Shown here: positions 1 to 34,676 of the stretch, piece after piece | Layout of the letters: every line of letters starts with the position of its first letter | How positions within the stretch are numbered: position 1 is the first letter of the stretch | Assembly: GCA_903831095.1 (NCBI GenBank) | Contig: CAIKWD010000013.1 | Location: forward strand, 1 to 34,676 | Source of the DNA: Candidatus Staskawiczbacteria bacterium | Lineage (GTDB): Bacteria; Patescibacteriota; Minisyncoccia; Minisyncoccales; Staskawiczbacteraceae | Length of the DNA: 34,676 bases | Direction of reading: 5' to 3' | Position numbers and translations under genes: made by a program | The notes under the pieces: generated by a model | Told to the model about the DNA's origin: nothing | Seen by the model: only the letters and a program-made list of their open reading frames with translations | Databases searched by the model: none

Positions 1-14
1 GTATTTTATAAACA

Positions 15-131
15 ATGAAAGTCAGACCATCAATTAGAAAAATTTGTAATGACTGTAAAATCGTCAGAAGAGAGGGGAAAATTTACGTTATTTGCAAAAA
101 GAATCCTAAGCACAAACAAAGACAAGGATAA
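15..131 (+). CDS. rpmJ: 50S ribosomal protein L36
   Basis: Read directly: [38 protein letters not shown]; Cys/His zinc pattern, upstream of rpsM. Not in supplied ORF list because short. Confidence 0.96.
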
Positions 132-158
132 TTATTTTTTATACAAAATTATAAAACT

Positions 159-548
159 ATGCCAAGAATTGCTGGGGTAAACATCCCCGAAAACAAAAGA
201 ATCGTAATTGCATTGACCTATATCTACGGAATAGGCAACGCTTTGAGTGAAAGAATTTTGGAGGAAATGAAAATGGATCCAAACAAGAAAGCTTCTGAAT
301 TATCTGCAAAAGAAGTTAATGATTTGAAGTCTTACATAGAAAAGACATACAAGATTGAAGGAGATTTGAGAAGGCAGATCATGATAAACGTAAAGAGATT
401 GAAAGATGTTGGAGCATGGAGAGGATTGAGGCACATGAAAGGTTTGCCAGTAAGAGGACAAAGAACAAAAACAAATAATAGAACAGTAAGGGGTAACGTC
501 AGAAAGACAATGGGTTCTGGCAGAAAACCACCTGCAATGGCAACATAA
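159..548 (+). CDS. rpsM: 30S ribosomal protein S13
   Basis: MPRIAGVNIPENKRIVIALTYIYGIG...GLPVRGQRTKTNNRTVRG. Confidence 0.98.
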   Translation: MPRIAGVNIPENKRIVIALTYIYGIGNALSERILEEMKMDPNKKASELSAKEVNDLKSYIEKTYKIEGDLRRQIMINVKRLKDVGAWRGLRHMKGLPVRGQRTKTNNRTVRGNVRKTMGSGRKPPAMAT

Positions 549-566
549 TAATAATTTCAATATAAA

Positions 567-1025
567 ATGGGAAAAAAGCATATAATCGAAACAAATCAAG
601 AAGAATTAATTAAAGAACAGGAAAAAATTGACAAGACTGTCAATAAAGAATCAACTGCAAAGCCAGTTGTTGCCGGAGTTCAAGGTGGAAAGATTTATAT
701 TTCTTCTTCATACAACAATACAATTTTGACTCTTACAAATACCAAGGGGCAAGTTTTGGCTTGGAAATCAGCAGGATCTGTTGGATTTAAAGGTACAAAG
801 AAGTCTACTTCATTTGCCGCTTCAAGAGTTGCTGAAACAATTGCCAATGTCTGCAAGAAAATGGGAGTGGTAGACAAGATAGAAGTTTTGGTAAAAGGAA
901 TTGGAGCTGGCAGGGAATCTGCAGTAAGAACTCTTATTACACAGGGACTTAACGTAATTTCAATAAAAGATATAACACCTATGCCACATAACGGATGTAG
1001 GCCTAAAAAAGTTAGAAGAGTTTAA
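567..1025 (+). CDS. rpsK: 30S ribosomal protein S11 with N-terminal extension
   Basis: GKIYISSSYNNTILTLTN...ITPMPHNGCRPKKVRRV. Confidence 0.97.
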   Translation: MGKKHIIETNQEELIKEQEKIDKTVNKESTAKPVVAGVQGGKIYISSSYNNTILTLTNTKGQVLAWKSAGSVGFKGTKKSTSFAASRVAETIANVCKKMGVVDKIEVLVKGIGAGRESAVRTLITQGLNVISIKDITPMPHNGCRPKKVRRV

Positions 1026-1036
1026 TTTATAACACC

Positions 1037-1666
1037 ATGCAATACGATCAATGCAAAACTTGTAGAAGATTAGGACAGAAGCTCTTTTTAAAGGGAGATC
1101 GCTGTTTTTCAGCAAAATGTGCAGTAACTAAAAGGCCATTTGCTCCAGGACCTCAGAAAAAGAGAAAAGGAGGAAATGCTTCAGAATACAAGAAATCCTT
1201 AACTGAAAAGCAGACTTTGAAGAAATGGTATGGACTTTCAGAAAGACAATTTAAAAGATATGTTAAAGAAACTTTGGCAAAAATGGGAAAAGTTGACGAC
1301 GTTGCCAATGAACTTATCAGGAAATTGGAAAAAAGATTGGACAATACAATATTTAGATTGGGTTTTGCCAAGTCCAGAGTTATGGCAAGACAAATGGTTT
1401 CACACAGCTATTTTACTATCAACGGCAAGCCAGTTAACATTGCTTCTTATCAAGTACAGAAAGACGACATAATTGCAGTAAAAGAACACAAGAAAACAAA
1501 GGGAGTTATAAAGCAAATGACAGAAGAATTAAAGAGAAAGGAAATTCCAGCATGGTTGTCTCTTAATAAAGAGAAATTAGAAGCAAAGACAGTTGGCGAG
1601 CCAAACATTGAAGAAGTCAAACCGCCAGCAGAAATTTCATCAATATTCGAGTTTTATTCAAGATAA
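1037..1666 (+). CDS. rpsD: 30S ribosomal protein S4 (zinc-finger N terminus)
   Basis: CKTCRRLGQKLFLKGDRCFSAKCA; LEKRLDNTIFRLGFAKSRVMARQMVSH S4 domain. Confidence 0.97.
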   Translation: MQYDQCKTCRRLGQKLFLKGDRCFSAKCAVTKRPFAPGPQKKRKGGNASEYKKSLTEKQTLKKWYGLSERQFKRYVKETLAKMGKVDDVANELIRKLEKRLDNTIFRLGFAKSRVMARQMVSHSYFTINGKPVNIASYQVQKDDIIAVKEHKKTKGVIKQMTEELKRKEIPAWLSLNKEKLEAKTVGEPNIEEVKPPAEISSIFEFYSR

Positions 1667-1695
1667 AAATAAGCATATTAAGTTAACTTTAGGTT

Positions 1696-1742
1696 TTAGT
1701 CTGCAGGGTGATAGCCATTAAGGCTGATATCTGTCGGGCTAA
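1696..1742 (+). promoter_or_regulatory. Candidate structured leader upstream of rpoA
   Basis: Nested stem-loop by eye: TTAGTC(1696-1701)/GGCTAA(1737-1742); CAG(1704-1706)/CTG(1731-1733); GCC-ATTAA-GGC apical hairpin 1714-1724; in the 89-nt rpsD-rpoA gap. Confidence 0.45.
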
Positions 1743-1755
1743 GAGCTAACAAAAA

Positions 1756-2703
1756 ATGATTCCTCTTCCATTACCTCCAAAAGTAATTCAAAAGAAGAAA
1801 AACCAAGCAGTTTTTGAAGTAGAGGCACTTTATCCTGGATATGGTGTTACTATTGGAAACGCTTTAAGGAGAGTTTTGATGTCTTCATTGCAGGGAGCTG
1901 CAGTCACAGAAGTGAAAATAAAGGGAGTTCCTCATGAATTTTCAACAATGTCAGGAGTATTGGAAGACACAATCATGATTCTTTTAAATATAAAGAACCT
2001 CAGGTTTAAAATGTTTGAGGGAGAAGCACAAAAAGTTACTTTAAATGTTAAGGGCGACGGGGAAGTCACAGGAAAGGATTTTAAATGCCCATCACAAATT
2101 AAATTGGTAAATCCAGAATTGCACATTGCCACAATTACAGACAAGAAAACAGAATTGGAAATTGAAATTACAGTTGAAAGAGGAATTGGATATGTGCCAA
2201 AAGATCAGGTTAAAACAAAAAAAGCAGAAATTGGAGCAATTGCCATAGACGCAATTTACACTCCAATTAGAAATGTAAATTTTCAGGTTGAAAACATGCG
2301 CGTAGGAGATAGAACAGATTTTGACAAATTGAGCTTGGAAATAGAAACCGACGGAACAATTACTCCAGAAGAGTCATTCTTTGAAGCTTGCTCAATATTG
2401 ATCAAGCACTTCAATATTATATTTGAAGGAAAAGCCGGAGATGAAAAGGAAGAAGAAGTAGAGGCTGAAGAGGCTGACGCTAAAGAAGAAATAACCGATG
2501 TTACAAAAATTGCAGTTGAGGACTTAAAATTGACTGGCAGAACACTCAACGCCTTGGTAAACAACAGCATTAAGAATGTTGGCGGAATTATTAAGAAATC
2601 TGAAAAAGGATTGTCTGAATTGGAAGGAATGGGTGACAAAGCTATGTCTGAAATAAAAAGAAAAATCAAAAAATTAGGTTTGGAATTTAAAGACCATGAA
2701 TAA
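1756..2703 (+). CDS. rpoA: DNA-directed RNA polymerase subunit alpha
   Basis: YGVTIGNALRRVLMSSLQGAAVTEVKIKGVPHEFSTM; alpha-CTD present. Confidence 0.98.
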   Translation: MIPLPLPPKVIQKKKNQAVFEVEALYPGYGVTIGNALRRVLMSSLQGAAVTEVKIKGVPHEFSTMSGVLEDTIMILLNIKNLRFKMFEGEAQKVTLNVKGDGEVTGKDFKCPSQIKLVNPELHIATITDKKTELEIEITVERGIGYVPKDQVKTKKAEIGAIAIDAIYTPIRNVNFQVENMRVGDRTDFDKLSLEIETDGTITPEESFFEACSILIKHFNIIFEGKAGDEKEEEVEAEEADAKEEITDVTKIAVEDLKLTGRTLNALVNNSIKNVGGIIKKSEKGLSELEGMGDKAMSEIKRKIKKLGLEFKDHE

Positions 2704-3046
2704 GAAAAATAAAGGAAGAAAATTATCGTTAAAGAAAGGGCCAAGAATGTTATTGCTAAGAGTTTTAGTAAACAATTTTTTCTTGCATGAAAAAATTAAG
2801 ACAACTGAAGCCAAAGCAAAAGAATTAAGATCTATTGCCGAGAAAATGATTACCAAGGCAAAAGATGCTAATTTGGCAAACAGGAGATTGTTGGCTAAAG
2901 AGCTTACCCCTGAAAACACAAAGAAAATAATAGACAAAATTGCTCCTTCATTCGCATCTAGACAGGGCGGATACACCAGAATAATGAAATTGGGGCCAAG
3001 AAATTCCGACAGCGCTAAAATGGTAATAATTGAGCTTGTTAAGTAA
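2696..3046 (+). CDS. rplQ: 50S ribosomal protein L17
   Basis: RKLSLKKGPRMLLLRVLVNNFFLHEKIKTTEAKAKELRSIAEKMITKAK; overlaps rpoA end by 8 bp. Confidence 0.96.
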   Translation: MNKKNKGRKLSLKKGPRMLLLRVLVNNFFLHEKIKTTEAKAKELRSIAEKMITKAKDANLANRRLLAKELTPENTKKIIDKIAPSFASRQGGYTRIMKLGPRNSDSAKMVIIELVK

Positions 3047-3054
3047 AAAATATC

Positions 3055-3432
3055 ATGAATTCTAAAAAACAAGAAAATATAGTAAGAAAAGTAATATCTG
3101 TAGATGCAGATAACAAATCCTTGGGCAGATTGGCTGTTGAGGTAGCTGTTTTGCTTCGCGGAAAGAACAAGGCAACCTACGTTCCTTATAAGGATGTTGG
3201 CGACGCAGTTTTGGTAAAGAATATTACCAAGATGAAATTTACCGGAAACAAGCTTGAAAACAAGAAATATTTTCATTTCACAGGATATCTTGGAAACTTA
3301 AAGACAGCAACACTTAAGGAATACTTGAACAAGTCAGGACCAAAGGAAGTTTTAAGAACTGCAGTAATGGGAATGCTTCAAAAAAATAAATTAAGAGCAA
3401 AGCAAATCAAAAGATTAAGATTTGAAAAGTAG
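3055..3432 (+). CDS. rplM: 50S ribosomal protein L13
   Basis: DADNKSLGRLAVEVAVLLRGKNKATYVPYKDVGD...VLRTAVMGMLQKNKLR. Confidence 0.96.
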   Translation: MNSKKQENIVRKVISVDADNKSLGRLAVEVAVLLRGKNKATYVPYKDVGDAVLVKNITKMKFTGNKLENKKYFHFTGYLGNLKTATLKEYLNKSGPKEVLRTAVMGMLQKNKLRAKQIKRLRFEK

Positions 3433-3436
3433 AAAT

Positions 3437-4018
3437 ATGGCAACAAAAACTATAACAAAAAAACCAACTAAGAAGCCAGAGGAAAAAGAGGTAGAAAAGA
3501 CACTTGTTGAACAGACAGTGGCTAAGAACCCTATTTTCAGCACTGAGCAGACAATTATCGACGACATTGCTGAGTCTGATATAAATGCTGAAATTGCTAA
3601 GACCTTACAGGAAACCGCTGGAAAACCAGACAGGTATTTTGAAGCAATTGGAAGAAGAAAAACTGCTGTTGCCAGAATAAGGCTTTACACAAAAGGAGAC
3701 AAGGAATTTGTTGTCAACGACATGCCTTATACAGAATATTTTCAAACTATAGACGACCAGGAATCAGCAGTTTCTTCAATGAAGAAAATGAAGTGCTTGG
3801 ACAAGTTTAGAATTACAGTAATGGTAAAGGGTGGGGGACACAGAGCTCAGGCAGAAGCTATAAGACATGGAACAGCCAGAGTATTGGTTGACTTCAACGC
3901 AAACTTCAGAAAGAGATTGAGAAAAGCTGGATTCTTAACAAGAGATCCAAGAATGAGAGAGAGAAAGAAATTCGGTCTTAAGAGAGCTAGAAAATCCCCA
4001 CAATGGGCAAAGAGGTAA
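3437..4018 (+). CDS. rpsI: 30S ribosomal protein S9 with long N-terminal extension
   Basis: YFEAIGRRKTAVARIRLY...TRDPRMRERKKFGLKRARKSPQWAKR; ATG at 3437 preferred over the TTG at 3422 in the ORF track. Confidence 0.96.
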   Translation: MATKTITKKPTKKPEEKEVEKTLVEQTVAKNPIFSTEQTIIDDIAESDINAEIAKTLQETAGKPDRYFEAIGRRKTAVARIRLYTKGDKEFVVNDMPYTEYFQTIDDQESAVSSMKKMKCLDKFRITVMVKGGGHRAQAEAIRHGTARVLVDFNANFRKRLRKAGFLTRDPRMRERKKFGLKRARKSPQWAKR

Positions 4019-4035
4019 TAACAACATTAAACTTA

Positions 4036-4064
4036 AAAAACCACTCCACCTCGGAGTGGTTTTT
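4036..4064 (+). terminator. Rho-independent terminator after ribosomal operon
   Basis: CCACTCC-ACCTC-GGAGTGG followed by TTTTT. Confidence 0.93.
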
Positions 4065-4092
4065 CGTTGTTTTGGCAAAGTCTCTCTACCTA

Positions 4093-4122
4093 TTGACAAC
4101 TACCTTTGATATGTGGTATAAT
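4093..4122 (+). promoter_or_regulatory. Sigma70-like promoter, extended -10
   Basis: TTGACA(4093-4098)-18-TATAAT(4117-4122), TGG directly before -10. Confidence 0.85.
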
Positions 4123-4198
4123 AAAATTAGGATAAAGTTGATCGCAATTTGAAAACAAAACGGGCAAAATAGCCCAAAAAAAAGAAGGAGAAGAGAAA

Positions 4199-4345
4199 AT
4201 GGAAGTAAATTATCGTTCTAAGAATGAGAAAATTGCAGGTGGCATAATAAACCTGGCAATAGGTCTAACTATCATTGTGTGGATTGGTGCCATTGCGATT
4301 ATCTCTGGCCTCGGGATTCTGGTATACTACCTTTTCCTGAGGTGA
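4199..4345 (+). CDS. 48-aa single-pass membrane micro-protein
   Basis: AAGGAG Shine-Dalgarno upstream; MEVNYRSKNEKIAGGIINLAIGLTIIVWIGAIAIISGLGILVYYLFLR*; too short for supplied ORF track. Confidence 0.75.
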   Translation: MEVNYRSKNEKIAGGIINLAIGLTIIVWIGAIAIISGLGILVYYLFLR

Positions 4346-4350
4346 ACTCA

Positions 4351-4457
4351 TAGGCTCTCATGTGTGGGCCTCATATGGGATTTAACCCTAAACACATGGA
4401 GGAGAGAATTCAAATCTCCTCCCAATCTCTTAGTTCTGAAAATGGTTTCAGACCTGA
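4351..4457 (+). ncRNA. Multi-hairpin structured 3' RNA downstream of the micro-ORF
   Basis: CATGTGT(4359-4365)/ACACATG(4392-4398); GGAGGAGA(4398-4405)/TCTCCTCC(4415-4422), sharing G4398 with the first stem; TCTCTTA..CTGAAA-ATGG-TTTCAG..TGAGAGA. Confidence 0.55.
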
Positions 4458-4473
4458 GAGAATGGAATAAAAA

Positions 4474-4496
4474 GACTGCTTAAAGGCAGTTTTTTA
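4474..4496 (+). terminator. Rho-independent terminator
   Basis: ACTGC-TTAAAG-GCAGT-TTTTT. Confidence 0.85.
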
Positions 4497-4520
4497 GTTG
4501 TTGATTTGGTTGTACTTTAA

Positions 4521-4550
4521 TTGACAAAAGTGTAATATTTGTGTTATAAT
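4521..4550 (+). promoter_or_regulatory. Sigma70-like promoter, extended -10
   Basis: TTGACA(4521-4526)-18-TATAAT(4545-4550) preceded by TGT. Confidence 0.85.
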
Positions 4551-4589
4551 ATTATCAGAACAAATATACTAAAAACATAGGAGGTTAAA

Positions 4590-5342
4590 ATGGAAAAATA
4601 TTTAATACACCCACAATGGGTGGTTGAATATGAGAGAGTCCTGGGTCTGCACTGGCCGGTTGTTTACTGGCTGGTCCCAGATGAAATGACTTGTCGGGTC
4701 CTTTGCGACGGCAAGGCCAAATTGCATGAGATCTGGATTAATGGAACTACATATGACAACCTAGACAATGGGTTGCCGGATATTGTCCACGAACTCTGCC
4801 ATTGCGCTTTGGCAGAGCGGATTGATTCGGCTTTTTCTACCGTTCTTTTTACCGAGGAATGGAACAAGAATGCCGACAGGGATTCGGCCAAGTTCAATCA
4901 ACTGGCTCGCATGCTGTATTTTGCTTGGAGCCACGTGGACATTTGGGTAAACGATTTACGTTTTGCCCACTGGCCGAATCTGGCGCTTCAAGATCAAACA
5001 ACCTTTGCCAATATTATTATTGGTTTTGTTAAAAGACAAAGGTTCGAGATTTTTGAAAAACCAGAGATTCTTTTGGGCTTGGCTCAATACCAGGCCGAAA
5101 GAAGCCGATGCCGTAGCAATTCACCCGATTTATTCTCATTTTTGAGAGTCAAAAAAATCGCGGTGGATAAACAAATTCTTGAGTTGGCAAAGCACTTTGA
5201 ACTTTTACCGCGCTTGGAATTTAACGCGGAAAAAGACCTTAAAGTGCTTGAACAGTCGGTTCAAGAAACTGCCAAACTTCTTAATCTTTCAATCAAGCCT
5301 CGGCTTGTTTGGGAAAACAAATGGGTTTGGAGCCTCGATTAA
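4590..5342 (+). CDS. Putative HExxH zinc metallopeptidase-like protein
   Basis: SD AGGAGG; motif DIVHELCHCAL; no other recognised domain. Confidence 0.6.
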   Translation: MEKYLIHPQWVVEYERVLGLHWPVVYWLVPDEMTCRVLCDGKAKLHEIWINGTTYDNLDNGLPDIVHELCHCALAERIDSAFSTVLFTEEWNKNADRDSAKFNQLARMLYFAWSHVDIWVNDLRFAHWPNLALQDQTTFANIIIGFVKRQRFEIFEKPEILLGLAQYQAERSRCRSNSPDLFSFLRVKKIAVDKQILELAKHFELLPRLEFNAEKDLKVLEQSVQETAKLLNLSIKPRLVWENKWVWSLD

Positions 5343-5373
5343 CAAGGGCTATCCCTGAACAGCCTTAAACAGG

Positions 5374-5403
5374 AAAGGGGACATCATCGCATGTCCTCTT
5401 TTT
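5374..5403 (+). terminator. Rho-independent terminator
   Basis: AAAGGGGACAT-CATCGC-ATGTCCTCTTT-TT, one G:U. Confidence 0.88.
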
Positions 5404-5488
5404 ACTTGCTCTAAAATTTATATTAGTAATTAAGTAAATTTTTATTTTATGGCTTGCTATTTATGATTAAATAAAATAAAATTATAAC

Positions 5489-6145
5489 ATGCTTAAGGAA
5501 TTAATTGATCAGTTTTATTTGGATAATCAGAAAAATAAGGAGCAGACAAGGTTTTATATAACAGATGCAGGCAAATGTCCGCGCGCTGTTTTTTTTAAGT
5601 TTAAAAATGCTGAGCGCGAGCCAATAGACGCCAGGATAATGCGCATATTTGAGCATGGGGAAAATATTCACCGGTCTATTTTTAATATATTGTACAGGTT
5701 AAGAATGGGAGTTGTGACTGAGGTTTCAATTCCTTCGCAGGAAATAATTTCTGGCAGGGCAGACGCCATACTTTGCATGGGCAACGAGAATTATGTGTTA
5801 GACATTAAAAGTATGAACAGTATGATTTTCAGGAAGCTTTTGGCTCCTAAGGAAGACAATATTTACCAGATACAGCTTTACATGCATTTTTTCAATATTA
5901 AGAAGGGAATTTTGCTTTATATAGACAAAGATCAGCAGGAAATGAAAGAGTTTTTTGTGGACTATGACGAGGCGCTTTGTAAAGATCTTTTAGACAAGTT
6001 TTACGCTTTAAAAGAAAAGGTAGAAGCCAATATTGTGCCCGAAAGGCTTGAAGGTTATCCTAAAAATTGGCAGTGCAATTATTGCGCTTTTAAAAGCACC
6101 TGCAAAGCAACAAAAGAAGGTAAATATAAGCCGGCTAAGAAATAA
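5489..6145 (+). CDS. Cas4/RecB-like PD-(D/E)XK nuclease with Fe-S-type cysteines
   Basis: KCPRAVFFK; ISGRADAIL..YVLDIKSMNS; IYQIQLYMHF; WQCNYCAFKSTC. Confidence 0.8.
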   Translation: MLKELIDQFYLDNQKNKEQTRFYITDAGKCPRAVFFKFKNAEREPIDARIMRIFEHGENIHRSIFNILYRLRMGVVTEVSIPSQEIISGRADAILCMGNENYVLDIKSMNSMIFRKLLAPKEDNIYQIQLYMHFFNIKKGILLYIDKDQQEMKEFFVDYDEALCKDLLDKFYALKEKVEANIVPERLEGYPKNWQCNYCAFKSTCKATKEGKYKPAKK

Positions 6146-6156
6146 TTTTTTAAATA

Positions 6157-6184
6157 AAAAACCGCCCAATAAAGGCGGTTTTAT
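6157..6184. terminator. Bidirectional terminator between convergent genes
   Basis: AAACCGCC-CAATAAA-GGCGGTTTT with A-run upstream and T-run downstream. Confidence 0.85.
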
Positions 6185-6193
6185 GTTGGCATA

Positions 6194-7312
6194 TTATGGA
6201 ACAAGTTTTTCGGAAACCAGCAAAGTTTTGTCGGTGAGAATGTGAAGCTTGCCAGATTGCTGGTCAAAATATATTTCTGGATTTTTTATATTTATTATTG
6301 AGGTTGGTAAGGTTATTGTTGAAGGTAAAGTCACTGTGTTAACATTCCCGCGGTAGTCTATTTCAGAAATTAAAACTTTGTCGCCGGCAGTGAAAATAAT
6401 GTTGTCATTATTAAGCCATAAACAGTTTGTAATTTTGTCCTGAGACTTGTAAAGAGTACCTTTTAACGCTGGTACAACTGTAAGAGTAGAAATATAAATA
6501 TTTTGGTCGTTATAATAGATTATATTTTCTCCATCTCCGGCAATCTTGGCATCTTTTACCAAATCAGTTGAAAATACTTCAAAGTCGTTAATTTTGGAAT
6601 TCAAAAACAGTAGAGTTCCGTTATTGTTCACAAAAATATTTTTGCTGTCCAATATTATTTTATAAGTGCCAGTTTTTATAATTTTTATTGGAGTTATAGA
6701 GAGTTTAATAGGCTCAACAGTCAAATTGTTTAAGTCAGACTTGTATACAAGCCCATCGGTTTTAAGCCAAATAATATTGTTTCCCTGGACTGCAAATGCA
6801 GTTATTTTTTTTATAATTGGCGTTGATTTTTGCAGAGCTGTGAGCCCTGAATTTTCCTTGGATAAGGAATAGTATAAATTGCCGGTTTTTATTATATATT
6901 TATCAAGCTTAGTAAAAGGGGATTGGGCTGTTGCTTCTGCCAGCTGAAACTGGATTTTTTTCTTTATGAGTAATATGTTTTCTAATTTTGTGACTTGGTT
7001 TTCAATAACTGGCAAAGTTTTAAAGTAATCAACATGGTCTTTTTTAGTTACTAAAACTGTATGGTTGTTTGGCATCAAACTCTGCACAAAGAAATCGTTT
7101 GAAAACAGTTTTGGCTTTTGAGCAATTTTGGAATCAACTATAACTTGGTCTGCAGTAGGATAAGCCTTTATATAAATTCCGCCAGTAGCTGTAATTTTCA
7201 TTTTTTCAAAGTCAAAACGGTAGCCCATTGAATAAGCTACTAAAATTGGAGCTACAATTAAAAAACAAACTATGCAAACAAACAGTATTGTTAGGCGAGT
7301 TTTCTTTGTCAT
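6194..7312 (-). CDS. Membrane-anchored PEGA-like/beta-propeller-type protein
   Basis: N-terminal TM ILFVCIVCFLIVAPILVAYSMGY; TGGIYIKAYPTADQVIVDSK...LMPNNHTVLVTKKDHVDY. Confidence 0.6.
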   Translation of the reverse strand: MTKKTRLTILFVCIVCFLIVAPILVAYSMGYRFDFEKMKITATGGIYIKAYPTADQVIVDSKIAQKPKLFSNDFFVQSLMPNNHTVLVTKKDHVDYFKTLPVIENQVTKLENILLIKKKIQFQLAEATAQSPFTKLDKYIIKTGNLYYSLSKENSGLTALQKSTPIIKKITAFAVQGNNIIWLKTDGLVYKSDLNNLTVEPIKLSITPIKIIKTGTYKIILDSKNIFVNNNGTLLFLNSKINDFEVFSTDLVKDAKIAGDGENIIYYNDQNIYISTLTVVPALKGTLYKSQDKITNCLWLNNDNIIFTAGDKVLISEIDYRGNVNTVTLPSTITLPTSIINIKNPEIYFDQQSGKLHILTDKTLLVSEKLVP

Positions 7313-7352
7313 ATTTAAATTATATTAGCACAAACCATTTTATATTTCACTG

Positions 7353-7382
7353 TTGACACTAGTGTTTCATTATGGTAAAAAT
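7353..7382 (+). promoter_or_regulatory. Probable promoter of receiver-like cluster
   Basis: TTGACA(7353-7358)-17-TAAAAA with TGG just upstream. Confidence 0.6.
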
Positions 7383-7447
7383 AGATAAAGTTTTTTAGAG
7401 CTTTGATGCTCTTTGATAAATAATAAACAACAAAAAGGGGTGTTACT

Positions 7448-7798
7448 ATGAATGGCTTGATTATCGAAAATGAAGAAAGTGTTCACACGTTTCTTGCTAG
7501 GGAAATCGCTGAAGTAGAATTTACTCATGCGTATTCCATAGAGGAAGGCGTGAAGAAGGTGAATTACGGCTTTTACTTCATCATTGTTGGTCCATGCACG
7601 TCAGGTAGTCAACCAACTACCCTTGATTTGATCAAGGAGCTGGAAAACACCTATGCTGTACCCTCAATAATTGTGGGAGTATCGGGCGTTCCCGACTTTT
7701 GCGAGAAAATGAAGAAGGCCGGATGTCATTTTGTGGGCGACCGCATTTTGATGGCCGAGAAGATCAAAGAAATCATTAAAAAAAATAGAAAGGGGTAA
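7448..7798 (+). CDS. Receiver-like (CheY fold) protein lacking phospho-Asp, copy 1
   Basis: NGLIIENEESV..FYFIIVGPCTSG..PSIIVGVSGVPDFCEKMKKAGCHFVGD. Confidence 0.6.
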   Translation: MNGLIIENEESVHTFLAREIAEVEFTHAYSIEEGVKKVNYGFYFIIVGPCTSGSQPTTLDLIKELENTYAVPSIIVGVSGVPDFCEKMKKAGCHFVGDRILMAEKIKEIIKKNRKG

Positions 7799-7802
7799 AA
7801 CA

Positions 7803-8207
7803 ATGAAAGAGAAAAGGGCGTTTGTTTTAGAAGATCAAAAAGCAATATCCGGGGCTTATAAGGAGACTTTGTCTTATTATGACCTTGTGGTAAAGACTTC
7901 TATCATTGAGGCTTTTCAGCAAATTGAAAGCGATTGCAAATTCGATTTATTTGTAATTGCTGCTTATGTTGCTACTCGTGCTTCAGAAGAAAGGGCTGGA
8001 GGAGAATTGCAGAGCACTGAAAAGCTGGTAAAAAGAATAAGCTTTTTTACAGAAGGCAAAGTGCCAATAATTGTCACCTCTGACTCTAAAACGTTTCGCG
8101 ATGAAGTTGAGACAGCAAGCTATATCAAAGTTTGTGGAAAACTTGAAATAGCAGAAGTGCTGAAGGAAATCTCCGGCGAAAAAACGGCAAATATGCCAAA
8201 ACAATAA
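7803..8207 (+). CDS. Receiver-like protein lacking phospho-Asp, copy 2
   Basis: RAFVLEDQKAISGAYKETL..FDLFVIAAYVAT..VPIIVTSDSKTFRDEVETASYIKVCGKLEIAEVL. Confidence 0.55.
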   Translation: MKEKRAFVLEDQKAISGAYKETLSYYDLVVKTSIIEAFQQIESDCKFDLFVIAAYVATRASEERAGGELQSTEKLVKRISFFTEGKVPIIVTSDSKTFRDEVETASYIKVCGKLEIAEVLKEISGEKTANMPKQ

Positions 8208-8216
8208 GGAGACTAA

Positions 8217-8567
8217 GTGATCAAGAATATTTTATTGATTGAGAGTGCCAAAAATCTGATTGAGGATTATGTCAAAAGGCTTGCTGGTAGATATGAACTC
8301 GTGATAGTTCAACGTTTCGAAGATTTCGAGGAAAAATTTTCAAGCAATACCTTTGCTGCGATAGCTATTTCGCCGTGTCTTAATAATTTTCGGCCGAATA
8401 CTCACGATCTGGCTAAAAAAATCAGATATGAAATTGAATTTCGTGGGCCAATAATTGCAAATACAGGTTTGCCAGAATATTGTGACGAGATGATCGATGC
8501 GGGTTGCACTCATTGGTGCGACACGTTTTCTTTGCCAGACAAGCTCCATGAGTTGCTTGGCTCATAA
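8217..8567 (+). CDS. Receiver-like protein lacking phospho-Asp, copy 3 (GTG start)
   Basis: AAGGAG SD before GTG; NILLIESAKNLIEDYVKRL..FAAIAISPCLNN..GPIIANTGLPEYCDEMIDAGCTHWCD. Confidence 0.58.
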   Translation: MIKNILLIESAKNLIEDYVKRLAGRYELVIVQRFEDFEEKFSSNTFAAIAISPCLNNFRPNTHDLAKKIRYEIEFRGPIIANTGLPEYCDEMIDAGCTHWCDTFSLPDKLHELLGS

Positions 8568-8590
8568 TTTATAAATATAATTTTATAATG

Positions 8591-8617
8591 CCCTGATTAG
8601 GATATCGGGGTTTTTTT
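8591..8617 (+). terminator. Rho-independent terminator
   Basis: CCCTGAT-TAGGAT-ATCGGGG-TTTTTTT. Confidence 0.88.
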
Positions 8618-8686
8618 ATTGCCAAGATTTCACACTTGCAAAGATTATATTTTTAGATTAGGATAAAGAATAAATTACATTATAAT

Positions 8687-9946
8687 ATGGCAGACAAATT
8701 TGTCATTAATGGAGGTAAAACCTTGAGCGGAGAAGTTGAGATTCAAGGTTCAAAAAACGCAGCTGGCCCAGCCCTTGCGGCGGTTTTGCTTACAAAAGAA
8801 GAGTGTATTTTAGAGAATGTGCCTTTTATCGACGACATTTCCAATATTTTAAAAACTTTTGAAAGTATGGGAGTTGAGGTTGAAAAAATTGGTCCAAAAA
8901 CTGTCAGGCTAAAAGCTGAAAATTTAGATGTATCTAAAATGGATTTTGAGAGAGTTTCCAAAACTAGGATTTCAGTTTTGCTTTTTGGTTCATTGCTTGG
9001 GCGTGTAAAGAATTTCAAAATGCCACCTCCAGGAGGAGATAGAATTGGTTTACGCCCAATTTCAGTTCAGCTAAATGCCTTGGAAAAACTGGGAGCTAAA
9101 ATTGAAAGGAAAGATAATTTGTATGAAGTAAATTGTAAAAAGCTTGAAGGAAAAGAAATCATACTTGAAGAATTTTCCGTAACTGCCACAGAGGCTGTAA
9201 TGCTGGCTGCTGTTTTAGCAGAAGGAAAAACTGTTATTAAAATTGCCGCAGCTGAGCCTCATGTCCAGGATTTGGGGAAAATGCTTATAAAAATGGGAGC
9301 TAAAATAGAGGGACTTGGAACTCACACAATTAAAATTGAGGGAGTAAAAGAATTACATGGATGCACTCATAAAATTGTTTCAGATTATATAGAGGCAGGA
9401 ACTTATATTATTGCCGGAGCTTTGACTCCTGGGAAAATAAAAGTTACCAATGTAAATTTAGAAGACCTAGATTTATTTTTGACAAAGCTTGAAGAAATGG
9501 GAGTAAAAATGGAAAAGGGCGAAGATTACGTAGAGGTTTTTCATTCTCCAAAGTTAAAAGCAATAAAAATACAGGCGCTTCCTTATCCTGGGTTTCCAAC
9601 AGACTTGTTGCCAATTGTAATACCTCTTTTGCTTGCAGCAGAAGGCAAAAGCTTGGTGCATGACCCATTGTATGAAAACAGGTTTAACTATGTTCAGGAA
9701 TTGAGAAAAATGGGAGGCGACATAGAAATGGTAGATCCGCACAGAACTTTTGTTTTTGGCCCGTGTAAACTAACAGGGTCTAAAATTGATTCGTGGGATA
9801 TTAGGGCTGGAGCTTGTTTGGTCGTTTCCGCTTTGTCAGCAGAAGGGCAGACAATTGTGGAAAACGTTCACCAGATAGATCGGGGATATGAGAAGATAGA
9901 AGAAAGACTTCAAAAATTGGGAGCAGATATCAAAAGAGTAATTTAA
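8687..9946 (+). CDS. murA: UDP-N-acetylglucosamine 1-carboxyvinyltransferase
   Basis: INGGKTLSGEVEIQGSKNAAGPALAAVLLT; PPGGDRIGLRPISVQL. Confidence 0.95.
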   Translation: MADKFVINGGKTLSGEVEIQGSKNAAGPALAAVLLTKEECILENVPFIDDISNILKTFESMGVEVEKIGPKTVRLKAENLDVSKMDFERVSKTRISVLLFGSLLGRVKNFKMPPPGGDRIGLRPISVQLNALEKLGAKIERKDNLYEVNCKKLEGKEIILEEFSVTATEAVMLAAVLAEGKTVIKIAAAEPHVQDLGKMLIKMGAKIEGLGTHTIKIEGVKELHGCTHKIVSDYIEAGTYIIAGALTPGKIKVTNVNLEDLDLFLTKLEEMGVKMEKGEDYVEVFHSPKLKAIKIQALPYPGFPTDLLPIVIPLLLAAEGKSLVHDPLYENRFNYVQELRKMGGDIEMVDPHRTFVFGPCKLTGSKIDSWDIRAGACLVVSALSAEGQTIVENVHQIDRGYEKIEERLQKLGADIKRVI

Positions 9947-9952
9947 AATATT

Positions 9953-10960
9953 ATGTTTAATAATAAAATCGCAATTGATTTAGGCACATGCAATTCTCTG
10001 GTTTATGTTCAGGGTAAAGGAGTTGTTTTATATGAACCTTCTGTTGTTGCAATATCTTTGATAGACAACAAAATTTTGGCAGTGGGCGAAGGCGCCAAAG
10101 AAATGATAGGCCGAACTCCTGCAGACATTAAAGTTTACAGGCCGTTGAAAGACGGAGTTATTGCTGACTACAAAGTTACTCAGGCAATGATGCGTTATTT
10201 TATAGCCAAAACCAGCACAAGGCTGAAATTTTTCAAGCCAGAATTGGTAATTTCCGTGCCAGCTGGAATTACAAGCACAGAAAGAAGAGCTGTTATAGAA
10301 GCTGCGCTTTCAGCTGGAGCAAAGTCAGCCTATGTTGCCAAAGAACCAATCTTGGCTGCAATTGGAGCTGGGATTCCAATTAACTCAAGCTCGGGACACA
10401 TGATTATAGACATTGGGGGTGGAACTTCTGAAGTTGCTGTAATTTCGCTTGGCGGAATTGTAACTTGGCACTCAATAAGAATTGCCGGAGACAAAATAGA
10501 TGCTGCAATTGGAGAGTACATAAAGAAAAAATACAACTTGGCAATTGGAAGCCAGTCAGCTGAGGAAATTAAAATAAAAATTGGAACTGCTATGCCTCAG
10601 AAAGAATTGAAGTTTTTGGAAGTTAAGGGAAGAGATTTGATTTTGGGCTTGCCAAGAAATATTAAAATTTCAAACAATGAAGTTTGTGAAGCAATTTCAG
10701 ACGTGTTGGCCGAAATTATTCAGGCTGTAAAACATGTTTTAGCTGAAACTCCACCGGAACTTTCAGCAGACATTATGAACAAGGGAATTATTATGGCCGG
10801 AGGTGGAGCCTTGTTGCCAAAAATAAATGAGTTGGTTGCTCAGGCAACAGGAGTGCCTTGTTTTATAGCCGAAGAACCGCTTTTCTGCGTAGTAAAGGGA
10901 ACAGGAACAGTTTTGGAAAATTTGGAAGAATATAAAAAAGTCGTAATGTCCAAAAAATAA
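9953..10960 (+). CDS. mreB: Rod shape-determining protein MreB, paralog 1
   Basis: IAIDLGTCNSLVYVQGKGVVLYEPSVVAI; MIIDIGGGTSEVAVISLGGIV. Confidence 0.93.
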   Translation: MFNNKIAIDLGTCNSLVYVQGKGVVLYEPSVVAISLIDNKILAVGEGAKEMIGRTPADIKVYRPLKDGVIADYKVTQAMMRYFIAKTSTRLKFFKPELVISVPAGITSTERRAVIEAALSAGAKSAYVAKEPILAAIGAGIPINSSSGHMIIDIGGGTSEVAVISLGGIVTWHSIRIAGDKIDAAIGEYIKKKYNLAIGSQSAEEIKIKIGTAMPQKELKFLEVKGRDLILGLPRNIKISNNEVCEAISDVLAEIIQAVKHVLAETPPELSADIMNKGIIMAGGGALLPKINELVAQATGVPCFIAEEPLFCVVKGTGTVLENLEEYKKVVMSKK

Positions 10961-11724
10961 TGACATCTGGTCATAAAAAACAGTGGGAATTTTTGGAAAA
11001 AAAGCTCAAGGCCGGACAACTTTCACATTCATATTTATTTGCAGGAGCGAAAAACATTGGGAAAAAGGACTTTGCCAAGGAATTTTCAGAATTTATTGAT
11101 TGCAAGTTTCCTGACTTGCTGATAGTAGAATCAAAAAATAGTGAGTCATCTTTGGAAGATAAAAAAGATAATTTAGAAATTGATGTTAGCCAAGTAAGAG
11201 ATGCACTAAAATTTTTAAGCTATAAATCATACAATGGTGGCTATAAAATTGTGATTATTGATAACGCCGACAGAATGAATGTAGAAGCACAGAGTTGTTT
11301 TTTAAAAACATTGGAAGAGCCAAAAGGACAAACGCTTTTATTGCTAGTTTCCTCAAAGCCAGATATGCTTTTAGAAACAATTGCTTCAAGGTGCCAGACT
11401 TTGAAATTTTTTAAGGGAAAAAATTCTGCAGTAAATACCGAGAAATTAGAAGAAGAGAAAGAGATTTTAAAAGAATTACTACTGGTGTTAAATGCTGACT
11501 TGGCTGAGAAATTCAAATTTGCCAAAAACTTTGATTTTGAAAAAAGGGAATTGAGCGATGTTTTGGAAGTAATGCAGAAATACTTTCGGAGCCAGCTGTT
11601 AAATGACTTTTCCGACAAGAAAGCAAAGAAATTTTTGGAGGTAGCAGAAGATATAAATAAAAAATTGCTTTTTACAAATATAAATCAAAAATTAGCCTTG
11701 GAAATAATATTAATGGAAATATAA
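10960..11724 (+). CDS. holB: DNA polymerase III delta'-like clamp-loader subunit
   Basis: GQLSHSYLFAGAKNIGKKDFAK; VIIDNADRMNVEAQSCFLKTLEEPKGQTLLLLVSSKPDMLLETIASRCQ. Confidence 0.8.
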   Translation: MTSGHKKQWEFLEKKLKAGQLSHSYLFAGAKNIGKKDFAKEFSEFIDCKFPDLLIVESKNSESSLEDKKDNLEIDVSQVRDALKFLSYKSYNGGYKIVIIDNADRMNVEAQSCFLKTLEEPKGQTLLLLVSSKPDMLLETIASRCQTLKFFKGKNSAVNTEKLEEEKEILKELLLVLNADLAEKFKFAKNFDFEKRELSDVLEVMQKYFRSQLLNDFSDKKAKKFLEVAEDINKKLLFTNINQKLALEIILMEI

Positions 11725-11727
11725 AAT

Positions 11728-12282
11728 ATGACGTATAAAGAATTTATAGACAAAGTAAAACCGGAGTTTGAAAAGTCTTTCAAATTTTTAGAAGGGGAAT
11801 TGGCAAAAATTAGGACTTCACGAGCCAGCCCGTCTTTGGTTGAAGATATAGAAGTTACAGCTTTTGGACAAAAGTTTTCCTTAAAACAGTTAGGCGCAAT
11901 TTCTACACCCTCAACAAATCAAATTGTAATTCAGCCATGGGATGCTTCTTATATGGAGCCAATTGAAAAGGCAATTTCACAGTCAGGGTTGGGAATGTCA
12001 TGCGCAGTTGATAAAGATGTTATTAGACTTAATTTGCCAATGCTGACAGAGGAATACCGTCTTTCACTTGGAAAAGTTTTGAATGAAAAAGCCGAAACAG
12101 CAAAGCAAGTTATGCGAAGGCAAAGGGAAGACACTTGGAATAAAATTCAAGCAGCTCAGAAAGACAAATTAATTTCAGAAGATGACAAATTTAGAGGAAA
12201 AGACGAATTACAGAAAGTTGTAGATGACTATCAGGAAAAAATAAAAAGTTTAGTTGAAAAGAAAAAGAACGAACTTATATGA
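11728..12282 (+). CDS. frr: Ribosome recycling factor
   Basis: LAKIRTSRASPSLVEDIEV; LPMLTEEYRLSLGKVLNEKAETAKQVMRRQRED. Confidence 0.96.
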   Translation: MTYKEFIDKVKPEFEKSFKFLEGELAKIRTSRASPSLVEDIEVTAFGQKFSLKQLGAISTPSTNQIVIQPWDASYMEPIEKAISQSGLGMSCAVDKDVIRLNLPMLTEEYRLSLGKVLNEKAETAKQVMRRQREDTWNKIQAAQKDKLISEDDKFRGKDELQKVVDDYQEKIKSLVEKKKNELI

Positions 12283-13403
12283 TATCTTCAATTTTGGTTT
12301 TAGTTATAGCATTTCTGAGCTTGATAATATTGATGATCATACATGAGTTTGGTCATTTTATTATTGCCAAAAAATTTGGAGTCAAGGTTGAAGAATTTGG
12401 AATTGGTTATCCGCCAAGAATGTTTGGCAAGAAAATTGGAGAAACAATCTATTCTGTAAATTGGATTCCTTTGGGAGCTTTTGTAAGAATTTATGGGGAA
12501 GAAGGTGGAGTTGAGGAATCTAGAAGCTTTACCAATCTTAAAATTTGGAAGAGAGTTTTAATAATTATTGGCGGAGTGGCTGCTTTTTGGATTGCAGCTA
12601 TAATTATTTTTTCCATTGTGTTTGCCATGGGAACAAATTTGCCAGTTAGCGACAACGATGTCAGCGGGCTAACAAATCCTCAAGTAAAAGTGATTTCAGT
12701 TTCACAAAATTCTCCAGCCAGCCAAGCCGGAATAAAAGTGGGTGATACTATAACAGATATTAAGGTTCAGAGTTCTGATTTTAAAATTGGCAAGGTTTCA
12801 GAATTTCAGAAAATTACCGGAGAAAACAAGGGAAACCAAATAATTGTCACATTAAAACGCGGGGACAAAACTTTGGACGTTAATTTGACGCCAAGGGTAA
12901 ACCCGCCCTCTGGTCAAGGAGCAGTTGGAGTTGGTTTGGAGAGAATGGCAACTTTGATAAGTAAGACAACTTGGTATATGGCTCCAATTAAAGGAATTAC
13001 ATATACCTGGCAGACTACGGTAAATTCTTTAAAGGGCTTGTATGATACGTTTTCAGGGCTTCTTGCCAAAAAAGGCTTGCCTCAGGGCGCTTCTTTTGCC
13101 GGGCCTTTGGGAATTACAATATTTTTAGCAAACGCTGCAAGTTATGGCCCTGGATTTTTCTTGTATTTTATTGGAATTATTGCTGTCTTGGTTGCCATAT
13201 TCAACTTGTTTCCAATTCCAGCTTTAGATGGAGGAAAACTAATATTTTTGGCAATTGAAAAAATAAAGGGCAAGCCTGTTTCGCCAAAAGTTGAGCAGGC
13301 AATAACAGTGGCATTTTTTTTCATACTTATTGCCTTGTCGCTTTTTATAACAATAAAAAATGACATTCCAAATTTTATAAATTATATAAAAGCTGCATTT
13401 TAG
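12279..13403 (+). CDS. rseP: Site-2 family RIP zinc metalloprotease with PDZ domain
   Basis: MIIHEFGHFIIAKKFGVKVEEFGIGYPPR; NLFPIPALDGGKL; ATGA overlap with frr. Confidence 0.94.
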   Translation: MISSILVLVIAFLSLIILMIIHEFGHFIIAKKFGVKVEEFGIGYPPRMFGKKIGETIYSVNWIPLGAFVRIYGEEGGVEESRSFTNLKIWKRVLIIIGGVAAFWIAAIIIFSIVFAMGTNLPVSDNDVSGLTNPQVKVISVSQNSPASQAGIKVGDTITDIKVQSSDFKIGKVSEFQKITGENKGNQIIVTLKRGDKTLDVNLTPRVNPPSGQGAVGVGLERMATLISKTTWYMAPIKGITYTWQTTVNSLKGLYDTFSGLLAKKGLPQGASFAGPLGITIFLANAASYGPGFFLYFIGIIAVLVAIFNLFPIPALDGGKLIFLAIEKIKGKPVSPKVEQAITVAFFFILIALSLFITIKNDIPNFINYIKAAF

Positions 13404-13415
13404 AACAATAAAAGT

Positions 13416-14588
13416 ATGAAAAAATATTTTAAATATTTATTCGTCATATTATTCGTTTGTTTTATTGTCCCGCAAATAGCTTTTGCTTCGTGGTGGAATC
13501 CTTTTAGTTGGAATATTTGGAGTAATGTTTTTAGCGTATTTAATAAACCAAAAGATACATCTGTTGTCTCGCAGGTAGTTTCCAAAACTGACCCCACTAT
13601 TACAGAGGTTGTTTTTAAAAAAACAGAAACGGAGCAAAAAAAGACTGAAGATAACACTAAGCCAATAAATCAAACTCCGTCACAAACTTTAGCTCCCATA
13701 AATCCAGTTTCTAAAATAAAATGTAATCCTAATTGGCAGTGTGGTAATTGGAGTAATTGTTTAAACTCTCAACAAACACGAGTTTGTGTGGATTCGAGTA
13801 GTTGTGGTGATACAAATAAAAAACCAGCGACCACTCAATCGTGTGTAGTTGTTTGTACTCCAAATTGGCAGTGTACGGATTGGAGCGTCTGTTCAAATTC
13901 GCAGCAATTAAGGGTATGTACTGATTCAAATAATTGTGGAATTACAACTGGAATACCAAGCCAAACTCAGTCTTGCATATCAGCTTGTACCTCCAACTGG
14001 CAGTGTAGTGGTTTTGGAACTTGCACAAATAATCAACAGACTCAAACTTGCACTGACTTAAACAATTGTGGTGTAACAACCAATAAACCAGCTATTACTC
14101 AGGCGTGTGTTTGTACTCCAAATTGGCAGTGTACTGCGTGGAGTAATTGTACGAGTTCGCCTCAAACACGAACTTGCTCTGATATAAATAATTGTAATAC
14201 TTATACTGGAGAACCTGCGTTAACACAATCTTGTGTAGTCTACACAGGAGGATTAGTAGTATCAAAATTTACAGGTTATCCAGATCAAACAAATTATACA
14301 AGTGGCCCGATAGGTAAATTTGTTGTATCAAATCAATCGACTTCTGAATCAATTAAAATAACGGCAATAACAGTTACGGTTAATTTAAATACATATTCTA
14401 ATAATGTTTTAGGATTATCAATGAATGAGATAATTCTGCCAGGGGTATCTAAGGTGGTGAATATATCACTGGGTAATAATGACATAGGAAAAGTCTTGCA
14501 ATCAACATTAACTGTAACTGCGTTTGGGCTTATTAGTAACATTTCTAATACGTCAACAGCAACTGGCCAAACGATTACTTTCAATTAA
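13416..14588 (+). CDS. Secreted protein with four thrombospondin type-1-like repeats
   Basis: Signal peptide KKYFKYLFVILFVCFIVPQIAFA; four C-x-x-NWQC...WS.C..xQQTRxC...NC repeats. Confidence 0.8.
   Translation: MKKYFKYLFVILFVCFIVPQIAFASWWNPFSWNIWSNVFSVFNKPKDTSVVSQVVSKTDPTITEVVFKKTETEQKKTEDNTKPINQTPSQTLAPINPVSKIKCNPNWQCGNWSNCLNSQQTRVCVDSSSCGDTNKKPATTQSCVVVCTPNWQCTDWSVCSNSQQLRVCTDSNNCGITTGIPSQTQSCISACTSNWQCSGFGTCTNNQQTQTCTDLNNCGVTTNKPAITQACVCTPNWQCTAWSNCTSSPQTRTCSDINNCNTYTGEPALTQSCVVYTGGLVVSKFTGYPDQTNYTSGPIGKFVVSNQSTSESIKITAITVTVNLNTYSNNVLGLSMNEIILPGVSKVVNISLGNNDIGKVLQSTLTVTAFGLISNISNTSTATGQTITFN
13722..14240 (+). repeat. Four Cys/Trp-rich protein repeats, ~42-44 codons each
   Basis: Starts at 13722, 13854, 13986, 14112 (periods 132, 132, 126 nt). 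Confidence 0.85.
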
Positions 14589-14666
14589 GGAAATGATTAA
14601 TATTATAGATGAAATTTTGAGGAAATAAAATAAATGAAAATAAGTAAAAAAGGTTAAAATATATTC

Positions 14667-15296
14667 ATGTTAGCTATAGTAAATTCTACCATTAGCAAAA
14701 CACCAGATTTGCAAAAAGCTACTGATAATTTTCAGATAGCGCAGAGCTATTTTTCTGATATATTAAATTCTCAGCTTATAATTTTTTCTCTTATTGTTAC
14801 TGTGGTTGTTGCTATTATTGTTGGTTTATATTTCTTTTTTAATAAGCAAGTTTCAAAAGAGCAGATTAAAAAGGAAGTAAAAGATGGAGTTAAAGAAATT
14901 AGAGAGGAAATAAGAAAAGAGTTTGAAGAAAAGAATGAGCAAATAAAAAATAAGTTTGTGACAGAAATTTCAAGGCATGATTATGATATAATGATCTTAA
15001 GGGGGGAAATATCTCGACAAATGGGACAATTTTGGGATAGTCAAAAAACTTACAGCACAGCATTTATATGGTGGATCAGAGCGGCTGATAATTTTGCTCG
15101 TACCAAGGACGAGAAGATGACTCGTATAGCTCTAAATTCTGCTAAAGATGCAATTGAAAAGATTCAATATGCTTCTGAAATAAATTATGATATTTTAGGA
15201 GAATATCAGCGCCTTTTTTCTGAGATAGATGATGGAATTTATAAAATTGAGAAAGATTCATTAGATAAAGCCATTAAAAACGCATTAAATAAATAA
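14667..15296 (+). CDS. Membrane-anchored coiled-coil protein of unknown function
   Basis: TM LIIFSLIVTVVVAIIVGLYFFF then charged KKEVKDGVKEIREEIRKEFEEKNEQ. Confidence 0.7.
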   Translation: MLAIVNSTISKTPDLQKATDNFQIAQSYFSDILNSQLIIFSLIVTVVVAIIVGLYFFFNKQVSKEQIKKEVKDGVKEIREEIRKEFEEKNEQIKNKFVTEISRHDYDIMILRGEISRQMGQFWDSQKTYSTAFIWWIRAADNFARTKDEKMTRIALNSAKDAIEKIQYASEINYDILGEYQRLFSEIDDGIYKIEKDSLDKAIKNALNK

Positions 15297-15304
15297 ATAT
15301 AATT

Positions 15305-15781
15305 ATGCCAACAATAGCTACAAATTATTTCGATAAATTAACAGAACTAGAAAAGGAAGAAATAAAAGAAGCCGGAAAAGTGTTTGGTGATGTCAAACTT
15401 TATGAGTATATTCAAAAAGGTGCAGGTTTGGAAGAGTTTATTAAATTTATTCTTAGTGACTTTAATTTAAAAAATTTAATAAGAGATGCGATAATTTGGG
15501 ATGGTTTTAAATTATTACTACAAAAAATATTTAGTGTAATTACAAAAAAGACAAATAAACCAACTGAAATTCAGGTTTGGATTGAAGACAAAAATAATCC
15601 GGCATCAGTAAATATTGCCCTCTCTATTAAAAAAATAGAGGATATCCAAGAATTAATGGTTTCCTTAAAGGCTAAATTAGAAGTTGAGATATTTTCTGTC
15701 TCAAAAGAACAGCAAAAAGGAAAAATATTTTGGATCACACTCGATAAAGATAGTCAAAATTGGCTTGTTAAAATATTGTAA
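15305..15781 (+). CDS. Hypothetical protein
   Basis: Intact 158-aa ORF in operon context; no recognised motif. Confidence 0.65.
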   Translation: MPTIATNYFDKLTELEKEEIKEAGKVFGDVKLYEYIQKGAGLEEFIKFILSDFNLKNLIRDAIIWDGFKLLLQKIFSVITKKTNKPTEIQVWIEDKNNPASVNIALSIKKIEDIQELMVSLKAKLEVEIFSVSKEQQKGKIFWITLDKDSQNWLVKIL

Positions 15782-15796
15782 TTAAAATATAAATTT

Positions 15797-17038
15797 ATGC
15801 TTCAATCAAAATTGTTTTATAAAACTGTAAAAGAAAAATCAGCTGATGTGGAATCTATTTCCAGTGATTTGCTTGCCAGGGCCGGGTTCATTGACCAATT
15901 AATGGCCGGAGTTTATACATTTTTGCCGCTTGGACACAGGGTTTTAAAAAACATAGAAAATATTATTAGGAGAAATATGATTGAGGCAGACGGCCAAGAA
16001 ATTTTAATGCCGGTTTTGCAGCCAAAAGAAAATTGGTTAAAAACCGGAAGATGGAATAATTTCGACGTACTTTTTAGGATAAAAGGATCAGGAGACAAAG
16101 AATACGCCATGGGGCCAACGCATGAGGAAGTAGTGTCTCCCTTGGCCAAAAAAAATGTCATGTCTTATAGAGATTTGCCTTTTGCAATTTTTCAAATTCA
16201 GACCAAATTCAGGGACGAACTTAGAGCCAAGGGAATTTTGCGAACCAGGGAATTTTTAATGAAGGACTTGTATTCCTTTCACACTTCCCAGGAAGATTTA
16301 GACAAATATTATGACAAAATGACGAAAGTGTATTTTAATGTTTTCAAGGAATTGGGCATTGGCAAGGAAACTTATTTAACTCTTGCTTCCGGCGGAACTT
16401 TTTCCAAATATTCGCACGAATTTCAAATGGTTACTGAAGCCGGAGAAGACTTGATTTATATTTGCAACAAATGCAAGACAGCAATTAACAAGGAAATAAA
16501 AGTAGAAACTCCAGTTTGCCCAAGTTGTAGTTCGGACAGTTTTGAGGAAAAGAAAGCTGTGGAAGTTGGAAACATATTCAAGCTTGGAACAAAATATTCA
16601 TTGCCTTTTGACTTGAAATTTAAGGACAAAGACGGCACAGAAAAGCCTGTAATTATGGGTTGCTATGGCATAGGGCTCTCACGCGCAATGGGAGCTGTTG
16701 TGGAGGCTCATAATGACGAAAGGGGTATTATATGGCCTAAGAGTGTTGCGCCTTTCTTAGCTCATATTATTGAGTTAAAATCTGAAAAGAAAGCAGTTAA
16801 AACCACATCTGGAAAAATTTATCAAGACTTGAATAAAATTGGTATTCAAGTATTATATGATGATAGGGATGACAAGTCAGCCGGAGAAAAATTTGCCGAA
16901 GCTGACATGATGGGAACTCCGTACAGGATTGTGGTTTCAGAAAAAACTTTGGCAAAGAATTCAGTTGAATTGAAAGAAAGAAGCAAAAAAGAATTTAAAT
17001 TAGTTAAAATAAAACAGCTAGCAAAATTACTGAAATAA
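15797..17038 (+). CDS. proS: Prolyl-tRNA synthetase, short form without editing insertion
   Basis: AGVYTFLPLGHRVLKNIENIIR; GPTHEEVVSPL; TKFRDELRAKGILRTREFLMKDLYSFH; MGCYGIGLSRAMGA. Confidence 0.95.
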   Translation: MLQSKLFYKTVKEKSADVESISSDLLARAGFIDQLMAGVYTFLPLGHRVLKNIENIIRRNMIEADGQEILMPVLQPKENWLKTGRWNNFDVLFRIKGSGDKEYAMGPTHEEVVSPLAKKNVMSYRDLPFAIFQIQTKFRDELRAKGILRTREFLMKDLYSFHTSQEDLDKYYDKMTKVYFNVFKELGIGKETYLTLASGGTFSKYSHEFQMVTEAGEDLIYICNKCKTAINKEIKVETPVCPSCSSDSFEEKKAVEVGNIFKLGTKYSLPFDLKFKDKDGTEKPVIMGCYGIGLSRAMGAVVEAHNDERGIIWPKSVAPFLAHIIELKSEKKAVKTTSGKIYQDLNKIGIQVLYDDRDDKSAGEKFAEADMMGTPYRIVVSEKTLAKNSVELKERSKKEFKLVKIKQLAKLLK

Positions 17039-17045
17039 AAAATAA

Positions 17046-18107
17046 ATGTTTAAGAAATTAAAATCATTATTGTCTATTGATATGGCAATTGACCTTGGAA
17101 CAGCCAATTCTTTGGTTTATGTGAAAGACAGGGGAATAATTATCAACGAGCCATCAGTGGTGGCGGTCAATAATAAAACCGGACAAATTTTGGCAATTGG
17201 AGAAGAGGCCAGAAAAATGGTTGGCCGAACTCCTGCGTACATTTCAGCTACCAGGCCCTTGGTAAACGGAGTTATTTCAGATTTTGAAGTTACAGAGCAA
17301 ATGCTAAAATATTTTATTGAAAAAGCTGCAACTTCTGGGAAAAAATTATTTGGAATGGGCTTTATGCCAAGAGTTATTATTGGAATTCCTTGCGGAGTTA
17401 CAGAAGTTGAAAGGAAAGCAGTCCGCGACGCGGCAAAAAATGCTGGAGCTAGAACTGTATTTTTAATTGAAGAACCTTTGGCTTCTGCAATCGGCGCAAA
17501 ATTGCCAATTCAAGATGCCGGAGGAAATTTTATTGTAGACATTGGAGGAGGAACTACGGAAGTGGCAGTAATATCCTTGGGAGGAATTGTAGCTTCGCGA
17601 AGCCTTAGAATTGCCGGAGACAAATTGAATGACGACATTGTTCAGTTTGTACAGAAAGAATACAAGCTTTTGATTGGGGAAAGAACTGCAGAATTGATTA
17701 AAATAAATATTGGCTCTGCCATGCCAATGAAAGAAAAGAAGGAAATGCCAATGAGAGGCAGAAATTTGGTCACAGGTTTACCGGAAGAAGTTGTTATTTT
17801 CAACGACGACGTTCAAAGAGCTTTAGACAGGTCTGTAAAACAAATTGTGGCAGCAATCAAAACAACTATTGAAGAAACTCCTCCGGAATTGCTGTCCGAC
17901 GTAATGACAAACGGAATTCATTTGGCTGGCGGAGGATCACTTTTGCGAGGGCTTGATGTGTTGATTGCCAGGGAAACAAAAATTCCATGCAAAATAATTG
18001 ACGACCCTTTAACAGCAGTTGTGCGTGGAGCTGGAATTGCTTTGGAAAATATAGAAACCTTGGCCGAAGTAATGTCTAAAGACGAAGAAGGTGACGTCCC
18101 ATATTAA
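17046..18107 (+). CDS. mreB: Rod shape-determining protein MreB, paralog 2
   Basis: MAIDLGTANSLVYVKDRGIIINEPSVVAV; FIVDIGGGTTEVAVISLGGIV. Confidence 0.95.
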   Translation: MFKKLKSLLSIDMAIDLGTANSLVYVKDRGIIINEPSVVAVNNKTGQILAIGEEARKMVGRTPAYISATRPLVNGVISDFEVTEQMLKYFIEKAATSGKKLFGMGFMPRVIIGIPCGVTEVERKAVRDAAKNAGARTVFLIEEPLASAIGAKLPIQDAGGNFIVDIGGGTTEVAVISLGGIVASRSLRIAGDKLNDDIVQFVQKEYKLLIGERTAELIKINIGSAMPMKEKKEMPMRGRNLVTGLPEEVVIFNDDVQRALDRSVKQIVAAIKTTIEETPPELLSDVMTNGIHLAGGGSLLRGLDVLIARETKIPCKIIDDPLTAVVRGAGIALENIETLAEVMSKDEEGDVPY

Positions 18108-18114
18108 ATTTAAA

Positions 18115-18405
18115 ATGATATCTAAAGAAGAAGTAGAAAAAATTGCCAGTCTGACAAGATTGGAATTGTCTGAAAAGGAAATAGAAAAAATGCAGAAAGA
18201 TCTGACATCGATTTTGGATTATTTTAATTTGTTAAAGAAAGCGCCCTTGCCTCGCCAAAGCTTTGCCGCACAAAGCGACGGCGGGAAAAGCTTAGGTCTT
18301 AGGTCAGATGAATTAATGCAAAAAGACAACAGTGTAGCTGAAAAAATTATTTCTGCAGCTCCAGATAAAAAAGACGATTATATCAAAGTTAAAACTATTC
18401 TCTAA
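18115..18405 (+). CDS. gatC: Asp/Glu-tRNA amidotransferase subunit C
   Basis: MISKEEVEKIASLTRLELSEKEIEKMQKDLTSILDYFNLLKK; upstream of gatA; ATG 18115 preferred to GTG 18091. Confidence 0.9.
   Translation: MISKEEVEKIASLTRLELSEKEIEKMQKDLTSILDYFNLLKKAPLPRQSFAAQSDGGKSLGLRSDELMQKDNSVAEKIISAAPDKKDDYIKVKTIL
18251..18285. repeat. GC-rich imperfect palindrome inside gatC
   Basis: CTCGCC-AAA-GCTTTG-CCGCA-CAAAGC-GAC-GGCGGG. Confidence 0.6.
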
Positions 18406-19817
18406 TGGAATTAACCAAACTTACAATTAGGCAGGCTCATGAAGGATTGAAAAACAAGGAATTTACCTCAGTTGATTTAACTAAGGCTTATTTGGAAAAT
18501 ATAAAAAAACTTAATGCTGAGCTGAATGTATATTTGTCAGTTGACGAAGAAGGAGTATCGGTGCAGGCAGAAGCGGCGGACAAAACAATTGCTACAGGAA
18601 AATTTGGATTGCTTTGTGGAATTCCATGCGCAATAAAAGATGCAATAATGGTTGAAGGACAGAAATGTACATCAGCTTCCAAAATATTGGAAAATTATGT
18701 AGCTCCATATGACGCAACTGTAATAAAAAAACTTAAAGAGCAAGGAGTTGTTATTTTAGGTAAAGCAAATTTAGATGAGTTTGCCATGGGAGGTTCTGGA
18801 GAAAATTCAGCTTATGGAGTTACAAAAAATCCTTGCGATAAAACCAGAGTTGCTGGAGGAAGCTCTTCGGGCTCGGCAGCTTCTGTTGCAGCTGAAATGG
18901 CATGTTTTTCCTTGGGTTCTGATACCGGAGGGTCAATTAGACTGCCTTCGTCTTTTTGCGGAGTAACAGGATTAAAACCTACTTATGGATCTGTTTCCAG
19001 ATATGGCTTAATTGCCTTTGGATCTTCTTTAGACCAGATTGGGCCTATTGCCAAAACAGTTGAAGACGCAAAAATAGTTTTTGAAGCAATTTGTGGAAAA
19101 GATAAAATGGATGCAACTTCAACCGATTATGAGTTTGAAAATTCAGTTACAAATTTAAAAGGATTAAGAATTGGAGTACCAAAGGAATATTTTGTTGAAG
19201 GAATAGACAAAGATGTTGAGAAAATTATTAGAGCTTCAATTAAGAAAGCAGAAGATGCAGGGGCTGAAATTATAGAAATAAGTTTGCCAAGTGTTGAGTT
19301 TGCTTTGGCCTGTTATTATATTATTGCTCCTTGCGAAGCTTCGGCTAACTTAGCTAGATTTGACGGCATAAAATATGGTTTGTCTGCAGAAGGAAAAGAT
19401 TTGCTTGATGTTTATTTAAAGAGCAAAGGCCACGGTTTTGGTGCTGAAGTAAAGCGCAGAATTATGATTGGAACTTATGCTTTGTCATCTGGGTATTACG
19501 ATGCTTACTATAAAAAAGCTCAGGAAGTTAGGCAGTTTATAAAACAGGACTTTGCCAAAGCTTTTGAAAAAGTAGACTTGATATTCTGCCCAGTTTCACC
19601 AGTGCCCGCAATTAAAATAGGGGAGAAGACCGATGATCCGCTTTCTATGTATTTAATGGATATTTATACAGTTTCTGTAAACTTAGCCGGATTGCCGGGG
19701 TTGTCTTTGCCAGTTGGAAAAGTGGGAAATTTGCCAGTTGGATTACAGATTATTGGAAATCATTTTCAAGAAAACAAAATTTTATCTGTTGCTGCCCAGC
19801 TTGAAGAAAAATTCTAA
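18405..19817 (+). CDS. gatA: Asp/Glu-tRNA amidotransferase subunit A
   Basis: GIPCAIKDAIMVEGQKCTSASKILENYVAPYDATV; GGSSSGSAASVAAEMACFSLGSDTGGSIRLPSSFCG. Confidence 0.97.
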   Translation: MELTKLTIRQAHEGLKNKEFTSVDLTKAYLENIKKLNAELNVYLSVDEEGVSVQAEAADKTIATGKFGLLCGIPCAIKDAIMVEGQKCTSASKILENYVAPYDATVIKKLKEQGVVILGKANLDEFAMGGSGENSAYGVTKNPCDKTRVAGGSSSGSAASVAAEMACFSLGSDTGGSIRLPSSFCGVTGLKPTYGSVSRYGLIAFGSSLDQIGPIAKTVEDAKIVFEAICGKDKMDATSTDYEFENSVTNLKGLRIGVPKEYFVEGIDKDVEKIIRASIKKAEDAGAEIIEISLPSVEFALACYYIIAPCEASANLARFDGIKYGLSAEGKDLLDVYLKSKGHGFGAEVKRRIMIGTYALSSGYYDAYYKKAQEVRQFIKQDFAKAFEKVDLIFCPVSPVPAIKIGEKTDDPLSMYLMDIYTVSVNLAGLPGLSLPVGKVGNLPVGLQIIGNHFQENKILSVAAQLEEKF

Positions 19818-19822
19818 CGGAC

Positions 19823-19852
19823 TTGACAGCTATTTTAGTATTTTGATATCAT
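19823..19852 (+). promoter_or_regulatory. Promoter of ncRNA unit 1
   Basis: TTGACA(19823-19828)-18-TATCAT(19847-19852), TGA before -10. Confidence 0.75.
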
Positions 19853-19858
19853 TAAGTT

Positions 19859-20214
19859 GAAGATAGTACATTGAGTATTTATTAACCGCCCACAAAATTG
19901 TCTATTTGTAAAAACAGATAATTTCGTGGGCAGTTGCAAGATTTGTTTTTAGAGATTGAAGAAGTTGATATTTCGTTGAAGTATTTGTCGGGCGCACATG
20001 TATTGTGCAAAGGAATAAAACTACGAGCTTAGAGTTGCTCCTTTTTACCCGACCCGCTTGAAAAAGTAGCCTCAATAATATTAATAGCAATAACCCTTGC
20101 CACTGCCTACGTCTTTCGTACATTAAAAATTAAATCCACCTCATATACCATCCTCTACCACACTTCTCAAATCTTTTCATTAGTCATGGCTACTCTCTTG
20201 TAGCCTTTTCTTTT
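19859..20214 (+). ncRNA. Tandem structured ncRNA, unit 1
   Basis: Hairpin GCCCAC/GTGGGC + AAATT/AATTT (19888-19931); long-range AGTTGCAAG(19932-19940)/CTTGCCACT(20096-20104); GTCGGG(19987-19992)/CCCGAC(20048-20053); 3' terminator. Confidence 0.72.
20188..20214 (+). terminator. Terminator of ncRNA unit 1
   Basis: GGCTAC-TCTCTT-GTAGCC-TTTTCTTTT. Confidence 0.85.
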
Positions 20215-20244
20215 ACGTTAAATGCTTGTTAAGATGCATGGCGA

Positions 20245-20273
20245 TTGACATGGAATATATATTATGCTATCAT
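20245..20273 (+). promoter_or_regulatory. Promoter of ncRNA unit 2
   Basis: TTGACA(20245-20250)-17-TATCAT(20268-20273), TGC before -10. Confidence 0.82.
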
Positions 20274-20279
20274 CAAACA

Positions 20280-20699
20280 GGATTAGTTCATTAAATAATT
20301 TGTATTGCGTCTGCGAAATTGCCCATTTTAAAACAGTGAGTAATTTCGCGGACACACAGTTGGTAGGATCAGTCTTATGACCTCCCTTCAATAGGGAATA
20401 TCGGGGCTATATCGCCCCTGGAAATATGGTCATTTTGACAGCTGGTTGTTGCTTCACAGCGATAAAAAATCAGCCTTTGATTTTGGGGGTTCTCGTTGAG
20501 GTTTGCACAATAAATTGGCTAGTTATTATGCCTCGTTGAGAGTCATTTTGATTCAGACCCATTTAGTGTTGCACTATACCCTCCCTACCAACTGCCGCCT
20601 TCTCGCTTCTTTAACAATTTAATCTCCCATATATATCACACTCCACCTCACATCCTAAAACATTCATACGCATGGCCACATTTTTTGTGGCTTTTTTTT
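20280..20699 (+). ncRNA. Tandem structured ncRNA, unit 2
   Basis: 12-bp hairpin GTCTGCGAAATT(20309-20320)/AATTTCGCGGAC(20342-20353); 11-bp long-range CAGTTGGTAGG(20357-20367)/CCTACCAACTG(20584-20594); ATGACC(20377-20382)/GGTCAT(20428-20433) enclosing TCCCT/AGGGA and GGGGC/GCCCC. Confidence 0.75.
20675..20699 (+). terminator. Terminator of ncRNA unit 2
   Basis: GCCACA-TTTTT-TGTGGC-TTTTTTTT. Confidence 0.9.
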
Positions 20700-20709
20700 G
20701 CATAAAATA

Positions 20710-20737
20710 TTGACATACTTTTTATTCCTGGTAGTAT
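20710..20737 (+). promoter_or_regulatory. Promoter of ncRNA unit 3
   Basis: TTGACA(20710-20715)-16-TAGTAT(20732-20737), TGG before -10. Confidence 0.72.
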
Positions 20738-20743
20738 TAAATC

Positions 20744-21141
20744 TATATTTAACTCTTAACCGCCTACTAAATTGCCCGTTTGTGAAATTGGCAGCTTAGT
20801 GGGCAGTTACAGGTTTCAGTGTCCTTCTGGATTTTATCCGATAACTGGGAAAGTCCCGCACAGATTTCCCGTTGTAGCGGATATTGAAGGAGGGAATGCT
20901 CATTGCACTGATTTGAGGAATAACAACCCTCAAGAATATTGGTTAGTTGTACCGGGGCGCTGATATGCATAGTTTTGACGGACTATTGCAAAAGTCTAAG
21001 GTGATTGGTTCCTTGCCAATAACATCATTAAAGCGATATAACGTCGGTTTTAACCCAATAATTCTCCTGTACTGCTCCCCTAATTTTGTTCTTTTATTTT
21101 TTTTATTTTTATGGCTGTACTTCGGTACAGCTTATTTTTTT
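20744..21141 (+). ncRNA. Tandem structured ncRNA, unit 3
   Basis: Hairpin GCCTACTAA(20762-20770)/TTAGTGGGC(20796-20804); long-range CAG-T-TACAGG(20804-20813)/CCTGTACTG(21066-21074); TATCCG(20835-20840)/CGGATA(20878-20883) enclosing GGGAAA/TTTCCC. Confidence 0.72.
21114..21141 (+). terminator. Terminator of ncRNA unit 3
   Basis: GCTGTAC-TTCG-GTACAGC-TTATTTTTTT. Confidence 0.9.
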
Positions 21142-21151
21142 ACATAAATAT

Positions 21152-21180
21152 TTGCAATAAATCATTTTTTTTGCTAAAAT
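21152..21180 (+). promoter_or_regulatory. Promoter of tRNA-Ile
   Basis: TTGCAA(21152-21157)-17-TAAAAT(21175-21180), TGC before -10. Confidence 0.7.
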
Positions 21181-21201
21181 CTTAAGTATTGTAAAGTAAA
21201 T

Positions 21202-21276
21202 GGGCGCGTAGTTCAGTGGTAGAACGCTATCCTGATAAGATAGAGGTCGAAGGTCCGATTCCTTCCGCGCCCACCA
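21202..21276 (+). tRNA. tRNA-Ile(GAT), CCA encoded
   Basis: GGGCGCG TA GTTC AGTGGTA GAAC G CTATC CTGATAA GATAG AGGTC GAAGG TCCGATT CCTTC CGCGCCC A CCA. Confidence 0.95.
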
Positions 21277-21279
21277 ATA

Positions 21280-21304
21280 AAATTCGTCTAAAAGGCGAAT
21301 TTTT
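21280..21304 (+). terminator. Terminator after tRNA-Ile
   Basis: AAATTCGTC-TAAAA-GGCGAATTT-TT. Confidence 0.82.
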
Positions 21305-21305
21305 G

Positions 21306-21335
21306 TTTACACTGAGTATAAAGAAGTGTTAGAAT
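21306..21335 (+). promoter_or_regulatory. Promoter of metK
   Basis: TTTACA-18-TAGAAT with TGT before -10. Confidence 0.6.
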
Positions 21336-21362
21336 ATAAATATTAATATTTAATAAATATAC

Positions 21363-22415
21363 ATGTTCATACCAAAAACATACACAGTAGAAAGCGTTAC
21401 GTCTGGGCATCCAGATAAAGTTTGTGATCAAATTTCAGATGCAGTTTTAGATGCTTGTTTAGCGCAAGATCCAATGTCGCGCGTAGCAGTTGAATCTTTT
21501 GGGGGGCACGGTTTGGTGGTTGTTGGAGGAGAGGTTACTTCAAACGCAAAAGTAGATTATGAGGCAATTGCTAAAAAGGTTTACAATGATATTGGATATG
21601 ATCAAGAATTGAAATTTATTATAAATGTTGTTCAACAATCTCCAGATATTGCTCAAGGAGTAGATACAGGAGGAGCAGGCGACCAGGGAATAATGTATGG
21701 ATATGCCACAGATGAAACTCCGGAATTCTTACCAACTGCAATTGTAAAAGTGCATGCTTTGGCAAAAGGACTTGAAGATTTGCGAAAAAGTGGAGAAATT
21801 AAATGGCTAAAGCCAGACGGCAAAACACAAATTACTGTTATAGACGGAGTTGTAAAAACAGTTTTGGTAAGTACTCAGCATGACGCAGATGTTTCTATTG
21901 AAGAAATAAAAGCAATATTAATAGAAAAGTTAATAAGGCCGATAATTGGAGATACTTCCGGAATTGAAATATTGGTAAATCCTACTGGCAGATTTGTACA
22001 AGGAGGATTTGAAGCAGATACTGGGCTTACTGGTAGAAAAATAATGGTTGATACTTATTGTGGACTTATTTCTCATGGTGGTGGATGTTTTTCTGGGAAA
22101 GACCCAACGAAAGTAGACAGATCTGGCGCATATATGGCAAGGTTTGTAGCAAAAAATTTAGTTGCCAATGGATATGCAAAACAATGTTTGGTTTCTGTTG
22201 CATACGCAATTGGCAGGGCAGAGCCATTAATGGTGGAAGCTGTAAATGAAAAGGGAGAAAATTTGTCGGAAATTGCCAAAACTAAATTTGATTTCAAACC
22301 AAAATCCATAATGGAAGAATTGGATCTTAGAAAGCCAATTTACTTGCAAACTGCAGCTTATGGACACTTTGGCAAAGTAAATTTGCCTTGGGAAAAGATA
22401 ATAAAGATTGATTAA
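21363..22415 (+). CDS. metK: S-adenosylmethionine synthetase
   Basis: SVTSGHPDKVCDQISDAVLDACLAQDP; GAGDQGIMYGYATDET; SHGGGCFSGKDPTKVDRSGAYMAR. Confidence 0.96.
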   Translation: MFIPKTYTVESVTSGHPDKVCDQISDAVLDACLAQDPMSRVAVESFGGHGLVVVGGEVTSNAKVDYEAIAKKVYNDIGYDQELKFIINVVQQSPDIAQGVDTGGAGDQGIMYGYATDETPEFLPTAIVKVHALAKGLEDLRKSGEIKWLKPDGKTQITVIDGVVKTVLVSTQHDADVSIEEIKAILIEKLIRPIIGDTSGIEILVNPTGRFVQGGFEADTGLTGRKIMVDTYCGLISHGGGCFSGKDPTKVDRSGAYMARFVAKNLVANGYAKQCLVSVAYAIGRAEPLMVEAVNEKGENLSEIAKTKFDFKPKSIMEELDLRKPIYLQTAAYGHFGKVNLPWEKIIKID

Positions 22416-22447
22416 ATTTTGTAGTAAAGTTAAAATAGATATATATT

Positions 22448-22993
22448 ATGAAATATGTCAATTTATTAAAACTTTTCGGTAGTATAATAATTTGCGAAAT
22501 GGCTGGAATTGTTGGGTCTGTTTTTACAATTCCACAAATTAATTCTTGGTATGCAAATCTTAACAAGCCGTCGTTTAATCCGCCAAGCTGGATTTTTGGT
22601 CCCGTTTGGACAACTTTGTTTGTGTTGATGGGAATTTCTTTATATTTGGTTTGGTTTAAAAAATGGCATGTAAAAAACGAATTAAATATTAAAAGGAAAA
22701 AGCCATGGAATACGCTATCGCAAAAGTTTTTTTCAGGTTCATGGCAGAAGGCAAACATAATTTCCATTTTTGCAGTTCAGCTAGTTCTCAATGTTTTGTG
22801 GTCTTTTATATTTTTTGGATCTCACTTGCCAGGTTTGGCTTTTTTTGAACTCATAATGCTTTGGTTTGCGATATTATTTGCAATAATAAATTTTCACCGG
22901 GTTTCTAAAGCTGCAGCAATGCTTTTAATTCCGTATATTTTGTGGGTTTCGTTTGCTGGTATTCTTAATTATTATATTTGGATTTTAAATTAG
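22448..22993 (+). CDS. tspO: TspO/MBR family membrane protein
   Basis: WYANLNKPSFNPPSWIFGPVWTTLFVLMGISLYLVW; LNVLWSFIFFG. Confidence 0.88.
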   Translation: MKYVNLLKLFGSIIICEMAGIVGSVFTIPQINSWYANLNKPSFNPPSWIFGPVWTTLFVLMGISLYLVWFKKWHVKNELNIKRKKPWNTLSQKFFSGSWQKANIISIFAVQLVLNVLWSFIFFGSHLPGLAFFELIMLWFAILFAIINFHRVSKAAAMLLIPYILWVSFAGILNYYIWILN

Positions 22994-23006
22994 AATAATA
23001 AATATT

Positions 23007-23771
23007 ATGCCTGCTGAAGTTAAAATATTGTTAGAGGGTTATACAAATGCTGATTATTTTGCTGAAAATGGCGAAGAAAGAAATCAGCCGACTATTTCCT
23101 TAGTAAGGGATGGGGATTTTGTAATTGTAGTAGACCCAGGAGTTTTGGAAAGCCAACAGCTTTTAATTGAGGCATTGGAAAAGGAAAATTTAACGGTTTC
23201 AGACGTAAACGTAGTTTTTATTACACATTCACATATTGACCATTATAGGAACATTGGGATGTTTCCCAAAGCAAAAACTTTGGAATTTTTTGGGCTGTGG
23301 GACAAGAATTCAGTTGAAAAATGGACAGAGAATTTTACTTCCAATATAAAAGTTATATTTACTCCTGGTCACGACTACACAGGAATTACTCTTTTAGCAA
23401 CAACAGCAGACGGAGTGGTTGCAATATGCGGGGATGTTTTTTGGAAGGAAAATTTTCCCGTAGAACCCAAAGATGATGCATATGCCTCGGATATTGATAA
23501 ATTAAAGCAAAGCAGAGAAATGATTTTGGGTGTGGCAGATTGGGTAATTCCAGGTCATGGTAAAATGTATAAGAATTATAAGGGAATGGTTCCAGTTAAA
23601 AATATAGAGGAAGATGAAAAGCAAAAAAACTTTGGAATTTGTAGAAAATGTCACAAAATTATGAAAACCAAGCGCGACAGCTGTAAATGCAGGCAATATT
23701 TATGCCACCATTGTTGCGAATGCGGTTTGGATTGTAATAATTGCAGTTGCAGCCATAAAAAAGACGCTTAA
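23007..23771 (+). CDS. Metallo-beta-lactamase fold hydrolase with Cys-rich C-terminal tail
   Basis: VFITHSHIDHYRNIGMF; FTPGHDYTGITLL; VIPGHGKMYKN; tail CRKCHK..CKCRQYLCHHCCECGLDCNNCSCSH. Confidence 0.85.
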   Translation: MPAEVKILLEGYTNADYFAENGEERNQPTISLVRDGDFVIVVDPGVLESQQLLIEALEKENLTVSDVNVVFITHSHIDHYRNIGMFPKAKTLEFFGLWDKNSVEKWTENFTSNIKVIFTPGHDYTGITLLATTADGVVAICGDVFWKENFPVEPKDDAYASDIDKLKQSREMILGVADWVIPGHGKMYKNYKGMVPVKNIEEDEKQKNFGICRKCHKIMKTKRDSCKCRQYLCHHCCECGLDCNNCSCSHKKDA

Positions 23772-23774
23772 AAT

Positions 23775-25085
23775 ATGAAAAAGATTTTTTTACTAGTCTT
23801 AATATTTTTGTTTTTTTCTTTGGCGTTTGGCGTCTCTGCCAGCCAGACAAATATTACTTATTTTCAAAAGGGGAATATAAACATATCAAATCCTGAAATA
23901 TCTCAGGCTTTTTATGACGAACTTAAGGGAAGCGCCAGGGATTATTTTATTGATTCTAAAAAAGATTTTCAGTTGAATATTAATGTTGTTGTGCCTAATC
24001 CTGAAAATAGGGATGGAAAATATTCAATAAAAGTTTTTTCAATAAATGGAGATAAGGAAAATCAGGTGGCATTGGTTGATGGAACTTTGATTGAATGGGA
24101 GCCATATTATGAAAAAGTTGATAGGGATTATTTTTTAAAAGGTCCGGAGCTTATTCAGCAGTTTCCTGCGGGAAAATATAAAATTGAAATTTATTCCAAT
24201 GACAATTTAGGCAAGTATATTTTATTTGTTGAGGGAAAAGAATTAATTACTTTTTTGTCAGTATTGAATAATTATTGGCAATTGCCGTTTTTAAAGGCAA
24301 CTTTTTTTAAGACTTCTGTTTTGGAATTTTTCTTTACTCCTTTTGGTATAGCGGGAATAGTTTTATTTGGAGGGTTGCTTATTTTTCTTGCTTTGATTTA
24401 TTATTTGATTGGAGTTGCAAAAAAAATCATAAAGCACAATCAAGCAAAAACTTTGCTTTTAACTTCTTCTTTTCCAGAAATGCAGGACGAAATAATAAAA
24501 CTTCTTCAAAAACCAGCTTATGATGTTACGGTTGCATTTATAATGACAGCCCACAAGTATAAATTGGAAGATGACCCATCCTACAGAGATGAAGATTTAC
24601 AACTTATGAGAAATACTGGGTTTAATGTGGAAGAGGTTGACATAGATGGCAAAACAGAGGTTCAAGTAATGAAATTGTTGGAATTTAAAGACATAATTTT
24701 TGTAGCTGGAGGAAACACTTTTTACTTGTTAAAGTCAATGAGAAAGTGTAATTTTGAAACGGTAATTAGAAAACTTTTAAAGTGGGGTAAAGTTTATATT
24801 GGAGTTTCTGCAGGAAGTATTGTTGCTGGTAAAACAATTCAAACAGCCAATTGGAAAAATATTGACAAAAATGCAGTTGGTTTGAAAGATTTAAAAGGAT
24901 TAGGTTTGGTTCCGTTTGATTTGTTTGTTCATTATGAGCCAGAGTGGGCTGAAATAATAAAACAGAAAATTCCAAAGGCGAAGAAAAGATTAAAAAATTT
25001 GAGAATTTTGGAAGATGGTCAGGCAATTTTAGTCCAAGGTAAAGAAGTTGATTTAATTGGCGACGGCGAAGCAATAGTTATATGA
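23775..25085 (+). CDS. Signal peptide/extracytoplasmic domain-TM-peptidase S51-like fusion
   Basis: TM GIAGIVLFGGLLIFLALIYYLIGVA; FVAGGNTFYLLKSM; VYIGVSAGSIVAGKTI. Confidence 0.75.
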   Translation: MKKIFLLVLIFLFFSLAFGVSASQTNITYFQKGNINISNPEISQAFYDELKGSARDYFIDSKKDFQLNINVVVPNPENRDGKYSIKVFSINGDKENQVALVDGTLIEWEPYYEKVDRDYFLKGPELIQQFPAGKYKIEIYSNDNLGKYILFVEGKELITFLSVLNNYWQLPFLKATFFKTSVLEFFFTPFGIAGIVLFGGLLIFLALIYYLIGVAKKIIKHNQAKTLLLTSSFPEMQDEIIKLLQKPAYDVTVAFIMTAHKYKLEDDPSYRDEDLQLMRNTGFNVEEVDIDGKTEVQVMKLLEFKDIIFVAGGNTFYLLKSMRKCNFETVIRKLLKWGKVYIGVSAGSIVAGKTIQTANWKNIDKNAVGLKDLKGLGLVPFDLFVHYEPEWAEIIKQKIPKAKKRLKNLRILEDGQAILVQGKEVDLIGDGEAIVI

Positions 25086-25300
25086 AGATAAACGTAAAAG
25101 CAAAACCGGGGGCGAGGGAAGAAAAAGTTGAGAAAATAGACGACTCAAATTACATTGTTTCTGTAAAAGAGCCACCCATAAAAGGTAAGGCAAACGAGGC
25201 AATTAGAAATGCTTTGGCAGTATATTTTAAAACCGGTTCGTCACGTGTTAAAATAGTGTCGGGATACACATCGAGAAATAAAGTAATAGAAATTATTTAG
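25082..25300 (+). CDS. DUF167/YggU family protein
   Basis: INVKAKPGAREEKVEKIDDSNYIVSVKEPPIKGKANEAIRNALAVYF. Confidence 0.88.
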   Translation: MKINVKAKPGAREEKVEKIDDSNYIVSVKEPPIKGKANEAIRNALAVYFKTGSSRVKIVSGYTSRNKVIEII

Positions 25301-25324
25301 AAAATAATATTAATAATAAAAAAT

Positions 25325-25543
25325 ATGGCAGAACACAAAGTTACAATTTTAGGACATACTATTTCTTACGATGAAACCGCAAGCCATGGAATATATTATT
25401 TGACCTATCAAATTGATATGCAGGAGAAAAAAGTATTTTTTGACCAGGCATTCAGTCATGGTTTTGCCAATTTTGAAGATCAGATGGGCAGTAATTACAA
25501 ATTAATTCATCATGGCTCGGAATATCAGTTAGTAAAGATATAA
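25325..25543 (+). CDS. Small hypothetical protein
   Basis: 72-aa ORF followed directly by a terminator. Confidence 0.55.
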   Translation: MAEHKVTILGHTISYDETASHGIYYLTYQIDMQEKKVFFDQAFSHGFANFEDQMGSNYKLIHHGSEYQLVKI

Positions 25544-25552
25544 TTTAATATT

Positions 25553-25580
25553 AAAAAGCTTGCCTAGTGCAGGCTTTTTT
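25553..25580 (+). terminator. Rho-independent terminator
   Basis: AAAAAGCTTGC-CTAGT-GCAGGCTTTTTT. Confidence 0.88.
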
Positions 25581-25650
25581 GTTAGATTAAATGTGCACTT
25601 TAATTGCAACTGAACCTTGAAATATTAAATGTAAAATAAGGAGATGAAAG

Positions 25651-27288
25651 ATGAAAAGTACAATGTTGGCTGGAATGATGATCAGGAATAATCTTGGGTT
25701 GCCGTCTGGAATTGTTGGAACAAAGGTTTCAATAATTGAAAGGCTTGCAAACGAAATTCCTCAGCTTGGGTTTGTGGTTACAAAAAGCACAAATTTTGGC
25801 GGAAAAGATGGGCACAAGGCTCCAATTATTGCTAGTGTGTCTAACGGATCCTTGATAAATGCGGTTGGTCTTGCAAATGATGGGGCCGAAGCATTAGCCC
25901 GCGAACTTTCAACAGCAAAATTTCCGAAAGGATTTTTGGTAATCGGTTCTGTTTTTGGAGCCACAGTAAAAGACTGTGTCAATGCAGCAAGGCAGATTGT
26001 GCCTTATGTTGGCGCCATTGAGATGAATTTTTCTTGTCCGCACGACGAAAAACAAGGTCTTCAGGTCGGGCAGGATATCAATCTTGTTGTTGAAATCACA
26101 AAAGAAGTGGTTAAATTGGGAAAACCTGTTTTTGAAAAGGTTTCCCCCAAAATGGACCTCGAGGTATTTGTGAAGGCAACGCGCGATCTTGGAATTGCCG
26201 GTTACAGTGTTATCAACACCTATGGTCCGGAAAATTTTGAGGTTGACAAATGGCCTGTATTGACCAACAAGGTTGGCGGGATTTCTGGCCGAAAATTGAC
26301 TGAGATGATGCTTGAATGCACTGCTGTAGTACGGCAACATACTTTACTGGACATTATTACCAGTGGAGGAATTTCAAGACGTCATGATGTTGAGAATGCG
26401 CTAAATGCTGGCGGAACCGTTTGTGCTATTGGAACTGCAACAATGGGGTTGAATACTCCCGAGTTGGCAGACTACTTTGGCATACTAGATTCCGATCTTA
26501 CTACTAATAGCCATAATGCTGAAATTTGGCTGAATATGAAACATTATCCTGTTGAAAATGCGATGAAATACGGCCAATATTTCGTAGAAGAAAATGAAAA
26601 GTTGGCATCGGGTCTGCACAAAATCACTTTTGATAAAGTGTTGATCAGCCGTCCTGGGCAATTTATCTTTGTTTGGATACCCGGACTAGGAGAAAGGCCG
26701 TTTTCAATTCTGGATAATCAGCCATTGAAAATTCTTGTGGCAGTTCGTGGAAAGTGCACAGAATTCCTGAGCAAGCTGGAACCTGGCAAATCAGTAATGG
26801 TTCGCGGTCCTCATGGGAGTGAACCAAAACTGTTGGGCGAAAAAATTCTGCTTGTTGCAGGTGGCACAGGTGCTGCCGCGCTTAGGCAGTTTGCCGAAGA
26901 CTACTGCAACAAAATAAATTTTACCGCAGTACTTGGAGCCAAGGATGAAAAGCATTTGTACATTGAAGGTTTTGTGCCTTTTTGTAACGGAGTTTATCTG
27001 TTTACAGAAAATGGCGATCCAAAAACTACACGTGGGCTTGTTACTGACAAGCTCGACAAAATCATGGAAAAAGACGACTTTGATTTTTGCCTAACTTGTG
27101 GGCCAAAACCAATGGTTAAAAAAGTCTTTGAGATTGCAGAGAAATTTCTTCCAAGCAAAAGAATTCTCGGATCTGTGGAATTTCACACAGACTGCGGAAT
27201 TGGACTTTGCGGAAAAGATGCAACTCCAACAGGCTTGAGGCCATGCGTAGACGGTACTTTTATGACTAAGGAACAATTAGGTTTATAA
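25651..27288 (+). CDS. pyrD-pyrK: Fused dihydroorotate dehydrogenase PyrD and electron-transfer subunit PyrK
   Basis: MNFSCPHDEKQ; ITSGGISRRHDVENALNAGGTVCAIGTA; RPFSI; LLVAGGTGAAALR; DCGIGLCGKDATPTGLRPCVDG. Confidence 0.85.
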   Translation: MKSTMLAGMMIRNNLGLPSGIVGTKVSIIERLANEIPQLGFVVTKSTNFGGKDGHKAPIIASVSNGSLINAVGLANDGAEALARELSTAKFPKGFLVIGSVFGATVKDCVNAARQIVPYVGAIEMNFSCPHDEKQGLQVGQDINLVVEITKEVVKLGKPVFEKVSPKMDLEVFVKATRDLGIAGYSVINTYGPENFEVDKWPVLTNKVGGISGRKLTEMMLECTAVVRQHTLLDIITSGGISRRHDVENALNAGGTVCAIGTATMGLNTPELADYFGILDSDLTTNSHNAEIWLNMKHYPVENAMKYGQYFVEENEKLASGLHKITFDKVLISRPGQFIFVWIPGLGERPFSILDNQPLKILVAVRGKCTEFLSKLEPGKSVMVRGPHGSEPKLLGEKILLVAGGTGAAALRQFAEDYCNKINFTAVLGAKDEKHLYIEGFVPFCNGVYLFTENGDPKTTRGLVTDKLDKIMEKDDFDFCLTCGPKPMVKKVFEIAEKFLPSKRILGSVEFHTDCGIGLCGKDATPTGLRPCVDGTFMTKEQLGL

Positions 27289-27299
27289 CCTTACTGTTC

Positions 27300-27324
27300 G
27301 CCCAGCTAACCCTGGGCTTTTTTA
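27300..27324 (+). terminator. Rho-independent terminator
   Basis: GCCCAG-CTAACC-CTGGGC-TTTTTTT. Confidence 0.88.
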
Positions 27325-27337
27325 TTGAATAAAGTAA

Positions 27338-27365
27338 TTGACATTGAGAAATTTTATGTTAATCT
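27338..27365 (+). promoter_or_regulatory. Promoter of pyrF
   Basis: TTGACA-16-TAATCT with TGT before -10. Confidence 0.6.
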
Positions 27366-27422
27366 AATAGTGGAACTTTGAAAAATTTAACAATTGGCTT
27401 AAATGCCAGAAAGGAAGTCGCT

Positions 27423-28175
27423 ATGAGACCGAAAAACATTGAACCGAAAGACAGAATCATTCTGCCGTTGGATATGTCCAACGTTAGATCTGCATTCATT
27501 TTGGCGGAGAAACTCAAAAATCATGTCGGGATTTTCAAAATCGGTTTGGAATTCATTTATTCCACAATCGGGTTTATGATGACAAATCCCACCGGAGCCG
27601 CAGCATACTTCAGCGAGGTTAGCCGCCTTATTGAAATAGTTGGCCCTAGAAGAATTTTTCTTGACGGGAAATTCGACGACATACCAAATACTATTGCTGA
27701 AGCGTCGCGGGCTGTGGCTACAATGAAGCCGATGTTTTTCAATGTGCATGCATCAGCAGGCATTGAATCAATAAGGGCCGCAGTGAAAAACCGCGGAGAA
27801 TCCATGGTTCTTGGAGTTACAGTACTCACTTCAATTGAGCCCGATGAATGCATTTCTATTTTTGGTTCATATCCAGGATCAAAAGTTTTGGACTTTGTAG
27901 GAATGCTGGAAAAGGCGCAAGCACACGGAGTTATTTGTTCACCAAAAGAAGTGGCGCTTATTCGAGAGAACAGTTGTTATGATCAAATGACACTCGTAAC
28001 TCCCGGCACTCGTCCTACGTGGGCATCAACTAACGACCAGAAGCGCGTTATGACGCCCCGTGAAGCAATAAAGGCTGGCGCTGACTACATAGTCTGTGGT
28101 AGACCTATCACAAATTATGCAGATCCTGTCGAGGGCGCGAAACTTGTGGCAGGTGAAATGGAAGAAGCATCGTAA
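27423..28175 (+). CDS. pyrF: Orotidine 5'-phosphate decarboxylase
   Basis: RIILPLDMSNVRSAFILAEKLKNHVGIFKIGLEF; IFLDGKFDDIPNT; start 27423 has SD AGGAAG. Confidence 0.88.
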   Translation: MRPKNIEPKDRIILPLDMSNVRSAFILAEKLKNHVGIFKIGLEFIYSTIGFMMTNPTGAAAYFSEVSRLIEIVGPRRIFLDGKFDDIPNTIAEASRAVATMKPMFFNVHASAGIESIRAAVKNRGESMVLGVTVLTSIEPDECISIFGSYPGSKVLDFVGMLEKAQAHGVICSPKEVALIRENSCYDQMTLVTPGTRPTWASTNDQKRVMTPREAIKAGADYIVCGRPITNYADPVEGAKLVAGEMEEAS

Positions 28176-28220
28176 AAGAATCAGATTGAAAAAAGAAAAA
28201 CACAAAAAGAAGGAGGATTT

Positions 28221-28991
28221 ATGCAAAGACCGATCAGAATTGAAGGCGATTGTCACATGCAAACTTTGAAAAATTGCGGTGGGTATTATGCCTGCCCCAA
28301 AGATCCAGATGGAAAACGGCTTGGCCCACTTGTTGGTTACGCTGGCAGTTATAAGGCGCCCAATGGAAGCCAAAAAAAGTACGTCGGAGATGTATATGCA
28401 AATTTTGCAAAAGCTGAGATACATCCCAATGTTCTCAAATTTTTTGCAGAAAAACTTACTGTGGAAGTTTACCACAGAATGGATATCGATGATATAGATG
28501 TCCTTTGTGGTGCTCCAATTGGCGGTTATAGCCTTGCTGATGCACTTAGCTTGGCTAATGGCATTGACGTGATAAAGGCTGAAAAGAAAGTCACTGTTGC
28601 AGCTACCGATGACGGAAAGCGCGAAGAATCTGAGCTGGTTTTTGGCCGGCACGAAATTGAAGAAGGTATGAAATACGCCATAGTCGAAGATGTTTGCAAT
28701 AATTTTTCCACTACGGAAAAATTAATCAAGCAAATTTTTTCCAATGGCGGATATATATCTGCAATTATTTGTTTTCTAAATCGCTCACTTGCGGTTGATA
28801 CGCACTATGACTCGGTTACAATTTCGGATCAAATTCCGGTAATCAGCTTGGTGCGTCTTCCAATCAAGGAATATGAACAAGAAAATGTATCGGTTTACGA
28901 AGACATTACCAGTGGCAATGTTGTTTGGAAACCGAAAGACAAAGATACATGGAATAAATTAATGAAGGCGATGGACAAATATCCTCGCTAA
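28221..28991 (+). CDS. pyrE: Orotate phosphoribosyltransferase-like protein
   Basis: LCGAPIGGYSLADALSLANGIDVIKAEKK; YAIVEDVCNNFSTTEKLIKQI (altered PRPP loop); follows pyrF. Confidence 0.72.
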   Translation: MQRPIRIEGDCHMQTLKNCGGYYACPKDPDGKRLGPLVGYAGSYKAPNGSQKKYVGDVYANFAKAEIHPNVLKFFAEKLTVEVYHRMDIDDIDVLCGAPIGGYSLADALSLANGIDVIKAEKKVTVAATDDGKREESELVFGRHEIEEGMKYAIVEDVCNNFSTTEKLIKQIFSNGGYISAIICFLNRSLAVDTHYDSVTISDQIPVISLVRLPIKEYEQENVSVYEDITSGNVVWKPKDKDTWNKLMKAMDKYPR

Positions 28992-29017
28992 TAAACCAAA
29001 TTGGTTTAAATTTATAT

Positions 29018-29049
29018 AGAGGTTGGCTTTAAAAGCAGCCTCTTTTTTA
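29018..29049 (+). terminator. Rho-independent terminator
   Basis: AGAGGTTGGCTTT..AAAGCAGCCTCT-TTTTT. Confidence 0.82.
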
Positions 29050-29114
29050 TTGCAATTTTTTGTATGGGACTTGATTTAATTTTGTAAGCGATTAATATAA
29101 AGGATAATAATCTT

Positions 29115-30704
29115 ATGGCTAAAAAGGTAAAGAAAAAGACAAGCGTGAAAAAACCTGTCAAAACCAGGAAGTTTTTGGTTAAGAAAAAAATTACAGTAAA
29201 ACCAAAGCAAAAGAAGATTGTTAAAAAAAAAGTTAAGATTAAAAGAATAATAAAAGCAAAGAAACCAGTTAAGAAAATTATAAAGAAGCCAGCAGCTAAA
29301 AAAGTTGTTGTTAAAAAAATAGTAAAGCATGTTGCAAAGAAACATGTTGTTAGTAAGCCAAAAGCGCAGAAAGCTTTTGAAGCTGAAGCTTTGTTTAAGG
29401 CAAAAATAAAAGTCATTGGTATTGGAGGTGGGGGAGGATCTATTGTTTCTGAAATTGGCAGATCGCTTGAGAAGGCAACATTTGTAATTGCAGATACAGA
29501 TATAAGGGCCTTAAAGAAAAAATCTGGCATAAAATACATGTGGTTTGGCGAGGAGTTGACTCATGGTTTGGGCACCGGAGTAAATGTAGAATTGGCAAAG
29601 CAGGCTGCAGAATCCGCTCGCGACAAAATGGGCACAATTTTCAAAGACCAGGATATTATAATTTTTGTAGCTTCTTTGGGAGGCGGTTTGGGCTCTGGAG
29701 CAACTCAGGTTTTTGCCGAAGTTGCCAAGCAGTTTGGCGGAATTACTTTGGGCATATTTACAATGCCATTTAAGTTTGAAGGGAAAAATAAATACAGAAT
29801 TGCGCAAAACGCCTTGAAAATTTTGAGAGAGTCTTTAAATGTTTCGTTGGTAATTCCAAATGAGAGGATTTTCAAAATAATAGACAGCACAACCCCAATA
29901 ACAAACGCTTTTTCAACTGTAAATAAAAGCCTTATAGAATCCTTGGAAAGCTTGATAGACTTAATTTACAACCCAGGAGTCATAAACATAGACTTTGCCG
30001 ACTTAAGGACAATTTTGCGAGGCAGGGGAAATACAGCATTTTTAAATACTGTAGAAGAATCTGGCAAAGACAGAGTAGAAAAAATCTGTGAAAGTATTTT
30101 TAAAAATCCGTTGTTGCAAAGCACTGCTTTGAATGCAGAAAAGGTTTTGTTTAATATTGCCGGTTCTGATAGTCTTTCAATGTTTGAAGTGGAAAAAATT
30201 AGCAGTCATATTGCCGCGGCAAATCCAAAGGCAAAAATAATATTTGGCATATCAAAGAATTCTAAGCTCAACAACAAAATAAAAACAACTATTTTGATGA
30301 CTGGAGGCCAAATGAAGGAAGAATCTGCTAAAGAAGTTGTTATTAAAAAACCAGAAGCAGTCAAAGCAGTTGTACCAGAGCCAATAAAAGAACCTGTTAA
30401 AAAGGAAATTATTGCTGTTAAAACAGAAATAAAACCAGTTAAAAAAGTAAAAAAATCTAAGCCTACAGTTAAAAAAGAGCCAGTTAATTTAAATGGAAGA
30501 GTTCCAGTTTTTGTCTTGCCAACTGTAGAGGAAGAAACTGAAAAAGTAAGGCTTATGAGTCAGCCAGAAAGCGCCAAGAAAACCATAAGAAGAAGCGGGC
30601 TGGAAATTCAAAAAGCCGAAGAACTTCAGGAAAAAAAGAAAATAGCCCAGGAAAAAGAATGGGAAATCCCAGCTTTTCTCCGCAAAGTTAAATTCAAAAG
30701 TTAA
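29115..30704 (+). CDS. FtsZ/tubulin-like GTPase with Lys-rich N-terminal extension
   Basis: KKVKKKTSVKKPVKTRK...; KVIGIGGGGGSIVSEIG; ASLGGGLGSGATQVFAEVAKQFG; GITLGIFTMPFKFEGKNKYRIAQNAL. Confidence 0.82.
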   Translation: MAKKVKKKTSVKKPVKTRKFLVKKKITVKPKQKKIVKKKVKIKRIIKAKKPVKKIIKKPAAKKVVVKKIVKHVAKKHVVSKPKAQKAFEAEALFKAKIKVIGIGGGGGSIVSEIGRSLEKATFVIADTDIRALKKKSGIKYMWFGEELTHGLGTGVNVELAKQAAESARDKMGTIFKDQDIIIFVASLGGGLGSGATQVFAEVAKQFGGITLGIFTMPFKFEGKNKYRIAQNALKILRESLNVSLVIPNERIFKIIDSTTPITNAFSTVNKSLIESLESLIDLIYNPGVINIDFADLRTILRGRGNTAFLNTVEESGKDRVEKICESIFKNPLLQSTALNAEKVLFNIAGSDSLSMFEVEKISSHIAAANPKAKIIFGISKNSKLNNKIKTTILMTGGQMKEESAKEVVIKKPEAVKAVVPEPIKEPVKKEIIAVKTEIKPVKKVKKSKPTVKKEPVNLNGRVPVFVLPTVEEETEKVRLMSQPESAKKTIRRSGLEIQKAEELQEKKKIAQEKEWEIPAFLRKVKFKS

Positions 30705-30709
30705 AATAT

Positions 30710-31594
30710 ATGGATAATCAAATAGATATTAAAAAAATAATTATTCCAGTAGCGGGTCTAGGAACTCGCTTTTTACCGTTGTCTAGAGTTGTACCGAAAG
30801 ATTTTTTTCCTTTGGTGGACAAGCCAGTCATTCAATACATAATCGAGGAAGTTAAGAAATCTGGCATAAAGGAAGTTGTTTTTGTAATTAGTCCTGGCAA
30901 GAAACATATTTTAAATTATTTTCAAAAGTCTCCAGAGCTTGAAAAGACTCTAATTAAAAGAAAAAAAGATCAATTGTTAAAAGAGTTGAAGGAATTTGAG
31001 GAAATATTTGAGGGAATTACTTTTTCATATGTAACTCAGAAAAAACCTCTTGGAGATGGTCATGCAATTTTACAAGCTGCAAAACATGTAAATGGAGAGG
31101 CTATTGGAGTTTCCTTTGGTGACGACGTTGTAGATTCAGACGAGCCAGCTATGTTGCAATTGATAAATATATTTAAAACTTGTAACGCGCCGGTAATTGC
31201 TTTAAAACAATTGCCAATGGATAAAGTTCCAGCTTATGGAGTTGTGGCTGTTGAAAAAATTGCTCATGGTTTGTATAAAATAAAAAAAATAGTTGAAAAG
31301 CCAGCTCCTACGGAAATTCCTTCAAACTTGGTTATTGTTGGAAAATACATTTTGACCCCTGAAGTTTTCCAATATCTTAAAAAAGCTGAGCCTTCCAAAA
31401 AAGGGGAAATAATTTTAGCCGAGGTTTTTGAAAAAATGCTGGACGACGGAAAAGTAATTTATGGATGCGAACTTAAAGGCGAATGGCTTGAGTGTGGAGA
31501 CAAGATGAAATGGATAAAGTCTTTTTTCTATTTAGCCTTAAAAGATCCGCGATTCAAGGATGAATTGAAACAGTATTTGAAAAACATAAAATAA
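30710..31594 (+). CDS. galU: UTP-glucose-1-phosphate uridylyltransferase
   Basis: IIPVAGLGTRFLPLSRVVPKDFFPLVDKPVIQYIIEE; GVSFGDDVVDSDEPAM; IVEKP. Confidence 0.93.
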   Translation: MDNQIDIKKIIIPVAGLGTRFLPLSRVVPKDFFPLVDKPVIQYIIEEVKKSGIKEVVFVISPGKKHILNYFQKSPELEKTLIKRKKDQLLKELKEFEEIFEGITFSYVTQKKPLGDGHAILQAAKHVNGEAIGVSFGDDVVDSDEPAMLQLINIFKTCNAPVIALKQLPMDKVPAYGVVAVEKIAHGLYKIKKIVEKPAPTEIPSNLVIVGKYILTPEVFQYLKKAEPSKKGEIILAEVFEKMLDDGKVIYGCELKGEWLECGDKMKWIKSFFYLALKDPRFKDELKQYLKNIK

Positions 31595-31607
31595 TAAAAA
31601 AGAAAGC

Positions 31608-31633
31608 AACCAAAAATAGGTTGTTTTCTTTTG
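31608..31633 (+). terminator. Rho-independent terminator
   Basis: AAGAAAGCAACC-AAAAATA-GGTTGTTTTCTTTT. Confidence 0.75.
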
Positions 31634-31672
31634 TTAATAATTGTTGTAAAATAGCGTAATAACAAAATATAT

Positions 31673-32596
31673 ATGACATACGATTTAATTATTATTGGAG
31701 CCGGCCCTGCCGGTGTTTCTGCTGCAGTTTATGCAGCTAGGCAAAAAATGAAGCTTTTGGTTATTTCCCGAGAAATGGGTGGACAAATTGGTAAAAAAAC
31801 AGTGGATATAGAAAATTATCCAGGTTTTGACAAGATTTCAGGACCGGATCTTATAAAAACCTTTGAAAAACAGTTGGAAACTAATGGCGTAGAGATTGTT
31901 TATGACGAAGTAATTAAAATTGAGAAAATTGATAATAATTTTATTATTGGAACTGAGTTGGGAGAAAAATACGAATCTTTGGCAGTTATTGTTGCCACAG
32001 GGGCAGATCCAAGGCCATTGGAAGCACAAGGAGAAAAGGAATTTATTGGCAAAGGAGTAAGCTATTGTTCACTTTGTGATGGTCCAATATTTCGCAATAA
32101 AACAGTTGTGGTTGTTGGCGGTGGAAACTCGGGGATTGAAACCGCATTATTTTTATCTAATTATGTAAGTAAAATTTATGTTTTGGAATTTGGAAAAGTT
32201 TTAAAGGCAGACCAAGAAAATCAGGAATTATTGGCAAAAACAGGTAAGGCAGAAATTATAACCAATGCCAAGGTTTTAAAAATAGAAGGCGACACATTTG
32301 TAAAATCGTTAACTTATCAGGATTTGGTTGCAAATAAAGAGGTAAAACTAGATGTTGATGGAGTTTTTATTGAAATTGGCAACTTGCCAGCCACAGCATT
32401 TGTAAAAGACTTGGTTGATTTTTCAGAGAGAGATGAAATTGTCACAGATTTGGAAACTTATGCAACCCGCACTCCTGGTTTGTTTGCCGCCGGAGACTGC
32501 AACAAAGGCAAATACAAACAAATTGTGGCCGCCGCCGGAGAAGGAGCCAAAGCAATGTTGGCCTCATACGAATATTTATTAAAAATAAAAAAATAA
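31673..32596 (+). CDS. trxB: Thioredoxin reductase
   Basis: IIGAGPAGVSAAVYAARQ; GVSYCSLCDGPIFRNKTVVVVGGGNSGIETALFL; GLFAAGDCNKGKYKQIVAAAGEGAKA. Confidence 0.93.
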   Translation: MTYDLIIIGAGPAGVSAAVYAARQKMKLLVISREMGGQIGKKTVDIENYPGFDKISGPDLIKTFEKQLETNGVEIVYDEVIKIEKIDNNFIIGTELGEKYESLAVIVATGADPRPLEAQGEKEFIGKGVSYCSLCDGPIFRNKTVVVVGGGNSGIETALFLSNYVSKIYVLEFGKVLKADQENQELLAKTGKAEIITNAKVLKIEGDTFVKSLTYQDLVANKEVKLDVDGVFIEIGNLPATAFVKDLVDFSERDEIVTDLETYATRTPGLFAAGDCNKGKYKQIVAAAGEGAKAMLASYEYLLKIKK

Positions 32597-33865
32597 ATGA
32601 GCAAAATAAAAGGTATAATAGCAAGAGAAATCAAGGATTCAAGGGGGAAACCCACAGTTGAGGTTGAGTTGGAAACTGACAAAGGTGTTTATGTAGCCTC
32701 GGTGGCTTCTGGCGCTTCTACGGGCGAAAACGAGGCTCTAGAGCTGCGTGACGCAGATGGTAAGGGAGTTAATACTGCAATTAAAAACGTCAACGAAATA
32801 ATCGCACCAAAATTGAAAGGTAAAGACGTATTAAATCAACAAGAGATTGATGATTTAATGATTAGTTTGGATGGAACTGCCAACAAGTCAAAGCTGGGAG
32901 CAAATGCAATTTTGGCTGTTTCTGTAGCAGTTTGCAAAGCTGGAGCTGGAGCCAAAAAAGTTTCGCTATACAAGCATATTTCAGATTTAGCAGAAATAAA
33001 AGCAGAGCCAAAAATTCCATTTGCAATGTTTAATATTTTAAATGGGGGACGGCATGTCCCGACCGCTTTGCGGTCGAGGATCCTCGGTGGCGATGCCACC
33101 GGGACAAAAAATGGGCTTGATGTGCAGGAATTTATGATAATTCCGCGGAAAGAAACTTTTGCTGAGAATTTGGTGGCTTGCAATAATGTATTTAATAGCT
33201 TAAAAGAACACATTTCCAAGAATTTTGGTACAGAACATTTGGAATTGGGCGACGAAGGGGGATTTGCTCCGCCAGTTGCTACAACTGAACAGGCTTTGTA
33301 TTTGTTAAAAAGCGCAACAGAAAGCGAACCTGAAGTCAAATTTGCGTTGGATTGCGCAGCTTCGGAATTTTTTGAAAATGGCAAATACAATATAGATGGC
33401 AGAGAAATGACAAAGTCAGAACTTTTAGAATTTTATGAAGGGTTGGTAAAAACTTTTCCTATAATATCTATTGAAGACGGGTTTGCAGAAAGCGATTGGC
33501 AAGGTTTTGAATCCATTGTGCGACAAATGGGAAAGAATATAATTGTTGTTGGAGATGACCTGACAACTACCAATATAAATAAAATAAAAGAAGCACATAG
33601 CAAACTGGCTTGCAATGGAGTTATTTTGAAATTAAATCAAATTGGATCGGTTTCTGAAACAATTCAAGCTTCAAACATGGCAAAATCATTTGGCTGGAAA
33701 ACAATAGTTAGTCACAGAAGTGGGGAAACAATGGACAATTTTATTGCAGACTTGGCAGTTGGGCTTGGAGCTGACTTTTTGAAGGCCGGTTCTCCTGCAA
33801 AGCCAGAGAGAATGGTCAAATATCAAAGATTATTAGAAATAGAGCAAGAATTAAATAATAAATAA
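32597..33865 (+). CDS. eno: Enolase carrying an in-frame internal insertion
   Basis: IIAREIKDSRGKPTVEVELET; SIEDGFAESDWQGF; LKLNQIGSVSET; VSHRSGETMDNFIADLAVG. Confidence 0.96.
   Translation: MSKIKGIIAREIKDSRGKPTVEVELETDKGVYVASVASGASTGENEALELRDADGKGVNTAIKNVNEIIAPKLKGKDVLNQQEIDDLMISLDGTANKSKLGANAILAVSVAVCKAGAGAKKVSLYKHISDLAEIKAEPKIPFAMFNILNGGRHVPTALRSRILGGDATGTKNGLDVQEFMIIPRKETFAENLVACNNVFNSLKEHISKNFGTEHLELGDEGGFAPPVATTEQALYLLKSATESEPEVKFALDCAASEFFENGKYNIDGREMTKSELLEFYEGLVKTFPIISIEDGFAESDWQGFESIVRQMGKNIIVVGDDLTTTNINKIKEAHSKLACNGVILKLNQIGSVSETIQASNMAKSFGWKTIVSHRSGETMDNFIADLAVGLGADFLKAGSPAKPERMVKYQRLLEIEQELNNK
33055..33106. repeat. 52-bp cloverleaf-like palindromic element inserted within eno
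   Basis: TGTCCC | GACCGC-TTT-GCGGTC | GAGGATCCTC | GGTGGC-GAT-GCCACC | GGGACA. Confidence 0.8.
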
Positions 33866-33919
33866 TCGCTCGGAAATAAATTTTCGCTTGGCAATAAACT
33901 TTTTTCCGTCTGCTGGTAA

Positions 33920-33963
33920 CCCCCTTTGTCCTTCGACTACGCTCAGGACAAGTGGATCAGGGG
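33920..33963. repeat. Palindromic element with TTCGACTACGCTCAGG core
   Basis: CCCC-TT-TTGTCCT-TCGACTACGCTC-AGGACAA-GTGGATCA-GGGG. Confidence 0.75.
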
Positions 33964-33995
33964 ACTGCAAAAAGTTCATTGCCTCGCTACAACAA

Positions 33996-34670
33996 ATGGC
34001 AAAATTATTTTTATTGAGGCATTTAAAATCACAGTGGAATTTGGAAAATCGATTTTCGGGTTGGGTAGACATGCCTTTGTCAAAAGAAGGCGCAGACTAT
34101 GCAAAGGAGGTGGCTGCATTATTGAAGGATGAAAAATTCGACATTATATATTCTTCGCCGCTAATTAGGGCTATACAAACTGTAATCAAAGTTTTAAGAC
34201 ATCTGGGTGAAAAATATCCTATTCTTTTGCATATAGATGGCGGGAAAATGCAAAAATGGGGCCAATTTAAAATTCCCGATGGTGCCAACGATTATTATCC
34301 GGTTTATGTTTCTGAAAAATTAAATGAAAGGTCATATGGAGATCTCCAAGGATTAGATAAGCAGGCCACAATTGATAAATATGGGGCAGAAAAAGTTCAT
34401 TTATGGAGAAGAAGCTATAATGAGGCTCCTCCTGGTGGTGAAAGCTTAAAAGATGTTTGTAAAAGAGTAACTCCATTTTATAAGAAATGCATTGAGAAGG
34501 ATTTAAAAGCAGGTAAAAATGTTTTAGTTGTTGCGAGTCATAATAGTTTAAGAGCGATTGTAAAATATATAGAAAATATTTCAGAAGATAAAATCATAGA
34601 ATTGGAATTGCCTTTTGGAGCCTTTGTAAAGTATGATTTTGGGGGTGTGGATTATAAAAAGTTGCAATAA
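33996..34670 (+). CDS. gpmA: 2,3-bisphosphoglycerate-dependent phosphoglycerate mutase
   Basis: AKLFLLRHLKSQWNLENRFSGWVDMPLSKEG; LNERSYGDLQGLDK; ASHNSLRAIVKYIE; ATG 33996 preferred to upstream 33888. Confidence 0.9.
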   Translation: MAKLFLLRHLKSQWNLENRFSGWVDMPLSKEGADYAKEVAALLKDEKFDIIYSSPLIRAIQTVIKVLRHLGEKYPILLHIDGGKMQKWGQFKIPDGANDYYPVYVSEKLNERSYGDLQGLDKQATIDKYGAEKVHLWRRSYNEAPPGGESLKDVCKRVTPFYKKCIEKDLKAGKNVLVVASHNSLRAIVKYIENISEDKIIELELPFGAFVKYDFGGVDYKKLQ

Positions 34671-34676
34671 AATTTA

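Follow-up and report, generated by a model that had tools for sequence, protein, structure and literature searches.

Introduction

The antitermination element of rRNA leaders and spacers is built of boxB, boxA and boxC and works with NusB and S10; the E. coli boxA consensus is GCUCUUUAACAAU, and the tRNAs of the classical 16S-23S spacer are tRNA-Ile(GAU) and tRNA-Ala(UGC). The lambda nut and HK022 put sequences are likewise antitermination RNAs, nut being a hairpin plus boxA. Large structured bacterial ncRNAs include OLE, GOLLD and ROOL, of which the latter two often lie near tRNA genes, while 6S RNA is one long bulged hairpin. The role of boxA, NusB and NusE has been described (PMC5725501, PMC10250234), and the boxA of the suhB 5′ UTR represents Nus-factor regulation outside rRNA (PMC5725501).

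Here we describe three tandem units, U1, U2 and U3, in a 34,676-nucleotide stretch of DNA from a Candidatus Staskawiczbacteria bacterium, a tiny organism not yet cultured (the whole stretch analysed is referred to as the window). The units and their relatives resemble the rRNA leader/spacer element in that a boxA-like sequence, evident in about half of the units, follows a hairpin, in that they lie after 16S or beside the spacer tRNAs Ile(GAU) and Ala(UGC), and in the adjacency of the nusB and RNase III genes; they differ in having the make-up of separate genes with promoter, terminator and a long variable domain, in carrying boxA 3′ of the structured domain, and in belonging to a clade in which the Rho domain was undetected. 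They share with nut the logic of hairpin plus boxA, in an RNA that could modify polymerase, but neither phage genes nor an N protein accompany them and termination is immediate. As in suhB, a boxA-like sequence stands outside rRNA operons, but the units are no mRNA leader. They are structured and hundreds of nucleotides long like OLE, GOLLD and ROOL, but are matched by no Rfam family; and with 6S RNA they have in common the stand-alone gene and a possible link to polymerase, but their fold is a branched A-B-A′ arrangement and, again, Rfam gives no match. Our literature search found no report on ncRNAs of this clade.

Results

Three promoter-terminator units between gatA and tRNA-Ile(GAU)

The interval from the end of gatA (19817) to the start of tRNA-Ile(GAU) (21202) was examined on both strands, and three promoter-terminator units were identified (Table 1). 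An earlier note, made from the letters of this DNA alone, had assigned to each unit a TTGACA with a TGn-extended -10 (TATCAT, TATCAT and TAGTAT); the TTGACA is exact in all three, and in 200 shuffles per upstream region the native score was never reached. The 5′ hairpin around AAATTGYCYRTTT and the CAGTT after it, both proposed in that note, are present in the units, and the proposed terminator starting with ATGGC was recovered in all three as a stem-loop with a T run. Four terminators were found against 1.1 expected, each stem-loop of U1-U3 being preceded by ATG and followed by a run of T. As a control for folding we used dinucleotide shuffles, against which the units gave z-scores of -3.9, -4.9 and -2.9 (0 of 100 shuffles equally stable).

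Table 1. Positions in the window of the elements assigned to U1, U2 and U3 and to the neighbouring tRNA gene.
Feature	Position	Strand	Basis or remark
U1 promoter TTGACA-18-TATCAT, TG-extended -10	19823..19852	+	promoter scan and shuffles
U1 hairpin P1 (arm A, loop, arm B)	19884..19935	+	R2 match 19877-19951, 76.1 bits; covariation
U1 P2 5′ strand (B) GTGGGCAGTTGCAAG	19926..19940	+	overlaps P1 3′ arm
U1 P2 3′ strand (A′) CTTGCCACTGCCTAC	20096..20110	+	
U1 degenerate boxA-like sequence (GTCTTTCGTACATTAAAAATT) and C-rich tail	20111..20184	+	4% G; largely unpaired
U1 intrinsic terminator (ATGGC...)	20186..20214	+	stem-loop 20188-20205
U2 promoter TTGACA-17-TATCAT, TG-extended -10	20245..20273	+	promoter scan and shuffles
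U2 hairpin P1	20306..20356	+	R2 match 20298-20373, 61.3 bits
U2 P2 5′ strand CAGTTGGTAGG	20357..20367	+	no overlap with P1
U2 P2 3′ strand CCTACCAACTG	20584..20594	+	
U2 boxA-like sequence CTCGCTTCTTTAACAATTTAA	20602..20622	+	
U2 boxA-like sequence and C-rich tail	20602..20671	+	3% G; 80% unpaired (predicted)
U2 intrinsic terminator	20672..20700	+	stem-loop 20674-20692
U3 promoter TTGACA-16-TAGTAT, TG-extended -10	20710..20737	+	promoter scan and shuffles
U3 hairpin P1	20758..20808	+	R2 match 20751-20824, 53.8 bits
U3 P2 5′ strand TTAGTGGGCAGTTACAGG	20796..20813	+	overlaps P1
U3 P2 3′ strand CCTGTACTGCTCCCCTAA	21066..21083	+	
U3 boxA-like sequence TTTTGTTCTTTTATT	21084..21098	+	
U3 intrinsic terminator	21111..21141	+	stem-loop 21113-21132
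Promoter-like TTTGCA..TAAAAT of tRNA-Ile(GAU)	21151-21180	+	
tRNA-Ile(GAU)	21202..21276	+	neighbour common to related loci

In agreement with the statement that the interval holds no credible ORF, none of its four short ORFs had a Pfam match that passed the cut-off. The Rfam search of the window detected tRNA only and no family matching the units, and with the Rfam 15 covariance models the units of ten homologous loci remained unmatched above the gathering threshold, riboswitch, GOLLD, ROOL and OLE models included, in keeping with the earlier note, which did not recognise the units as tmRNA, RNase P RNA, 6S or SRP RNA; the Rfam matches near the units of relatives were rRNA or SAM riboswitch in adjoining genes, plus tRNA. 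One such SAM riboswitch lies between tRNA-Ile and metK in G003 (L066:465-568), and none was found upstream of metK in the window. A tmRNA-like domain was considered and rejected, its only trace being a single sub-threshold match of 27 bits after A′ in one 16S trailer (L046).

Common to U1-U3 are P1, P2, the boxA-like sequence, which is degenerate in U1, the nearly G-free tail and the terminator. The branched internal domain of the earlier description held as far as folding is concerned, but the P2-enclosed domains cannot be aligned between units. By their own promoters and terminators U1-U3 are stand-alone ncRNA genes, a statement made at the level of sequence only, transcription being inferred.

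A covarying hairpin and a long-range helix

In an alignment of 19 homologs, the hairpin P1 (about 22 bp) has standard pairs in 90.8% of cells, and both sides have changed in 17 of its 22 pairs; no measure of its pairing was equalled by any of 500 shuffles, and slid registers were at most 43% paired. The second helix, P2, is formed between CAGTT with the adjoining strand, located after P1, and AACTG about 150-250 nt downstream, and it encloses the variable domain. Over 34 units the duplexes of own P2 partners average -22.2 kcal/mol against -11.1 kcal/mol for exchanged partners, and the own partner ranks first in 24, which was matched by none of 2000 permutations. Because the P2 strands were picked by eye beforehand, this permutation tests specificity and not discovery; in an unbiased local-duplex scan with 30-nt B segments the P2 signal was barely separable from shuffles. 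The criterion for a new structured RNA family, compensatory changes above shuffles, is met for P1, and the specificity of P2 is supported.

The 5′ strand of P2 shares nucleotides with the 3′ arm of P1 in many units, so that the A-B and B-A′ pairings compete for one strand, and partition functions predict P1 or P2 to win depending on the unit. The competition is common but not universal, since U2 and some others lack the overlap and the G004 unit lacks arm A. The compensatory changes in P1 and P2, together with the consensus promoters, indicate selection.

Relatives of the units and their distribution

The search of the genus by blastn gave no credible homolog, only low-complexity or terminator matches, and relatives therefore had to be sought by structure. 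A first covariance model of P1, built from the hairpins of U1-U3, gave matches in the genus, family and order, and a second model (R2) was built from 19 hairpins. With R2, 39 of 247 genomes of the order were matched; these include 22 genomes from the same family, and within the same genus 10 of 12 were matched. The search of the phylum gave weak matches only (17 of 384 genomes), so that the RNA family hardly extends beyond one taxonomic family. Judged by its named members, this taxonomic family includes Candidatus Staskawiczbacteria, for which record L246 again has the element 3′ of gatA. Several genomes (G006, G010) gave no match to the R2 model of P1, and the matches to the pattern AACTGYYC-N-TKYTCTTT were mostly noise. 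The genome of the window itself carries a fourth copy on a different contig (G000:C9:202-320), and five copies are present in G030. The units belong to a genuine RNA family not previously catalogued, as it is absent from Rfam, and the candidate new family of the earlier note is borne out by homologs with strongly covarying structure in related genomes. The family and its promoters are well supported; expression, the function of boxA and action in trans are inferences.

Association with rRNA and tRNA genes

The element adjoins tRNA-Ile(GAU) in 12 genomes including that of the window; ten of these have the tRNA gene downstream in the same orientation, and in G002 and G009 it faces the element from the opposite strand. 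In about ten genomes the element follows the 3′ end of 16S and precedes tRNA-Ala(UGC). The 16S and 23S genes are not adjacent, being kilobases apart where both are on one contig (G018, G019). What is expected of an rRNA-type element, a location in or next to segments of the rRNA operon, is met, and its affinity to the rRNA spacer is well supported. An own promoter was detected at p<=0.05 for 18 of the 25 units outside the 16S-trailer class, with TGCTATCAT as a recurrent -10 in several genomes, while nine 16S-trailer units gave no convincing promoter of their own; the G008 unit lies directly 3′ of 16S, yet has its own promoter. These arrangements suggest that parts of the rRNA-operon spacer have turned into RNA genes in their own right. 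The earlier note missed P2, the A-B-A′ competition, the boxA-like motif, the fourth copy and the association with 16S, tRNA-Ile(GAU) and tRNA-Ala(UGC); in the light of this association, the candidate new family is apparently one derived from the rRNA spacer.

The 23S leaders of the same taxonomic family have a promoter, an A-B-A′ arrangement with a U run and then boxA, an order comparable to that of the units. Several of these leaders (L219, L222, L224-L226) carry a conserved GAAGCGG / ACCGCTTC / AAGGCGGTTTTT followed by a boxA-like sequence, and resemble an attenuator or antiterminator pair before 23S rRNA. In the 16S leaders L097, L099, L103-L105 and L109 a conserved hairpin CCGCGAA...TTCGYGGGTATTTTTTT, similar to an intrinsic terminator, was observed 5′ of 16S rRNA. 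The rRNA genes of the 16S/23S loci in G005, G006, G014, G016 and G019 contain large insertions; the one in G019 carries an ORF and looks like an intron. P1-like hairpins after a promoter were also noted in L060, L045 and L048, in apparent 5′ UTRs of small ORFs; some have GTTCTTT in front, and their homology is weak or unclear.

A boxA-like motif in a G-poor tail

The sequence GYTCTTTnACAATTT, located after P2, is boxA-like. Of the 34 units, 15 carry the strict form [GT][CT]TCTTT in the 40 nt that follow A′, against a mean of 2.5 and a maximum of 7 in 1000 shuffles. The most enriched 6-mers after A′ include, together with T-rich ones, GCTCTT, GTTCTT, TTAACA and ACAATT, which in combination give the boxA of E. 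coli rRNA operons. Examples of the sequences after A′ are TTAATTGTTCTTTT, TCGCTCTTTTACA and CGTTCTTTAACAATTTTT, and in U2 CGCTTCTTTAACAATTTAA. In U2, GCTTCTTTAACAATTTAA is close to the E. coli boxA consensus; since the motif is degenerate in U1 and not evident in about half of the units, it is termed boxA-like. It also differs slightly from the boxA of rRNA leaders in the same clade (TTGAAAATTTA type). From the motif to the terminator, the tails of U1-U3 contain 3-4% G and are predicted to be 69-80% unpaired.

Two other explanations were considered. The C-rich, G-poor composition of the tail could suggest a rut site, which was rejected because the 38 genomes searched yielded no Rho RNA-binding domain. 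The CCACCTC and TCTCCTC stretches could serve as anti-Shine-Dalgarno antisense, an idea set aside because several relatives' 16S 3′ ends lack CCUCC and an SD-like motif was noted for only 6 of the 31 ORFs of the window that were checked. The 16S 3′ ends themselves (L035:1-60, L097, L046 and others) read GGATCATTTTTTT / GGAACATTTTTTT / GGATCATATTTTA, the anti-Shine-Dalgarno CCUCC seemingly missing.

Nus factors, RNase III and Rho

NusB is encoded in the genome of the window and in 34 of 38 genomes, and RNase III in 17 of 19; the two genes are adjacent in the window's own genome (G000:C11:31413-32324) and in several relatives. The search for the Rho_RNA_bind domain was negative in all 38 genomes of the order, including that of the window, while the control search was positive in 9 of 14, and termination in the lineage seems to be intrinsic. 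With the Rho domain undetected, neither a rut site nor protection against Rho accounts for the tail and boxA, and this exclusion favours a Nus-factor-binding RNA.

Discussion

The explanation that we favour, with belief and doubt about evenly balanced, is that U1-U3 are stand-alone RNA genes derived from a 16S-tRNA spacer element and bind Nus factors via boxA, both the binding and the transcription being inferred. Its computational basis consists of the family itself, the helices P1 and P2, the promoter matches, a boxA-like motif enriched after P2 and the context of rRNA and tRNA genes; processing and action in trans are inferred. In the simplest history the rRNA operon would have been dispersed and the spacer element carried along with its fragments, to become an independent gene next to tRNA-Ile, amplified to three at this locus. 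Each RNA is predicted to begin at its own strong promoter and to form P1, after which P2 would close the variable branched domain, often by capturing the 3′ arm of P1; the boxA-like sequence would then be displayed in the unpaired, nearly G-free tail, until the RNA is ended by its own terminator. BoxA would probably recruit NusB and S10; these could be loaded on the polymerase during elongation, or the RNA could serve as a decoy by which the transcription and assembly of rRNA are tuned. P1 may be processed by RNase III. The main weakness of this explanation is that boxA lies 3′ of the structured domain with little but the terminator beyond it, which makes classical cis chaperoning of that domain impossible; and, as the enclosed domains are not conserved, no specific target in trans is evident.

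The chief rival, which we regard as unlikely, is that the units form a cis leader, a series of tandem attenuators or antiterminators for tRNA-Ile (and metK), in which B pairs with A or A′ and a boxA-modified polymerase passes the intrinsic terminators into the tRNA. In the ten genomes with both on one strand, tRNA-Ile does follow the units at a distance of 135-825 nt, and the similar A-B-A′-U-run-boxA order of the 23S leaders is attenuator-like. This rival is weakened by the two relatives with tRNA-Ile on the opposite strand and by the separate terminators, as a single leader hardly accounts for a row of three units that are each complete with promoter and terminator; moreover, tRNA-Ile(GAU) has a promoter-like site of its own, and for the G000d, G009b, G017b and G021 units the downstream stretch that was read contained no tRNA gene. 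An unrelated function in trans, as a 6S-like regulator of polymerase, an antisense RNA or a protein scaffold, with the motif and the rRNA context reflecting ancestry only, is also rather improbable, yet would suit the strong promoters and terminators, the variable domains and the units without an evident motif; it leaves aside that the motif is enriched at one site across units and that the neighbours are consistently genes of the rRNA operon.

Two further possibilities were weighed. That the units are decaying spacer relics, neutral leftovers of the breakup of the rRNA operon with functionless hairpins, could be argued from the fast divergence of the domains and from the genomes without a match, but we consider it very improbable in view of the selection to which the compensatory changes and the consensus promoters point. 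A mobile palindromic element of MITE or REP type, scattered into noncoding sites, is scarcely credible: the recurring AACTGTCC motifs and the multiple copies, as in G030, would be expected of it, but the copies are dissimilar in sequence, without credible blastn homologs in the genus, and are limited to a few conserved rRNA/tRNA contexts, with promoters and terminators. There is no phage match, the viral pattern matches lack the hairpin, and the phage/viral comparison yielded no similar copies, leaving an attC, MITE or phage origin unsupported.

Returning to the Nus-binding explanation, it is conceivable but doubtful that pieces of the rRNA spacer serve as multigene trans-acting RNAs that present boxA to NusB-S10, as a sponge or sensor of free S10. 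We know of no regulator class of boxA-presenting ncRNAs with such a role. If true, the sponge or sensor would couple the supply of ribosomal protein to rRNA synthesis, in a lineage with dispersed rRNA operons in which the Rho domain was undetected. Almost nothing is known of the ncRNAs of Patescibacteria, and the family offers a defined target supported by covariation. It makes a role of boxA and NusB testable where, with the Rho domain undetected, the textbook anti-Rho role is inapplicable, and it suggests that spacer elements of rRNA operons can turn into stand-alone genes.
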